Source: Planctopirus ephydatiae (lineage in GTDB: Bacteria > Planctomycetota > Planctomycetia > Planctomycetales > Planctomycetaceae). From it: a stretch of DNA of 64,000 bases. The notes under the pieces are model-generated. The model was not told the origin of the DNA. It was given only the letters and a program-made list of their open reading frames with translations, and searched no databases. Positions 1 through 64,000 of the stretch are shown here, piece by piece (the first letter of the stretch is position 1; every line of letters starts with the position of its first letter). The position numbers and the translations under genes are program-made. The stretch is taken from assembly GCF_007752345.1 (NCBI RefSeq), contig NZ_CP036299.1, positions 4,250,001-4,314,000 of the forward strand, read 5' to 3'.

Positions 1-377
1 TTGTTGATGTTTTGAACTCGATCGGCATTCCCGCACAGTTCCGTGGGGTCACCAATCACCTGCCACTGGAACCTGATCTCTGCTTTCTCCGCTCCGACGA
101 GAACGACCTCGTCATCGGGGATCAGAAAATCCTGGGAAGTGCCCAGCGCAGGCGAAAGGGCTCACTCCTGCAGCACGGCAGCCTCATTCTTGGCAACTCG
201 CCAGTGACTCCCGAAATCCACGGTATCAGCGATATCTGTGGGACAGCATTCAACGAATTACACCGACTGGGACTGGCCACAAAGATCGCCAGCAACATCA
301 GCCATCAGCTTCACACTCACAACGACTGGCCCGCCGAACTGAGTTCTCTCCTGAATGAAGCCGAGACATCCGCCTGA
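1..377 (+). CDS. Lipoate/biotin protein ligase family protein, 3' part only
   Basis: The reading frame is open to the left edge of the window, so only the last ~125 residues are present. The segment DLVIGDQKILGSAQRR followed by LLQHGSLIL is the typical core of the LplA/LipM (BPL_LplA_LipB) family, where the lysine-containing strand and the glutamine-histidine-glycine-serine stretch contact the lipoyl/octanoyl-adenylate. Members transfer lipoate or octanoate to lipoyl domains of 2-oxoacid dehydrogenases and the glycine cleavage H protein in the cytoplasm. The exact substrate cannot be told from the fragment. A second family member lies at 8694-9455. Confidence 0.75.
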   Translation, partial: VDVLNSIGIPAQFRGVTNHLPLEPDLCFLRSDENDLVIGDQKILGSAQRRRKGSLLQHGSLILGNSPVTPEIHGISDICGTAFNELHRLGLATKIASNISHQLHTHNDWPAELSSLLNEAETSA

Positions 378-868
378 TCCCGCACGAGCCACAGCGACCA
401 CTGACACTGGAGTTCTCACTCAGAAAAGCGATGTCACGCCAAACTCGTTCTCCATCAGGAAGACGTCCATTGACGTTATAGTTCCAACTTCATGATCACC
501 AGGTTTTGAACAGCCAAAAACACAAACTCATGTTTAAAAAAAACAACGACGAATCATTAACCTTTGAACACATTGAGAAAGAATTCCAATTCAGTTCAAA
601 TTCAGAAACTTCATTGATTGACGCTCTCGCGAATGACTGGTAGCGTAAAACAATCAAATAATTGCTAGCAGTATTTGTTTTTCATCTGTTAACTCTCGAC
701 TGCATATCGCGAAACGTATCTGAGTATTTCGTCTTTATTCTCCCCCTGTCGTCAGCCATTGTTCATCGTCTCAGAGAATCCATCATCGGGGTATCCGTCT
801 TTTGAACGATTCAAAAGATTCCTTCCCCGGCAGATTTCATCCGGTAAGATCCTGGGAGAAGCCAACTC
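378..868. other. Intergenic region upstream of the FHA gene
   Basis: No coding signal was recognised on either strand. The right half is AT-rich and holds a perfect 8-bp inverted repeat at 799-817, annotated separately. The promoter of the FHA gene is probably here, but no confident -35/-10 pair could be assigned. Confidence 0.6.
799..817. promoter_or_regulatory. Inverted repeat upstream of the FHA gene, possible operator
   Basis: CTTTTGAA and TTCAAAAG flank the three bases CGA, a perfect 8-bp inverted repeat about 50 bases before the FHA start. It has no T-tract and lies in a plausible promoter region, so an operator is more likely than a terminator. No regulator is implied by its neighbours. 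Confidence 0.35.
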
Positions 869-1912
869 ATGCTCAAAGCAGAGTTAAAAATCCTCGTTGG
901 TAAGCATCAGGGAAAAGTCATTCCCCTGGCAGCGAGAAAGTTTCTCGTTGGCCGTGAGCAAGATTGCCACTTGAGGCCTAACAGTGATCTTGTCAGTCGC
1001 CACCATTGTGTCTTTACCATCGATGATTATGCCGTCCGCCTGAGAGACCTAGGCAGTACCAATGGCACGCAGGTCAATGGTGAGAATATTCGCGGAGAAG
1101 TGATTCTTAACGAAAGTGATCGGGTCACCATTGGCAAACTGGAACTGCAACTGCTCCTCAAAACCGAAGCCAATATTGAGACACAATCCGCTGCCGAAGC
1201 TCGGCAAGGCACCACAGCATTAGGCACTGCTCTCAATGAAGAAAACGCTGCCCGAGCGACTTTGGAACTGGCCAACTTCTCAATGGCCATGCCTGTCGAT
1301 ACAGCAGCTCAAGACACCAGCTATGAAATGGTGGCTTACACTCCCGAGGTCGCCACTGGCGATACCGCAATTGTGGGAAGTCCTCCTCCACCTTTAACCC
1401 CTGCGCCTCCTCCAGGCTTCGCCAACGTCGGAGCACCTCAGCAAGGTTATCCTCAGCAGCCATACCCGGCTGGCATGCCCCAGTACCAGAATCCTCAATA
1501 CCCCGGCATGCCAAATCCGGCATTCCCTAATTCCGGAATTGGTTATCCAGCCGCAGGTTACCCGGCCGCTGGCTACCCACAAGGAATGTATCCTGCCGGC
1601 TATCCCATGCCGGGCTACCCTCAGCAGGCCTATCCAGGGGTTCCAGGTTATGCAGGACAATCTCCCGCATATCCACCAACTGCCCCCATGCCCGGCTATG
1701 CTCCTCAACCGGTGGAAACACCTCAGGCACAGGGGCCTTCAGCCGGTGTCGTCCCGCCACCGATCAGGCTCCCCAATCCTGAAGAGACCGGCGCTGTCGA
1801 AGTCGCACCACCTCCTGCTGCTGGTGGCCCTTCGCCTTCAAAAACGGAAAAACCTTCAGATAAAGCGGGCGACATCATCAAGCAGTACTTGAATCGACGT
1901 GGCGGTCGCTGA
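869..1912 (+). CDS. FHA domain protein with long Pro/Gly/Tyr-rich tail
   Basis: Residues ~1-95 form a forkhead-associated domain: GREQDCHL, then SRHHCVF, then LRDLGSTNGTQVNG supply the Gly-Arg, Ser-x-x-His and Asn-Gly positions that bind phosphothreonine peptides. Residues ~170-290 are low complexity, with GYP-based repeats (GYPAAGYPAAGYP and variants), probably disordered or a multivalent interaction tail. A short basic C-terminus follows. No signal peptide or membrane segment is visible, so a cytoplasmic signalling adaptor is likely. The ATG start has GGGAGAAG about 7 bases upstream. No kinase gene is adjacent, so the partner is unknown. Confidence 0.85.
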   Translation: MLKAELKILVGKHQGKVIPLAARKFLVGREQDCHLRPNSDLVSRHHCVFTIDDYAVRLRDLGSTNGTQVNGENIRGEVILNESDRVTIGKLELQLLLKTEANIETQSAAEARQGTTALGTALNEENAARATLELANFSMAMPVDTAAQDTSYEMVAYTPEVATGDTAIVGSPPPPLTPAPPPGFANVGAPQQGYPQQPYPAGMPQYQNPQYPGMPNPAFPNSGIGYPAAGYPAAGYPQGMYPAGYPMPGYPQQAYPGVPGYAGQSPAYPPTAPMPGYAPQPVETPQAQGPSAGVVPPPIRLPNPEETGAVEVAPPPAAGGPSPSKTEKPSDKAGDIIKQYLNRRGGR

Positions 1913-2127
1913 TTTCTGGGCTCTGGCTCTTTGATCATCCCAATGATTCTCAACCTGAAGTCCTTTCAACATTCATCCCGGCTCTTGGTAGGAATGAGTG
2001 AAATTCTGATTCAAACTGAGACTCAGGTCTTGACCTCGCCCTGCAAAATGCCCAGAACAATTGTGTCAAAGCATTGATTGAACAGGATGTCGCCTGGCTC
2101 CACTCTTCGGCTTGCTGGAATCTTTTT

Positions 2128-2337
2128 ATGAGCACTGCGGATACCAATGCTGCTGAACAGCAGAGACGTTACCGGGAATTTCTCGACCTGATGCCTCTCA
2201 CCTTATCCCTGGCCGGACTCCCGCAAAGCGACTCCGGGAAATACTACACGGAAGAGCAGATCGAAGTACGTGCCTTTGCCGTCAGGCACGCGTACAAGGT
2301 TGCTCGGCAAATGGTCCGCGAAGCTGTCAATCGTTAG
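2128..2337 (+). CDS. Small conserved-looking protein of unknown function
   Basis: This encodes 69 residues starting MSTADTNAAEQQRRYREF, with no membrane segment and a helical, charged C-terminal half (YTEEQIEVRAFAVRHAYKVARQMVREA). The ATG at 2128 was preferred over 2074 because the upstream extension looks non-coding and GGAA precedes this ATG. It lies just before the ECF sigma gene on the same strand. Function unknown; I have the impression of similar short proteins in other planctomycetes but cannot verify it. Confidence 0.6.
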   Translation: MSTADTNAAEQQRRYREFLDLMPLTLSLAGLPQSDSGKYYTEEQIEVRAFAVRHAYKVARQMVREAVNR

Positions 2338-2432
2338 CGATTTTCCGACCCATGGATGCGGGTCGTCGGTAGGTTTCAGCATTTTGAAACCACACCCCAG
2401 ACAAGCGGGTATGACAGACAGGGATGCGTGGA

Positions 2433-3002
2433 ATGACTGAAACGTCGGAAATCCAGCTTGTCGATCGTTGCCTCGAGGGTGAACCTGACGCGACAGTTCT
2501 CTTCGTGCGCAAATTTGAGCGGCTCGTCTATTCCATTGCGATCCGTATGCTGGGGCATCATCAGGATGCGGAAGACGTTACGCAGGAGTCACTCACGCGG
2601 GCCATCAGGCATCTGGGTAACTGGAATCCCGCACGTCCGCTGAAACCCTGGCTGTTAGCGATTGTCGTCAACCGTTGTAAATCCAGACTGAGCTTGAAAT
2701 CTCGTCCGCAGGGAACTTCCCTCGAAGAGCATTCGGCACAGCACCTCAGCGTCCCGGCAACTCAGACGCAATCGGCCATCCAGGCAGAAACCGCCCTTCA
2801 AATTCAATTGGCTATGGAGAGCCTTAAACCCGAGTATCGACAGGTCTTTGAATTGTTTTACAAAGAAGAGCGATCTGTCGATGAAATCTCTCAACTCCTG
2901 AATATTCCTGAGGGAACCGTCAAAACCTGGCTCCATCGCGGTCGCAAGGCACTCGCAACAATTCTCAAAGAGCGACAACTCATTTCCGAATCCTCAAAAT
3001 GA
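2433..3002 (+). CDS. ECF-type RNA polymerase sigma factor
   Basis: The protein has 189 residues with the two-domain ECF layout. Region 2 is around FVRKFERLVYSIAIRMLGHH and QDAEDVTQESL, the -10 recognition helices. Region 4 is around EYRQVFELFYKEERS and IPEGTVKTWLHRGRKAL, a helix-turn-helix for the -35 element. It would direct RNA polymerase to a specific regulon under control of a membrane partner. ATG 2433 was chosen because AGGG lies 8 bases upstream; an in-frame ATG at 2424 is too close to it. The next gene on the same strand, 53 bases on, looks like its anti-sigma factor. Confidence 0.9.
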   Translation: MTETSEIQLVDRCLEGEPDATVLFVRKFERLVYSIAIRMLGHHQDAEDVTQESLTRAIRHLGNWNPARPLKPWLLAIVVNRCKSRLSLKSRPQGTSLEEHSAQHLSVPATQTQSAIQAETALQIQLAMESLKPEYRQVFELFYKEERSVDEISQLLNIPEGTVKTWLHRGRKALATILKERQLISESSK

Positions 3003-3055
3003 GCTACAGGCAATGTGTAACCTCCAGGGGTTCCTTTTTTGATCATGGGTGAATC

Positions 3056-4009
3056 GTGGATTGCCATCAATTTCATACAGAACTGGACAGCCTGAATTCT
3101 GCCCACACAGAACTTGATCATTCCTTATTGAGCGAACCCGCCCGGAAACATTTGCTCAATTGCCAGCATTGTCATACTCACTGGCATGACGAAACACAGC
3201 TCAGCGCAGCCATCTCAACCTGGAAAAAGTCCTCCGTTGCGCCTCTCCATAGTCGAGTCAGTCGCAAAACCCCAATCAGCAGCACATCAACTCGGCAAAT
3301 TCAGCAAAGCCGCTACATCACTCGCTCGGCCATCACCGCCATCGCAGCCTGCCTTGTGCTGGGGATGATCGCATTTCGTTCACCCAATTCCGCTGAAATC
3401 GTTGTTTCAACGTTCGATCCCCATCGTCCGGCAGCAACTACAGCTCCGGTATGGATCACCGCTGCGACGTTATCAGCCAGCCAGTTCTCAGGCAGTTCAT
3501 CTCCTGATCAGAGTGTCGGATTACCAGCCCCTACTCTAAGAAAGACGGTCACTCCGCGATTCCACACTGTCGCGACCACAGCCGCGATTCAACCCTCGGA
3601 TTCTTTAACTGCAGCAGGTTCAACCAGCCGGCCCGCTTTGACAACATACCTGTCATTGAGCCAGCCAGCGCTCCCTCTGGCGAAGCTGCGAGAACCGGTC
3701 GAGGCATGGAACTCCAAACTTCAGCAAAAGCATCAGGGGCCATTTCTGGAAACTGTCGGCGGGCTCTATGTCCCTGTCCCTGCTCCACCCGTCGAGCAAT
3801 GGCAGCAGGTCGCAGTCACTGTCGCTCCACTCAGCCAACACCTTGCTGATGCCTTTGCAGTCTTCTGCTCGCCCTTCCGGCAATCAGAAACTGAGCCTGT
3901 GGATATCCCCGGGGCATACAACGTCCCCTCATCCACATACGAGTTTTCTCCACTGCCTGCCAGCATCAAGCTCTCTCCATCTGGAAATCCAGCCTCCAGC
4001 CTGAGTTAG
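3056..4009 (+). CDS. Zinc-finger anti-sigma-like membrane protein
   Basis: The N-terminus carries H32-x3-C36-x2-C39, the signature of zinc-binding anti-sigma domains that mask ECF factors. One membrane helix follows at about residues 82-105 (ITAIAACLVLGMIAF), then ~210 residues rich in Ser, Thr and Pro that would lie outside the cytoplasmic membrane. Start is GTG. The position directly behind an ECF sigma gene supports an anti-sigma role and probable co-transcription. The outer domain resembles nothing I recognise, so the signal sensed is unknown. Confidence 0.7.
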   Translation: MDCHQFHTELDSLNSAHTELDHSLLSEPARKHLLNCQHCHTHWHDETQLSAAISTWKKSSVAPLHSRVSRKTPISSTSTRQIQQSRYITRSAITAIAACLVLGMIAFRSPNSAEIVVSTFDPHRPAATTAPVWITAATLSASQFSGSSSPDQSVGLPAPTLRKTVTPRFHTVATTAAIQPSDSLTAAGSTSRPALTTYLSLSQPALPLAKLREPVEAWNSKLQQKHQGPFLETVGGLYVPVPAPPVEQWQQVAVTVAPLSQHLADAFAVFCSPFRQSETEPVDIPGAYNVPSSTYEFSPLPASIKLSPSGNPASSLS

Positions 4010-4090
4010 TTCTGCGCAAACCTGAGTTAATTCTACGCTAATGAGTGCAGTTCTCTGGAACGCTCCCGGCTCGTCTTCCCGGGCTCTGTA

Positions 4091-4708
4091 TTACCGTCCG
4101 GCCATCAGCCGCTCGACATACTTCCCCAGAATGTCTGTCTCGATATTCACTGTGTCGCCCACCTGACGCTGGCCTAACGTCGTTTCTTTCAACGTATGGG
4201 GAATCAACGCCACGCTGAAACCATCCCGTTTGGCCTCGACGACAGTCAAACTCACACCATCGACCGTCACACTCCCCTTAGGCACCAGTTGCCGTGCCAG
4301 TTCCGGAGTTAACGCGAATGCCATAAAGACCCACTCCGCCTCGTGATCGATCGACAAGATCCTGGCAGTCCCATCGACGTGGCCCTGCACAATATGGCCT
4401 CCAAAACGGGCATTGGCTTTCATCGCCCGCTCCAGATTCACACTCGCACCGCTGGTTAAAGCACCGAGATTCGTTTTCGACAGCGTCTCACTCCCCGCCT
4501 GAAAACTCCATTTCTCGGTGGGGTTTCCTTGGTTCTGAAGCTCCACCACAGTCAGGCAGCAGCCATTAATCGCCACGCTTTCGCCCAGCACGGCAGGATC
4601 TTCGGGCAAGAGCATCTGCACTGGCGGAGAAACTACGATCCTGACTCCCCCAGGTTCCGAGACTACAGCCTCAATCTGCCCCATCCCTTCGACCAATCCC
4701 GTAAACAT
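4091..4708 (-). CDS. ribE: Riboflavin synthase alpha chain
   Basis: The protein begins MFTGLVEGMGQIEAV, the standard start of this enzyme, and consists of two similar lumazine-binding barrels (about residues 1-95 and 96-190; second repeat near MKANARFGGHIVQGHVDG and KGSVTVDGVSLTVV). It dismutates two 6,7-dimethyl-8-ribityllumazine molecules to riboflavin plus the pyrimidinedione, as a cytoplasmic homotrimer. The ATG at 4708 has GGGAGAAG 8 bases upstream, so the 15-residue extension of the longer frame is rejected. The 205-residue length is normal. No other rib gene is adjacent and no FMN riboswitch was seen. Confidence 0.95.
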   Translation of the reverse strand: MFTGLVEGMGQIEAVVSEPGGVRIVVSPPVQMLLPEDPAVLGESVAINGCCLTVVELQNQGNPTEKWSFQAGSETLSKTNLGALTSGASVNLERAMKANARFGGHIVQGHVDGTARILSIDHEAEWVFMAFALTPELARQLVPKGSVTVDGVSLTVVEAKRDGFSVALIPHTLKETTLGQRQVGDTVNIETDILGKYVERLMAGR

Positions 4709-4875
4709 GCCAACTTCTCCCGAACGTGTATCCTGCATCCAAAACCCCTTCATACCCGCTGTTTGTTGGCAGAATCGAGTTCTGGACGCTACAAGTGTAG
4801 GCCTCCAGAGGAGAATTGCACGGCTCTCCTTGTACCATTCACCGCAAAGTGTCCTTTAAACAGTTTCACTGCTGA

Positions 4876-6183
<1,308 letters not shown>

Positions 6184-6577
6184 TTGAGGCTCATGAGTTG
6201 TTCAGGGTGCCACTGCTGGCTGGCCAGCAGTGCTCCTTGCCTCAACCAGAAGTCGCCACTCCTCAAACATCACTTCCCAACAACCAACAACTCCCGGAGT
6301 CTGCCTCAGACTCCAGGAGTTTGTTTTTCATGAGCTTCGTATTGTTAAACGACATATCATCGGAGGTAGTTGCTGAAGGGTGGCTGGGGCAGGAGGCGAG
6401 CCTGAAGCTCGTCCCCAGATGGGGCAGTCCTCCTCTGTCGAACAAACCCACAAGGGCTAAGCTCCACGTCACCGTGGACGCTGATGCTCGGGTAGAAGAA
6501 GGGAATTCACCGAATCACCCTTGACGGACAACGAATCTTCATAGATGCCACCCGGAAATGTTCTCCACAAGGTTATT
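6184..6577. other. Intergenic region between eno and the CDF gene
   Basis: The region separates two convergent genes. Apart from the hairpin at 6211-6232 no gene, RNA or repeat was recognised. Short frames here lack coding character. Confidence 0.6.
6211..6232. terminator. Perfect hairpin downstream of eno (terminator or dispersed repeat)
   Basis: CACTGCTGG and CCAGCAGTG form a 9-bp perfect stem around the loop CTGG, 28 bases after the enolase stop. There is no T-tract, so intrinsic termination is doubtful. The same core may recur as a dispersed repeat in related genomes; this is from memory and unverified. Confidence 0.45.
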
Positions 6578-7606
6578 TCAAGTCTCGATCGTGACCGCTT
6601 CAAAGCCCAACTGACCGGCTTTTTCCCGGATGCGGGCTTTGACCTGTTCGACCTCTTCGAAGGTCGCTGGCGAACAGGTCACTCGCATCGTCAGCACATG
6701 CCGTTCACCATCGAGTGTCCACGCATGGAGATTTTCGACCTTCTGCACACCTTCAATCGATTGCACCATCGATTCCAGCGCTTTCGCATCCATCCCTTCC
6801 GGGAGTGACTGCAAAAACAACTCGCCCACACGCCACAGATTTCGACTTACATTCCACAACACGAAGACCGCCAGACCGATTGCCAGCAGTGGATCGAGCA
6901 GCGGAACATGCCAGATCGACATGATGGCACCACCCACCAGCACTGCTGCCCAACCCAGTGTATCTTCCCACAAGTGCCAACTCGCCACCTGCTCGTTGAG
7001 TGTCATCCCACCGTGCAGTCTCCAGGCAGCAAATCCATTGAAGACCAATCCCAGAATGGCAATCAGCACTACCTTCTCGCCTGCGACAGGTTGTGGATCC
7101 CATAACCGCTGCACAGATTCTCCCATCACATAAACCAACCCGAAGATCAGCACGATGCCAGTGAGAAAGGCCCCCAAAGGCGACAAACGCCCCATCCCAT
7201 AAGTGAACCGCGGACTTCGTGGTTGCCTCGAAACAATCTGCAGCCACCATGCCAGGCCCAGCGACAGGCAATCTCCCAGGTCGTGCACGGCATCCGTCGT
7301 AATCGCAATGCTGTTCGTCCAGTAGCCCCCCGCAAACTCGATGATCGTAAACAGCAGGTTCAACCCAAACGCAATCCCCAGGTTGATACTTGCCCCATGG
7401 GCATGGATATGCCCGTGTCCATGCGAATGACCATGACCGCACGTACGAACTGGCACAATTGGCAGCCCCTGCTGCACAGCATCTGGCCGATAACAGTGAT
7501 CGTGACCATGGTCATGGTCGTGATCGTGGTCATGTCCACAGCCAGCCGATTCACATCGGTCAGCGGGAGAGGCTGGCTGATTGTGGACTTCAGTTTTATT
7601 CAACAA
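6578..7606 (-). CDS. Cation diffusion facilitator (Zn/Co/Cd efflux) with His-rich N-terminus
   Basis: The protein has six predicted membrane helices and a C-terminal cytoplasmic domain, the usual CDF layout. Landmarks are TDAVHDLGDCLSLGLAWW (metal-site HD motif in TM2) and the TM5-region stretch WEDTLGWAAVLVGG. The N-terminus is extremely His/Asp-rich (alternating HD and GH runs, about residues 22-65), typical of zinc-buffering loops. It would export divalent cations by proton antiport. No ATG is available. TTG at 7606 is favoured because GGGGAAGG lies 6 bases upstream, while the TTG at 7654 has no such site. The metal specificity is inferred only. Confidence 0.88.
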   Translation of the reverse strand: MLNKTEVHNQPASPADRCESAGCGHDHDHDHDHGHDHCYRPDAVQQGLPIVPVRTCGHGHSHGHGHIHAHGASINLGIAFGLNLLFTIIEFAGGYWTNSIAITTDAVHDLGDCLSLGLAWWLQIVSRQPRSPRFTYGMGRLSPLGAFLTGIVLIFGLVYVMGESVQRLWDPQPVAGEKVVLIAILGLVFNGFAAWRLHGGMTLNEQVASWHLWEDTLGWAAVLVGGAIMSIWHVPLLDPLLAIGLAVFVLWNVSRNLWRVGELFLQSLPEGMDAKALESMVQSIEGVQKVENLHAWTLDGERHVLTMRVTCSPATFEEVEQVKARIREKAGQLGFEAVTIET

Positions 7607-7676
7607 CGCGAACCTTCCCCTCACACGGCGAACATCCAGATACCAGGGACCCAATCACGCTCATCCCCATAGCCCA

Positions 7677-8438
7677 TCAATCGATCAACGTGCCCCAGCC
7701 CAATCGCTGATCGGTCTTCCAGGGATCTCCACCGCCATTCTTCCCCTGGGCTTGAGGCTGAAAATCATTCACATATTCAATGGCCTCAATCTGCTTGGCC
7801 TTGAGCATGGAATTCAACAGCCCATCTCGTTCACCATCGACATCAGGGCTGATATGGTGGGTGATCTCTTCCGTCGTATGGCTCAATCCCACCCGCTCAT
7901 CGAATGTCACACTCCCGATCCAAAAGAGTCGCCCCTGGTCGTCTTTCTCTTCACAACGCCACAATCGAACATGATGCCGCTGGCGGGCACTCTCACCCAC
8001 TGGCAATTCAAAGGCGAGATCCTGCTTACGGCCGAACAGGTACAAACTGCTTACTGGAGCGACAGCATCCGGACGGTCAAGCACTGTGCTCTCGGCAATC
8101 CCCACGCTCGATTTCAGATCAATCTTCTCGGCTTCCGTCCAGCCAATCGCATGAAAAGCTTTGATCAATTGCTCTTCACTCCCCACAAAACCCACATTTA
8201 ATGGATCACCAGGAATTCCCAGCTTGGTATGTGTGAGCGTGGGGGCATTCGTCAAAGCCGGGTGCCGCTTCTCATACCGCCACCAGCCCAAAGGTAAAAC
8301 AACATACGCCACAGCCAGATAACCCAAGAGCACGACAATCAGCCCGTAGCGCAACGTCGAAAGCCACTCCCGTCGGCCACCAGCAGGGTGCCTGAGCTGA
8401 TCAGAATCGACAGCGTGATCCACTTCCTGGCTGACCAT
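7677..8438 (-). CDS. LssY_C-like membrane-anchored protein
   Basis: Start ATG 8438 (MVSQEVDHAVDSDQ) has AAGGTGG about 5 bases upstream, which rules against the longer frame. One membrane helix lies at about residues 30-52 (LIVVLLGYLAVAYVVLPLGWW). The outer part matches the LssY C-terminal domain pattern: NVGFVGSEEQLIKAFHAIGW, then YLFGRKQDLAFELP, RHHVRLWR, FWIGSVTFDERVG and THHISPDVDGERD. The biochemical role of this domain is not known to me. It lies 70 bases upstream of the CDF gene on the same strand, so co-transcription is possible. Confidence 0.65.
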   Translation of the reverse strand: MVSQEVDHAVDSDQLRHPAGGRREWLSTLRYGLIVVLLGYLAVAYVVLPLGWWRYEKRHPALTNAPTLTHTKLGIPGDPLNVGFVGSEEQLIKAFHAIGWTEAEKIDLKSSVGIAESTVLDRPDAVAPVSSLYLFGRKQDLAFELPVGESARQRHHVRLWRCEEKDDQGRLFWIGSVTFDERVGLSHTTEEITHHISPDVDGERDGLLNSMLKAKQIEAIEYVNDFQPQAQGKNGGGDPWKTDQRLGWGTLID

Positions 8439-8693
8439 GGCCCACCTTTCAAATCGTCCAAAGCCCGTTGCACGACATATCACATAGTTCAGTTTCATCA
8501 CACGAGATGCATCATTGCCCGGCATTGAGGACAGCATGTCCTGCTCAAGGAGTCAATTGACGGGAAAAAGCCGTGCAGTGACTCAATTTTTCGATCTTCA
8601 GGGCCGCACATCCCGCATCGACCGAAGTCTCGTTATTCTTCAGTCGCGTTCACGACCCAAAGTGGCCCCTGGAAACGACTTCCTCGAAGTGTC

Positions 8694-9455
8694 TCAGGCG
8701 TTCCACTCCGGAGTGCGATATCTCTCCCGCGCCAACTGGGCCGTCAGATCAGAAGGGGGCACAAAGTGCTCATCTTCATCAGCGTTCCAGGCAGTGGCAA
8801 TTGCAGACGTGAGCTGTTCGCGCGTCGCCGCCACATTCATCACAAACTCATCATGGCCGCGACCGACTCGATAATCGGGCTGCCGAGAGGGCATGTTCAG
8901 ATAGCGACTGATTCTTGGCAGATCAAATCCATACAAAATCGAACCATGGTGCAACAGCGCATGCCGACTATATTTCTGGGCATTCCCGGAAAACTTCCGC
9001 TCACCAACCACCAGATCACTCGTCCCCTTGATCTGCACATCACCCACAATGGGACGTAATTGCTTGACGATTCTGCCTAACAACTGACAGGTTGTCGCCG
9101 GCACTCCCAGTTTGGAAATCTCTGCCGTAAGTGGCACCACGACTGTGAACATCAGACACCCCGGGCCAGCCACAACAGTCCCACCCCCACTGCATCGCCG
9201 ATAGATTTCCACTCCATCAGCAACACAGGCCGCTGCATCCACCTCTTTCTCACGCGAGTTCGAACGCCCCAAGATCACAGCATGCCGACGCAGCTCCCAA
9301 AACCGCACACAGGCCGCTTCTGGCTCATCGTTCACGGTCAGCAATAAGGCTTCGTCGAAGGCCAGATTGTCCGGAGCTGTCGGCAACGAATAATCAATCC
9401 GATCCACTTCTACCGGCCAAAGATCCAGCAATCGCGTGCAAATGTCCTCCGCCAT
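8694..9455 (-). CDS. Lipoate/octanoate protein ligase family protein
   Basis: The 253 residues cover the full BPL_LplA_LipB domain. Landmarks are NLAFDEALLL, RFWELRRHAVILGRSN, EIYRRCSGGGTVVAGPGCL (substrate loop) and DLVVGERKFSGNAQK with the catalytic lysine, then LHHGSILYGFDL. Known activities in the family are lipoate-protein ligase and octanoyl transfer. No separate C-terminal LplA accessory domain is present, which fits LipM-like transferases or bipartite ligases equally well. It acts in the cytoplasm. Function beyond the family is not resolved, and a related gene fragment lies at the left edge of the window. Confidence 0.85.
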   Translation of the reverse strand: MAEDICTRLLDLWPVEVDRIDYSLPTAPDNLAFDEALLLTVNDEPEAACVRFWELRRHAVILGRSNSREKEVDAAACVADGVEIYRRCSGGGTVVAGPGCLMFTVVVPLTAEISKLGVPATTCQLLGRIVKQLRPIVGDVQIKGTSDLVVGERKFSGNAQKYSRHALLHHGSILYGFDLPRISRYLNMPSRQPDYRVGRGHDEFVMNVAATREQLTSAIATAWNADEDEHFVPPSDLTAQLARERYRTPEWNA

Positions 9456-9501
9456 GCGGCTGGTCTCTCACAAAGGCTCTAGTTTCTCTCACAGAGTGAG
9501 T

Positions 9502-10524
9502 TTAACCTGCCACGAACTCGTTGCCCACTTTACGGGCTCTCTGAGGCTTATCCACATTCACGCCCAGAGCCATGCCAATCTCCACCAGCAGGTTCCAGCC
9601 GGCACACAGCTCGACAAATCCTGAAAGACTTCCCCCATCCGGAATCTGAATGTTCGGGAACATCGTCTCGCGGGGCGAAATGGTCACGACGGTCAAGCCC
9701 ACTCCCTTCACCAGCACATCCATGAACTTATGTTCGGACTCGGCATATGGATTGATCCACACCACCACATCGTCGGCCTGCATGATCTCTTCAATCCCAT
9801 GGACGGCATACGTCCCTTCCAGGAAATCGCTGGGCTTACGCGTGATTTCATTGGTCTTGAGTGTCAGCTCTTCCGCGACACCATCATTCCGTCCCGCGAA
9901 ATAGATTGTCCTGGCGTTAGCGAGCTTCTCGATGATCTCCCCATCAATCGGCTGAGTCAGCACTTTCTGCACCTGATCAGCGAGTGTCGGCAGCTGGCCC
10001 TTGAGATTCGATACACCCGCCACAGCTTCAACCAGTGCCCGCACCACCAGAGCCTGTTCAATCACACTCTTGGTGGCTGCGACCGCACCTTCTTTACCAC
10101 ACTTCAGGACATGTCCTCGTTTGGCAAGAGCTTCCAGAGGTGATGCCGCCAGAGCCGTCAAACTGTAGAGTGCCGGATGCCCGGCCCCTTTGAGCTGCGT
10201 AAACAGCCGAATCACTTCTGCTGTCTTGCCACTATTTGAAGCCGCCAAGACTGCCCAGTCGTTCAAGGCATAATCCTGCGACTGCCGACCAGCTTCCGTA
10301 TGCAGCACGCACGGCCACCCCTGCTGGCGGGAGTACATGATGGCATTCTTCCCCGGGAAGAGTCGGCTCGATCCTTCGCCTGTCAGCAGCAATCGACCAG
10401 CCGCACGAACCTCCTGGGCTGTCTCACTCACCACTTGAGGATCGAACTCACGAATCACCTGGGGCACAGCCAGCATATCGGCCACAAGTCCAAACCCGGC
10501 ATACGGCTCACGATCAGCAAACAT
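9502..10524 (-). CDS. Double-SIS-domain sugar-phosphate protein
   Basis: The 340 residues hold two sugar isomerase (SIS) folds. In the first (about 40-190), LLLTGEGSSRLFPGKNA and ASNSGKTAEVIRLF are the phosphosugar-binding loops; the second begins near ARTIYFAGRNDGVAEEL. This resembles the isomerase half of glucosamine-6-phosphate synthase and AgaS/FrlB-type deaminases, without a glutaminase domain. It likely isomerises or deaminates a phosphosugar in the cytoplasm; the substrate is unknown. ATG 10524 has AGGTG just upstream; the longer frame reads through a palindromic repeat and is rejected. The phosphofructokinase gene lies immediately upstream. Confidence 0.8.
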   Translation of the reverse strand: MFADREPYAGFGLVADMLAVPQVIREFDPQVVSETAQEVRAAGRLLLTGEGSSRLFPGKNAIMYSRQQGWPCVLHTEAGRQSQDYALNDWAVLAASNSGKTAEVIRLFTQLKGAGHPALYSLTALAASPLEALAKRGHVLKCGKEGAVAATKSVIEQALVVRALVEAVAGVSNLKGQLPTLADQVQKVLTQPIDGEIIEKLANARTIYFAGRNDGVAEELTLKTNEITRKPSDFLEGTYAVHGIEEIMQADDVVVWINPYAESEHKFMDVLVKGVGLTVVTISPRETMFPNIQIPDGGSLSGFVELCAGWNLLVEIGMALGVNVDKPQRARKVGNEFVAG

Positions 10525-10539
10525 GAAACACCTGTCAAA

Positions 10540-10635
10540 GTAGGGTCCGCTGTGCGGACCGTGTTGGAAATCACCAAAGGGCAAAAGGCGTCGGTGGCAA
10601 TCGTCAATGAATCTGGTCCGCACAGCGGACCCTAC
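10540..10635. repeat. Nested palindromic repeat unit (21-bp inverted arms)
   Basis: Two perfect 21-bp arms in inverted orientation (10540-10560 and 10615-10635) flank 54 bases. Each arm is itself a hairpin, GGTCCGC-TGT-GCGGACC. The right arm ends 7 bases before the stop codon of the phosphofructokinase gene on the minus strand. This looks like a small mobile or REP/MITE-type repeat rather than a plain terminator. I believe the GGTCCGC..GCGGACC core is dispersed in planctomycete genomes, which is unverified here. Confidence 0.75.
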
Positions 10636-10642
10636 GCCTTCG

Positions 10643-11854
10643 CTACGCCTTCCCCTTCTTCGCTGCCAGCACGCTGTAAGTCGGCAATTCGCCCACCAGA
10701 GGCTTCGCATAGTCCAAAAAGGCCTTCGTCACATCAAAGCCATCTTTGGAGATAAAGTTGTCCGGCATCGGACGCTCATGATTGGCGACTTCTCCCAAAG
10801 GAATCGTACCAAAACCAATCTGGTAAGGGTCGGTCTTCTTCCCGACACGCTGCATCGTCACCATCACGCCGCTGGTTCCCGCGAGAGCCAGCCGAACAGC
10901 CTCTTTACCACAGGCATAAGCTTCATCGAGATCGAGCTTCAGCCCGCGGTCTGCCGCACACATCTGCAACGATTCCGTCACCTGGAATTCACCACGCCAG
11001 CCGAACTCATCCGAAATCATCCGGTGGAGCATCATGGCCGCACTGGTTCCGCCCATCGCACCAAACTCGACATTGTTAAACTTGTCACGAGTCTGCGAAG
11101 CACTCACCGGCTGGCCGTCGGCATCACGGATCCCTTCGCCGCAGACAATCGAAACAAACCCGTGCTTCTCTTGAGCTTTCTTCACCACATTCAAAAATGC
11201 ATCGCGAACAAAAGAACTCTCCGGGAAGAGAATCACGTGCGGTGCCGTCAGACCGTTTCCTCGGGCACATGCCGCCGCTGCTGGCAGCCAACCCGCACTG
11301 CGTCCGACCGTCTGAAACACGACAAACTGATCGACACGCTGCATGTCTTTTGCCAGAAGCCCACCCTGCAGCACACTCATGGCCACATAACGGGCTGCAC
11401 TCGGAAAGCCAGGGGTATGATCAGTGCCAAACAGATCATTATCGACCGTCTTCGGCACACCCACACCAATCATCTCATGGCCGTTTTCCCCGGCATACTT
11501 CACGACACGGTGGATCGTATCCATCGTGTCGTTACCGCCAATCATGAAGTAATAGCGGATATTGTACTTTTTCAGCTGCTTAAGCACTGCCGGAAAATGC
11601 TCATCCTTCAGCTTCAGGCGGCTCGAACCGAGTGCCGAACCTGGGGTTCCCCGCAATCCCTTTAAGACTGCCGCGTCTTCATTGGAAAAATCAACGAGGT
11701 GGTCACCGAGAACACCTTCAATGCCAAACCGCATGCCAAACACACGCTGAATGGGCTTACTCTTCCGGGCTGTCTCCAGCACCCCCAGAAGCGATGTATT
11801 AATGACAGATGTCGGCCCACCCGATTGTCCAATCAGTGCATTGCCTGCGAGCAT
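10643..11854 (-). CDS. pfp: 6-phosphofructokinase, pyrophosphate-dependent type
   Basis: This 403-residue PFK family protein shows NALIGQSGGPTSVINTSL at the phosphate-donor site, IGGNDTMDT (residues 105-113) and PKTVDND (134-140). The lysine of PKTVDND and the Asp at the fourth position of GGND mark the pyrophosphate-using form; ATP enzymes have GGDG and GTIDND. It would phosphorylate fructose-6-phosphate with PPi, reversibly, in glycolysis. The first Asp of the usual GGDD is Asn here. A GGAA element precedes the ATG. The nearby enolase and SIS gene fit central sugar metabolism. Confidence 0.88.
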   Translation of the reverse strand: MLAGNALIGQSGGPTSVINTSLLGVLETARKSKPIQRVFGMRFGIEGVLGDHLVDFSNEDAAVLKGLRGTPGSALGSSRLKLKDEHFPAVLKQLKKYNIRYYFMIGGNDTMDTIHRVVKYAGENGHEMIGVGVPKTVDNDLFGTDHTPGFPSAARYVAMSVLQGGLLAKDMQRVDQFVVFQTVGRSAGWLPAAAACARGNGLTAPHVILFPESSFVRDAFLNVVKKAQEKHGFVSIVCGEGIRDADGQPVSASQTRDKFNNVEFGAMGGTSAAMMLHRMISDEFGWRGEFQVTESLQMCAADRGLKLDLDEAYACGKEAVRLALAGTSGVMVTMQRVGKKTDPYQIGFGTIPLGEVANHERPMPDNFISKDGFDVTKAFLDYAKPLVGELPTYSVLAAKKGKA

Positions 11855-11918
11855 TTCGTTCCAAACCTTCCAGAAACTTCGTTAAGACCTTGAATTCAGA
11901 CCCATCAATTCGATGCGA

Positions 11919-12689
11919 TCATCGCGTTGACTTGGCGACCCACTCCAGCATCTGCCGGAAAAACTGCGAATAGAGATTTCCCACTTCGATCGCTCCGGCT
12001 CCCGGAGCCTGTGACGTCACACGCTCGTCGCCCCAATCCACCAGTCCACCCACCCAGTGAGGTGCTACATCACTGGCAAATGCAGCCACTCGCCCAGCGC
12101 CTGCTTCTCCCACCACCAGGAGTGGGTGATGATCTGCGTGTTCCCAAGTGGTTTTCCCATGCTCGATACTGAAGGTCGGTCGCCAGACCCGGGCCATCAG
12201 CAATGTTTGAGCCTTGGCTTTAGCCGTGATCCGATTGAGTCCCCCAATGGTCGGCGGACGATCTTCCCAAGGAAGATTCTGCAGAATCGGATGAGATACA
12301 CTTTTGATCGCTGCCGGAATTGCCAACGTCGGCTGGTCAAAGTTGATCCGGTCATCAGCAGATTTGATGTCCACCGGCAAGACTTCAGCCAATAAGGTCT
12401 GGTCCCAGTTCCCACCCAGACCATGGTAGCTTTCCCAGCCACCCAGCATCACCAATCCACAGCCCGCCTTGACCATCATGACCAGTTGATCGATGGCCTG
12501 TGCGGTCATTCGTTCTGCAGGATAATCACTCAGAATGACCAGATCTTGCTTTGCCAGCAGTTCACCAACATCCAGCCCGACATGACTGGGGATATAGTCA
12601 AACTCCCATTGCCACGAGGTCATCAGGCCCGCCAGATAACCAGCCGCCGTCTCCAGCGAAGTGTCGCCGCAGTAAAGGACTCTGGTCAC
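11919..12689 (-). CDS. Glutamine amidotransferase-like (GATase1_like) protein
   Basis: The 256-residue protein resembles the GATase1_like family (PF07090 type): MTRVLYCGDTSLETAAGYL, then DLVILSDYPAERM, CGLVMLGGWESYHGLGGNW and AGRVAAFASDVAPHWVGG. The fold is flavodoxin-like, with no canonical Cys-His-Glu amidotransferase triad evident in the usual place. Start is GTG with GAGGAG 9 bases upstream. Function is not known to me; relatives in planctomycetes are annotated only as cytoplasmic or ThuA-like proteins. It lies 64 bases upstream of the phosphofructokinase gene on the same strand. Confidence 0.7.
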   Translation of the reverse strand: MTRVLYCGDTSLETAAGYLAGLMTSWQWEFDYIPSHVGLDVGELLAKQDLVILSDYPAERMTAQAIDQLVMMVKAGCGLVMLGGWESYHGLGGNWDQTLLAEVLPVDIKSADDRINFDQPTLAIPAAIKSVSHPILQNLPWEDRPPTIGGLNRITAKAKAQTLLMARVWRPTFSIEHGKTTWEHADHHPLLVVGEAGAGRVAAFASDVAPHWVGGLVDWGDERVTSQAPGAGAIEVGNLYSQFFRQMLEWVAKSTR

Positions 12690-13154
12690 TGGCTATTACT
12701 CCTCATCTCAACAGGGCCGGTATCGATCATGTGGAAAACTTGACCACAGCAAACTGCCAATGCGACTGCACTTTTTGAACTACGCCGAAGTCTAATTCAC
12801 CAGAGCCGCACATCGCAACCAATCAATCGCACAAGGTCTATCAGTATGACTTTTCGCACAGGGAGTCTTCCAGATATCATGCCCAGGGAGACGTCTTTCC
12901 CACTCTTTCGCTCGTCATTTTTCCTGAGTTCTCGATTCCGGTCAAAATGACCCCAGTTCTCCAAGTGGCCGATATGTTCCAGGAAAAAGAATCCATGAAT
13001 TGAGCCGGGATTCTTCCAATCATCAGCATGATCCCCCAGGAAATTCCTGACCCCTGCACCATTGAACTACACAAGTTCAGCAGAACTGGAGTAGAACTGT
13101 AACGACAGAATCCAGAGAGTCTCCCCGTGGATCTTCTTCGAGTTCGGAGTTGGT
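12690..13154. other. Divergent intergenic region upstream of asnB
   Basis: It holds the promoters of two divergent genes. No RNA gene, repeat or small gene could be supported. A minus-strand frame across 12877-13383 overlaps asnB and has no coding character. Confidence 0.6.
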
Positions 13155-15068
13155 ATGTGTGGTGTCGTTGGTTTTTACGCTCCTCAGGCCCCAATGCCAC
13201 TCCATGAGGCAGAGCATGTTCTCCGCCAGATGACCAACCGCCTCGAGCATCGCGGCCCTGATGACTCCGGTTGCTGGATCGATGCGCAATCAGGCATTGC
13301 ACTCGGTCAGACTCGACTGGCCATTGTCGATCTTTCACCACTTGGCCACCAACCGATGGATTCTGCCAATGGCGAATGGACAATCATCTTCAACGGAGAA
13401 ATCTATAACTTTCACACACTCCGCCAGGAACTGGCCTCACTCGGTGTCACCTTCAAAGGCCATTCCGATACCGAAGTGCTCGTCGAAGGATTCAACATCT
13501 GGGGGGTTCGCCCCACCATCGAAAAATGCGTCGGCATGTTTGCCATCGCCGCTTGGAACCATCGCGAGCGGGAACTCACTCTCGTCCGTGATCGACTGGG
13601 AAAAAAGCCCCTCTACTATGGCTTTATCGGTCAAACGTGGTTCTTTGCATCCGAACTCAAAGCTCTGCACCCTCACCCCCGCTTTGAACCAAGGCTCAAC
13701 CGAAATGCCATTCCTCTCTACCTGAGGCATAACTACATCCCCGGCCCCTATTCCATCTACGAACACATCTGGAAACTCCAGCCGGGGACCATCCTCACCA
13801 TCAATGCCCACGGCCAATCCACAGGCCCGCAGACTTATTGGAGCATGCGCAAAGATGCCTCTGCCAAAGGTCTGGCCAATCCCTTCCAGGGAACCTTCGA
13901 AGAAGCCCTCCAGCAACTGGAAAATCTGCTCGAAAACGCCATCGAACTACGCATGATTGCCGATGTCCCCCTCGGTTCTTTTCTCTCTGGCGGCATCGAT
14001 TCATCCCTCGTCACCGCTTTGATGCAGAAGGTGTCGTCCAAACCTGTCCGCACTTTCTCGATTGGTTTTGAAGACCCGGCCTACGACGAAGCCCCCTTTG
14101 CCAAAGCGATCGCCCAGCACTTAAAAACTGATCACGTCGAGCATATTGTCTCGGGCCGTGAAGCCCTGGATGTCATCCCGCTCCTCCCGGAGATGTTCGA
14201 CGAACCATTTGCCGATTCATCACAAATCCCAACCTACCTCGTCTCAAAGCTCGCCAGACAATCAGTGACCGTGGCACTTTCAGGTGATGGTGGCGATGAG
14301 TTCTTTTGTGGTTACCGCCGCTATTTCCAAACCCAGCAGATTGCCAGCATACTGCAGCGAATTCCTGGTCCCGCCAGGTCAATGGCTGCCAAACTCTGCC
14401 AATGGGCGGTCCCTTTGGCAAAAACGGTTTCGCTTCAATGGCAAAAACGTTTCAGCCACGCCAGCCATTTGTTCTCCCATGCAGAGAGCGACGATCTTTA
14501 CCTGTCGCATATGCAGTATTGGACTGAGCAATCTCCCGGCACAGTCGGCATTCCCTGGAGCAGCACCGAATTCATGAATCGTGAGACCTGGCTGGCATCA
14601 CCTCATGCCGAAGAGCGCTGGATGGATCTCGATTCTCGCACATACCTGCCCGACGACATCCTCACAAAAGTCGATCGAACCAGTATGGCAGTGGCACTCG
14701 AAACACGGGCCCCGCTCATTGATCATCGCGTCATCGAGTTCGCCTGGTCATTACCTCTCGATTTCAAGCGTCAAGCCAATAGTGGCAAGATCCCTCTCAA
14801 GCGAATTCTCAACAAATATGTCCCGGCAGAACTCTTCGAACGCCCCAAGAAGGGTTTCGGTGTGCCGATGGAACGCTGGCTTTGCGAAGACCTTCGCGAT
14901 TGGGCCGAAGACCTGCTCTCGGAACACAGCCTGAACGCCACCGGTTTCTACAACACTCCTCTCATCAGGCAGCGCTGGCACGCTCATACCCACGGCCAAC
15001 CGGTCTGGAATTACCATCTCTGGGGAGTGCTGATGTTGCAGGCGTGGCTCAGAACCTGGCCACATTGA
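13155..15068 (+). CDS. asnB: Asparagine synthetase (glutamine-hydrolysing)
   Basis: This is a 637-residue AsnB-type enzyme. The N-terminus MCGVVGFYAPQ gives the catalytic Cys2 of the class II glutaminase domain (about residues 2-215), with RLAIVDLSPLGHQP and IFNGEIYNF. The synthetase domain starts near residue 245 with the ATP-PP loop FLSGGIDSSLV and continues through SIGFEDPAYDE and VALSGDGGDEFFCGY. It makes Asn from Asp with glutamine as nitrogen donor and ATP. GGAG precedes the ATG. AsnB-like proteins in exopolysaccharide loci can have other amide products, but no such locus is adjacent here. Confidence 0.92.
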   Translation: MCGVVGFYAPQAPMPLHEAEHVLRQMTNRLEHRGPDDSGCWIDAQSGIALGQTRLAIVDLSPLGHQPMDSANGEWTIIFNGEIYNFHTLRQELASLGVTFKGHSDTEVLVEGFNIWGVRPTIEKCVGMFAIAAWNHRERELTLVRDRLGKKPLYYGFIGQTWFFASELKALHPHPRFEPRLNRNAIPLYLRHNYIPGPYSIYEHIWKLQPGTILTINAHGQSTGPQTYWSMRKDASAKGLANPFQGTFEEALQQLENLLENAIELRMIADVPLGSFLSGGIDSSLVTALMQKVSSKPVRTFSIGFEDPAYDEAPFAKAIAQHLKTDHVEHIVSGREALDVIPLLPEMFDEPFADSSQIPTYLVSKLARQSVTVALSGDGGDEFFCGYRRYFQTQQIASILQRIPGPARSMAAKLCQWAVPLAKTVSLQWQKRFSHASHLFSHAESDDLYLSHMQYWTEQSPGTVGIPWSSTEFMNRETWLASPHAEERWMDLDSRTYLPDDILTKVDRTSMAVALETRAPLIDHRVIEFAWSLPLDFKRQANSGKIPLKRILNKYVPAELFERPKKGFGVPMERWLCEDLRDWAEDLLSEHSLNATGFYNTPLIRQRWHAHTHGQPVWNYHLWGVLMLQAWLRTWPH

Positions 15069-15077
15069 ACGGGATTC

Positions 15078-15096
15078 GATTTTAGACTGTAAAATC
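15078..15096. terminator. AT-rich inverted repeat between convergent genes
   Basis: GATTTTA and TAAAATC flank GACTG in the 36-base gap between the stops of asnB and the ECF sigma gene. It is a weak 7-bp stem with A/T arms that could act bidirectionally; its strength is doubtful. Confidence 0.3.
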
Positions 15097-15104
15097 AGCC
15101 CGGA

Positions 15105-15698
15105 TCACGTCGAGGCCACTCGATGACGCATCCGCTCAAGAGCACGGGAAAGAATCGGCCCAATCGAGTTCAGCGGAATCCCCACCTGGCGGCTGATCTC
15201 CTGATAGCTGCTTCCCTCCATGTGGTACTTACGCACCACTTCGGCATCCCGAGCCGGCAGCCCACTCAGGATCTTCTCAATGACTTCCTGGTGCTCAATC
15301 CGTCGTACTTCGGTTGGTGCCACCGGTTCGATGACATCGGTACCCTGCCCGGAGTTCAAATGATTCGAACGCACATGCCCGAATGCTTCGGACATCCGCC
15401 GTTTGATCATTTCACGCACCACAACCCGGCGAGCCACCACAACCAGATACGCTGCGAGAGAAGCTTTCCCTCGAAACCGCTTCAATACAGCAAAATCATT
15501 CTCAGTGATCGCAATCAGCACATCTGAGCAGAGATCCTCCACATCAGAGTTCTGCAGCGGAATGCTTCGCGCCTGGGACGAATGATGAATCACATGGGTA
15601 AACAGTGGCAAAAAACGGTCAACAAACTCCCTCCACGCGCCGGCTTCCCGGCGGAGGCAGCGATTGATCAGATCTCGATCAGTGTCCGTAAGTGCCAC
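15105..15698 (-). CDS. ECF-type RNA polymerase sigma factor
   Basis: The protein has 197 residues. Region 2 covers about 20-100 (DVEDLCSDVLIAITENDF, FRGKASLAAYLVVVARR) and region 4 about 135-195 (LPARDAEVVRKYHMEGSS, YQEISRQVGIPLNSIG), with a helix-turn-helix for -35 recognition. No anti-sigma gene is adjacent. Start is GTG with AGGG 7 bases upstream. It is convergent with asnB and divergent from the ferredoxin gene, with a palindrome in the shared upstream region that may be regulatory. The regulon is unknown. Confidence 0.88.
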   Translation of the reverse strand: MALTDTDRDLINRCLRREAGAWREFVDRFLPLFTHVIHHSSQARSIPLQNSDVEDLCSDVLIAITENDFAVLKRFRGKASLAAYLVVVARRVVVREMIKRRMSEAFGHVRSNHLNSGQGTDVIEPVAPTEVRRIEHQEVIEKILSGLPARDAEVVRKYHMEGSSYQEISRQVGIPLNSIGPILSRALERMRHRVAST

Positions 15699-16310
15699 GA
15701 TTCTGCCCTGCCAATCACGAAAAGTTACGGCTATTCATACTTAAGCTGCCAGTACACTCTTCGTCTGCGACTCGCTCACTGGTTCCATTCCCTCATGAAT
15801 TGGTCACATACCTGTCACCAACAGAATTCAGAATTGTTCCGGAGCCTCAAAGACGCAACACCAGTGGTTCAACCACAACATGAACATTTAGTCAGATCGG
15901 CAATTCCCGCCTGCCTGTCGACTTGTTTCTGATACGAATTACCAGACGAGGCAGATCAATCTCACAGTAAATCTTTTCGACAGATTCACTCACCTCTATC
16001 CAAAGTTATATGGCAATGACCCAACTCTGGCAAGAAATATGTTCATGCGAACATATCGAACCAGAAAACTAGTCTCTTTGTCTGAAGGAAAAACATCTCA
16101 GCTTCGGGGGATGATTTCTTTCACCTGACCGGGACGTCCTTGACGATTATTTGGGTGGCAACTAACATCATCTAACAACCTGAATAACTCTGCAATGTGT
16201 TGTCAGCAGATAAGTTATGCGAGACTCACACTCTCCGGCCATCATTGTGCCGGTAACCACTCTCTCCGCGGAATGAATTGACTCTTTCCGCTTAATTGCA
16301 AAGGGATCTT
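15699..16310. other. Divergent intergenic region, sigma factor to ferredoxin
   Basis: No gene or RNA was recognised in this 612-base AT-rich stretch. The one clear element is the palindrome at 16037-16056. Confidence 0.6.
16037..16056. promoter_or_regulatory. Palindrome, possible operator
   Basis: ATATGTTC and GAACATAT flank ATGC, a perfect 8-bp inverted repeat in the region between the divergent sigma-factor and ferredoxin genes. The GTTC-n4-GAAC core resembles repressor half-sites but is the reverse of the Gram-positive LexA box. The cognate regulator is unknown. Confidence 0.35.
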
Positions 16311-16595
16311 ATGACTCACGTTGTGGCGGAACCCTGCTTCAACTGCAAATACACCGATTGTGTTGTTGTTTGCCCCGTCGAATGTTTCAAAGAAGGCGAA
16401 TCGATGCTCTTCATTCACCCCGAAGAGTGCATCGACTGCGAAGCCTGTGTCCCCGAGTGCCCCCCGCAGGCCATCTTCCACGAAGACAACCTTCCAGCCC
16501 AATGGGCAGACTATTTAAAGCTCAACGCCGAAATGTCGGAACAGTGTCCTCCCATCACCGAAAAGAAAGAACCTCTCGGCCCACCAATCGGCTGA
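16311..16595 (+). CDS. fdxA: Seven-iron ferredoxin
   Basis: The protein has 94 residues. [18 protein letters not shown] supplies the C-x2-C-x4-C-x3-CP arrangement of the FdxA/Azotobacter FdI type (3Fe-4S site), and [16 protein letters not shown] supplies the 4Fe-4S ligands. It is a cytoplasmic low-potential electron carrier. The C-terminal extension after residue 60 is typical of the family. ATG 16311 follows AAGGGA at 4-base spacing, so the five upstream codons are rejected. It is transcribed alone: a long upstream region and a strong terminator 85 bases after the stop. Confidence 0.93.
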
Positions 16596-16680
16596 TTCCT
16601 AACCTCTCGTTGGCATACCAGTCTGGCATCCCAGTCCCGGTTGATGTCCCGATCACGTAGAATCCGTTGCAAAGTTTCCT

Positions 16681-16711
16681 CCCCGGTCCATCAGACCGGG
16701 GTTTTTCTTTT
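16681..16711 (+). terminator. Rho-independent terminator after ferredoxin
   Basis: CCCCGGTC and GACCGGGG form an 8-bp GC-rich perfect stem around CATCA, followed directly by TTTTTCTTTT. This is a textbook intrinsic terminator. Confidence 0.92.
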
Positions 16712-16863
16712 CAGTAATCAATTCCATTCCACCTTCGACTGGACGGAAAAACTCTTTTGGTTTACACACCTGCCCCGGCAAGCAAACCTTGGTCTCATCT
16801 CGTCGTCAGGATGGAATTCCTGCAGACAGACTCAGGCAGAAGCTCGACCAGCAGGATTGGCAC

Positions 16864-17700
16864 ATGACTGCCACAAACTCGGCTCAGGCAATTTCGACCA
16901 ATCAAAATTCCACAGCCACTGTTTACTATCGACTCCTCGGCAATCTGTGGAGAGCTCCCGGCCGGTTCTTCCGCTCAGCCAGTCGCTGGTTCTCCGGTGC
17001 CTACGAATGGGAAAGCCGGGCTGCTTACGATCTTGCCCAGTGGTTTCCCTCTCAGGATCAGGCGATTCTGAGCAGCATCTGTGGAACAGGACATCGCACC
17101 ATCGACCGCATGATGGCCTGGCTTGCTGCCCAGGCACCACCTACAGGTTGCCTCGTTGATATTGGCTCTCAGGGGACATACTCGGCGGCCTGGATGGCCA
17201 TGGGCGCCATGCGACATCCCTCACCCCTAACCGTCGTTTCGATTGGAGAAGAAATCGATCGTGTCTGGCAGGTCTTTGCCCGTCAGGCCGAATCCGCACA
17301 CCTGCAATCCATTGTCGATCAGACTTTCAGTGATGTCTATTCGCCTGCCGTTGCACCACTCAGCAACTCGTTATCTTCTCCCTCACCAATCCCTGTCTCC
17401 AGAATTCTTGATCGATTGCGACTGCAGAACATTCACCCACTTGCAGCCTGCTCCAGCTTTCGCGATCCCATTTCGATGCTCTCCATTCACTCATCGCGGA
17501 GCGGTCATGAATTGATGACATTGCTGCATAAATTTGTGCCGCATGTTGCCCCGTCCGGTTGGATCGCCTGGACTGGCATCCAGGGCAAACGTGGTTTACG
17601 ACGGCAGGCACTCATTCATCAGGAAATGGCAGCTCATAAAGACTGTACCCACGTCATCACCATTCGCTCACTCATCCTCTACCGTCGTCAGGCTAACTGA
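16864..17700 (+). CDS. Unknown protein with a methyltransferase-like pattern
   Basis: The 278 residues show no signal peptide or membrane helix. GCLVDIGSQGTYSAAWMAMGA followed by LTVVSIGEEIDRVW is reminiscent of the glycine-rich and second-strand motifs of class I SAM methyltransferases. LSIHSSRSGHELMTLLHKF and VAPSGWIAWTGIQG resemble the family-24 methyltransferase C-terminal half. The resemblance is weak and no catalytic assignment is made. ATG 16864 has AGGA 7 bases upstream; an earlier TTG at 16789 was rejected. Confidence 0.55.
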   Translation: MTATNSAQAISTNQNSTATVYYRLLGNLWRAPGRFFRSASRWFSGAYEWESRAAYDLAQWFPSQDQAILSSICGTGHRTIDRMMAWLAAQAPPTGCLVDIGSQGTYSAAWMAMGAMRHPSPLTVVSIGEEIDRVWQVFARQAESAHLQSIVDQTFSDVYSPAVAPLSNSLSSPSPIPVSRILDRLRLQNIHPLAACSSFRDPISMLSIHSSRSGHELMTLLHKFVPHVAPSGWIAWTGIQGKRGLRRQALIHQEMAAHKDCTHVITIRSLILYRRQAN

Positions 17701-17924
17701 CCTTCTCCATCATTCCTGCCTTCACCACTTTCCTGAGTTCATCGCTTTGAAGTGATTTTTTGATTCAAGGCGTTCTCTCCGGCACATCCGCAAGTCTTTT
17801 CGGTGGCGGCCAAACACCATTCATCTTGAGGCAATACGCCACTTTCGCTACACCTCGCCTGAAGTCACCGGCCATTTCTGCCGGTTTCCGTGTCGACCAC
17901 TCGACATTTGAGGCAGGATGCCCT

Positions 17925-19664
17925 ATGCAGAATTCTTCACCAACAGCGTCATGCGTTTCGTCAGGAAATGGAATCAGGCCTTTCGATTTCCTTCGTCTGA
18001 CTTTTTTGATCGCGACCCTCTCCCTGTGTACTTTATCTCAGGGAATTGCCGCCGACCGAACATTCCCTTACATCGCCACCATCGATGTCGATGCCGAACC
18101 CGTGCGCAGTGGCCCCGGCCCGCGGTACGACGTCACCAGCGATCTTCCCCGCGGCTCTCAAGTGACCGTCCATCGACACGATCCCGGTGGCTGGGTCATG
18201 ATTGCACCACCTCCGGGCAGCTTCAGTTGGATTGCCGCTGAAGATATCGAACTGGATCCCGCCGATGCCGCACGTCTCAACGAAGCTCAACCTGTCTCAG
18301 GAAAAGTCTCGGCCCGCACCGCCCTGGTATATGTGGGGAGCGAACTGAATCTTTCCCGGCAAGTCGTCCAGCGTCGTCTGACCACAGGTGACAACGTCCA
18401 GATACTGGGCGAGGCCATGCTCCCCGCCGGCAATCGTGCTCTGCGGTACTTCAAAATCTCGCCACCTACGCACGAATACCGCTGGATTACTGCCCGCGCA
18501 CTTCGACCAGAAACCGATCGACCAATATCACAGGGAAGTCCATCCGGCCCTTCTTCCAGCACCACGGCCAGTGCCTCCAACATGACGGGCGCTTCCTCGA
18601 CATCGGCATCCACTCCTGCCAATCCTTTTTCACTCGAGATTCCGCCATTATCGAGTGAGATATCATCAACAGAGGCCATTGATTCGGTGCCGCTGGCATC
18701 CACCAGCACCAGCCGCGAAGAGTCTGCAGCTCCACCAGCGTTTCCTGTCGCTTCGGCTGTAGAACCTGCCCCTCTTCCAGAAATTTCCCGAGCAGAAGTC
18801 ACTCCCCGCACTCGTCGCGAACACCTCAGCCAGATCGACCAGCAACTCCGGACAATGGTGACACAAACTCCGGATCGCTGGGATCTCACCAGAATCGAAC
18901 AGCAGTACCGGCAACTCGCTGCCGACACGACAGACGAAACATTCCAGTATGTTGTCGATCAGCGAATTCACAGTCTCTCTCGATATCAGAAGATCTACAG
19001 CGACTATCAGGACTTCGATCGCATTTTCCGTGAGGCACGCGAGAAAGACGCGGCCCTTCAGGCACAAGCGGCTGTCAATCGGGCAGCACTCCAACAATCT
19101 CCAAACACCCCGCCACTCCGCAATGCTCCACCAGGAAATGCTTACCCTCAGCCCATCGCACAGCAACCGCCCCGGCAGTTGGCTGCCTCTTCTCCTCTCC
19201 CTGCACCAGCAAATTCAATGGTGCCTCCCGGCAGCGCCATTCAACCTGTGAATCATCAGGTGCCTGCAAATCCGCAAGCCACGAGTCCTCAAGCGACCAG
19301 TGCCATCACCCCGGCAAATGCACAAAACATGACCGTTTCAGTCCCTATCCGGGCCACAGCCAGGCCCGCCTCCCAGGGGGCTTCCATTCCCAATTTCGAT
19401 GGAGCAGGTGTACTCAAGAAAGTTCAGCCACGCCCCATCGACTTTCCTCCACTCGCAATTACCACGACCGATGGCAAACTGCTCGCCTACGTCGAAGCTT
19501 CCGATGAACTCATGATTCAACTCGCAGATCAGATTGGTAAGCCGGTTGGTCTCAAAGGAGTTCGAGCTTTTGAAGATCGATTTTCCACCGATGTGATCAA
19601 GGCTCAGTCCTGGCAGCCTGTCATTCTGCAGAATGCCCCGCTCGCTGGCTCTCCGAGGCGCTAA
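17925..19664 (+). CDS. Secreted SH3-domain protein with Pro/Gln-rich linker
   Basis: The 579-residue protein has an N-terminal signal peptide (LRLTFLIATLSLCTLSQGIA, cut before ADRTF). A bacterial SH3 domain follows at about residues 45-110 (VDAEPVRSGPGPRYDVTSD, LPRGSQVTVHR, GWVMIAPPPGSFSWI), with a second, weaker SH3-like unit after it. The middle has a helical charged stretch (RREHLSQIDQQLRTMVTQ), then a long Pro/Gln/Ala-rich region. SH3b domains often bind peptidoglycan or peptides in the cell envelope. It lies 58 bases upstream of the MreB-like gene and may belong to the same transcription unit. ATG 17925 was chosen over TTG 17760. Confidence 0.75.
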   Translation: MQNSSPTASCVSSGNGIRPFDFLRLTFLIATLSLCTLSQGIAADRTFPYIATIDVDAEPVRSGPGPRYDVTSDLPRGSQVTVHRHDPGGWVMIAPPPGSFSWIAAEDIELDPADAARLNEAQPVSGKVSARTALVYVGSELNLSRQVVQRRLTTGDNVQILGEAMLPAGNRALRYFKISPPTHEYRWITARALRPETDRPISQGSPSGPSSSTTASASNMTGASSTSASTPANPFSLEIPPLSSEISSTEAIDSVPLASTSTSREESAAPPAFPVASAVEPAPLPEISRAEVTPRTRREHLSQIDQQLRTMVTQTPDRWDLTRIEQQYRQLAADTTDETFQYVVDQRIHSLSRYQKIYSDYQDFDRIFREAREKDAALQAQAAVNRAALQQSPNTPPLRNAPPGNAYPQPIAQQPPRQLAASSPLPAPANSMVPPGSAIQPVNHQVPANPQATSPQATSAITPANAQNMTVSVPIRATARPASQGASIPNFDGAGVLKKVQPRPIDFPPLAITTTDGKLLAYVEASDELMIQLADQIGKPVGLKGVRAFEDRFSTDVIKAQSWQPVILQNAPLAGSPRR

Positions 19665-19722
19665 CACACGCACGTCACCAAACGGTTTCCGTCAACCTCT
19701 GATATCGTTCGCAAAGTAAATC

Positions 19723-20769
19723 ATGCTCCACAGGTTACGGCAGTGGCTCAGTCCCGACCTCGCGATTGATCTCGGCAGTGCGAACACACGCATTGCCCTG
19801 TTCAATCAAGGGATCGTGCTCGACGAACCCACAGTCGTCGCTCTTCAGAACGGCTCTCGAAAAATTCTCGGACGCGGTGCCGCCGTGGGAAAACTGGCCC
19901 GGCAGATGCTTGGCCGAACTCCTGATTCGATCTCGGCAGTTCGCCCCATTCGTCATGGTGTCATCACTGATTTCGAACTCTGCGAAGCCATGCTGCGGCA
20001 CTTTGTGCAAAAAGCTGCCAAACAATCACCTGGGTTTCGACCTCGAGTCCTCGTCTCCGTTCCACAATCGATCACATCGGTCGAACGTCGAGCTGTCTTT
20101 GGGACTGCCGAACGTGCTGGTGCTGGTTCGATCTATCTTCTTGAGTCCGCCAAAGCCACGGCCATTGGTGCCGGTATGCCGATTTCCGAACCCTTAGCAA
20201 GCCTGGTCTGCAATATTGGAGCTGGCACTACGGAAGTCGCAATCTTCAGCCTGGGAGAGACCGTTACTTCCTGCTCGACTCGTATTGCCGGTGATGCCTT
20301 CGACGACGCGATTGTCGATTGGATGAGGCAGCGTTTTGGCCTGAAAATCGGCCGTCAGACAGCAGAACATCTCAAACGCGAAGTGGGCTCGGCCTCTCTC
20401 CAGACCAGTGAAAAAGCGACCGAAGTCAATGGCCTCGATGCGATGAGCAGCGTGCCGCGTAAAGTCCTCGTGACCACAGGTGAGGTTCGCCAGGCCATAA
20501 TGGCCCCACTGGCGAAGATCCTTTCCGGGATTCGACAGGTCCTCGAACAATGCCAGCCAGAACTTGTGGCCGACCTCGCCGATACCGGAATGGTGCTCGC
20601 TGGTGGCAGTGCCCTGCTTCCCGGATTAGACGACTTCTTCAGCGAGCAACTGGCCATCCCCGTTCTGATTGCTGAAGATCCCGAACAAACTGTTGTTCGC
20701 GGTCTTTCCATCTGCAGCGAACATCTTAACGAATGGCAATCGTCACTGTTCAGCATTCACGACAGTTAA
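19723..20769 (+). CDS. mreB: Divergent MreB-like actin homologue
   Basis: The 348 residues align end to end with MreB: AIDLGSANTRIALF (phosphate 1), PIRHGVITDFELCE, VLVSVPQSITSVERRA, GTTEVAIFSLG (phosphate 2) and the adenosine motif DTGMVLAGGSALLPGLDDF. MreB forms membrane filaments that organise wall synthesis and cell shape. Two key positions differ from the family: the second Glu of LIEEP is Ser142 and the Asp of DIGGGTTE is Asn164, with Gly to Ala at 167. Both positions are needed for ATP hydrolysis in characterised MreB. Identity as an MreB paralogue is strong; normal ATPase activity is doubtful. MreC- and MreD-like genes follow. Confidence 0.85.
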   Translation: MLHRLRQWLSPDLAIDLGSANTRIALFNQGIVLDEPTVVALQNGSRKILGRGAAVGKLARQMLGRTPDSISAVRPIRHGVITDFELCEAMLRHFVQKAAKQSPGFRPRVLVSVPQSITSVERRAVFGTAERAGAGSIYLLESAKATAIGAGMPISEPLASLVCNIGAGTTEVAIFSLGETVTSCSTRIAGDAFDDAIVDWMRQRFGLKIGRQTAEHLKREVGSASLQTSEKATEVNGLDAMSSVPRKVLVTTGEVRQAIMAPLAKILSGIRQVLEQCQPELVADLADTGMVLAGGSALLPGLDDFFSEQLAIPVLIAEDPEQTVVRGLSICSEHLNEWQSSLFSIHDS

Positions 20770-20842
20770 TCGACAGGGGCTGCTCTTGACGACTCCACGC
20801 CTCTCGAAAATCTGACTCTCAGCAATCTCGTTTCAAGGCCTA

Positions 20843-22036
20843 TTGCGATTGAATGATCGACGCTTCTTCAATCCCCTTCAGTTCTGCACTGCGCAGGCCC
20901 TACTGGTCATCCTGACGCTACTGGTTCCATTACTTCCAGCGGGCATGACCAGTGCCTGGAAAACGACAGCTCGTGATGTGGTAGCCCCCGGCTGTCTCAT
21001 CCTGCGGGAACTTCAAGTTCATCTGGCAGCCCCCATTTCCCGCCAAATGACAGGCTTGTTTCCACGTTCGACGACTCACGCTGTTCAAGCTGCTGACTTA
21101 TCCGAAAACACAGCTTCCATCCTTGGGCAGAAACTTGAACTCGAACGCGAGAAAACCCACCGGCTCACAGCCTTACTGCTCACACAATCTCACACCAGCA
21201 ATCAATTCCTACCCGAGACCAGCATCAGCCCACAGTCTTCTCGGATTGTTCCCGTCAGCTTTGAACATCCCGATTTCGAACAGACATCGAACCACTCTCG
21301 ACTTCGCGTCAGCAGCAAAAGGCTCTTCGTGGCAGATCTCATCGAAGCCACTTTGCTGGGCAGCGAACTTTCCAGAAACTGGAAATCCGGCGTCATCATC
21401 GCACGGGGAAGTCGGCAGGGAATCGAAGAGTCGGCATGGGTCGTGAAATCTTCTGAACCATTGCTGGATCTTGGCCATGATCACAACATCGCCCCAGCCG
21501 ATCTCGTACTGACAGCCGGTTTGGTTGTGGTTGGCAAAGTCGAGCGAGTCGGCAATTGGACGAGTACTTTTCTACCAGTCACGCACAGTAGATTCCGCTG
21601 CCGGGCCATGGTGGTTCGCCATGCGGAAAACTCGACAGTTTCGCAGAAGCCCACCATTCTCACGCAAACAATTCTCGCGGGAGATGGCACCCAGACATGT
21701 CGTCTTGAGAAAATCTCTGACAACGTCGGCCTGCGTGTTGGAGATGAAGTCTATTCACTGGAAGACGATGGTCTTCTCAATCGACCACTCTTCCTGGGAA
21801 CGATCACGAAGGCCACATTACCTGCAGAAGATCGTTACTGGGAAGTTCAGGTCACACCGGAATATCTCCATCCCGCATTCACAACGTCAGATCCATATGT
21901 CTCTTCCAGTTCAGTGGTGACCACAGCCTCCACTCCATCGCCACCATTTCCTGCACGACTCAGCATCCTGCGCCTGCGTCCCAATTCATCCCGTTTCGAG
22001 AATGACAGTCCCTCATCACAGCGAGTTCAGCCATGA
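20843..22036 (+). CDS. mreC: MreC-like protein
   Basis: The 397-residue protein has one N-terminal membrane helix (ALLVILTLLVPLLPAGMT, about 13-30), then a helical stretch (about 85-115, GQKLELEREKTHRLTALLL) as in the MreC coiled coil. A beta-rich region follows (VIIARGSRQGIEESAWVVK, DLVLTAGLVVVGKVERVG, RVGDEVYSLEDD). MreC links MreB filaments to the periplasmic wall machinery. Start is TTG with AAGG 4 bases upstream. The stop overlaps the mreD start by four bases (ATGA), indicating translational coupling. The fold assignment rests on pattern and context. Confidence 0.78.
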   Translation: MRLNDRRFFNPLQFCTAQALLVILTLLVPLLPAGMTSAWKTTARDVVAPGCLILRELQVHLAAPISRQMTGLFPRSTTHAVQAADLSENTASILGQKLELEREKTHRLTALLLTQSHTSNQFLPETSISPQSSRIVPVSFEHPDFEQTSNHSRLRVSSKRLFVADLIEATLLGSELSRNWKSGVIIARGSRQGIEESAWVVKSSEPLLDLGHDHNIAPADLVLTAGLVVVGKVERVGNWTSTFLPVTHSRFRCRAMVVRHAENSTVSQKPTILTQTILAGDGTQTCRLEKISDNVGLRVGDEVYSLEDDGLLNRPLFLGTITKATLPAEDRYWEVQVTPEYLHPAFTTSDPYVSSSSVVTTASTPSPPFPARLSILRLRPNSSRFENDSPSSQRVQP

Positions 22037-22602
22037 AGCGTTCGCTATCCTTTGTGGCTCTCTTGTGTGTGGCCTATCTGATTCCCTGCCTCATGTGCCT
22101 GGCTCTTGACCATAACGACCAGTCCAGCTTACTTCCTGGGGCTCAAAATCTCTGGCAAGGATTCACTCTTCCCGCGTTGGGGTTAGGACTCATGGTACTT
22201 GTGGGCCGTTCTAAGCTCCCCGCGTTAGCTCCACTTCTGGCAGCGGCCTGCATGGGATTGTTACTCGATGGACTTTCTGATTCAAACCGTATGGGCCTGC
22301 AGACTATAACCTGCACACTCTTGATGGCCGGTCTCATCTGGTGGCACTCGGCACCTGTTAATCAACCATGGCAATGGATCGTCAGCCTGCCGTTCGCGAC
22401 AGCGCTGGGCTCGACACCCAGCTTCATCAGCTTGAATTTCCCCGCAGGCTGGATCACCCAACTGATCACAGAGGTGACCATCGTTTCATTTGTGGTCATC
22501 GCCGGAACAATCGTCACGCGATTACCACAAATCTATTTTGCCCCCGCACCCAGAGAGGCCTTCTCACTCAGCAACCGCTGGAATCGCCTGACTCCCGATT
22601 GA
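22033..22602 (+). CDS. mreD: MreD-like membrane protein
   Basis: The 189 residues have about five hydrophobic helices (starting SFVALLCVAYLIPCLMCLAL; GLGLMVLVGRSKLPALAPLL; GLQTITCTLLMAGLIWW; VTIVSFVVIAGTIV). The size, topology and GLLLDGLSD turn fit MreD, the inner-membrane partner of MreC. The assignment depends mainly on position: it overlaps mreC by four bases. It completes an mreBCD-like unit. Confidence 0.72.
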   Translation: MKRSLSFVALLCVAYLIPCLMCLALDHNDQSSLLPGAQNLWQGFTLPALGLGLMVLVGRSKLPALAPLLAAACMGLLLDGLSDSNRMGLQTITCTLLMAGLIWWHSAPVNQPWQWIVSLPFATALGSTPSFISLNFPAGWITQLITEVTIVSFVVIAGTIVTRLPQIYFAPAPREAFSLSNRWNRLTPD

Positions 22603-22631
22603 TTTCTTGCCCAAGTCGTAATCTATGATCC

Positions 22632-23609
22632 TCATTGAACCTTGCGACGCAAGTAATCACCCGCCGCGATGATCTCCTGCCGACCTGAGGCAAACTCGGT
22701 AAAGCGTTTGACGAACCCGTGAATCATTCCCGGATACTCCACAAACTCCACGTCATTCCCGGCTACCTGCAAATTATCCGCATAGAGAGTTCCCTCATCA
22801 TAGAGCGGGTCATAACCGGCGACACAGATTCGCGCTGGCGGCAAACCTCGAAGATTTCCCTGCAGCGGTGAAGCATAGGGGTGACTTCTCTCAGCAACCT
22901 GGGGCTGGTAGAGCGACCAGAACCATTTCATATCTTCCCGGCTGAGAAAATACCCAGCCCGATAGGCTTCATAACTGCTGCTCTCAAAGTTGGCATCCGT
23001 CACTGGGTAAAACAGAACTTGAGCCGCTGGCAGATGCTCCCCACGATCACGCAACATCTGGCACAGCACAGTCGCCAGGTTTGCACCCGCACTATCACCA
23101 GCCACGGCATAGTTCTGCCCCGGCAAAAGCTGCGAAAACACCCATCGGGCAGCCAGTTCGGCGTCAATCGTCGCCGCCGGAAAGGGAAACTCCGGCGCAA
23201 GCCGATACTCGACAGAAACCATGGTCATCCCACTGGCGAGTGCCAATTGCCGCACCAGCGAATCAAAATAAACAACACTCCCTATCGCCCATCCGCCACC
23301 ATGAAAATACAAACAGATATGCCCGGAAGCCCCTTGAGGGCGATAGATGCGTAAAGTGAGCTGATCGTCATCGCTCAAAAGCGGTCTGACTGCTGAGGCC
23401 CGAACCACGTCACGTGAAATGAGCTGCGTTTCTCGATTGATGCACACATCCTCAATCATCTCAAAACGATCATCAGTCGCAAACGCTGCAGTCGCTGCCT
23501 CTTCCCATTGAGCTTTACGGATCGCCACTACACCCAGCTCACTCACAGGTGGCAGATGGAGAGCATTGAGCTGATCGAGAAATCGAACCGCATCCGCTTC
23601 GAGGGGCAT
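22632..23609 (-). CDS. Alpha/beta hydrolase, acetyl esterase (HSL family)
   Basis: The 325-residue protein has the hormone-sensitive-lipase signature FHGGGWAIGS (oxyanion hole) and the nucleophile elbow GDSAGANLA. The acid is probably in CVAGYDPLYDEG and the catalytic His in YPGMIHGFV. It hydrolyses short acyl esters; the substrate is unknown, and no signal peptide is visible. ATG 23609 has GGGAG 5 bases upstream; a GTG at 23621 directly abuts the dnaB stop. It is last in the minus-strand dnaB cluster and probably transcribed with it, though functionally unrelated. Confidence 0.85.
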   Translation of the reverse strand: MPLEADAVRFLDQLNALHLPPVSELGVVAIRKAQWEEAATAAFATDDRFEMIEDVCINRETQLISRDVVRASAVRPLLSDDDQLTLRIYRPQGASGHICLYFHGGGWAIGSVVYFDSLVRQLALASGMTMVSVEYRLAPEFPFPAATIDAELAARWVFSQLLPGQNYAVAGDSAGANLATVLCQMLRDRGEHLPAAQVLFYPVTDANFESSSYEAYRAGYFLSREDMKWFWSLYQPQVAERSHPYASPLQGNLRGLPPARICVAGYDPLYDEGTLYADNLQVAGNDVEFVEYPGMIHGFVKRFTEFASGRQEIIAAGDYLRRKVQ

Positions 23610-23621
23610 ATCGACTCCCAC

Positions 23622-25022
23622 TTACTCAGAGAACGCAATATCCGGGGCATCCATTGCACTGTAGTCTTCGAAACGCATGAATTCCCTACGCCATGTCAGC
23701 CGCACGATCCCGGTCGGCCCGCTGCGGTGTTTGGCCACGATCACTTCGGCCAACCCTGGCTGATCTTCCGGGTTATAAGCATCGGGGCGATGGAGGAACA
23801 TGACGATATCGGCATCCTGCTCAATGGCACCGCTCTCTCGCAAGTCAGCCATTTTCGGACGTTTGTCTTCTCGAAGTTCCACTCCCCGGTTGAGCTGTGA
23901 CAGCGCAATCACTGGAATCTCATTTTCCTTAGCGATTCCCTTTAACCTCCGGGTGATCTGAGCGATCTGCTGTTCGCGTGGTGCCCGCTTATCTTCCGGT
24001 TCAATCAGCTGCAGGTAGTCGATGATAATCAGACCCAACTGATTCTTCCGTTTGAGCCTGCGGGCAATCGCACTGATCTGCCCCACTGTCCGTCCGGGAG
24101 CATCATCAATAAACAGTGGCACACGGCTCAATTCCGAAGAAGCCGTCATCAAGGCATGTTTCTCGGCCTGATCAAGATCCCCTTTACGCAACCGGTGACC
24201 ATCCAGCCGAGCCCTGATACACAAAAATCGCTCAGCCAGTTCCAGCTTCGACTGTTCAAGGCTGAAAACCAGCACAGTGTTACCATTGGTGGCGACCGCT
24301 TCAGCCAGATTACAAACCAGTGCGGTCTTACCCATACTGGGGCGGGCTGCGAGAATGATCAGCTCTGCCGCCTGAAACCCGTTCGTCTGGCGATCCAGAT
24401 CCAGAAAGCCAGTCGAAAGACCGCTGATCACACCTTCGCGATCAAACCTCGCGTTAATCCGATGCAACGTCTGCATCATGATCGTGTTCATGTCGATCTG
24501 CGAACTGCGCTCCTGCTCCTGCAGAATACCGAAGATTTTCTGCTCAGCCCGTGAAAGCACCTCCGAGGTATCATCCGAACCCGAGTAACAATCCCGCAAC
24601 ACCTCTGTGCAGGCGTCGGTCAATGACCGCTGAATCCAGCGATCGCGCACAATCTCCGCATAACCTTTCACGTTCGCAGCATGCGGTACTGTCTCGAGCA
24701 CCTCCATCAGGTACTCAATGCCACCCACATCTTCTAACTGCGACTTCTGATCCAGATGCTCGGCGACAGTCACTGGATCAACTGGCTGCTTGTTATCTTC
24801 AACAATTGCCTTGATAGCAGCATAGATCAGTTGATGGCCGTGATGATAGAAATGATCCGCCAGCAGGAAGTCGGCCACTTCGTCAAAGGCTCGACTCTGA
24901 AGCAGAATACTCCCGAGGACACTCTTCTCAGCGATCAGGTTCTGCGGCGGCACATGACCGGCAAAATCTGAAGCCGTCGGTTTAACTCGTGATTTCTCTG
25001 ATCGCGAAAATTCAGTGGCCAT
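23622..25022 (-). CDS. dnaB: Replicative DNA helicase DnaB
   Basis: The 466 residues match full DnaB. The N-terminal primase-interacting domain (about 20-130) begins PPQNLIAEKSVLGSIL. The RecA-like motor has Walker A ARPSMGKTALV, Walker B region LGLIIIDYLQLI and the Arg-finger region KHRSGPTG. It unwinds DNA at the fork as a hexamer and loads primase. ATG 25022 follows AAGGGAG at 4-base spacing; the longer frame runs through a terminator and is rejected. It is separated from rplI by that terminator, yet clustered with it as in many bacteria. No intein is present. Confidence 0.95.
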   Translation of the reverse strand: MATEFSRSEKSRVKPTASDFAGHVPPQNLIAEKSVLGSILLQSRAFDEVADFLLADHFYHHGHQLIYAAIKAIVEDNKQPVDPVTVAEHLDQKSQLEDVGGIEYLMEVLETVPHAANVKGYAEIVRDRWIQRSLTDACTEVLRDCYSGSDDTSEVLSRAEQKIFGILQEQERSSQIDMNTIMMQTLHRINARFDREGVISGLSTGFLDLDRQTNGFQAAELIILAARPSMGKTALVCNLAEAVATNGNTVLVFSLEQSKLELAERFLCIRARLDGHRLRKGDLDQAEKHALMTASSELSRVPLFIDDAPGRTVGQISAIARRLKRKNQLGLIIIDYLQLIEPEDKRAPREQQIAQITRRLKGIAKENEIPVIALSQLNRGVELREDKRPKMADLRESGAIEQDADIVMFLHRPDAYNPEDQPGLAEVIVAKHRSGPTGIVRLTWRREFMRFEDYSAMDAPDIAFSE

Positions 25023-25104
25023 GGCACTCCCTTGACCATTCGATCTCGGATCGACCTCGTAACAACCATTCACCAGCAGATTGCCGCTGATCTTCCCCGA
25101 TATC

Positions 25105-25136
25105 AAACAAAACACCCAGGGAATACCTGGGTGTTT
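25105..25136 (-). terminator. Rho-independent terminator after rplI
   Basis: AAACACCCAGG and CCTGGGTGTTT form a perfect 11-bp stem around a 5-base loop. On the minus strand it is followed by TTGTTTG, making a T-rich run with the stem end. It lies between rplI and dnaB and would reduce read-through into dnaB. Confidence 0.85.
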
Positions 25137-25197
25137 GAAATTTAGTGATACCGCAAAATCGAATTCGCCCGGCATCAATTGAAAAGCTGAGTTGCCA

Positions 25198-25701
25198 TTA
25201 CTTCTTAACAGCTGGCACAACCCAAACCTTAACGTCAGTCTTGATTTCACCGTAAATATGAATCTTAACTGTGTACATACCCAGTTCTTTGAGCGGCCCG
25301 TCCAGACGAACCTGATCGGCCTCGATGGCATAACCAGCAGATTTCAGCGACTTGCTGATATCGTGACCCAGGATCGAGCCGAACAGATGACCGTCTTCGT
25401 TGGCATTTGCTTCCAAAGTGACGCTGTACTTGCCGACTGCTTCAGCCAACTTCTGCAGATCAGCCATGCGCTTGGCCTGGAGTTCAGCCAGATTCTGCTT
25501 ATGACGTTCAACAGCTCGCTTGTTTTCAGCAGTCGCAACAGTTGCCAAACCCTGTGGAAGCAGGAAATTTCGAGCGTAACCTGGGCGAACCTTAACGATC
25601 TCGCCCTGTTCGCCCAATGATTCCACCGATTCCACTAGGAGAAGTTCAACCTGACGGGAAACTCGGGACATCCCGGAGGCGGTAACGTTTGCACGACCCA
25701 T
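25198..25701 (-). CDS. rplI: Ribosomal protein bL9
   Basis: The 167-residue protein has the L9 N-terminal RNA-binding domain (VELLLVESVESLGEQGEIV, KVRPGYARNFLLPQGLA), a long connecting helix (NKRAVERHKQNLAELQAKR) and a C-terminal domain (LFGSILGHDISKSL). ATG 25701 was chosen, giving a short extra N-terminal extension (MGRANVTASG) before the conserved MSRVSRQVELL. If translation starts at that later Met the protein is ten residues shorter. It belongs to the rpsF-ssb-rplI-dnaB cluster; rpsR is missing just upstream. Confidence 0.93.
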   Translation of the reverse strand: MGRANVTASGMSRVSRQVELLLVESVESLGEQGEIVKVRPGYARNFLLPQGLATVATAENKRAVERHKQNLAELQAKRMADLQKLAEAVGKYSVTLEANANEDGHLFGSILGHDISKSLKSAGYAIEADQVRLDGPLKELGMYTVKIHIYGEIKTDVKVWVVPAVKK

Positions 25702-25897
25702 GACTGCCACTTCTTTCACTGACTTGATGACATGTCCAAGCTTAACCAGCAAATCTTTGAGCCTGCCCTGATTCAGACAGGCCAATGTCTGGGAATCACT
25801 TCAACACGACCATCGAAATATTTATCTCAAATCTCGACTGAGTTCACTGATATAAATCTGTTGACCGACATAACACTAACAAGGTGAGGACATGGCC

Positions 25898-26410
25898 TTA
25901 GAAAGGCACGTCGTCATCACCACCGCCAAAATCACCGTAATCACTGCCCATCGATTCAGAAGGTGCAGGTTGTCCGCCATCCCGTGAGGAACCACGACCA
26001 CCCCGACCACCTTCAAGAGAACCGGAATCTCCCCGGGACGAGGATTCTCCTCGCCCACCAGAAGATCCACCATCACGAGAACCCAGTAACTGGAGAGTTT
26101 CACCCACCACTCGCATCTTGGATCGCTTCTGGCCGGTCTCTTTATCGTCCCAGGTATCCAGTTGCAAACGACCTTCAATGAAGACAGGTCGCCCTTTGGC
26201 CAGATACTCACCAGCAACTTCAGCCTGTCGCCCCCAGAGAGTTACGTCAACATAAGTGACTTCCTCTTTCTTCTGGTTCGACGCTTTATCGTACCACTGC
26301 CTGTTCACTGCCAGCCCCAGTTCAGTGACTGCCATCCCACCGGTGGTATATCTCACCTGAGGATCGCGAGTCACGTTACCCATCAGAATGACACGGTTGA
26401 AACTGGCCAT
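25898..26410 (-). CDS. ssb: Single-stranded DNA-binding protein
   Basis: The 170 residues comprise an OB fold at about 1-110 (MASFNRVILMGNVTRDPQVR, KSKMRVVGETLQLL region), a Gly/Ser/Arg-rich linker, and the acidic tip DDDVPF that recruits replication and repair proteins. It binds ssDNA as a tetramer. ATG 26410 was chosen over 26428 because the protein family begins here and GGGG lies upstream. Its place between rpsF and rplI is the conserved arrangement. Confidence 0.95.
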   Translation of the reverse strand: MASFNRVILMGNVTRDPQVRYTTGGMAVTELGLAVNRQWYDKASNQKKEEVTYVDVTLWGRQAEVAGEYLAKGRPVFIEGRLQLDTWDDKETGQKRSKMRVVGETLQLLGSRDGGSSGGRGESSSRGDSGSLEGGRGGRGSSRDGGQPAPSESMGSDYGDFGGGDDDVPF

Positions 26411-26513
26411 GATTGGCGACCCCGACATCCGATAGGAAACGACTGACTGGCTTCATTGTTCTGACAAACAATCGCTGACTGACCTGTGAACTAACAGGTC
26501 TATAACAGTAAAA

Positions 26514-26936
26514 TTATTCAAAATCAGTGGGCTTCTCACCGCGTGGCCCCATGTCATCACGAAGACCCATTGGATCCTGACGCTGCTCAGGGCTGTGAAT
26601 GGCTCCATCATGCGACAGTGCATCCACCATAGCATCAAAGACAACCTGGGGATGGTTAATCACCATCTGACGAAGGACAGTCTCATTGAGTTTACCCAAA
26701 CGGGTCAGCTCATCGACCTTGCTACCATCCATCTTGAAGCAGGCAAGGTAATACAATCCCTTGCGATGCCCCTTAATGGGATAGGTTAACTTGTTTTCTT
26801 GCCAAGGACGGTGTGCCACAACAGTCGCGCCACATCGATCCAGCATCCCCATGACGCTGGCAGTCGCTGCCTCGGGATCGGCGGCGTAGCGGTTGCTGTC
26901 CAGAAGGAACATGCCTTCATAAGTGTATTCGGACAA
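26514..26936 (-). CDS. rpsF: Ribosomal protein bS6
   Basis: The 140-residue protein starts TTG (read as Met) SEYTYEGMFLLDSNRY, with GGAGAAG four bases upstream that fixes the start. The ferredoxin-like S6 fold covers about 1-95 (RPWQENKLTYPIKGHRKGLYYLACF). An acidic/Gln-rich tail (SPEQRQDPMGLRDDMG) extends beyond it. S6 binds the 30S platform with S18. It is the first of rpsF-ssb-rplI in this cluster. Confidence 0.94.
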   Translation of the reverse strand: MSEYTYEGMFLLDSNRYAADPEAATASVMGMLDRCGATVVAHRPWQENKLTYPIKGHRKGLYYLACFKMDGSKVDELTRLGKLNETVLRQMVINHPQVVFDAMVDALSHDGAIHSPEQRQDPMGLRDDMGPRGEKPTDFE

Positions 26937-27107
26937 AATTCTTCTCCAATAAACAAAAGGCAGAACTCATCTCGAGCCGCCTTGCGTGAACATACAGTTT
27001 TATCGCCTGAGCGTCAGAATGCAACCTAACCGCGCCCAGCCATTGATTTTGTCTCTTAAGGCCTTCACGGTTTCTTAGAAAAAACACTACAACCTGTTAC
27101 CAGAGAA

Positions 27108-27683
27108 TCACTTCTGATCCGCACTCACATTGAATCGATTCATGGCGGAATCCACGCCATCCGCGAGCCACACCTCAGCGGCGTCGGCGGCTGTCGCCAC
27201 CGCGAGATCCACCTCGATCCGCTCATCCTTCCGAAACTGGGCCAACACAAAGGTAGCCGCATCCATCGTTCCGGGTGGCCTGCCCACTCCCAGACGCAAG
27301 CGTGGCACAGCATCCGTCCCGAGAACCTGCAGAATATCTGCCAGTCCCTTCTGCCCTCCGGAAGAACCACCCGCTCGAACGCGCAGCTTGCCCAGTGGCA
27401 AATTCAAATCATCACAAACGATCAGAAAATCAGCGGGTGACATCTTATAAAACTTCGCGATCTGGCCGACGGATCGCCCGCTCAAATTCATAAACGTCTG
27501 CGGCTCCAGCAAAATCACGGGAACGCCCTTCAGCACGACTTCACGAGTGATCGCATCAAATCGGCTCTTTCCCCCGGGCCCTCCACCTCGCGTGGACAAT
27601 TCGGCAGTCACCTCCCAGCCGATGTTATGCCTCGTACCGACAAACTTTCCGCCGGGATTTCCAAGCCCCACAATGCATTTCAT
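27108..27683 (-). CDS. pth: Peptidyl-tRNA hydrolase
   Basis: The 191-residue Pth starts MKCIVGLGNPGGKFVGTRHN, with the catalytic His in TRHNIGW. PQTFMNLSGRSV and IVCDDLNLPLGKLRVR with SSGGQKGLADIL supply the other conserved substrate contacts. It releases tRNA from prematurely dropped peptidyl-tRNA. It sits between rplY and rpsF, a common order in bacteria. About 170 bases separate it from rpsF. Confidence 0.95.
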   Translation of the reverse strand: MKCIVGLGNPGGKFVGTRHNIGWEVTAELSTRGGGPGGKSRFDAITREVVLKGVPVILLEPQTFMNLSGRSVGQIAKFYKMSPADFLIVCDDLNLPLGKLRVRAGGSSGGQKGLADILQVLGTDAVPRLRLGVGRPPGTMDAATFVLAQFRKDERIEVDLAVATAADAAEVWLADGVDSAMNRFNVSADQK

Positions 27684-27800
27684 GCCACATCTACTTCAGA
27701 AAATGCCTTGAAGAACTTACCTATATCACCAGCCAGCTCACAGCAAGCGAGCCATCGATCCGACGCCAACCCGCCCCCAACCACAGCCTGCAAAAGCCAT

Positions 27801-27826
27801 GAAGCCTGCTTTTTCAAGCAGGCTTC
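27801..27826. repeat. Perfect 11-bp hairpin between rplY and pth
   Basis: GAAGCCTGCTT and AAGCAGGCTTC flank TTTC. It has no T-tract on either strand, so it may tune transcript stability or be a dispersed palindrome rather than a terminator. Confidence 0.6.
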
Positions 27827-27886
27827 AGCCCTGAGGGCAATCCCCAACAGTTGATCTCTCATCCGGGAAGCATCAAACCCCAGAAA

Positions 27887-28537
27887 TTACTTCTTCTTGG
27901 CTGGTGCAGCATCGGCTTCAGCTTCGCCAGCCTTCTTGCCAATCACTTCTGGCTCAGCTGCACCCGGAGCAGCAAGATCCAGCTCGCGAGTGCTGACCTT
28001 CACGACATGCACAACAATCAATTCACCCTGGGTCTGCACATGCACACCGGGAGGAATCTCCAGTTCGTTCACATGGATCACACCGCCCAACTGAAGATCA
28101 CTGACCTTCACGACGATCGAGTCAGGAATCTGGTAAGCAAGACAATCCACCTTGATGCTATGCAGTTGATGCTCAAGCATACCACCAGAAAGAATACCGG
28201 GGGCCGTCCCCTTCAACTCAATTGCCACGTCGACTGTCACGCGCTCGTTGGGGTCAACTCGCATGAAATCGATGTGCTGAATCAGCCGGGTAAAAGGATC
28301 AACCTGTACATCGCGGATGATGGCCTTTTCCAGCACACCTTCCACGTCGAGGTCAACAACTTTATGACCACTGACGACGATGGGATGAATCAAAGTTTCA
28401 TCAACAACGACTGGCTGTGGCTCTTGCTTATGGCCGTAAACAATTCCGGGCACAAGACCCGAAAGACGCAGCCGACGAGTCTCAGCAGTCCCGAGCTTCT
28501 GACGCTTTTTCACCGAAACTTTTGAATCCGCAGACAT
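27887..28537 (-). CDS. rplY: Ribosomal protein bL25 (CTC family)
   Basis: The 216-residue long-form L25 has an N-terminal 5S-rRNA-binding domain (about 1-95; GTAETRRLRLSGLVPGIVYG, LIQHIDFMRVD) and a C-terminal CTC domain (EHQLHSIKVDCLAYQIPDSI, DLQLGGVIHVNELEIPPGV). A Lys/Ala-rich tail follows. GGAG precedes the ATG. It is the first gene of the minus-strand cluster; a promoter probably lies in 28538-28700. Confidence 0.94.
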   Translation of the reverse strand: MSADSKVSVKKRQKLGTAETRRLRLSGLVPGIVYGHKQEPQPVVVDETLIHPIVVSGHKVVDLDVEGVLEKAIIRDVQVDPFTRLIQHIDFMRVDPNERVTVDVAIELKGTAPGILSGGMLEHQLHSIKVDCLAYQIPDSIVVKVSDLQLGGVIHVNELEIPPGVHVQTQGELIVVHVVKVSTRELDLAAPGAAEPEVIGKKAGEAEADAAPAKKK

Positions 28538-29137
28538 GAGAGAAACTCCGGTCGCAAAACCACTAGCTGAATGTGTGACAAAAAACTAAACCCGAGACAC
28601 CCAAGAAAAAGAAGGTAAATCTTTAAACAACAACATCTTATCGCAAAAGAATCTTCTTTAATTGGTCAGCGAAAACGGGCTGGGGCATCGAAAACTGTTC
28701 CCCGCCAATCCTAGCCGCAGGCATTGCAAACCGTGTAGATTAACCGGGGGTTGCTTGACTCGCAACCAAGCAGTAGTCGTTCCGGAAATCGGAGGCCAGC
28801 ACATCGCAAGCCGGTCTTGCCACAAAATTCCTTGCAGCCACCATTCAAGAGCGATCCGGTGGAACCTGTCACGAACTCTATTTTTTCAGGAACTGTCAGT
28901 TCACGTGCTTACTTCTTACATCCACCTGGGTATTGTACTAGGTGGTGACTGTTGCGCTTCGACAAATGATCTCGGTCAGGTTGGGCTTGAACCAAGAAAG
29001 AACTCACTCGGTTTTCAAGCCTGACGTTCGTATTCATTAATGCTTCAATCAGCGGTTTGCCTCCAGCCCCACCAAACAGGCCAGGTATCTCGAGTCATCA
29101 GTTCTGCGGGATGATCAGTTTCTGAGAAGGATGAGGA
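28538..29137. other. Divergent intergenic region, rplY to PQQ-propeller gene
   Basis: The 600 bases hold no gene I can support; a plus-strand frame at 28662-29024 has no start signal and no recognisable protein. Both divergent promoters should be here. No tRNA or known small RNA was identified by eye. Confidence 0.55.
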
Positions 29138-32100
29138 ATGGGTCAGCGTCAAACCAATCAGAACTCTCGACTCAAGATCGTGGTGACCGCAGGCCTGGTG
29201 ACCGCATTGCTGATCGTAGTGATTGAGCAAATCCCCAACGCCAATGCCCAGAATCGAGGCTTAGGCCCGCTGGGTAAAATTATTCAGCGAATTCTTGTGC
29301 CTCAGGCGGTCGATCGCGATGAAGAACCCGATGAAGCCAGAAAAGAGCGTGGTTCCCGAGATCGCGACCATATCGATAGTCGTGCACCGCAGGATCAGAA
29401 ACTGCAATCTGCTTATCGTGCGGCACTGGAAGGGATCGAAAAACAACAGGACTGGGGAACCGCCATTGATGTCCTGCAACGAGTGCTCGATCACGATAAC
29501 GACTCGCTCGAACGCAATCAGGATGGCACCTGGACATCTCTCAAGTGGCTGGCCACACAGACGTTGTTGCGAGCCCCCGAAAATGTTCGACGAACTTATA
29601 TCGAGCGGTACGCTCCACTGGCTGAGGCACTGCGCAAAGAAGCCCGGCAGACCAGCGATCGCACTCGACTGACCAGCGTCGCAACTCGTTTTATGCTGAC
29701 ACCTTCGGGCCAGCTTGCTGCCGATGAACTTGCTCTCGGAAGCCTGGATCGTGGTGAATACGGCCTGGCCAGTCGCTGGCATGAGATGCTCTGGCTCGCA
29801 CAGGCCGAGTTCGTTAAGAACCCTCCCTGGCAATTGAGAGCCGCACTCACAGCCAAGTATGCGGGCCGAAAAGATTTTCTCGAGACGCTCACAAAAAGCT
29901 GGCCGGAATGGAAACAGGGAGCCAGTCTTGCCAGTGGAGAGATTCGCCAGCCACTCCAATGGCTGGATCGCATGCACGCGATTATCGAACCACCACCTCA
30001 GTCATTGACAGAGCAGTGGATCCCGCAAGGTCTTGGCAGCCGGGTTTCGGCATCCAAAACGAGCGACTATGTCCTCCTGCCACTTTATTCGCATCCCATC
30101 TCGACCAGCTCGTATCTGCTCGAGCGAATCCGCACCATGACTGAGGAATTGCTGGAATCAGGGAGAATCCCGCTGCTCACGAATCAGCCAATCGTCGTCG
30201 GTGATCGATTGATTGTCCGCGATCTGGGCGGCGTCCAGGTGTACGACATTCGCACAGGGCGTTCGTTATGGCAAACCGAGATGACCGTGGTCCCGGAAAA
30301 TGTCTTCCTCGATTCCCCCGCAGCCAACGGAACACTCCCCTTTCGCGGGAACGTTCGCATCAATCGAGCGGCGGGGATCCGCATGGCCCGCAATGGAATG
30401 GTCACCGATACTTCCATGGACGATAATGGCGACTCGGCAGACTACCATCCGCTGGGAACTTTGCTCTTCCGCGAAGGGACCTACAACTCCCTCTCGTCCG
30501 ATGGCCAGCGGCTCTTTGTCGTCGAGGATCAGGCCGTCATTACTCGTGCCAATCCTGGCAATCAATGGTCCATGAATGGCAACATTCAAGACCCTCTCGG
30601 ACAGAACTGGCGAAGTAACCGACTTACAGCCTACGACCTGACGTCCGGCCGCATTCTCTGGACAATTGGTGGCGGTGGTGCACAGGATTCACTCGGCTTG
30701 CCACTGGCTGGTGGCTACTTCCACAGTGCCCCATTGCCCGATCGCGACGAACTCCTCGTCACCTGCGAAATTGCTGGCGAACTACGTTTAGTCGCCCTGA
30801 ATCCCCAGTCCGGGTCAATGCTGTGGTCTCAGCTGATTGGCTATCCGGATTCCAAAATTGAAGACGATATCGCCCGCCGATGGATCAACAATTCCGTTGC
30901 CACCAGCCAGGGGATCATCATCTGCCCCACAACTTTAGGGTGGCTGGTGGCTGTGGATCGTGAACGGCATTCAATCCTCTGGGCTCAAAGGTATTCCGAG
31001 ATTCACGAATCGCGAGGGATGTCTCACCAGGGGGCTGAGTTGCTCAGCATGCAATCATTAGGCTCCGAATGGCACGGCTCAATTCCCAGCATTATGGGTG
31101 ATGCCGTCGTTTACGCTCCTGCGGAAAGCCAGCATCTCTTCTGTTTTGATCTCCTCAGTGGTCGCCAGCGATGGAAGATGGACCGTGGAAATCATGTCTT
31201 TGTGGCAGCTGTCACACCCACCGCTGTCGTAATGGCACATCCACGTGGTCTGACAGCTTTGAATCTCGCTGACGGGCAATCCTTATGGACAACCGAACTT
31301 CCCGAGACGGATCTTCTGGCAGGACGTGGTGTTTTAGGAAATGGCGAATATCTTGCCCCCTCCCGCCAGGGTCGAATCTATTCCATCAATTTACAGGATG
31401 GTGGCATCACAGGCACACGGCGAACAGCCAACGATAGCAGCTACCTGGGCAATCTGGTGGCTGCAGGAGATCGACTTGTCTCGTTCAGTACAGACGGCCT
31501 GGTGACTTATACTTCCCGTCCTCAACTGGCCCGCTGGCTGAAAAACACGCAAGAAAATGCACCCCAGATGCATTCATTGCGCGCACAACTTGTTTTAGTC
31601 GAAAGACGGCCTCGCGAGGCTCGCCAGGCACTCGATGAAGCTTTTCAATCCTTGGACGCAGCCTGGATTCTGCAGGCATTGCCACCTGATGGAATCACGA
31701 CAGATCGCACGACCACCAGTCCGTCAAAGAGCGAACCTTTATCGCCCGATGATTCGACCTATCCACTCACTCCCGAAAGTTTTCGTCGCATTGTCTGGAC
31801 GGTCTCATTAACCCGATTACATGAGGGGAATTTCGACCAGATCGACCTGGATCGATTGTCGCGGGCTGCTTCGACCACAGCCGAAAAAGGGCTCGCCATC
31901 GCTCACAGTTTAAGAGCACGTTCCCGGCAGACTCCCGATATCAAATTCTTCAATGAACTGACGGCATTTGTCGAAAGCTTTGGCAACAACACATTCCCGG
32001 ATGACCAGAACTCATCGATCCGCCTGACCGGCAAAGCCTGGGCTCGTGGTTTACTGCGGGAGATAACCCTTCCCCGGCAAAAAGATTCTGCCACGCCCAA

Positions 32101-34075
32101 GTCATCCTCAGAAAAAATCGCGTCTGACGACGAGCAGCAAGCAGTGGCCAGTGCCTGGTCAGAACAGCTCCGCAAACAACTCGAATCTTCAGCTCCGGAT
32201 CCAAAACAAGAAGCTCCTGATCAGAAAACTCCTCCTCAGGAAATCGCCAGACGGAACTTTCAATTGCTGCTGGAGTTGGCTGATTTTCATCCAGTCACCC
32301 AGAACTTGAAGCTTGCGGCAATCGATCAACTCATCGAGAACAAACTTCTGGCCGAAGCCGAACTCAAACTCCTGCTGTGGAAGTCGAGTTCCTTAGAATC
32401 TCAGCAATCACTCCTCGATGAAAGGCTCGCGAAGATAACCGCCCTTTTAAATGCCGAGCAGGATCTCGCGGCTCTGAAACGTCCGGAAACTCAGGTCAGT
32501 AAGTCATCACCCAGTCAGCCAAACGTACCTGCACCTTCTTCTGGTCCGGTGGCTCAAGGCGAAGCAAAAACACCACCTGAAAATGGCGAAGAGGTCGCCG
32601 CCTCTGCACCAACCCCACCGGCCCCTTGGGGTATGGAGACAATGGGAGCCACCTATTCGCAGCAGATGCAGACCGGCACACTCTCTTCGAATTTGCCCTC
32701 GATCTCGGCCTACCGATACGATGTCGATCATCAGGCCCAAAAAATCGCCTTCCGCCATCGAAGTAACCCCGCGTGGAACTGGCGGCCATCACTGGCCGGT
32801 TCTCGCAATCGAGGTAATCAGCATACGGTTGCACTGACAGTTGGCCACTCTGTCTACGTTCTGCATCAGCAGGTACTCACGCTTCTTTCTCCGCTCGAGA
32901 AAAAATCGATCTGGAGCTATTCGCTGGAAGAGACTGGGCCCAACGCCCGGAGTGGCCACAGACCGAGCCCGACGGGCTTGATCGATACGGAAAACAACAT
33001 GATCTCGCTGCTGGCTTCAGAACAACTGAATGCGCGCGGTCGTTTTGCGGGTGCTTCTCCCGGCGGACTGGTTCTGTTCGGCAAGCGAACTCTCGATGTC
33101 TTTGATCCTGTCACTGGCGATTTAAGGTGGCAGAAAATCAATATGAGAGCCGACAGTCGGGTGATTGTCCTCAACGATTATCTGCTGATCTATTCGTTTG
33201 AACGATCACAGATGGCGATTCATCGCTTAGACGATGGTCGCGAAATTCCCACTCCCTGGGAGTCCCAGCGGTTACTCCAGGCCATTGGTACGACAGGCAA
33301 CAGCATGATCTTGTTTGACAAAAACACCAAGCGAGGATTTCTGGGGCTGGTCTCCGGCAACTGCACCATCCGCAAAGAGAGCCCGATCACAGGAAAAATT
33401 GAGTGGAGTCTGGGACTCCCTGCCGGGACTGCCGTTTCCGAAATCAAGGAAGGCACATGGTTTGTCTCCAAGCCCTCCGGAGAAACGTTACTGTTAAGTG
33501 CCGAGACAGGTACCAGCCAGAGCCTGGGGGCGATTCCACTCTCTGCTCGCGGCACACATCGAGGCGAAAAGTTCGTCTCGACGGATGGCGAACGCATTTA
33601 CCTGTTCCTGAATGACAACCGCTACAGCGACGCCCGCTTTGCCGACAGCCTGTCCAGCCATCGCGCCAGTGGCGAGATTTTCACCTGGAACCTCGCTACA
33701 GGAAAACTCCTTTGGAATTGCAAAATTGCGAACCAGCAACTCGCCATGGACAGTCTGGCAGATGCTCCCGTCCTGGTATTCGCTTCGCGAAGCTGGAAAC
33801 AGAAGGCCGATGTGCATTACTCCATGCTCTGGATGGATGTCATCGATAAAGCCACCGGAACCAGCCTCTTCAGCCAGTCTCGACCATTTGCCTCCTCTGG
33901 TCTGCACAGCTTCTCGGTCACACCGGATGGTCAGAAAGTCGAATTGGCCACATACAACATGAAACTGCGCCTTGGGCCTGTGCATGCTTCATCGACCAAA
34001 TCTGTCGACTCGAACTCTCCAGCAACTCCCACAGCCGATTCACCAGCCACACCCGCCGAGCCTGCGAAGCCATAA
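29138..34075 (+). CDS. Giant secreted PQQ-like beta-propeller protein
   Basis: The 1645-residue protein starts with a signal peptide or anchor (IVVTAGLVTALLIVVIEQIP, then NANAQN). Residues ~95-300 are helical and TPR-like. Two regions of PQQ/BamB-type propeller repeats follow, about 345-790 and 1210-1600, with the repeated pattern of short strands ending in G-x-x-LW (QVYDIRTGRSLWQTEM; LNLADGQSLWTTELPETD; VFDPVTGDLRWQKI). They are separated by a charged, Pro/Gln-rich segment of about 400 residues. Such propellers act as scaffolds in the envelope; PQQ-dependent catalysis is not implied. GAGGA precedes the ATG. Partner and role unknown. Confidence 0.82.
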   Translation: MGQRQTNQNSRLKIVVTAGLVTALLIVVIEQIPNANAQNRGLGPLGKIIQRILVPQAVDRDEEPDEARKERGSRDRDHIDSRAPQDQKLQSAYRAALEGIEKQQDWGTAIDVLQRVLDHDNDSLERNQDGTWTSLKWLATQTLLRAPENVRRTYIERYAPLAEALRKEARQTSDRTRLTSVATRFMLTPSGQLAADELALGSLDRGEYGLASRWHEMLWLAQAEFVKNPPWQLRAALTAKYAGRKDFLETLTKSWPEWKQGASLASGEIRQPLQWLDRMHAIIEPPPQSLTEQWIPQGLGSRVSASKTSDYVLLPLYSHPISTSSYLLERIRTMTEELLESGRIPLLTNQPIVVGDRLIVRDLGGVQVYDIRTGRSLWQTEMTVVPENVFLDSPAANGTLPFRGNVRINRAAGIRMARNGMVTDTSMDDNGDSADYHPLGTLLFREGTYNSLSSDGQRLFVVEDQAVITRANPGNQWSMNGNIQDPLGQNWRSNRLTAYDLTSGRILWTIGGGGAQDSLGLPLAGGYFHSAPLPDRDELLVTCEIAGELRLVALNPQSGSMLWSQLIGYPDSKIEDDIARRWINNSVATSQGIIICPTTLGWLVAVDRERHSILWAQRYSEIHESRGMSHQGAELLSMQSLGSEWHGSIPSIMGDAVVYAPAESQHLFCFDLLSGRQRWKMDRGNHVFVAAVTPTAVVMAHPRGLTALNLADGQSLWTTELPETDLLAGRGVLGNGEYLAPSRQGRIYSINLQDGGITGTRRTANDSSYLGNLVAAGDRLVSFSTDGLVTYTSRPQLARWLKNTQENAPQMHSLRAQLVLVERRPREARQALDEAFQSLDAAWILQALPPDGITTDRTTTSPSKSEPLSPDDSTYPLTPESFRRIVWTVSLTRLHEGNFDQIDLDRLSRAASTTAEKGLAIAHSLRARSRQTPDIKFFNELTAFVESFGNNTFPDDQNSSIRLTGKAWARGLLREITLPRQKDSATPKSSSEKIASDDEQQAVASAWSEQLRKQLESSAPDPKQEAPDQKTPPQEIARRNFQLLLELADFHPVTQNLKLAAIDQLIENKLLAEAELKLLLWKSSSLESQQSLLDERLAKITALLNAEQDLAALKRPETQVSKSSPSQPNVPAPSSGPVAQGEAKTPPENGEEVAASAPTPPAPWGMETMGATYSQQMQTGTLSSNLPSISAYRYDVDHQAQKIAFRHRSNPAWNWRPSLAGSRNRGNQHTVALTVGHSVYVLHQQVLTLLSPLEKKSIWSYSLEETGPNARSGHRPSPTGLIDTENNMISLLASEQLNARGRFAGASPGGLVLFGKRTLDVFDPVTGDLRWQKINMRADSRVIVLNDYLLIYSFERSQMAIHRLDDGREIPTPWESQRLLQAIGTTGNSMILFDKNTKRGFLGLVSGNCTIRKESPITGKIEWSLGLPAGTAVSEIKEGTWFVSKPSGETLLLSAETGTSQSLGAIPLSARGTHRGEKFVSTDGERIYLFLNDNRYSDARFADSLSSHRASGEIFTWNLATGKLLWNCKIANQQLAMDSLADAPVLVFASRSWKQKADVHYSMLWMDVIDKATGTSLFSQSRPFASSGLHSFSVTPDGQKVELATYNMKLRLGPVHASSTKSVDSNSPATPTADSPATPAEPAKP

Positions 34076-34216
34076 GGCTTGCCAGACTTCAGAACGTGAC
34101 AAATCCTGCTACTGAATCAAGATCAACAAGCTTTGTGGCAAGGGCTGTTAATTGCATTCGTGATGGCAACAGCCCATTTTCAAAGAACCATCGGCACCGA
34201 AAGGTCGATTCACTTC

Positions 34217-35125
34217 ATGAAGGCATGGCTGCAGATTCTCAGGCTCCCCGCAGTTTTTACGGCCATGGCCGATATCTTCGCAGGGTTTATCCTTTCCCAC
34301 CGATCCCTGCAGCCTGTGAATCCGTTCTTGCTGCTTCTGGGGAGTTCGAGCTGCCTGTATCTCGCCGGCATGGTGCTGAACGACTATTTCGACCGTGATC
34401 TGGATGCCCTCGAAAGACCCGAGAGGCCGATTCCCTCCGGTCGAATTTCAGCCAAGACCGCCTTGCTGGCAGGTTTTTTTCTGTTGATTGCCGGCACAGG
34501 CCTTGCATTACTCGCGGGCCCTACATCGGCGATCGTGGCCGGAATTCTGGCATTCTTTGTGGTCTCTTACGATGCACTCACCAAAGGGAGTTGGCTGGGC
34601 CCCATCAATATGGGGCTTTGCCGCGGCTTGAATCTGCTGCTGGGTGCGAGTGCCGGCAGTGCTTTCGTTGAGATTTTTGCTCAGCCGCAACTGATGGCCG
34701 CACTGGCCATGGGCACTTACATTGCCGGAGTCACGTTGTTTGCGAGAGATGAAGCCCATGGAGTTCAAGGGGAACTCAGCGCTTCCACAAAAATCTCGCT
34801 GATCGGTGGTATGCTCGGAGTAGCCGCCGGTCTGGGATTGCTGTGTGCCATGTTTGCTTCGACTCCGAACGCTGCAGGAAATCCGCAGACAGCCTGGTTC
34901 GTGACCCTGCTCATCGGGTTTTCCGCGATTCGACGAATGCTGATTGCGATCCGAACTCCCTCACCACAGATCATCCAGTCCACCGTGAAACTGTTGCTGT
35001 TTTCTTATGTGATCTGCAGTGGAGTTGTTGTTCACTGGTCCACAAATAATCCATGGCTTTCTTTTGGAACTGTCGCCTTATTAATCCCCGCAATGCTCCT
35101 CGGACGGCTGATTCGTCTGACATAA
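34217..35125 (+). CDS. UbiA-family prenyltransferase
   Basis: The 302-residue polytopic protein has about eight helices. The first Asp-rich motif is NDYFDRDLDALERPERPIPSG, typical of UbiA enzymes binding Mg-prenyl diphosphate. The region after SYDALTKGSWLG holds the second, poorly conserved motif. The family transfers prenyl chains to aromatic or isoprenoid acceptors in quinone, heme or tetraether biosynthesis; the acceptor here is unknown. ATG 34217 (MKAWLQILRLP) fits family alignments, but its Shine-Dalgarno is distant; TTG 34133 remains possible. No quinone genes are adjacent. Confidence 0.8.
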   Translation: MKAWLQILRLPAVFTAMADIFAGFILSHRSLQPVNPFLLLLGSSSCLYLAGMVLNDYFDRDLDALERPERPIPSGRISAKTALLAGFFLLIAGTGLALLAGPTSAIVAGILAFFVVSYDALTKGSWLGPINMGLCRGLNLLLGASAGSAFVEIFAQPQLMAALAMGTYIAGVTLFARDEAHGVQGELSASTKISLIGGMLGVAAGLGLLCAMFASTPNAAGNPQTAWFVTLLIGFSAIRRMLIAIRTPSPQIIQSTVKLLLFSYVICSGVVVHWSTNNPWLSFGTVALLIPAMLLGRLIRLT

Positions 35126-35210
35126 CAGGTGGCACACTTCCATGAGTGTCTGCCCCACAAAGAATCTGTGAATTGCTCACTGATCGATGATCAAGAAACA
35201 GATCTCAACG

Positions 35211-35244
35211 AAAAACCCTGCCGGGGATAACTCCCGGGCAGGGT
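35211..35244 (-). terminator. Terminator downstream of the small lipoprotein gene
   Basis: ACCCTGCC and GGCAGGGT pair around a GC-rich inner loop (GGG..CCC also pair). Read on the minus strand the stem ends in TTTTTCGTT. It lies ~90 bases after the stop of the lipoprotein gene. Confidence 0.75.
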
Positions 35245-35336
35245 CTGATCAGCCATCCGCACGAATCTCACAACACCTCCGGCCCCATCAGAAAGTTCGA
35301 GGGCCGAACCAAGCGAGTGAGCAGGATCTAAAAACC

Positions 35337-35678
35337 TTATGGGTTTTCAGCGTCCTTCTTGGGTTCTTCAGCCTTAGGTTCTTCGACTTTCGGCTCGGCA
35401 GGCTTGGCTTCCTCTGCCTTTGGTGCTTCAGCCTTGGGCTCTGCAGGCTTGGCTTCTTCGGCCTTAGGCTCTTCGGCTTTGGTTTCAGCGGGCTTGGGAT
35501 CGGCTGGCATTTCAGCAGCAGCGGGCTTTTCGGAAGTTGGAGCCATTTCGCCACCTACACCAGAATGACCAGGTGCTGCCACAGGTGGAGTGGTCGTCTT
35601 TGCGGCAGGCTTAGAATCACAGCCAGAAACGAGTGCCACTGCAATTGCACATCCAAGACTCAATACAACCTGCTTCAT
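35337..35678 (-). CDS. Small repetitive lipoprotein
   Basis: The 113 residues start with a lipoprotein signal (MKQVVLSLGCAIAVALVSGC; lipobox VSGC, mature end C-D-S-K). From residue ~65 the sequence is a run of near-identical five-residue units built on K-x-E-E-P / A-K-P-A-E-P, so the mature protein is extended and highly charged. It is probably a spacer or wall-interacting lipoprotein; no catalytic domain is visible. AAGGA lies 5 bases before the ATG. A long plus-strand frame over the same bases (Phe/Leu/Gly-rich) is its mirror image and is not a gene. Confidence 0.75.
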   Translation of the reverse strand: MKQVVLSLGCAIAVALVSGCDSKPAAKTTTPPVAAPGHSGVGGEMAPTSEKPAAAEMPADPKPAETKAEEPKAEEAKPAEPKAEAPKAEEAKPAEPKVEEPKAEEPKKDAENP

Positions 35679-36055
35679 GATCGTCCTTCAAATCTAAAAC
35701 ATCGTAAACGGGCAAGTACGGCACATGGAACTGGCTGAACTACAGCCAGCACCTCATCACGACAAACAGCTTTGGACCACGAGGCAATTTTCAAACTAAT
35801 GAGCAGTTTAAATGCTCGCCAAAAAGAGTTGACTGTTCAGCAAACTGCCCCGAAGTCTTCAACCTGAGTCTGTCTTGTCCAACTTACTCTTCACCACTTC
35901 AGTACATGTTTTAACATGCCTGAAGGTCAATTTCCTGCACGAATTTTCCTTTTTCAAGAATGCAGAAGATTCTGTTTCGTTGCATCGCTCCTGATACAAC
36001 TTCGCTAACCCGCAAAGATTCCAGGTATCTGGCCGCATCGTCTTCGAATGGGACA
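35679..36055. other. Intergenic region upstream of the lipoprotein gene
   Basis: Nothing beyond a probable promoter for the lipoprotein gene was seen. A frame at 35859-36176 overlaps the 3' end of mutM and lacks coding character. Confidence 0.55.
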
Positions 36056-36961
36056 TCAGGAGTTTTTCCGTTTGCCAGGCCGCTTCTTCGCAATTGTCTG
36101 ACAATCTTCGCAATAAAACGTAGATCGCTGGGCCTGCACAATCCTCAAGATCACACCCGATCGGCAAGTTGAACAAACCTCACCGGCCTTGGCATAAACG
36201 AGGTGTTCATTCTGATATCCCCCCGATTTATTGAGCGCATTGCGATAGGTTCCATCAGAAAGTGTCGAACCTTCATAGTGAATGGCCAGTTCGAGGATCT
36301 GCTGGGCAGCGCTTGCCAGTCGTTCCCATTGATCTGAAGAGAGTTGACTGGCAGCAGATAAGGGAGAGATCCCAGCCCGATGCAGAATTTCGCTGGCGTA
36401 GAGATTCCCCACTCCTGCCACCAGTTTCTGATCCAGCATGGCCACTTTGAGAGGACGCGACGTTTTCCCGAGTGCCGCTTTCCATCCCAAAGCATCCAGC
36501 GACAACGCATCTGGCCCGATTTGGTGGCTTGATAAAAGCTTCTCCAACTCCCCCGGCGGTCTCCAGGTCACTGTTCCCAATCCCCGACGATCCCAGAACC
36601 AGACCGATGTGGATTTTCCCTTTCCTTTGGTCTGGGAACCATATAAGTCCGCTGGTACCAGGCGAAACTCCAGTCGCATGTGTTCAGCACTGGGCGGGTC
36701 TTCCAGCAACATCAAACCCGTCATTCTCGGCTCAATTGTCAGTGTCGATCCATCCGAAAAATCGAGCACCACCCGTTTACCCAATCGCCAGACGCGCTGA
36801 ATCACCTTGCCGGCTACACGCTCACAGACCGTTCGCTCGTCAGGAAGGATCGTGAGCGGTCGGTAAACTGTGTCAAGAATTCTCAGAGTGACGAGCCTGT
36901 GACGTTCGAGTGCCGATCGTACGCCTCGAACCATGGTCTCCACTTCCGGCAGTTCCGGCAA
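36056..36961 (-). CDS. mutM: Formamidopyrimidine-DNA glycosylase
   Basis: The 301-residue Fpg starts (TTG) PELPEVETMVRGVRSAL, with the catalytic N-terminal Pro2 and Glu3. The helix-two-turn-helix ends near NLYASEILHRAGISPLS. The C-terminal zinc finger has Cys pairs CSTC and CEDC around ILRIVQAQRSTFY. It removes oxidised purines such as 8-oxoguanine and nicks the abasic site. The start codon is TTG; GGAG lies 11 bases upstream. A basic tail (KKRPGKRKN) follows the finger. Confidence 0.95.
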   Translation of the reverse strand: MPELPEVETMVRGVRSALERHRLVTLRILDTVYRPLTILPDERTVCERVAGKVIQRVWRLGKRVVLDFSDGSTLTIEPRMTGLMLLEDPPSAEHMRLEFRLVPADLYGSQTKGKGKSTSVWFWDRRGLGTVTWRPPGELEKLLSSHQIGPDALSLDALGWKAALGKTSRPLKVAMLDQKLVAGVGNLYASEILHRAGISPLSAASQLSSDQWERLASAAQQILELAIHYEGSTLSDGTYRNALNKSGGYQNEHLVYAKAGEVCSTCRSGVILRIVQAQRSTFYCEDCQTIAKKRPGKRKNS

Positions 36962-37477
36962 AACAGGTCACTCCTCAGAAAAAAATCACGATTTCCAACA
37001 GGCTCTCTCGCCCGGACAGCAGGTCTGGCCGATGTGACGATCACAGGACAATACGTTTTGATGTCATGCTGACTCCACAACGTGACGTCACCCACGCCAG
37101 ATGGGGTTCTGCATCCAATTCTATCTTTGACGATTATGCCTTCGAAATCCATTCTGCCTGAATCAAGGACTAAAGATTTTGCAGGGGTAGAAAACTCATA
37201 CAGCGTACCGACTGCTCCCAAAAACTTGTGAGAGCCTGCGAAAATTCGCTGGCAAAAAGAGGGGGCACTTAGACAAACTAGGGAAAGAAATTTCGTTCCT
37301 GCTCAGCAGTTCATTCTGCCCATATTCGTTATTCCGTTTTTTGCAATCTGAATATTACGGTGCTTGTTGACTCCTGAATCCACCTCAGGTGACGAACAAT
37401 CCCCCATCCATATTGTCTTAGATTGAACTTTCAGACTGGATTCGGTCTGGTCCTTGGTCAACCGGGAAATGATCTTC
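36962..37477. other. Divergent intergenic region, mutM to DUF1598 gene
   Basis: No gene was recognised. A short perfect palindrome GTGACGTCAC lies at 37082-37091. The region should hold both promoters. Confidence 0.55.
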
Positions 37478-39205
37478 ATGATTCCGACAACTCTCCGCCG
37501 CTCACTTGCCAATTGGGGCGTCCGTACCATGCTCGCTCTCGGGGCTCTGTCCTCGATGAGTGTTGCTCAGGCCGCTATCGGCGACGCAGTGAATGCTCAT
37601 CTCAATGCGGGCGAATTTGGACAGGCGACAGATCTCGCACTGACAGCAAACTCACCTGAGGAACGCACAGCACTTCTGCAGCAAATTGCAGCCGCCCAGG
37701 CCGCTACGGGTGAATTCCAACCTTCCCGCGTCACACTCAGTCGCATCAATGATCGCGCCGCCCGGCAAGCTGCCCGTCGCGCTGCGGCTGGAGCTACCCA
37801 TGCCGGTGGCGGGTTGCAGCCCGACTTCCGGACACTCGAACTCATCATCATGGAAAACACCAGTGCGACCAACTGGGATGAAATCGATGGTGGTGACGGT
37901 GCCATTACTCCATTCCCGACAGGTGTTCGTGTCGATGGTCGCGGCCTGCTGGAACGGCAGACACAAGTGACCAGCACCGCACTGAAGGCACTTCGCGAAA
38001 ATGTTCGCACTCCGGCTGTCAATCAGGAACTTCAACAGTCCAGCGGCTTGCGTCTGGTTTCTTTGAAGCGACTCGAGCAGGCCGTTGCTCAGCGGCTTGA
38101 AGATGGGCTGCCAGTACCAGAATCGATGAGCCGATTTGCCGGCCTGACATCTATTGAATATGTCTTCGTCTATCCTGAAGACAACGATATTGTGGTGGGT
38201 GGCCCGGCGGAAGGCTGGGCCGTCGATGCTGCGGGACGAGCGATTGGAACATCCAGCCAGCAACCTGTCCTCAGCCTGGATGATTTCGTCACTGTGCTGC
38301 GGGCCTACTCCCAGGGAACCGCTGATTTCGGTTGCTCAATCAATACTCGTGAAGCCGGCGTGAAAGCTCTCATGGAGTATGCCGAAACTTCTCAGCAGAA
38401 AGGGCCGTTGGCTCCTGCTGCTGTGAAGAGCTGGGTCAATCAGCTTCAGAAAAAGCTGGGCCGCCAGGATATCGTGGTCTGGGGTATCCCAGCCGACAGC
38501 CATGCCGCCCGGACTCTGGTTGAAGCGGATTATCGCATGAAACTGGTCGGCGTCGATCAACTGGATCTCGCCAAGGAAGTCCCCAGCTACTTCGATCTGC
38601 TCCCCGCTTCGCTGCAGAAGAGTGGCTCGATGGATGCGCTCCGCTGGTGGCTGACACTCGATTGCCAGAGCATTTCGCATTCGCCAGATCGCGATACTTT
38701 CCAGCTTTCTGGAACTGCCGTGAAGTGCCAGTCGGAAAATCAGCTCCTTACAGCCGATGGTAAGCACCTGCCCACAGGTCTGTCAGAGGCCACAAACCGC
38801 CAGTTCGCCGAAAACTTCACCACCAATTACGACACACTGGCTGCCAACGATCTTGTCTTCGGTGAAGCGAAAAATATCTTCGAACTGGCCATGGCTGCAG
38901 CCATCATCACTCATGAAAAACTCGATCAGAAGGTTTCATGGGATTATGGTGTCTTTGCTGCCGGTGAAAGTTATGACCCTGCACACCTGCCAGTCCCCAC
39001 AGAAGTCGATTCGGTGGTCAATCACCGCGTTTACAATGGTAAGAATATCGTTGTGCAGGTCGCTGGTGGTGTTCGCGCCAATGCCGCACAAATGGTACAG
39101 GATAAAGACCGGCAGCAGGTGGCACCAAAGCTGGAGACTGTTTCCCAATCAGCAGCCAGGCCACAACTGCCAGAAGGCCGCTGGTGGTGGGATGCTGCCC
39201 GCTAA
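37478..39205 (+). CDS. Secreted DUF1598 protein
   Basis: The 575-residue protein has a signal peptide (WGVRTMLALGALSSMSVAQA, cut before AIGDAV). The region around residues 200-290 (AVAQRLEDGLPVPESMSRF, AGLTSIEYVFVYPEDNDIVV, GGPAEGWAVDAAGRAIG) matches the DUF1598 pattern that I associate with planctomycetes. It probably acts in the periplasm or envelope. Function unknown. ATG 37478 was chosen over TTG 37454 as it places the signal peptide correctly; evidence for the exact start is weak. A terminator follows the stop. Confidence 0.75.
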   Translation: MIPTTLRRSLANWGVRTMLALGALSSMSVAQAAIGDAVNAHLNAGEFGQATDLALTANSPEERTALLQQIAAAQAATGEFQPSRVTLSRINDRAARQAARRAAAGATHAGGGLQPDFRTLELIIMENTSATNWDEIDGGDGAITPFPTGVRVDGRGLLERQTQVTSTALKALRENVRTPAVNQELQQSSGLRLVSLKRLEQAVAQRLEDGLPVPESMSRFAGLTSIEYVFVYPEDNDIVVGGPAEGWAVDAAGRAIGTSSQQPVLSLDDFVTVLRAYSQGTADFGCSINTREAGVKALMEYAETSQQKGPLAPAAVKSWVNQLQKKLGRQDIVVWGIPADSHAARTLVEADYRMKLVGVDQLDLAKEVPSYFDLLPASLQKSGSMDALRWWLTLDCQSISHSPDRDTFQLSGTAVKCQSENQLLTADGKHLPTGLSEATNRQFAENFTTNYDTLAANDLVFGEAKNIFELAMAAAIITHEKLDQKVSWDYGVFAAGESYDPAHLPVPTEVDSVVNHRVYNGKNIVVQVAGGVRANAAQMVQDKDRQQVAPKLETVSQSAARPQLPEGRWWWDAAR

Positions 39206-39247
39206 CCAACTCTTGGCCTGATTCCAAAAACAGGCGTAACACAACTC

Positions 39248-39290
39248 ACAGCCCTGGAACTGAAATCGATTCAGTTTCAGGGCTGTGTTG
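39248..39290 (+). terminator. Long-stem terminator after the DUF1598 gene
   Basis: The arms 39248-39264 and 39270-39286 form a 17-bp stem with one G-U pair (ACAGCCCTG..CAGGGCTGT at the base), followed by GTTGTTT. It may also serve the convergent trkH transcript. Confidence 0.8.
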
Positions 39291-39358
39291 TTTGCCAGCC
39301 TGCATCCTCACGAATGATCAACAGCCGCCAGGTTCCCACTATTCCGCAGCCACATCTC

Positions 39359-41209
39359 TCAGCCCAACGAAATACGCTCATCCGGGTAACGATACACCGC
39401 CTGGCTCGCTGAACCCGCCAGAGCCACGACTAACGTGACAGCTCCAATCCGGCCAATAAACATCGTGACAATCAATGCCAGTTGCGAAAGGGGCTTCAGA
39501 CTCGGCGTAATCCCCGTGGAAACACCGACGGTCGCGAAGGCACTTGTGGCCTCATAAAAGTGATCGAGAAACAGCGCAGGCTTTTCCTCCACGATCACCA
39601 GAACCAACGTACAACCAATAATCGCGGTCAACGATAAGGCCACAATCGACAAGCCACGCAGAATCTGTTCCTGAGGGATCGTGCGGCCGCCCGCTTCAAT
39701 ATGACTCTTCTGCTTGAGGACTGACCTCAATGTCAGGATCGCCACAGCAAAACATGTCGTTTTGATCCCCCCACCGGTCGATCCTGGGGATGCACCGATA
39801 AACATCAGCACGATGCCGATCAGTTTGCTCGCAGGTGTTAACTGGCCATGATCCATCGTGTTGAAGCCCGCTGTGCGTAACGTGACCGAGTGGAACCAGG
39901 CATTCGCGATCTGTTGCCAGATCGTTTGTCCTGCCACCGGACGCCCCAACTCCGTAAGAAACAGCACAAGAGCTCCAACTATCAGAAGTGCGATCGTCAC
40001 TCGAAAGACAATCCTGGTCGTCAAGGAAACCCGCATGCGACCTGTCGCAGCCGGGATTTTATGAGGCATGAAAATCTTCAGAAATTGATGGCTGGCGATC
40101 TCTCGCAAATTGTGGAGTGGCCCGAAGCCGATCCCCCCCAAAATGATGAGCAGGGCAATTCCGCCCCAGACTTCCGGTCGCAGTTCTTGCCCGATCAGGC
40201 CCTCGGCATGCAGACAAAAGCCAGCATTGCAAAATGCACTGACCGAATGAAACACGCTGTAGAAAATCTGTTCGCCCAGAGGCAAATGGCTCCACAATCC
40301 AGAAATCGCAACCGCTCCCACGAGTTCGATGACCAACGTAAAGGCAATAATGTCTTTAATCAGCCCCGAAACATCACCCAGTCGCTCAGATTCCAGCAGA
40401 TCGCGGAAAGTGGCCGCTTCTCTGGCAGCAATGTTGCGAGTCACAACCAGCGCGATAAATGCTCCAAACGACATAATTCCCAGCCCACCGGCCTGAATCA
40501 GCCCCAGAATGACACACTGTCCCGTCCGGCTCCAATATGTTCCCGGATCAACGACGTTCAGCCCGGTCACACAGCAGGCACTGGTGGCGGTAAACAAGGC
40601 TTCCAGCCACGTGGCAGGTGGCAAGCCTTCGGGTCGACAGCGTGGCAGCATCAGCAGCGCTGTCCCACTGAAAATCAGCAAGATAAAACTGGCAGCAAAC
40701 ACCAGAGCCGGACTCAATCCCGCTTCCGTTGACCAGCGAATTAGTCGAATGAGCGCTGAAATGCCTCTTAGCAAACCAAACAACTCTGTCCAGAAGATCA
40801 CCCCCTGACCTGGGCCTGAAACTCCGGCGATCTCTCCCTGCAAAACTTGCATCGTCGCTGTCGGGATGGAAAAGGCGATGGCACCAATCAACCAAATGGC
40901 CGTAATTGCAACCAGCAGTAAGTGTGAGCGAACAAAGGTTGATCTAGCCCGGCTCCACCAATAGCGAAGTGGCAAAGTTACCACAGGAATCGCCAGACAA
41001 GCTGCAGTCAGTCCCAGGAGCCACCAGTTAGAATTGGTCAATTCATGCCCGGGTAGGCTTTCCTCCTGCCGCACAAACCCCTGATCGCACAACACCAGCA
41101 GCAAGGCCACCAAACCACTCAGCCACTCAAGCAGGATCAAAGCCCGATTGAGGCGCGGATGAAGCGACGTACTATCGTCAAACTGAAATGAGAGAGAAGG
41201 TTTGCTCAT
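39359..41209 (-). CDS. trkH: TrkH/KtrB-family potassium uptake membrane subunit
   Basis: The 616-residue protein carries four P-loop pairs, each with the selectivity Gly: SACCVTGLNVVDPGTYW, VSAFCNAGFCLHAEGL, HSVTLRTAGFNTMDHGQL and SAFATVGVSTGITPSL. It takes up K+ across the inner membrane, normally gated by a TrkA/KtrA ring protein. No trkA gene is next to it, so the gating subunit must be elsewhere or fed by another system. About 150 N-terminal residues precede the first P-loop and contain several extra helices. Confidence 0.9.
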   Translation of the reverse strand: MSKPSLSFQFDDSTSLHPRLNRALILLEWLSGLVALLLVLCDQGFVRQEESLPGHELTNSNWWLLGLTAACLAIPVVTLPLRYWWSRARSTFVRSHLLLVAITAIWLIGAIAFSIPTATMQVLQGEIAGVSGPGQGVIFWTELFGLLRGISALIRLIRWSTEAGLSPALVFAASFILLIFSGTALLMLPRCRPEGLPPATWLEALFTATSACCVTGLNVVDPGTYWSRTGQCVILGLIQAGGLGIMSFGAFIALVVTRNIAAREAATFRDLLESERLGDVSGLIKDIIAFTLVIELVGAVAISGLWSHLPLGEQIFYSVFHSVSAFCNAGFCLHAEGLIGQELRPEVWGGIALLIILGGIGFGPLHNLREIASHQFLKIFMPHKIPAATGRMRVSLTTRIVFRVTIALLIVGALVLFLTELGRPVAGQTIWQQIANAWFHSVTLRTAGFNTMDHGQLTPASKLIGIVLMFIGASPGSTGGGIKTTCFAVAILTLRSVLKQKSHIEAGGRTIPQEQILRGLSIVALSLTAIIGCTLVLVIVEEKPALFLDHFYEATSAFATVGVSTGITPSLKPLSQLALIVTMFIGRIGAVTLVVALAGSASQAVYRYPDERISLG

Positions 41210-41456
41210 GTTGCGAGAAGATAACAGATTTTCGATTCACTGGTGATTCCATTTGAAGTTCGTCTGTCCACAGTAACTTCCCATCAAAAGACACCGATGC
41301 TTGCATCTCTCCCATGAACATGTTTAGTTATCAGAAGATTAACCCCGCTTCCATGTCAGTTGCCGGTGTTTGTCGTGATCCGTGGTGCTGAACAGCAAAC
41401 GGGCCATGAGCGCCTCCAACTGAATCCTCCGATCTTTCTCTCCAGGAATCTGCCTC

Positions 41457-42956
41457 ATGTTTGGTTCAAAATTAGTACCGCATTCGATTGAAACTGCTTG
41501 GAAAGCAAGCACCGACTCTCGAAGCTGGTTGCTCGCTGCAACTTGTGCTGTCTTGTCGATGGCGTCTTTGCCCTCTGCCATGGCCGATGTCAAGTTGCCA
41601 TCAATCTTCAGTGACAACATGGCCCTTCAACAGGGCGTACCTCTTAAGGTCTGGGGTTGGGCCGACGAAGGCGAAGATGTCACCGTCACGATTGGTTCGA
41701 ACACCGCCACCACAAAAGCGACCGGTGGTTCATGGAAAGTGGAACTGCCAGCGATCGAAAAGTTTGGCCCGACCACTTTCAAAGTCGCCGGCAAAAACAC
41801 CATTGAACCCAAAAACGTGATTGTCGCCGATGTCTGGGTCTGCTCGGGTCAGTCGAATATGGAGTGGACGGTCTCGCGCTCGATGAACCCCAAAGAAGAA
41901 ATCGCAGCGGCCAAGTATCCTGGAATTCGTGTATTTATGGTGCCGAAGGTGGCTGCCAATCAACCACAAAAAGATATCAACGCCAAGTGGATCGAAGTCA
42001 GCCCCGAGACTATTAGCAACGTGACAGCTGTCGGTTATTACTTCGGCCGCGACCTTCATCAGAAACTTGATCGACCTGTGGGGTTGATTAACGATGCCTG
42101 GGGCGGAACGCTGTGCGAAGCCTGGACCAGCGCTGAAGCCCTGGCTGCCGATGCCGACTATGGAGATATCCTCAAGCGGGGTGAAGCTGCCAACAACGAT
42201 GAAAAGCAGAAAAACGGCCCCAACCGCCCTTCAGTTCTCTACAACGGCATGATTGCACCGATCGTTCCCTTTTCGATCAAGGGAGCGATCTGGTATCAGG
42301 GTGAATCGAACGCCGGCCGTGCCGAACAGTATCGCAAACTGCTCCCCACCATGATTGCTGACTGGCGGAAGCAATGGGGACAAGGTGATTTCCCCTTCTA
42401 TGTCGTCCAACTTGCCAATTATCTCGCCAAGACCCCAGAACCTGTTGAAAGTGCCTGGGCTGAACTTCGCGAAGCTCAGTGGCTGACTGGCAAAAATGTT
42501 CCCAACTCGGGCACAGCCATCATCATCGATATTGGTGAAGAAAAGGATATTCACCCTCAAAACAAACAGGATGTCGGCAAGCGACTGGCACTATTGGCTC
42601 TGAAAAACACATATGGCAAAGATGTCCCTTCGCAGGGCCCGGTCTACAAATCGATGACCGTAGAAGGCAACAAAATCCGTCTGGCATTCGATCATGTCCA
42701 TGGCGGGTTGAAAGTTGCTGGCGATGAACTCCGCAGCTTTGCCGTTTGCGGCGAAGACAAAAAGTGGGCTTGGGCCAAAGCGTCGATTGATGGCGATACC
42801 GTCGTGCTGGTCGTCCCTGACTCGATCACCAAGCCCGTCGCTGTCCGCTACGCCTGGGCCAATAATCCCGATGCGACACTCTTCAATGCGGCCGGCCTGC
42901 CAGCAGTTCCATTCCGCACCGATGACTTCCCCGGCGCCACCACCGGCAAGAAGTAG
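41457..42956 (+). CDS. Secreted sialate O-acetylesterase (SASA family)
   Basis: The 499-residue protein has a signal peptide (about 23-44, SWLLAATCAVLSMASLPSAMA). The SASA esterase fold has CSGQSNMEW with the nucleophile Ser, WYQGESNAGRAEQYRKLLP, and DIHPQNKQDVGKRLA with the Asp-x-x-His of the triad. It removes 9-O-acetyl groups from sialic acids, or acetyl groups from other polysaccharides. Secreted glycan-degrading enzymes fit planctomycete lifestyles. AGGA precedes the ATG. A strong terminator follows. Confidence 0.92.
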   Translation: MFGSKLVPHSIETAWKASTDSRSWLLAATCAVLSMASLPSAMADVKLPSIFSDNMALQQGVPLKVWGWADEGEDVTVTIGSNTATTKATGGSWKVELPAIEKFGPTTFKVAGKNTIEPKNVIVADVWVCSGQSNMEWTVSRSMNPKEEIAAAKYPGIRVFMVPKVAANQPQKDINAKWIEVSPETISNVTAVGYYFGRDLHQKLDRPVGLINDAWGGTLCEAWTSAEALAADADYGDILKRGEAANNDEKQKNGPNRPSVLYNGMIAPIVPFSIKGAIWYQGESNAGRAEQYRKLLPTMIADWRKQWGQGDFPFYVVQLANYLAKTPEPVESAWAELREAQWLTGKNVPNSGTAIIIDIGEEKDIHPQNKQDVGKRLALLALKNTYGKDVPSQGPVYKSMTVEGNKIRLAFDHVHGGLKVAGDELRSFAVCGEDKKWAWAKASIDGDTVVLVVPDSITKPVAVRYAWANNPDATLFNAAGLPAVPFRTDDFPGATTGKK

Positions 42957-43009
42957 ACAGGCATAACAAATCGCAGAACGATCAGCAGTTTGCTGGTCAG
43001 CATGAACAC

Positions 43010-43051
43010 GACAGGCCACATACTTGCCAGCAGTATGTGGCCTGTCTTTTT
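43010..43051 (+). terminator. Rho-independent terminator after the SASA esterase
   Basis: A perfect 15-bp stem (43010-43024 with 43032-43046; base pair block GACAGGCC/GGCCTGTC) around a 7-base loop, then TTTTTGTT. Strong intrinsic terminator. Confidence 0.93.
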
Positions 43052-43198
43052 GTTAGGCACTGCCAACTAATACGCATCCCGGAAATCAATAGCGTGCAAC
43101 GAGTCGATCAAACATGCTTGCTCCGAGCCACAAGCATGGCACTCAATGCCCCGTTAAATCCTGCAATCCGTATGAAAGTGGGCACTCATTGAAAAGCC

Positions 43199-44698
43199 TC
43201 ACGAAAACCTTTGACGAACCGCTTTCAACAGGTCATACAACAGTTCCATCGAAGTTTTCACCTGCTCGCTGGTGATTACCAGTGGCGGACTGACACGCAG
43301 CACGCACTTGGCAAGCGGGCCCAGCAGATGTATCCCGTCACCCCAGGTTCCATCACTTTGAAGCCCCTGGCCTTGATAGCAGCCACTGACAATCGCTGCT
43401 GCGACTTCTGCAGGAGCCAGTCCTGCAAATGGGGCGCATTCGATCCCATACACCATTCCCTCACCACGGACATACGAAATCAACCCGGTCTCTTTCAAAC
43501 GATTCAGACCGGCCAACATCCGTGGTTCCATTTGCCGCACATGGCTCATCAAATCCCGCGACTCGAATTCATCCAGCGTGGCGACAACCGCAGCACAGGA
43601 AAGCGGATTCGCACTCCACGTGTCACTCAACTCGCCATAAGGGAGCATCTTCATCCATTTCGAAGAGCCCGCCACAGCTGCCACGGGAACACCATTTCCC
43701 AACCCCTTACCCAGCACGACAAAATCGGGTTCGACTCCGTACTTCTCAAAAGCGTACATCGAGCCAGTGCGGCCAAAATTGGCTTGAACCTCGTCAAAGA
43801 TGAGGAGGATGTCGTGTTCCCTGCAGAACTGCTGCAGCAACTGATGGTATTCGCGCGGAGGATGATAGCTCCCGCCACCTCCCAGATAGGGCTCAGTAAT
43901 CAGACACCCGATTTTCGAACCATATTCGGCCCAGATTGACTCCAGTTCCTTTCGATAAACTGACAAATCGATTGAAACTGCTGCCGACTGATCTCGAATT
44001 TCTTCGCGGGGAAAACCAATAAAACGTACCCGAGGATCTCGTTCCCGATCACTCTCAGAGCCAGTCACAGCATTGGAAAGACCCTTCTTGCCGTGATATC
44101 CATAGCGCGTGGCAAGAATCATGGGCCTCGATGGATCGCGATTCAGGCACACCCACAGGGCTTTATGGACGGCTTCTGAACCAGAGGCTGCCCAGGCAAT
44201 TGTCTCCAGTCGTCTGCCGAGCGGTGTCTGTTGCAGACTTTTCACCAGACGTTCACAGGCCAGCACTTCAATCGAAGTCACACTGTTGTAAGCCGTCATG
44301 GGTAAACCCATGCCAAACTCTTCGGCACGGGTGATTTCGTCACCCTCAATGTCACCAAAGAGCAGGTTCGGTTGCCACTGGGAATACCTGGCAAACCGCC
44401 TCATCCAACGCAATGGATTATGACCCAGATTCGAAACCAGAACTCCGGATGTGAAGTCGTACAACCGGCGGCCTTCGGTCGTCCAATGGTAGATTCCGGA
44501 AGATCTCGCCAGGACCGCTTGAGTCGGCGTATAGGTTCGATGAGCAGGTGGCTCCAGTTCCGAGAGTTCCTGCCGCCACTTGTTCGACTCATCTTCGCCA
44601 GCGAAAACCTCCAGCGGATGAAACCATGCTGTTGAAGAAGCCTCTGAGTCAACAGGCCGCAGAGTCTGATCCGTTTTCTCCATCGAAGCTGGTACCAT
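43199..44698 (-). CDS. Class III aminotransferase (PLP-dependent)
   Basis: The 499 residues have the fold-type I layout: ASGSEAVHKALWVCL, ILLIFDEVQANFGRTG (Asp binding the pyridine nitrogen) and VLGKGLGNGVPVAAVAG with the PLP Lys. The family covers ornithine, GABA, beta-alanine and similar aminotransferases; the substrate here is not identifiable. ATG 44698 (MVPASMEKTD) has GGGAG 9 bases upstream. It follows the dehalogenase-like hydrolase by 72 bases on the same strand, so they may be co-transcribed. Confidence 0.85.
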   Translation of the reverse strand: MVPASMEKTDQTLRPVDSEASSTAWFHPLEVFAGEDESNKWRQELSELEPPAHRTYTPTQAVLARSSGIYHWTTEGRRLYDFTSGVLVSNLGHNPLRWMRRFARYSQWQPNLLFGDIEGDEITRAEEFGMGLPMTAYNSVTSIEVLACERLVKSLQQTPLGRRLETIAWAASGSEAVHKALWVCLNRDPSRPMILATRYGYHGKKGLSNAVTGSESDRERDPRVRFIGFPREEIRDQSAAVSIDLSVYRKELESIWAEYGSKIGCLITEPYLGGGGSYHPPREYHQLLQQFCREHDILLIFDEVQANFGRTGSMYAFEKYGVEPDFVVLGKGLGNGVPVAAVAGSSKWMKMLPYGELSDTWSANPLSCAAVVATLDEFESRDLMSHVRQMEPRMLAGLNRLKETGLISYVRGEGMVYGIECAPFAGLAPAEVAAAIVSGCYQGQGLQSDGTWGDGIHLLGPLAKCVLRVSPPLVITSEQVKTSMELLYDLLKAVRQRFS

Positions 44699-44770
44699 GG
44701 CGTTAATCTCCCGGTTGACGAGGATCAGCTCAACTGCTGCATTTCTCACAAACTCATCGTGCCACACACC

Positions 44771-45655
44771 TTAGCTGATTTCTTTTCCACGTACAAAATC
44801 GGAGATCAGTGGAATCAGCTCTTCTTGAGCATCTTCAAGGATGTAGTGGCCGCAATCCGGAAAATAACGGACGTGGGCCTGCGGAAATCGCACTCGCCAT
44901 TCCGCCAGAAAATGGTCATCAAACACAAAATCCCTGGCACCCCAACCAATCATCATCGGTTTGGATTGCAGGCGGTGCAGTCCCTGGGCGGTCTTCGAGA
45001 CAGCGACCCAACTGGGATGCTGCTCATTCAAAGGAATATCCTGCACAAACCGATGGACTGCCCGGCGATTGGACCACGAGTCATACGGGGCACAATAACT
45101 GCGAGCGACATCGGCTGGCATGGGGCAACGAGTCACACAACTGCGGACAGCCCCTTCACTGAAAGCGTTGAATCCGCGAACCAGAAGTGACCCCAGTCCC
45201 GGCGTGCGGGCCAGTCGCAATTGCCACGGGACAGGCTTCTGCTTTGGAAGGGGGAACGCACCGGTATTCAGAATCACCAGTCGCTCAACCTGTTCCACAT
45301 GCTCGACGGCCCATCCGCAGCCAATCATGCCACCCCAGTCGTGCACGATCAGTGTTACCGGTTCCGTCAATTGCAGCCCATCGATCCATTCCGTGATGTC
45401 CGAAATGCGACGTTCGAGCCGATAAGGATAGTCACGATCGGCCGGCTTATCGGAGAGTCCACAGCCAATGTGATCGGGGACAAGGCAACGATGTGTGGCT
45501 TTGAGCGAATCAATCAGGTTTCGAAAGTAATAACTCCAGTTCGGGTTTCCATGGAGCATGATGACCGGTCGCCCTGCACCGGCATCCCGGTAGTGCATCC
45601 GATGACCACTGATGGTGGCAAACTGACTGTCGGCAAAGGGTGCTGGCACAATCAA
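44771..45655 (-). CDS. OleB/haloalkane-dehalogenase-like alpha/beta hydrolase
   Basis: The 294 residues show the oxyanion-hole stretch MLHGNPNWSYYFRNL, then LVPDHIGCGLSDKP and the nucleophile Asp in VHDWGGMIG, with the catalytic His in FPDCGHYILED. The DHIGCGLSDKP segment is typical of OleB beta-lactone decarboxylases of olefin synthesis and of dehalogenase relatives. The other ole genes (oleA, oleC, oleD) are not adjacent, so the function is open. Start is TTG 45655, or GTG 45649 with GAAAG upstream. It is cytoplasmic, with no signal peptide. Confidence 0.78.
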   Translation of the reverse strand: MIVPAPFADSQFATISGHRMHYRDAGAGRPVIMLHGNPNWSYYFRNLIDSLKATHRCLVPDHIGCGLSDKPADRDYPYRLERRISDITEWIDGLQLTEPVTLIVHDWGGMIGCGWAVEHVEQVERLVILNTGAFPLPKQKPVPWQLRLARTPGLGSLLVRGFNAFSEGAVRSCVTRCPMPADVARSYCAPYDSWSNRRAVHRFVQDIPLNEQHPSWVAVSKTAQGLHRLQSKPMMIGWGARDFVFDDHFLAEWRVRFPQAHVRYFPDCGHYILEDAQEELIPLISDFVRGKEIS

Positions 45656-45840
45656 CTTTCAGATCCAGACAAGCATATTCATCGAACAGCACAAGCCACG
45701 CTTGACAGCCGACTTCACTTCCAAGGCCCGCATTATCGCATCTGCAGGCAAGAATTGCATGTCCATGAGTCTCTAGCAGAGACTGTAGAAGGTGCCGGTT
45801 TGTCCCAGAGCTCTCAACTCCCCTGACCGGGAGATCAGGG

Positions 45841-47124
45841 CTATTTCCTGGCATCTGCCTGTGAAGAAGCGTTGGCTGGCTCGGCAGAAGTCTCCGAAGT
45901 CTTCTGTGCCGGTTGACCTTCCTGAGAAGTGCCAGCCTTCGCCGGAGTGCTCTCCGCTGATGGATCAACATCACTGGCTGAAGGAGCCGAAAGCTTCTCG
46001 ACCACAGGCACAACCAGACTGTCTGGTTGTGCACGCTGTAAGCCCGAAATCACGACTCGATCAGCAGCAGTGATTCCTGTGAGAATCACGCGAAACTCTC
46101 CAATTTTTGAGCCAGTCGTCACCGTTTTCTGCTGAACTTTATTATCGGCATCGACCACCAGCAGGTACTTCCCTTCCTGGTTTGTTCCTAAGGCAAGGTC
46201 AGGTATCAGTAGCGCCTTAGGCAGCACTTTTTGTGGGGCTCGAATGCGAACAAACAGTCCCGGAAGTATACCTCCATCCGGGTTCGGGAAAGTCCCTCTG
46301 ACAAGTAAAGTCCCTGTGCTCGCATCCACACCTGGATCGGTGTAATCCGAAAATCCTGAATAAGGATAACCGACATCCGTTAACAGCCCCATCTGCAGTG
46401 GCACCGGAGTACGATGCTCTGGATCCTGCGCATTCTTGACCAGATTCGCGCGGAACTCCAGAAGTTCTCGCTCACTGACATTGAAATAGACATACACAGG
46501 ATCGTAGGCCTCAACAGTTGTCAAAAGCGTTTCCTGTGCGAGAACAATATTGCCCTCATCGATCATTCTCCGGCCAACTCTGCCATCAATCGGAGAGCGG
46601 ATCTCGGTGTATTTCATATCCAGTTCGGCCCGCTGGACAGCGGCCTTCTCCGCCTCGATCTGTGCCAGGTTGCTATCGCGTTCAGCCACAGTGGTATCCA
46701 GGTCTGCACTGGTGGCGACATTCTTTTTGACCAGCGTTTCCACTCGAGCCAGATCGGCTACAGAAAGTGCATAAGCCGCTTCGGCCTTTCTCAAATTTGC
46801 TTTGGCCTGTTCAAGGGTAATGCGGAAGGGATCCTGTTCGATGGTGAACAGCAAATCACCCGCTTTGACCCGGGCACCATCTTTGAAGTGGACTTTATGA
46901 AGGTAACCTGTGACACGGGCTTTCAACTCGACCGTATCGACAGAAGACGTCGTCCCGGTGAACTCATAGTACTGCGTGACTGGTTGCACGACAGGCAGCG
47001 CCACTTTGACCTTGGGAGGAGGCGGCTCCTGATAGGCATTCTCCTTCTGGCAGCCAGTCATCAGCAACAGAGCACAAGTGCTGACCGCCAGAAAATGCTT
47101 TGCAGTACCTGACAATACCAACAT
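45841..47124 (-). CDS. RND-type membrane fusion protein (HlyD/AcrA family), lipoprotein
   Basis: The 427-residue adaptor has a lipoprotein signal (FLAVSTCALLLMTGC, lipobox MTGC). The order is barrel-sandwich half (VELKARVTGYLHKVHFKDG), alpha hairpin (about 95-150), second half with SPIDGRVGRRMIDEGN, and beta-barrel/MP domains. A Ser/Ala/Glu-rich tail ends the protein. These adaptors link RND pumps to TolC channels. ATG 47124 has GAGG 6 bases upstream. No AcrB-type permease or TolC gene is adjacent, so the partner pump is elsewhere. Confidence 0.88.
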   Translation of the reverse strand: MLVLSGTAKHFLAVSTCALLLMTGCQKENAYQEPPPPKVKVALPVVQPVTQYYEFTGTTSSVDTVELKARVTGYLHKVHFKDGARVKAGDLLFTIEQDPFRITLEQAKANLRKAEAAYALSVADLARVETLVKKNVATSADLDTTVAERDSNLAQIEAEKAAVQRAELDMKYTEIRSPIDGRVGRRMIDEGNIVLAQETLLTTVEAYDPVYVYFNVSERELLEFRANLVKNAQDPEHRTPVPLQMGLLTDVGYPYSGFSDYTDPGVDASTGTLLVRGTFPNPDGGILPGLFVRIRAPQKVLPKALLIPDLALGTNQEGKYLLVVDADNKVQQKTVTTGSKIGEFRVILTGITAADRVVISGLQRAQPDSLVVPVVEKLSAPSASDVDPSAESTPAKAGTSQEGQPAQKTSETSAEPANASSQADARK

Positions 47125-47474
47125 CCCGTGCCTCGATTTCCATGGATGACCAGATCGAAAAACGATCAATGACCAGCAACTCTCGAATCATCTCAGGCTG
47201 GTTCATGAGCCTCGAATTAGACTCATTCTCTCATGAGAATTCGAAACCAGCGAGTCAGATCACTGAAAAAGTTGCGTCTGGTGGATCAAAATTCGATCCA
47301 GCGGGGCCTTTTCGCACGTCCACATCAACACCTTCCGATGAATCGGTTCAGGATGTGGACTATATCGATGGTTCTCGACACATTGTTTTCGCACTTTTAG
47401 TGAATCACTATGCGCGGATCACTGCGGGCGAACACTTCCTGTCGTCGAATCTTGAACACCCTGCCGGGCGTTGT
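47125..47474. other. Intergenic region between ecotin and the RND adaptor
   Basis: No gene was recognised in this 350-base stretch; the plus-strand frame that crosses it is antisense to ecotin and lacks coding character. The adaptor promoter probably lies here. Confidence 0.5.
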
Positions 47475-47966
47475 CTATCTCGCAGGGACGATAATGGCTT
47501 TATCATCCGTGCGCCAGATCCGATACCGGACTTCGGCCCCCTCAGGAACATAAACCACCACTGGCAGCCGACTGTTGTAGCGGATCAACTGTGGTTCGCC
47601 TCCCAGTGTGACAAAACGATCCACCAGTGGTTCATTGGGATCGACGCCAATCAAAGTGCCACCCATTGGCCCCAGTTTGGCAACCACATACTTCGTAAAA
47701 CCCCAGCCATCGATATTTTTGGCCTCAAGACTTCCACCGAAGAAAAAGCGATTGCGACTGTCGGTTTTGACCACTTTCCCCACCTGTAACTCAACTTTAA
47801 ACAGGCTTTCATCAGGTTGCGGTTCCAGAAAAATTACATGTCGGGTCATGCCTGGCTCTGCAGGAGGAAACGCCTTGAGATTCTGTTCTGCCTCTCCACC
47901 CTGCACCACCGGCAGCAGACACACCAACACCATCCCGACGAAACATTTTCCCAAAGTCGTTAACAT
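47475..47966 (-). CDS. eco: Ecotin-family serine protease inhibitor
   Basis: The 163 residues have a signal peptide (MLTTLGKCFVGMVLVCLLPV, cut near VVQGGEAEQ). Alignment with E. coli ecotin is clear along the length: FPPAEPGMTRHVIFLEPQPD, DESLFKVELQVGKVV, KNIDGWGFTKYVV, RYNSRLPVVVYVPEG and EVRYRIWRTDD. Ecotin dimers inhibit trypsin-fold proteases in the periplasm. The P1 position (Met84 in E. coli) aligns to Leu in GGTLIGV. Both Cys of the E. coli disulfide are replaced (Ser and Val). GGAGG lies 7 bases before the ATG. Confidence 0.88.
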   Translation of the reverse strand: MLTTLGKCFVGMVLVCLLPVVQGGEAEQNLKAFPPAEPGMTRHVIFLEPQPDESLFKVELQVGKVVKTDSRNRFFFGGSLEAKNIDGWGFTKYVVAKLGPMGGTLIGVDPNEPLVDRFVTLGGEPQLIRYNSRLPVVVYVPEGAEVRYRIWRTDDKAIIVPAR

Positions 47967-48220
47967 CGCCTTGCCTCCACTAGCAGATTGGTCAACTCGT
48001 CCATCTCACACCATACTGGCACCACCAGGATCAAGATTCCTACTCTGCCAGCATCCATCTGTGCATCAGATCTGAACGGATGCCTTCACCACGAGTTCCC
48101 AAAATTCCTGACAAACTGGCTCTTGAACCAGAATCAGTGATTACGGTCTCATCATCTCAATTTGGTCGTTCGCTGGCACTCCCTGCTTCGCTCAATTTCC
48201 CTCGAATACGACAGGCCGCG

Positions 48221-48622
48221 ATGATGGACAGACTTCAGAGATTTGCGGCCTATGCCTGGGCCGCTCCTAACACCATCCTGGGCATAATTCTCGCCTTGAT
48301 TCTGGGTCGAAGCACCAATCAATGGGTCTGGGTCGACGGTGTCCTGGAAATCAGCGGCCCCAAACTTGCCTCCTGGTTGAATCGCCCCTGGGGGGCTCTC
48401 TCCAGCATTACGGCTATCACGTTCGGCCATACTGTTCTGGCACAATCACGCGAAGCACACGACTTCACGCGTGCTCACGAGCGGATCCATGTCCGTCAAT
48501 ACGAACGCTGGGGCCTGGCTTTCATTCCCGCTTACCTCGGAGCCAGTGGTTACCTCTGGCTCCGAGGCCGCGATTGCTATCGGGAAAATCCGTTCGAGAA
48601 GGAGGCGTATGGGAGTGAGTGA
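48221..48622 (+). CDS. Small membrane protein with HERIHVRQYE motif
   Basis: The 133-residue protein starts MMDRLQRFAAYAWAAPNTIL and has one strong hydrophobic helix (NTILGIILALILG, about 15-30). The segment HERIHVRQYERWG has an H-E-x-x-H arrangement, suggesting metal binding and perhaps a minimal zinc peptidase. ATG 48221 has AGG about 5 bases upstream; the longer frame from 48080 overlaps the ecotin promoter and is rejected. Family function unknown to me. It is divergent from ecotin. Confidence 0.6.
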   Translation: MMDRLQRFAAYAWAAPNTILGIILALILGRSTNQWVWVDGVLEISGPKLASWLNRPWGALSSITAITFGHTVLAQSREAHDFTRAHERIHVRQYERWGLAFIPAYLGASGYLWLRGRDCYRENPFEKEAYGSE

Positions 48623-48629
48623 GCTGATG

Positions 48630-48750
48630 TTGAACTTTTTGTGTTGGGTGTTGGGTGTTTGGAAATGGCATCCGAGGAAAGCCCACCATCAACCATCAAC
48701 ACTCCAGAAACCTCAAACCATAAACACCAAACCTCAAACGCCAAACTACG
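48630..48750. repeat. Low-complexity GT/CA-rich tract
   Basis: A T/G-rich run (GTGTTGGGTGTTGGGTGTTTGG) is followed by a C/A-rich run (AAACCATAAACACCAAACC). The runs are partly complementary and lie between convergent genes, so a long imperfect hairpin is possible. No coding role is seen. Confidence 0.5.
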
Positions 48751-49687
48751 CCATCTCACTGCGCACAGTCTCAAGCAGTTTCTTAGTCGCCTTGATCCCG
48801 TCGGCTTCTGAAATCTTACTACCTTCATATTCAATACCGACGTAACCTTTGTAACCAAAGCTGGCCACAATCTTCATCATCTTGCGATAGTCGGTGTGGA
48901 TCTCATTGCCAGCCGCATCGAAGTCGTGAGACTTCGCACTCACAGCCTTGGCAAAAGGCATCAATTCCTCAACACCTTTGTAGCGATCATACATCTCATC
49001 TTTGCTGACACGGAAATTCCCGAAGTCAGGCAAAGTCCCGCAGCGGGGATGATCGACCTTCTTCATCACAGCAGCCAGCCAGGCACCATTTGAAGAGAGC
49101 CCGCCATGGTTTTCCACGATCACATTGATATCGTGAGTCGCCGCAAATTCGGTGAGCCGACGCAGGCCATCAGCAGCACGTGCCAACTGCTCATCATACG
49201 ATCCACCGCTCTGTGCATTCACTCGAATCGAGTGGCAACCCAGATACTTGGCGGCAGCCACCCACTTGTAATGATTCTCGACAGCCTTTTTGCGTTTCGC
49301 TTCGTCGGCGTCACCCAGAGCCCCTTCCCCATCGCACATGATCAGCAGGCTCTTCACCCCATGATCGTCAGCGCGCTTCTTCAAGTCAGCCAGGAAGGCC
49401 TGGTCTTCGGCTTTGCCCTTGTAGAACTGATTCACATACTCAATGGCGTTAATGCCAAATTCTTCTTTCGCGATCTTCGCAAAGTCCATGGGGTCAGCCT
49501 TCTTGTCGAAGAAAGCCTTATGCAGTGACCACTGAGCCAGTGAAATTTCAAACGGACTGGCCGATGTCTGTAAAGCTGCTGCCACTGACCGTGTCGCTGT
49601 CATCGAACCAAAAGCCAGGCCGGCCATAGCCAGACCGGAAACTCGAAGCATATCACGACGCGTACAACCCATGTGACGATCACTCAT
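48746..49687 (-). CDS. Tat-exported TIM-barrel sugar isomerase/epimerase-like protein
   Basis: The 313 residues start with a Tat signal ([20 protein letters not shown]; twin Arg followed by a hydrophobic stretch). The xylose-isomerase-like TIM barrel follows: [75 protein letters not shown] and [10 protein letters not shown]. Members are epimerases, isomerases or endonuclease IV relatives; the substrate is unknown. Metal ligands (Glu, Asp, His) appear retained. AGAGG lies 6 bases before the ATG. Confidence 0.82.
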
Positions 49688-49969
49688 CGCAGACCTCTCT
49701 GGCGGTAGTTAAAAATGAAACTCAATGACTCAGGATGTTTTTCGGGAACAGACTCGGATGAACAATGACCCTCAAGCACGGCCAAGGACTCGACCCGACA
49801 TCCAGTGATGCTCCCAAAAACAAATCAACACCGATTGATGGTATCAATCTCATGACCCGTCGTCGAATGTGATGTTCGACAGATTCTCCCCGATCAAAGA
49901 ATTGGCGACCTCTCAACATCTGCCATGAATCAGCCACTGCACAAAGGATTTGTGAATGACATTGGTCCA

Positions 49970-51349
49970 TCACTCAGACAGGTTTCCTGCTGCCGCGGGG
50001 GTTCTTCCCTCCAGGATTTGACGCATTTCGAAGACGAGGTCCTGCGATTGAGCCGCTTCATTGAGTAAGAGCCAGGGATCATCCGGGAGAAGATGTAGTC
50101 GTTCCAGTTCTGTGTCGAGTGGCCGCCTGGTGGCATCGCTCCATGGCTGCTCTAAGACTTGATCGTTTGGGGAATCACTGGTGCCCTCTTCGATCCGCGG
50201 TGAGTCTTCGTGAGTTTGCCAACTCAGATACACATGGCCTGGTGTCACCACGCCTCTCCATTGCCGGGCTGTCGCCTGCCAGATCACATGCTCTCTGCCG
50301 GGGCTTTTTCCCTGAGCATAATCCTGTAACGTTGGTGACGAGTGATGCTCTTTTCGCAGACATCGCTCAATAGTTGCCGCCACATCATCTTCACTCAGGA
50401 GCATGCTCCAGCGAGAACCAGCAGGGAAGACTTTTTGACTGCAGGCCTCAACATTTTGCGTAGAAACCAGAGGATCCTGATCGTTTGAGATCTCCACTTC
50501 GCATCCAGATTCCCAATAGATCAAGGGAGGCCGAAAACTCATCAACTCCGTCCCCTGAATCCGCTCACTCCCCGGATGAATCGATTCGATCAGTTCACCA
50601 GCGGCAGCAAAGAGCAGCAGTTGGACCGGTCGAGTCGCTGCGAGCACTCGAAGTTCTTCAAAGAGAACCCCCAGGGCATGATCTATGAGCGAGGCATAAC
50701 TCCCATAGACTGGCCACAACTCACCCCATTCAGACGAATCAATTTCCTCCAGTGCCCAACCCTGATCTTCAAAATCGCCAAAGTAAAGATCAGCCAGTTC
50801 TTGAGGAGGAAGCCATGGCTTGGGAATTCCACGAGAATGGAGCCATAACCAGTGCGGTTTCCCGCTCTGATCATCTTTCTGTCTTCCCGATGGATCAATC
50901 TTTGCATCCAGCTGCCTTAGCCACTCCACTCCACAAGACACCAGTTTCGGAAATGGAAACTGACTGGGTTCCACATCCAGCCCATCTCGACCACTGACAA
51001 ACTCCACCGGTGATTTCAGCAGAGCCGGATGCTTTTCCTGCAAGCTCTTTTGTGCAAACTGACTCTCCTCCTCGACGAACAGGCGGCACCGATTCGCCTG
51101 CTCTGCCAGAGTCGATGATTCCAGCAGTTGAAGCCCCTTCGTCCACCATGCAGGCGTCGTTCCAAGATCCGGGTCGTGAGAAATCAATCGCTCAAAGAGG
51201 ACTCCCTCCATCACCAGCCGGTCTAAATGGGGAGTTTCCACCCATTGATTTCCATAAGGACCAAGCGCTGCCGCTGCCAATCGTTCAAAGCTGACAACGA
51301 CCACCAGGGGCGTTGCCGATGACGGGTTGAACGATTGATTGATAGTCAT
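49970..51349 (-). CDS. Degenerate sulfatase-like protein lacking the active site
   Basis: The 459-residue protein keeps the sulfatase/alkaline-phosphatase outline. PLVVVVSFERLAAAALGPYG then TPHLDRLVMEGVLFERL resembles the N-terminal pattern of sulfatases, and YASLIDHALGVLFEEL resembles the WDDQLG-type helix. The formylglycine motif C-x-P-S/T-R is absent where it should follow FERL, and the metal-binding Asp-Asp after the first strand is Ser-Phe. It is probably non-catalytic, perhaps a scaffold or regulator. No signal peptide is visible. Assignment is by overall pattern and could be wrong. Confidence 0.6.
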   Translation of the reverse strand: MTINQSFNPSSATPLVVVVSFERLAAAALGPYGNQWVETPHLDRLVMEGVLFERLISHDPDLGTTPAWWTKGLQLLESSTLAEQANRCRLFVEEESQFAQKSLQEKHPALLKSPVEFVSGRDGLDVEPSQFPFPKLVSCGVEWLRQLDAKIDPSGRQKDDQSGKPHWLWLHSRGIPKPWLPPQELADLYFGDFEDQGWALEEIDSSEWGELWPVYGSYASLIDHALGVLFEELRVLAATRPVQLLLFAAAGELIESIHPGSERIQGTELMSFRPPLIYWESGCEVEISNDQDPLVSTQNVEACSQKVFPAGSRWSMLLSEDDVAATIERCLRKEHHSSPTLQDYAQGKSPGREHVIWQATARQWRGVVTPGHVYLSWQTHEDSPRIEEGTSDSPNDQVLEQPWSDATRRPLDTELERLHLLPDDPWLLLNEAAQSQDLVFEMRQILEGRTPAAAGNLSE

Positions 51350-51922
51350 TCAGGAAAACTCCACTCCACTTTGGACCAGCGTTTATTGCCCCAGCGTTCA
51401 TTGAACCAGTACTCATTCAGCTTGGACTCATTGAACCCGGGTTCTCATCCACTCGTCCTCGCCCGCAGATCCTGATGATTGACCAATATCAGAGCGAGGA
51501 GTTCACTTGGCCTCACATCCAGAACTCATTCGTACAACTCTTGAGAGCGATTGAACAGCCACCAGCAGCATGTTGCCAACTCGCCTCTTGTTGCCGGAAG
51601 CCAGACAACAGAACGTAAACTCATGTCCCGCATACAGTTATATCGATAACTGAGAACCATTCTCCAGACACTGTTGCCGAAACACCACGGCGGTGAGGGC
51701 TGGCAACACTTTGTCAAAAGAAAAAGCGGGCTTCTGTCAACAATCATAACTCATTTCCCATAAATCCTTTACGGCAACAGATTGCCTTTCGGAAACATCG
51801 ACCCTCGCCCTTCCCAGTCAATTGGCGCAGCACCTGCTTTACATCTTATCCATCTGGCGAAACACCACACGACGCTGGATCACACAGTTCTCAACACTTT
51901 GAACAACAGAAAGATCTCGATC
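51350..51922. other. Intergenic region before the twin pilin-like genes
   Basis: No gene was recognised. The left part holds the 15-nt degenerate tandem repeats (51374-51448). The right part should contain the promoter of the first pilin-like gene. Confidence 0.55.
51374..51448. repeat. Degenerate 15-nt tandem repeats
   Basis: Five consecutive 15-base units of the form (A/G)ACCAG-x(4)-TCATTG; the first two units differ at few positions (GACCAGCGTTTATTG and CCCCAGCGTTCATTG), the later ones are decayed. They lie upstream of the sulfatase-like gene start (minus strand). Function unknown. Confidence 0.55.
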
Positions 51923-52231
51923 ATGACCAACCTCTTTAACGCCCTCCTGAATGACGAAGCCGGTTTCATTGTTTCCGCTGAACTTGTCCTGGTCTCCACC
52001 ATTGCTGTCCTGGCCATGATCGTCGGCCTGTCGGAAGTCGCCCTCAACATCAACAACGAACTCGAAGACGTCGGTGCTGCCTTTGGCAACATCAACCAGT
52101 CTTACAAGGTGGGTGGACTCGATGGACACATGGGTGGCACCTACGGCTCGAAATACAGCGATCGTCAAGACTTCTGCGACAACTACTGCAACATCGTCCC
52201 TAACGGTGACTTCTCCGGCGAACGCCCATAA
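51923..52231 (+). CDS. Pilin-like small membrane protein, copy 1
   Basis: The 102 residues start MTNLFNALLNDEAGFIVSAE. A hydrophobic helix follows (AELVLVSTIAVLAMIVGLSE), preceded by Gly and Phe like a type IV prepilin cleavage site (G then F), but with Glu at +6 rather than the usual +5. The polar tail (NNELEDVGAAFGNINQSYK) is very similar to copy 2. Two Cys are present near the end. This could be a Flp- or TadE-like pilin, or a planctomycete envelope protein. ATG 51923 was chosen because the helix and the paralogue align; the upstream codons are not conserved. Confidence 0.72.
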   Translation: MTNLFNALLNDEAGFIVSAELVLVSTIAVLAMIVGLSEVALNINNELEDVGAAFGNINQSYKVGGLDGHMGGTYGSKYSDRQDFCDNYCNIVPNGDFSGERP

Positions 52232-52366
52232 GCCATAGCGACAATCGTTGATCTGCTCTCCGCCACATCGGATTTCAATGCACCTTGAGCAGCAGCTCAT
52301 GGAAATCACGAGATGGCAAACTCTGAATTACCAAACACACTCATCTTGTTTTCGAGGAATTGGCCC

Positions 52367-52687
52367 ATGAATGCTCTTCTGTTTTCTCTGTATCACAATG
52401 AAGCCGGCTTTATTGTCTCCGCTGAACTCGTACTTGTTGCCACCATCGCGGTTCTCGCCCTCGTCGTTGGACTTTCCGAAGTCGCCCACGCGGTCAATCA
52501 GGAACTGGAAGATGTGGCCACAGCCTTCGGCTCTGTCAACCAGAGCTATCGCTATGATGGTCTGACGGGACACCAGGGAGCTGTTGGAGGTGGCAAATAT
52601 CGCGACTCTCTGGATTTCTGCGATGGTGATCGCGACATCGTCTGTGACGCACCTGGCGGCGAATCTGGTGGTTACTACAACTACTAG
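52367..52687 (+). CDS. Pilin-like small membrane protein, copy 2
   Basis: The 106 residues (MNALLFSLYHNEAGFIVSAE) are a paralogue of the preceding gene: the helix AELVLVATIAVLALVVGLSE, then NQELEDVATAFGSVNQSYR, and a Gly/Tyr-rich end (GGESGGYYNY). The same G-F...E(+6) pattern is present. GAGGA lies 7 bases before the ATG. 135 bases separate the two genes; co-transcription is likely. Function unknown. Confidence 0.72.
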   Translation: MNALLFSLYHNEAGFIVSAELVLVATIAVLALVVGLSEVAHAVNQELEDVATAFGSVNQSYRYDGLTGHQGAVGGGKYRDSLDFCDGDRDIVCDAPGGESGGYYNY

Positions 52688-52714
52688 GACACATTTTACG
52701 AGCAACCACTGTGC

Positions 52715-52766
52715 TGGCGGCGTAGGAAATCTTCTTTCATCGACGAAAGACACTCATACGCCGCCA
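52715..52766 (+). terminator. Branched hairpin after the pilin-like genes
   Basis: The outer arms TGGCGGCGTA and TACGCCGCCA are a perfect 10-bp pair; inside, TCTTTC and GAAAGA pair around ATCGAC. It is 28 bases after the stop of copy 2. It is likely a transcript 3' end or processing structure, without a T-run. Confidence 0.6.
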
Positions 52767-52940
52767 CAATGAACTGAAATCCGTTCTTAATGAGATCTGT
52801 GAGGAATCTATCCTCCAATGTCCTAACATCAGTCAAACAAAGAGTCATTGGTTCTCTCAGTTCGCCATACCTCACAATTAGCACCGCACCACCGAACTGA
52901 CCCTATTGAACAATTCTGAAGCATCAGCCGAGTCTTTCTG

Positions 52941-53000
52941 CCAGCCGTCCTTTGTTAGCCCAGGCATTCTCCACAGTGTGCCGGCCCAAAGGACGGCTGG
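52941..53000. repeat. Perfect 14-bp inverted repeat
   Basis: CCAGCCGTCCTTTG and CAAAGGACGGCTGG flank 32 bases, forming a long hairpin 103 bases before the methyltransferase start. There is no T-tract. It may be a leader structure of the methyltransferase mRNA or a small repeat element. Confidence 0.65.
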
Positions 53001-53103
53001 GTGTGTTCTAACGGCTTTGGAATATCAACGACAGCATCACATCGCACTGCAACTTTAACAGTTCGTTCATCAGAACTTCACTCAACTCGACTCAATTTGT
53101 TAC

Positions 53104-53757
53104 ATGGGAATTGGAGCAATCATTCGTCGATGCTTTGGCCGTTACGAGCCACAAGTTGCCGAGGCGTACCGCGGTTTTTTTGTGAATCTCGATGATTTCA
53201 TCGCGGATGTAAAACAATCCGTTCCTGACGCAACCTCGATACTCGAAGTCGGTTGCGGAGAAGGGGCAATTTGCCAGCGACTGCAGGAAAAGTACCCTGC
53301 CAGCCAGGTTACGGGGATCGACATCACTCCTAATGTCGGTCGGCTTTTTCAAGGGAGTCAAGATCGCGTTCGCTTTATCAATTCCACAATTCAGGACTAC
53401 GCACCACAAGCCAGCGGTATTCACGACTTGATTCTTATTGCAGACGTACTGCACCATGTGCCCTGGTCGATGCACGACGAATTCCTCCAGCATGTGACGC
53501 AGACTCTTGCTCCTGATGGTTGGTTGATCATCAAAGACTGGGAACGACGTCTGAATCCCATCCATGCACTGGGCTATTTTTCCGATCGAGTACTAACGGG
53601 CGACAAAATCCGTTATGGCCGCCTGGATGATCTCAAGGAAATCGCCATCAGAACCTGTGGATCTGAAAGCATTCAAAAGGTGGCTCGCTACAAACCGTGG
53701 CCAAACAATGTGGCACTCTTTCTCAGACCTAAAGTCACCTCAATTCCGCCTCAGTAG
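53104..53757 (+). CDS. Class I SAM-dependent methyltransferase
   Basis: The 217 residues show SILEVGCGEGAICQRLQ (SAM-binding motif I), VTGIDITPN (motif II), DLILIADVLHHVPWS (motif IV region) and LAPDGWLIIKDWERR. It has no signal peptide. The substrate cannot be deduced. Start ATG 53104 has no strong Shine-Dalgarno. It lies between the pilin-like pair and the tRNA-Ser gene. Confidence 0.8.
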   Translation: MGIGAIIRRCFGRYEPQVAEAYRGFFVNLDDFIADVKQSVPDATSILEVGCGEGAICQRLQEKYPASQVTGIDITPNVGRLFQGSQDRVRFINSTIQDYAPQASGIHDLILIADVLHHVPWSMHDEFLQHVTQTLAPDGWLIIKDWERRLNPIHALGYFSDRVLTGDKIRYGRLDDLKEIAIRTCGSESIQKVARYKPWPNNVALFLRPKVTSIPPQ

Positions 53758-53955
53758 CTTCTACTCATCACGCATTCAAATCGACAAAGCTCATCCCCAA
53801 TCAGGGACCACGGCAGGCATAGGATTCATCACGTCAACCTCTCCTGTGCAGGACTGGACGAACACGCTTTTCATGAGCAGCCCAGAATGCCCCCTCGAAA
53901 ACTTGACAGCCGAAACCCAACCTCGTAACGTCCACTGAGCGTCAAAATACCGCCC

Positions 53956-54042
53956 GGAGAGATGGCAGAGCGGTTTAATGCACCGGTCTTGAAAACCGGC
54001 ATACCCGCAAGGGTATCCAGGGTTCGAATCCCTGTCTCTCCG
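53956..54042 (+). tRNA. tRNA-Ser (anticodon TGA)
   Basis: The 87-nt cloverleaf has acceptor GGAGAGA/TCTCTCC, anticodon stem CCGGT/ACCGG with loop CTTGAAA (anticodon TGA at 53990-53992), a long variable arm (ATACCCGCAAGGGTAT) as in serine tRNAs, and the T-arm GGTTCGAATCC. CCA is not encoded. The last 55 bases are repeated exactly at 57531-57585, marking an integration site. Confidence 0.96.
53988..54042 (+). repeat. Left attachment-type repeat (3' end of tRNA-Ser)
   Basis: 55 bases identical to 57531-57585. Five further bases upstream match with one mismatch (CCGGT against CCGGG). Confidence 0.88.
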
Positions 54043-54295
54043 CTGAGACATTCTGTGACACCGGGCGACAGATTGATCTATATCCTTTCGCCCCTTGTGT
54101 TTTTGGCGACCGCTTCCGGCCAATGCTCCGCGATGATTTGCCTTCGTCCGAGGGGGCGATTATGACATCGTGCGAAGCTGAAGGGCACTCCGGGACGACT
54201 TGGGGTGCAACATTTGGTGCAACACTTTTGGCAGCCTCGCCCTCGTCGTCCGGCGATTCTGTTGACTGCAATTCGGGCTTCGATGACAGGCCCAT
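54043..54295 (-). pseudogene. Possible C-terminal remnant of a tyrosine integrase
   Basis: The minus-strand frame MGLSSKPELQSTESPDDEG..SVAPNVAPQVVPECPS runs toward the tRNA and has the polar, Val-Ala-Pro-rich character I associate with tails of planctomycete tyrosine integrases next to tRNA genes. A stop codon lies just upstream of the Met and no catalytic domain is present, so it would be a dead fragment. This is a weak call resting on composition and position. Confidence 0.3.
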
Positions 54296-54343
54296 TTGGT
54301 TGCCGTTTCACGGCTCCCGATTCTTCCTTTCAGGATCAGATCC

Positions 54344-54787
54344 ATGATCCGACTCACCGCCTCGACGTGCGCAGTGCTCGCTTCGATCACTGCGCACGTC
54401 CTCATGTTGCCGGGAACAGCGAATCCGGTGACTGCCAGCAAAGAGAACAAAGCACCGGCCTTGTCGCATCTCGTCGAATGCCACCTCGAAGAAACCGCCA
54501 AGGGCCGGACGCACACCCTCACGGGCCCCAAGCTACTGGTCAATCCCTCGAGTGAAGGCAAGATCACAAGTGGCACCGAGACCGACAGCTTCGAAGCCCG
54601 CATCACGACAGGCGGTCCACAGCCCGACGCCACACATGTGGTAAATTTCCAGATAACCCGTCAGGGAACGAAAACGCTGTCCCCGACACTGCATCTCTCC
54701 ACCGGGCAAACCGGAACCATCCATTGGACCGCCGGCTCGAAATCCTACAAATTCACCTGCAAAGTCACGGAGAAGAGAGCCCAGTGA
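54344..54787 (+). CDS. Secreted protein of unknown function
   Basis: The 147 residues have a signal peptide (IRLTASTCAVLASITAHVLM, cut near AMLPG/TANP). The mature part has alternating polar/hydrophobic segments (HVVNFQITRQGTKTLSPTLH, KSYKFTCKVTEKRAQ) suggesting a beta fold. ATG 54344 was chosen because AGGA lies 8 bases upstream. No family recognised. It sits inside the tRNA-Ser island. Confidence 0.6.
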   Translation: MIRLTASTCAVLASITAHVLMLPGTANPVTASKENKAPALSHLVECHLEETAKGRTHTLTGPKLLVNPSSEGKITSGTETDSFEARITTGGPQPDATHVVNFQITRQGTKTLSPTLHLSTGQTGTIHWTAGSKSYKFTCKVTEKRAQ

Positions 54788-55299
54788 AGGTTGGCCCGGA
54801 TGGGGCTCTGAACGTCTGCGTGCGCGAGTCACAAGAAGCAGGCTCGTCCGCGCACAGGTAAAGCATTTGTTCTTCAGGGTGACTTCGTGCGACAGCGAAA
54901 GGACGCTGGGCAGCTCCTCCTCCCGAGTCCCACTGTTCTGACCGGTCAATGACTTTCCTGTCAGGCTGGCTGTAAAACTGCACGCCTCCCGTGGCTCCGC
55001 AACCCCGATAGAAATCGAATCTCAACCGGGGCCACCCTGCGAAACCGATCCCCACCTACGACTCCTCTCGCTTTGCCAGTCCTAACGACTCCTCCCGCCT
55101 CCACGAAGACTTTTTGATGGGATTCTTGCAATCCGGTCAGAATCTCCATTGCCTCCTATAGGAGAAACTGCTGCAATAAATCAACGTATCCCTATTCGTC
55201 GATTTGACTGAGCGGCAGCGCCTTGCCATCGCACTTACCGGCAACTTCATAGCCGGCGATCATTTCTTAATCCCATCACACTTGGAAAGGTCTCTATTC

Positions 55300-56259
55300 A
55301 TGTCCATTTGTCGTCTCATGTCCATTCGTCGTCGAACCGGTTTCACCCTGATCGAACTTCTCGTTGTGATCGCCATCATTGCGATTCTCATCGCCCTGCT
55401 GCTTCCCGCTGTCCAGCAGGCCCGCGAAGCCGCCCGCCGCAGCCAGTGCCGCAACAACCTGAAGCAAATCGGCTTGGCGATGCACAACTATCACGACACT
55501 TTCAACACTCTCCCGCCCGCAACGACCTACAACGTGCCCAACAACTTCAACGGCCAGCACACATGGGTCGAGTCGATCTTGCCGTACATCGACCAAGCCC
55601 CCTGGTACAACCAGATCAACTTCAGCATCAGCAACAACGCCACCACCCCCACCAACAACCAGGCCCTGTTCCTGAACAGGACGCTCGCCGCGGTCCAATG
55701 CCCCAGTAATCCCTCCTCGGGGACTCTGCTCCGCAGCGATGGCGGCAACTTCGATGGTTGGGGAGGCCCCAGCCAAGGTTTGTTCTACCCGGTCTCCGCA
55801 GGATCAATTCTGCCCGACGCCGCAACCCCGGATTGCCCGGCCCCGTTTCCGAACTTCTGCATTTCCGAAACCACGGCTTCTTGGGGATCTGCCCACTCAA
55901 ACCGCTACCCCGGCGCATTCAGCCGCGGCATTACCCGCACCAACTTCCGTGACTTCACCGACGGCACCAGCACCACGTTCATCGCTGGTGAGCGGAATGC
56001 CGAAGACCTTAACTGGGGTGGCGCGTTCTCGGCCAACTTCCCCATCGCTTTCACCGCCCAGAAGCCCAACAGCGCGACCCGTGACCGCAACAATGATTTC
56101 GCTTATCAACTAAACGGCGGGTTCTCAAGCTTCCACACCGGCGGCGTCCACATGCTGATGGGTGACGGCACGGTCAAGTTCGTCTCCGACAACATCGACC
56201 ACTCCATTTTCTGCCGCTCTGGCGACAAGGCCGACGGCAATCCGGTATCGCTCGACTGA
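55300..56259 (+). CDS. DUF1559 prepilin-like protein
   Basis: The 319 residues start with a type IV prepilin signal: RRRTGFTLIELLVVIAIIAI (cleavage after Gly, Glu at +5), followed by LIALLLPAVQQAREAARRSQ and CRNNLKQIGLAMHNYHD, the DUF1559 signature. The C-terminus has FRDFTDGTSTTFIAGERN and a typical FHTGGVHMLMGDGTVKF ending. The family is hugely expanded in planctomycetes and probably forms pseudopilus- or envelope-associated structures. GGAAAGG precedes the ATG 55300. Confidence 0.93.
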   Translation: MSICRLMSIRRRTGFTLIELLVVIAIIAILIALLLPAVQQAREAARRSQCRNNLKQIGLAMHNYHDTFNTLPPATTYNVPNNFNGQHTWVESILPYIDQAPWYNQINFSISNNATTPTNNQALFLNRTLAAVQCPSNPSSGTLLRSDGGNFDGWGGPSQGLFYPVSAGSILPDAATPDCPAPFPNFCISETTASWGSAHSNRYPGAFSRGITRTNFRDFTDGTSTTFIAGERNAEDLNWGGAFSANFPIAFTAQKPNSATRDRNNDFAYQLNGGFSSFHTGGVHMLMGDGTVKFVSDNIDHSIFCRSGDKADGNPVSLD

Positions 56260-56519
56260 CGGCCTTCGAGTTGTGGCCACCGCACAAATCGCGCGGTGGC
56301 CCGATCCTATTCCAACCGTGTTCGTTCCGGCGAATGCTCGGCTGAATGCGAGGATCAACCTTCTCCACGAATGATGTCCGCTGTCACTTTCGCTTTGGCA
56401 CGGACTCTTTCCCTGTCCCGAGAGTCTGGGTGATCGTCCCTCCCACACAACTCCGGGATCAGTGGGCACACTCGTTTCCGCGACATCTTCTACATCCAAT
56501 AATTCAGGACACTCCTCAC

Positions 56520-56957
56520 ATGTTGACGACCTCGGCCACCCTTCGAATTCCCGCACTGCTGCTCGCACTGATCGCCGCCGGATGTGGTCAATCCACGGGA
56601 AACCCCGGCGGCATTGCCGTGAAGGGGACTGTTTCGATTGGCGGAACCCCCTTAACCAAGGGGATCGTCACGTTCGTGCCCGCCAAGCCGGGCGAAGGGA
56701 ATACCGCCGCCGGCGAGATCCAGTCCGATGGCTCGTTTACCCTCGGCACCGCCGCCAAGGGGGACGGTGTTCAACCCGGCAATTACAAAGTTGCCATCGT
56801 CTCGGTTGAATCCGAAGCCTCAATGGACGCAGCGGGCAAGCCCATCCCCGCCAAGTCGGCCATTCCCAAGAAATACGGCAACACAGCCACCTCCGGCCTG
56901 ACCGCCACGATTGAAATCGGGCAGAGCAAACCGGTTCAGTTCGATCTCACCCCCTGA
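56520..56957 (+). CDS. Small lipoprotein with transthyretin-like fold
   Basis: The 145 residues have a lipoprotein signal (LRIPALLLALIAAGC; lipobox IAAGC). The mature part (VKGTVSIGGTPLTKGIVTFV, GNTAAGEIQSDGSFTLG, GVQPGNYKVAIVSV) is the carboxypeptidase-regulatory or transthyretin-like pattern commonly found directly behind DUF1559 genes in planctomycetes. It probably partners with the preceding protein. AGGA lies 10 bases before the ATG. Confidence 0.85.
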   Translation: MLTTSATLRIPALLLALIAAGCGQSTGNPGGIAVKGTVSIGGTPLTKGIVTFVPAKPGEGNTAAGEIQSDGSFTLGTAAKGDGVQPGNYKVAIVSVESEASMDAAGKPIPAKSAIPKKYGNTATSGLTATIEIGQSKPVQFDLTP

Positions 56958-57027
56958 CGCGGTTGGTTCGCAGGGTGGCATAAGAGGTAGTTGGTCAATC
57001 ACACGCATCGATCTAAAACACTCCACC

Positions 57028-57530
57028 TCACGCCACGGCAATGATCCCCGCCTTTTCAAATGCGGGCCTTAAGGCAGTCCAGTTGCTGGCGATGGCTTCT
57101 TTGCTGCTGAAGCCGGTTTTTAAGAAGACCTGGCTGGAGACTTCCACGCAGATCGGGCCGCGGTAGCCGGCTTCCTTCAGGGCAACGAGCAGCCTGGGGT
57201 AATCGGTGGTTCCCTGGCCGGGGAGGTCGAATGCCAGCCCTTTTCTGGCGGAATGTTGTCCTTGAGATGGACGAAGACCGCGTAGGGGGCCAGCGTGCGG
57301 ACGGCGGCTTCGATCGGGATCTGCTGCCGCTCAAGATGGGCGTAATCGAACGCCAGTCGCAGGTGGGGGCTGGCTATCTGCCGGAAGACCTAGCGGATAT
57401 CGTCCGGGTGCTGCATCGCATGGGCAATGCGCGGCTTGATGGCGATGATCGCGTCTTCTGCCCGCGCCAGCCGTTCCCAGCGGGCGAGCTGATCAATGGC
57501 GAAGCTTTGCAGCCGCTGCCACTCTCCGGG
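57028..57530 (-). pseudogene. Decayed sugar-phosphate isomerase/epimerase, 5' truncated
   Basis: Minus-strand frames encode TIM-barrel isomerase fragments. The order is EWQRLQSFAIDQLARWERL and AIKPRIAHAMQHPDDIR, then an in-frame TAG, then SPHLRLAFDYAHLERQQIP and FVHLKDNIPPEK. A one-base frameshift follows, then KGLAFDLPGQGTTDYPRLL, RGPICVEVSSQVFLKTG and a TGA at 57028. The N-terminal half is missing, cut exactly at the right copy of the tRNA-Ser repeat. The gene is thus dead by truncation, stop and frameshift. Confidence 0.75.
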
Positions 57531-57585
57531 CTTGAAAACCGGCATACCCGCAAGGGTATCCAGGGTTCGAATCCCTGTCTCTCCG
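57531..57585 (+). repeat. Right attachment-type repeat (tRNA-Ser 3' copy)
   Basis: Exact 55-bp copy of the 3' end of the tRNA-Ser gene, without the 5' half of a tRNA, in the same orientation. It marks the right end of the integrated segment. Confidence 0.88.
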
Positions 57586-57706
57586 TTGAGTTTCCTTGCT
57601 AATCGATGGAGACCGTTGATCTTTGGTTCTGCATGGCCTGGATGAAGGTTCGGTTCAATCGGAGAGCACATCCCGATTACTCGAATTTTCCTGATCGAGC
57701 ACTGCT

Positions 57707-59266
57707 TCAAGAAGAACTTTTTCTCTTCTGGGCTGGACGGGGGGAACCATCTGGCGGATTGGCGTGGTTGGGGCCGGGGCTTTGATATTGCTCCCAATAG
57801 GCCTTGTGAAAGGGATTGATGCTCGGCCCTTCAATGCTCTCATTCTCCATGTTTGGCACAACTGACAGCCACCACGTGTCGTAGATCTTCTTGAGTTCTT
57901 CCACACGATCGGGATGCCTTTTTGCAAGATTGGTCTTCTCCGCAGGGTCTTCCGCAAGCTGATAGAGTTCCCACTGGGGCTCACCCTGTTTCACATTGGA
58001 AATCAGCTTCCAATCTCCCAGCCGGATCGCACATTTGGCGTATTGATAAGTCGATGGTTCAAGCTTCGGGTCATGCTCTTTGGGCCACCGGCCGACATGA
58101 GTGATCAATGGCCTTTGAGGCCAAGCGGACGACTGACCTACCAATAGCGGCACGAGTGATCGTCCCTGCCACGACTGTTTTTCGTCGTCGGCTACAGGAA
58201 CATTCGCCAACTCAGTGAGGGTGGGAAGAATATCATAATGGCACGTCACCTCCTGACGAACCTGCGGCTGCCAATGTCCCGCCCATGACCAGAAGGCGGG
58301 CACACGGATTCCACCTTCATAAGGTGTCCCTTTATTCGCCCGCATCCCTGCCGAAAAATGTTTGGCCCCGGTGGCAGATCCGTTGTCGGTCATAAAAATC
58401 ACAATTGTATCTTTCGATATATCACGATCCTCCAAAGCCTTTAGAAGTCGGCCTAACTGATCATCCCAGTGAGTAATCATGCCATAGAACCTGGCGACAT
58501 CTTCGGGAACATGCTCAAGATATGGCTCATAGTATTCTTTAGGGCAATCGAGTGGCGCATGCGGCGCATTCGGAGTGATATAGCAGAAGAAAGGCTGATT
58601 GACGGGTTGGGATGAAATCCAGGTAATCGCCTGATCGACAAAGACCTTTGTACAATAGCCATTAGTTGCGACAAACTTTCCATTGTGACGAATAACTGGA
58701 TTAAAGTACTTATTGAGAGGAGCATCACCACAACTCCCGGGATATGACTGACCAATCCCGCCTCCGCCATGGATATACACTTCATCGAAACCACGTTTTC
58801 CAGGCTGATAAGCATCTTCATCACCCAGATGCCACTTACCAAATATTCCTGTCGTATAACCGGCCCGCTTGAGGAACTGCGGAAGAATTGTCGCTTTGAG
58901 TGAAAGTCGCTCTCGCTCCAGAATCGTATGCGTGACACCGCTACTGAACTCATGACGGCTGGTCATGATGGAGGCACGCGTCGGTGCGCAAGTCGGGCTG
59001 ACATGGAATTGCTCGAATCGCACACTCTGCCGGCCCAATTGATCGAGATGAGGTGTCTTGACAACAGGGTTTCCATGTAGCGAAAGATCGCCGTATCCCT
59101 GATCGTCAGTCATCATCAGGATGATGTTCGGACGAGTTTTCGATTCATTCGCCTCGACCAACCTCGCAATTGTCAACCCTGCGCCTATGACCGTAGCGAT
59201 CAATGAATAGATAGCCAGTCGCCTGACACACAATCGACATTTAATCACGTTTTGATCAATCGCCAT
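57707..59266 (-). CDS. Secreted arylsulfatase (S1 family)
   Basis: The 519 residues have an N-terminal hydrophobic segment (IYSLIATVIGAGLTIARLVE), then the sulfatase core: NIILMMTDDQGYGDLSLHGN (metal-binding Asp-Asp), SPTCAPTRASIMTSRHEF with the formylglycine motif C-x-P-T-R, and GIFGKWHLGD. IFMTDNGSATGAKHFS supplies further metal ligands. It hydrolyses sulfate esters of polysaccharides, typical of planctomycetes. GGAGGG lies 7 bases before the ATG. It is adjacent to the tRNA-Ser island but outside it. Confidence 0.93.
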   Translation of the reverse strand: MAIDQNVIKCRLCVRRLAIYSLIATVIGAGLTIARLVEANESKTRPNIILMMTDDQGYGDLSLHGNPVVKTPHLDQLGRQSVRFEQFHVSPTCAPTRASIMTSRHEFSSGVTHTILERERLSLKATILPQFLKRAGYTTGIFGKWHLGDEDAYQPGKRGFDEVYIHGGGGIGQSYPGSCGDAPLNKYFNPVIRHNGKFVATNGYCTKVFVDQAITWISSQPVNQPFFCYITPNAPHAPLDCPKEYYEPYLEHVPEDVARFYGMITHWDDQLGRLLKALEDRDISKDTIVIFMTDNGSATGAKHFSAGMRANKGTPYEGGIRVPAFWSWAGHWQPQVRQEVTCHYDILPTLTELANVPVADDEKQSWQGRSLVPLLVGQSSAWPQRPLITHVGRWPKEHDPKLEPSTYQYAKCAIRLGDWKLISNVKQGEPQWELYQLAEDPAEKTNLAKRHPDRVEELKKIYDTWWLSVVPNMENESIEGPSINPFHKAYWEQYQSPGPNHANPPDGSPRPAQKRKSSS

Positions 59267-59306
59267 AAAAAATCCCTCCGGGTTGAGAGGTTCTAGCTAC
59301 TGGAAG

Positions 59307-59810
59307 TTAAAGATATCGATCCAGCACCGCGCGGGAGGTTATATCCAGACGCTGATGATAGGAGACGCGGTATCTGAGACCTTGTGAGTCTGAGATCAGC
59401 ACGCTGTCAGAATCAAGACGCCGGACATCATCGAGTGAAATCACTTCAAAGTCAGTCGGGCCGACATTGGTTTCCACCGTCCAATGGCATGGCGGTGAGT
59501 TAGGTTCCGTCTTTACGATTCGCAGAATCTCTGGCACAAAATCGCGTTGTTCCAGAGCATTCAGAATCATTTGTCGAGGGCCGGCGTTCAGTACTTCAAG
59601 ATGGGGAATCAAACCCCATTCAACCCCATTCTCATCGACCAGTGCGATGTGATTTGTGGGCGAACTCCAGGGAAAGCTGCGGACAGGCTCGACGATAACG
59701 GGATGCTTGCCAGGCCATGCTGCAAGCAGCCGGCCAAAAGGATCGACCGAAAGCTCTAATTCATGCCAAGGCAGATCGATTGTACTGAGCCCCGGGATTG
59801 TTGATTCCAT
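59307..59810 (-). CDS. DUF1854 domain protein
   Basis: The 167 residues match the DUF1854 pattern: LSVDPFGRLLAAWPGKHPVI, EPVRSFPWSSPTNHIALVDE, EWGLIPHLEVLNAGPRQMIL and LISDSQGLRYRVSYHQRLD. The family often accompanies ABC-type exporters; none is adjacent here. ATG 59810 was chosen because AAAGG lies upstream and the family begins near it. Function unknown. Confidence 0.75.
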   Translation of the reverse strand: MESTIPGLSTIDLPWHELELSVDPFGRLLAAWPGKHPVIVEPVRSFPWSSPTNHIALVDENGVEWGLIPHLEVLNAGPRQMILNALEQRDFVPEILRIVKTEPNSPPCHWTVETNVGPTDFEVISLDDVRRLDSDSVLISDSQGLRYRVSYHQRLDITSRAVLDRYL

Positions 59811-59945
59811 CCCCTGCCGCCTTTCTGCTGGTGAATTCACAGGCCAACCTGCCACCGATCTCATCGTAAACATCACTGATCACGCTGGCTGTATCACCCT
59901 TCGATGGAAATCGACTTTAGCTGGTGATCCATGACGATGGCCATG

Positions 59946-61499
59946 TTATACCAGTTTTTCGGCCAGACGGGATAACCGGAGCAGGCAACTCGTCTGACCA
60001 ATCAATTCCATGGCATCGAACAGACCAATCCCTGAGCCTCGGCCGGTGACTCCCAGACGCAACGGGGCAACCACTTGACCAATTTTATGGCTCCGATGTT
60101 CTGCCCATTGATGCACCAGTTGATCCAAAGCGGTTGCCTGCCATGGCGCAGCATCTTGAAGCAGAGAATTCAGTGCCATAACCATCTCACGGCTCCCTGC
60201 CTGTGAACGCAGTTTTTCCAGCGGCTTGGATTCAAACTCGAGCGTCTCATCGTCCGAAAAGAATTCTCGATAGTCGAGAATATCGCTGAATATCTTTAAT
60301 CGATCACCGATACCGGCCAGCATGGCTGCCAGCCGCTCATCGCTGGCTGCCCAGCCTACCTTGTCGAGATAAGGCTTCACCCCGGCCACCTTTTCACTGA
60401 TTGGCAGGACATTCATCCAGTGAGCCTGGAGGGCCTGCAGTTTATCACCATCAAAACCTGCGGAACTTTTGACGATTCGATCCAGCGTAAAGTTCTCCAC
60501 GATCGTGTTGAGATCCATAATCTCCGTCTTATCGTCGAGCGACCAACCTAATCGAGCCAGGGCATTGAGGATCCCTGCCGGGAGATAGCCCATCTTTTCG
60601 TAGTATTCCACCATCACGGGACTCAAGGTTTTCGAATCGCCCAGCCCGAGTTTCGGGCCGATCTCGTCGGCACGCTCGAAAAGTTTCTTGAGGGCCGGGA
60701 CATTTCGGAGTTTATCGAGATCACGCTTGCTCAACTTTTTAGTTGAGCCTGGCGAAGTGATGAACGGAATATGTGCAAAGGTGGGTGGCTCGCAACCCAA
60801 AGCGCGAAACAGCAAAGTCTGCACGCAGGTATTGGTCAAATGCTCTTCGGCCCGAATCACATGGGTGATTTCCATGGCGGCATCATCCACCACCGAAGCA
60901 AAGTTGTAGAGAAACGTACCATTGGATCGCATGAGGACCGGATCGGGCATGGTGCCGCAATCCCAGGTGACTTCCCCCCGGACCGCATCATGAATCGTGA
61001 CTGACTGGTCTCGCGGAACGAGTAATCGCACCACGTAGGGCGTTCCCGCCGCTTCGAGTTCTGTGATTTTTTCAGGCGTCAGTTCGAGCGAGCGGCGGAT
61101 GTTGACATAGTTCCGCTTTGCCGCTTCCGCCTCGGCACGATCCTGCTGCACGACTTCGGGTGGATCAAAATCCTTAAAGGCCTTCTCTTCTGCGAGAAGT
61201 CGATCGATGGCAGCGCGATAAATCTCGGCTCGCTGCGACTGATAGTAAGGTGCGTAAGGCCCCCCCTTCTCGGCTCCCTCATCCCAATCGAGTCCTAACC
61301 ATTGAAAGGCCCGGAAGATCGGCTGAAGTGCTTCGGACACGTTTCGTTGCTGATCCGTGTCGTCAATCCGCAGAATGAAAGTACCGCCCGTATGGCGTGC
61401 CCACAGCCAACAGAAAAAAGCCGTTCGCATGCCGCCGATGTGCATGTATCCAGTGGGACTGGGGGCAAAACGTGTGCGGACAGGTCGAGGGGAGGTCAT
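59946..61499 (-). CDS. gltX: Glutamyl-tRNA synthetase
   Basis: The 517-residue class I synthetase has the HIGH-type motif FAPSPTGYMHIGGMRTAFF and the KMSKS-type loop STKKLSKRDLDKL, with FLYNFASVVDDAAMEITHVI between them. The C-terminal anticodon-binding part is present. It charges tRNA-Glu. The length is standard. No strong Shine-Dalgarno precedes the ATG. Confidence 0.95.
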   Translation of the reverse strand: MTSPRPVRTRFAPSPTGYMHIGGMRTAFFCWLWARHTGGTFILRIDDTDQQRNVSEALQPIFRAFQWLGLDWDEGAEKGGPYAPYYQSQRAEIYRAAIDRLLAEEKAFKDFDPPEVVQQDRAEAEAAKRNYVNIRRSLELTPEKITELEAAGTPYVVRLLVPRDQSVTIHDAVRGEVTWDCGTMPDPVLMRSNGTFLYNFASVVDDAAMEITHVIRAEEHLTNTCVQTLLFRALGCEPPTFAHIPFITSPGSTKKLSKRDLDKLRNVPALKKLFERADEIGPKLGLGDSKTLSPVMVEYYEKMGYLPAGILNALARLGWSLDDKTEIMDLNTIVENFTLDRIVKSSAGFDGDKLQALQAHWMNVLPISEKVAGVKPYLDKVGWAASDERLAAMLAGIGDRLKIFSDILDYREFFSDDETLEFESKPLEKLRSQAGSREMVMALNSLLQDAAPWQATALDQLVHQWAEHRSHKIGQVVAPLRLGVTGRGSGIGLFDAMELIGQTSCLLRLSRLAEKLV

Positions 61500-61767
61500 G
61501 CGAGCCGTTTCTGTTCGAGCAGTCTAAATCGAGGTTGTGGATCAAAGCGAGGGATTCGCCTCTCTGTGAAGTTCCCTCACTTTAGCCGATCAAACGTCCT
61601 GACCCCAGCCAGAAAGACATCTGCGTCCAAATGCTGCTCCGGAAGACTTTGGGGAAACCGTCTTTCGAAACAGGTGTCGCGGAGGGCGCGGCTTCCTGTC
61701 GCGGTCACTACGTACCACGACCCGGCCACGAGTTGGCCAGGCCACCCCGTTAATTCATTAAGAACGA

Positions 61768-62733
61768 CTAATTGCGAACCATATGTTTTTCAAGAAAATC
61801 CCGCATGTATCGGGCAATCTCGTCGCCGTTGGATTCCAGGGCGAAGTGGCCCGCGTCGAGCAGATGGAACTCCAATGTTTTGAGGTCTCGTTTGTAAGGC
61901 TCGGCACCAGCGGCGGGGAAGATCTGATCATTCTTTCCCCAGACGATGAGCATCGGCGGCTGGTGCTGGCGGAAATACTCCTGCCAGCGGGGATAAAGTG
62001 CCGGATTGCTGCCGTAGCTGAGGAACATATCGAGCTGAATTTCGGCATTGCCGGGGCGGTCGAGGAGAAACTGATCGTGGGCAGCTCCATCCGGGCTGAC
62101 CCGCTCCGGTTGCTTCACCCCATGCAGATATTGCCACTTGGTGGCGTCGTAGTTGAGAACTCCCTTGAGGGCGTCGCGCTTCGTCTGGCTGGTGGGATCA
62201 TTCCAGTAGGCCTTGATCGGCTTCCAGAAGTCGTTGTCGAGCCCTTCATCGTAGGCATTACCATTCTGCACGACGATGGCCGTGATGCGTTCGGGATGGG
62301 CACTGGCCAGACGATAGCCGATCGGTGCGCCGTAGTCCTGCACATAGAGGGCGTACTTCGTGAGGCCGATCTTCTGTGTGAATTCGTCAATCACCTTCGC
62401 CAGATTGTCGAAGGTGTAGGTGAATTTGTCGTGGGTGGGCATCGAGCTGTGGCCAAAGCCCGGATAATCCGGCGCGATGACGTGGTACTTGTCGGCCAGT
62501 GCAGGAATGAGATTGCGGAACATTTGCGAGCTGGTGGGAAAGCCGTGCAGCAGCAGGATCGTCGGGGCATCCTTCGGACCAGCTTCGCGATAGAAGATGT
62601 CTAGATCACTGACTTTGACCGTCTTGTGCAGAACGGCCTGTGTTTGAGCCTGGGTTTCGTTGGCGGAGTAAACTCCCCACGCCGTGATTACCGAAAGTGC
62701 CAGCGCTATTGCGAAAGAATTCATGCGGAACAT
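61768..62733 (-). CDS. Secreted alpha/beta hydrolase, dehalogenase/epoxide-hydrolase-like
   Basis: The 321 residues have a signal peptide ([20 protein letters not shown], cut near NETQAQ). The fold shows [34 protein letters not shown], the nucleophile Asp in [13 protein letters not shown], the acid region WGKNDQIFP and the His in [11 protein letters not shown]. An Asp nucleophile suggests dehalogenase or epoxide hydrolase chemistry. ATG 62733 has GGAG 8 bases upstream, so the TTG at 62739 is rejected. It ends a GC-rich three-gene cassette. Confidence 0.85.
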
Positions 62734-62785
62734 AGTCAATACTCCAAATCAGAAGAGGGTTTTAGAGAACGAGTTTCTTGATCAT

Positions 62786-63274
62786 TTAGCGGACTTCGGG
62801 AATGCCTTGATGATCGACACGGCGCGGGCCGGGTGCGGGCCAGAAGAACCTGCGGTCGGATTCGACGATATCGACATCGTTGATGCTGGCCTCGCGGCGA
62901 CGCATCAAGCCGCCTTCGTCGAACTCCCAGAGTTCGTTGCCGTAGCTCCGGTGCCAGCCGCCGGCGAGATCGCGCCATTCATACTGGAAGCGAACGGCGA
63001 TGTGGTTATCCGTAAAAGCCCAGAGATCCTTCGCGAGGCGGTAATCGAGTTCCCGTTGCCATTTTCCAGCCAGAAACCGTTGGATTTCTGCGCGACCCGT
63101 GACGAATTCTCCCCGATTACGCCAGATGGAATCCTCGGTGTAGGCGAGGGAGACACGCTCTGGATCGCGGGAGTTCCAGCCATCCTCGGCCAGGCGGACC
63201 TTTCGTAGTGCCGTCTCTCGCGTGAATGGAGGAGCCAGCACCGAGGGTGAGTCTTGAAGGAAAGTCGTCGACAT
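62786..63274 (-). CDS. DUF1348 (SnoaL/NTF2-like) protein
   Basis: The 162 residues match DUF1348: [60 protein letters not shown] and [14 protein letters not shown]. The NTF2-like cone can bind small molecules. Function unknown. It lies between the hydrolase and the carboxymuconolactone-decarboxylase-like gene, all on the minus strand, so a detoxification operon is plausible. Confidence 0.82.
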
Positions 63275-63366
63275 GATGGTCTGCCTGCTTCGTGGGGCGG
63301 GAACTCGTTAGAGGCGCTGCTCAAGACGCCTCGTGACGGATGGTCATCGCGAGGCGTCGACTGTTG

Positions 63367-63903
63367 TTAGAGAGCCGGAGCGCGGGGGAAGTCGACTTCG
63401 GTGGCGGCGACGATGTTGAAGTAGTTGGTGAAGATGTCGAGTGCGACACCGGCCACCACTTCGGCGATCACCCCGTCGCCGAAGCCTGCATCGCGGACGG
63501 CCTGCACATCGGCATCGTTCACATGGCCGCGTGTCTCAACAACCTGCCGGGCGAAACGCAGGAGGGCATCCGTTCCGGGATCAACCGATTCCCCCTGGCG
63601 GCTGTCGCGAAGTTGATCGGCGGAGAGTCCGACCATCTTGCCGATAGCCGTATGGGCGGCCAGGCAATAGTCGCAACCATTGGCTTCGGCGACGGCCAAG
63701 GCGATCTGCTCGCGGACTTTCGCACTCAGCTGGCCGTGCCCCAGGGCGCCGCTGAATTGCAGGTAGCCTTCCAGGACCGCCGGAGCTTGGGCCATCGTCC
63801 GCATCATGTTGGGGACCATCCCCAGCTTGCGGCCGACTCCTTCGAGCAGTTCTTTGACGTGGCCGGTGGCGTGCTGTGGGTCGAGAGCGGTGATTCGTGG
63901 CAT
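63367..63903 (-). CDS. Carboxymuconolactone decarboxylase/AhpD-family protein
   Basis: The 178 residues carry the peroxidase-type motif EANGCDYCLAAHTAIGK (Cys-x-x-Cys with downstream His) and the helical pattern REQIALAVAEANGCDYC. The Cys pair suggests AhpD-like alkylhydroperoxidase activity rather than decarboxylation. GGAGAAATCATC precedes the ATG. It is the first gene of the three-gene cassette, with no terminator seen before the next gene. Confidence 0.88.
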   Translation of the reverse strand: MPRITALDPQHATGHVKELLEGVGRKLGMVPNMMRTMAQAPAVLEGYLQFSGALGHGQLSAKVREQIALAVAEANGCDYCLAAHTAIGKMVGLSADQLRDSRQGESVDPGTDALLRFARQVVETRGHVNDADVQAVRDAGFGDGVIAEVVAGVALDIFTNYFNIVAATEVDFPRAPAL

Positions 63904-64000
63904 GATGATTTCTCCAAATTTCTCAGCGTGCGGTGGATGTCACCAAACCAATTTGATGACGGAGTGGAACTATTCCATTTCGCGTGCCACTCACATGTGA

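Follow-up and report, generated by a model that had tools for sequence, protein, structure and literature searches.

The sole MreB of Planctopirus ephydatiae lacks the catalytic Glu and a Mg2+-site Asp and is probably a near pseudo-ATPase scaffold

P. ephydatiae harbors a full-length, single-copy MreB within an mreBCD cluster, in which the catalytic Glu is replaced by Ser142 and the Asp of the Mg2+ site by Asn164. The gene is under purifying selection and is not decaying, and the loss is not isolated to Planctopirus, as similar losses recur across the class Planctomycetia. Judged largely by analogy with characterized MreBs, the protein probably (about 0.6) binds ATP, is anchored to the membrane, hydrolyzes little or no ATP, and forms a scaffold, slow or static, whose role is conditional. 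The following features were recognized in the window, that is, the whole analyzed stretch of 64,000 nucleotides, and are given in its coordinates.

19723..20769, plus strand: mreB, the sole MreB of the genome (348 aa; Pfam MreB_Mbl, single copy, AF2 model)
19723..19749, plus strand: N-terminal helix MLHRLRQWL, candidate membrane anchor (helix 2-9 in the model)
19768..19791, plus strand: phosphate-1 motif DLGSANTR, with D16 kept (275/275 sequences) and with T19S and L23R
20146..20148, plus strand: Ser142 (TCC), replacing the catalytic Glu (C. crescentus E140, S. citri E134; alignment and codon)
20212..20214, plus strand: Asn164 (AAT), replacing the Mg2+-site Asp (C. crescentus D162, S. citri D156; alignment and codon)
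20221..20223, plus strand: Ala167, replacing the middle Gly of the phosphate-2 GGG loop (Gly in 108/108 sequences outside the class)
20227..20235, plus strand: T169-T-E171, kept as the Thr-X-Glu part of the proposed catalytic motif (C. crescentus T167/E169; alignment)
20608..20610, plus strand: Ser296, replacing the third Gly of the GGG adenosine loop (Gly in 106/108 sequences outside the class)
20843..22036, plus strand: mreC, 73 nt past mreB (TTG start, Pfam MreC 63.9 bits)
22033..22602, plus strand: mreD by position, a membrane protein that overlaps the mreC stop (no family match)

The 348-aa ORF matched PF06723 (MreB_Mbl) with 382.5 bits over positions 3-325 of 327, and scored above the cut-offs of TIGR00904 (368.3 vs. 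365.75) and NF010539 (384.9 vs. 293). These full-length Pfam and NCBIfam matches bear out a preliminary description, made from the sequence, of an otherwise full MreB. The AF2 model showed a confident MreB fold (pLDDT 90.7), although it is silent on ATP, and its best 25 PDB matches were all MreB or Mbl (TM 0.83-0.91). The gene contained no frameshifts or stops. The hydrophobic moment of MLHRLRQWL was 0.71, compared with 0.76 for MLKKFRGMF of E. coli, which is suggestive only (shuffle p 0.06). A search of the closed 5.21-Mb genome with MreB_Mbl revealed no second MreB; the remaining matches were six Hsp70 proteins and one Ppx/GppA protein. A canonical mreB elsewhere in the genome, a point that the preliminary description had raised, is thus ruled out.

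The placement of mreB beside mreC and mreD was confirmed, for mreC by Pfam and for mreD by position only; the orthologous gene in P. limnophila is named mreD (excerpts of PMC6952346). The gene upstream of mreB (17760-19664) encodes a 634-aa protein with Pro-rich stretches and a weak match to bacterial SH3 that falls short of the Pfam cut-off, and the protein was 54% identical in a distant congener. A promoter scan of the operon yielded nothing beyond chance. The wall and division set of the genome included two SEDS proteins and two transpeptidase-domain proteins, while FtsZ was not found in the genome and RodZ-type HTH_25 had no match there above the cut-off.

When C. crescentus MreB (4cze) was aligned by phmmer, S142 fell opposite E140Cc, the later of the two acidic residues in LIDEP, and N164 opposite D162Cc, the Asp in DIGGGTTE. 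The alignment was ungapped around both residues, and its closest irregularities lay at about residue 50 (gap of 3 residues) and about residue 230 (insertion of 2 residues); therefore, S142 and N164 are not shifted, and the residues and codons of the preliminary description stand. Both residues were common to all four Planctopirus genomes, including one with an 88% identical MreB, and hence are not sequencing errors. It is hardly conceivable that misalignment, a paralogue, or a sequencing error explains the apparent loss: no point in favor of these explanations was found, and the ungapped region, the four concordant genomes, and the restriction of other matches to Hsp70 and Ppx/GppA all speak against them.

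Further near-invariant positions were changed as well, namely T19S, G167A (giving NIGAGTTE), and G296S, in addition to L23R, and these four substitutions sit at or near the nucleotide loops. Changes in Planctopirus were not significantly enriched in the ATP-site blocks relative to other positions (6/40 vs. 3/66, p 0.08). On the other hand, the pocket retained D16, G18, T22, G166, G168, T169, E171, K218, G294, and G295. The retention of D16, K218, T169/E171, and the other glycines makes it very probable that ATP is still bound, although the changes at G167 and G296 could weaken nucleotide binding as such. The claim that both ATP-hydrolysis residues are lacking is therefore correct for the Glu and the Asp but overstated for the site, given the retention of T169, E171, and D16 and the less critical role of the Asp. 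R23 (window 19789-19791) occupies the place of Leu23 in the DLGTANTL of other MreBs; this position may match Lys18 of actin, near the phosphates. At R60 (window 19900-19902), Arg replaces a Lys that seemingly corresponds to K57, an intra-filament contact in S. citri MreB5, and the Lys at position 60 was changed in 84% of the altered MreBs of the class.

Both positions have been characterized biochemically in S. citri MreB5, in which E134, D156, and D12 form the Mg2+ coordination shell according to Pande et al., and E134 is further proposed to orient the attacking water (PMC9195046). D12 corresponds to the retained D16 of P. ephydatiae. The kobs was 0.15 per min in the wild type, 0.01 in E134A, and 0.08 in D156A, which left 7% (approximately 15-fold drop) and 53% (approximately 2-fold) of the ATPase activity, respectively, with both mutants folded (PMC9195046). 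Mutations at these positions thus do impair ATPase activity, as had been noted in advance, with the Asp being less critical, and the term “hydrolysis-deficient” in the preliminary description is an expectation by analogy with S. citri rather than an observation. E134A also formed filaments less efficiently and bound liposomes more weakly, and E140Cc has been proposed as the ATP sensor of the double-filament state (PMC9195046). An “E...T-X-[D/E]” motif was detected in 95.8% of 4,832 non-Spiroplasma MreBs by Takahashi et al., whereas SpeMreB3, a natural MreB without the motif, released Pi very slowly, too slowly to be measured, and still formed filaments (PMC9597168). In addition, processive MreB movement is independent of ATP hydrolysis (Garner 2011, as cited in excerpts of PMC9195046). 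Since the slow MreB3 polymerizes and movement does not depend on hydrolysis, an MreB that holds ATP and barely hydrolyzes it could still serve as a scaffold.

The P. ephydatiae protein is a genuine MreB that would accordingly have turned, or nearly turned, into a pseudo-ATPase. Without the water-positioning Glu, and with Asn in place of the Asp of the Mg2+ shell, ATP hydrolysis would be very slow or absent, compared with a phosphate release of about 0.1 per min by the MreBs of E. coli, T. maritima, and S. citri. MreC/MreD and the wall enzymes that remain may then be carried by slow or static membrane-associated filaments whose turnover is not driven by the nucleotide. These budding cells, with their reduced machinery that lacks FtsZ, apparently no longer require MreB to turn over ATP, which would explain the repeated loss of catalytic residues in a protein that is otherwise still selected, perhaps for a role that is unseen in standard culture. 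Several points temper this picture. Planctopirus filaments may be poor rather than stable, because E134A of S. citri impaired filament formation and liposome binding; D156A of S. citri keeps about half of its activity, which could argue against a complete loss of hydrolysis; and deletion of mreB in P. limnophila produced no growth, shape, or budding phenotype.

The recurrence of these losses was analyzed in 275 MreBs (genus, 4; other members of the family, 144; other members of the class, 19; other members of the phylum, 53; other phyla, 55), of which the outside set comprised top search matches and single family representatives and may under-represent divergent MreBs. E142 was lost in 53/167 class sequences, compared with 6/108 outside (p 6e-8), and D164 in 24/167, compared with 0/108 (p 4e-6); both tests treat related sequences as independent. 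The six outside replacements were all Gln (1/53 in the rest of the phylum and 5/55 in other phyla). Within the class, E142 was lost in 4/4 sequences of the genus, 40/144 of the other family members, and 9/19 of the other class members, and D164 in 4/4, 13/144, and 7/19, respectively, with both residues lost in 18 class sequences. Among the 144 other family members, E142 was replaced by K (21), D (9), Q (3), A (2), V (2), T, H, or S, and D164 by E (5), S (3), T (2), N, H, or Q. Quick LG+G4 trees that left out columns 142 and 164, and in which long branches may attract each other, required at least 12 state changes at E142 and at least 8 (8-9) at D164. Linked loss of the two residues found no support on independent pairs. 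D16, G166, and G294 were kept in all class sequences examined, whereas some altered lineages lost further pocket residues. Alignment with planctomycete MreBs thus upheld the replaced residues, and the class-wide recurrence of related losses is what the preliminary description had missed.

The sequence nearest to Planctopirus MreB (L131) contained A142, E164, and A167; therefore, the change may in part be older than the genus. Both Glu and Asp persist in Planctoellipticum and in most Schlesneria-type sequences, and four have Glu together with D164E. Lys replaced the catalytic Glu in 22/167 class sequences, 21 of which belonged to the family, and this positive charge by the gamma-phosphate, unusual for an ATPase, may represent an alternative type of active-site alteration. 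In one further family of the class, MreBs contained R142, E164, S167, and Q169, so that both halves of the motif were changed; L231, from yet another family, formed an extreme branch (2.81). Arg or Lys at position 23 was present in 22/39 E142-lost and 7/143 E142-kept sequences, and on independent pairs the association of L23R with E142 loss had the same direction (2.2 vs. 0.1 pairs) but was not significant. One tentative reading, possible though not favored, is that budding Planctomycetia repeatedly made MreB a pseudo-ATPase in which a basic R23 or K/R142 replaces Mg2+ ligands and holds ATP in static filaments. If so, selection can keep MreB without ATP turnover in these bacteria, and the P. 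limnophila knock-out probed only the altered form of the protein.

A different explanation is relaxed constraint, in which a dispensable mreB is on its way out, with catalysis lost first and then the gene, as in most of the class. mreB was detectable in 140/398 class genomes by protein search with a first-look filter, and only 20 of these sampled members lay outside the family; more than 250 class genomes outside the family lacked a detectable mreB. Consistent with decay, the P. limnophila deletion had no phenotype (excerpts of PMC6952346), and altered MreBs lie further from the class root than the others (median 1.01 vs. 0.42 substitutions per site, in rows that are not independent), which fits faster change after loss. 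However, mreB dN/dS within Planctopirus was 0.034-0.052, and that of the other altered lineages (0.008-0.104) fell inside the spread of intact class pairs (median 0.033, 5-95% range 0.008-0.124). Between P. ephydatiae and P. limnophila, dN/dS was 0.052 for mreB, 0.235 for mreC, 0.218 for mreD, and 0.006 for dnaB; against a second congener (G296), the values were 0.037, 0.249, 0.281, and 0.005. In the most distant congener (G295), at which synonymous sites were saturated, identity was 88% for MreB and 91% for DnaB but 43% for MreC and 39% for MreD. Within the genus, conservation of MreB thus almost reaches that of DnaB, and MreB is held while its partners MreC and MreD change very fast and drift. 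Together with the undisrupted reading frame and the class-wide retention of D16, G166, and G294, these values disfavor a decaying mreB and make relaxed constraint unlikely.

Alternatively, the rearranged site may still hydrolyze ATP, with T169/E171 activating water and E141 or the gained R23 compensating, in which case the enzyme would be altered rather than dead. The T-X-E half of the motif is kept, actin has Gln rather than Glu at the same position (PMC9597168), D156A of S. citri left half of the activity, and L23R tends to accompany E142 loss. In contrast, E134A alone caused a 15-fold drop in S. citri, and residue 141 varied in the family (E, D, P, S, A, N, G, H, R, T, or Q), which provides no conserved substitute. 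The replacements elsewhere were of diverse chemistry (K, S, V, A, T, H, L, R), which fits loss better than a new mechanism, and the link to R23 was not significant on independent pairs. A still-active site is accordingly rather improbable, and a near pseudo-ATPase scaffold remains the preferred reading.

MreB had been considered a possible FtsZ stand-in in planctomycetes, and the P. limnophila knock-out, in which growth, morphology, and budding were unchanged, was taken to exclude that (excerpts of PMC6952346); non-essentiality in this species was later extended to rodA, pbp2, and other genes (excerpts of PMC10632474). The preliminary description had left out this deletion in a sister species. 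The term “ATPase” had no occurrence in PMC6952346, no discussion of the active site was found in the excerpts of PMC6952346 or PMC10632474, and neither residue loss in planctomycete MreB nor its link to the knock-out result was found in the open-access papers searched. Within these papers, it appears not to have been pointed out before that the MreB of the knock-out species is catalytically altered. This matters because the dispensability of MreB for planctomycete growth and budding was declared from a knock-out in the same genus. As P. limnophila MreB lacks the catalytic Glu and the Mg2+ Asp, the finding may not extend to relatives whose MreB is intact, such as Gimesia. Moreover, about a dozen natural changes of the catalytic Glu under strong purifying selection offer a test of whether a useful MreB needs ATP hydrolysis.

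Compared with the canonical MreBs of E. coli, C. crescentus, and T. maritima, the Planctopirus protein is alike in predicted fold, length, operon, candidate N-terminal helix, and other motifs, but differs in the catalytic Glu, the Mg2+ Asp, the phosphate-2 GGG, and the adenosine-loop GGG. In the same superfamily, D199 and E175 of bovine Hsc70 are presumably equivalent to the altered residues. The Hsc70 active-site variants (D199S, PDB 1qqm) are laboratory mutants of a chaperone. E134A and D156A of S. citri MreB5 concern the same two positions but are engineered single Ala mutants, whereas both positions were changed naturally and fixed in Planctopirus. S. eriocheiris MreB3 is likewise a natural MreB with altered hydrolysis residues that still forms filaments (PMC9597168). 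However, its pattern (Glu to Asp, Thr to Lys, and Glu/Asp to Ser/Thr; Thr/Glu to Lys/Ser in MreB3 itself) is not matched by Planctopirus MreB, in which Glu became Ser, the Mg2+ Asp became Asn, and Thr/Glu are kept. MreB3 also belongs to a wall-less cell with five MreBs, whereas the Planctopirus protein is the only MreB of its genome, and a similar mode of action may be proposed by analogy only. The closest system is P. limnophila MreB (Plim_2620, D5SQI2), a 98.3% identical orthologue in the same operon with the same S142/N164, which has been studied genetically and whose deletion gave no laboratory phenotype (excerpts of PMC6952346).
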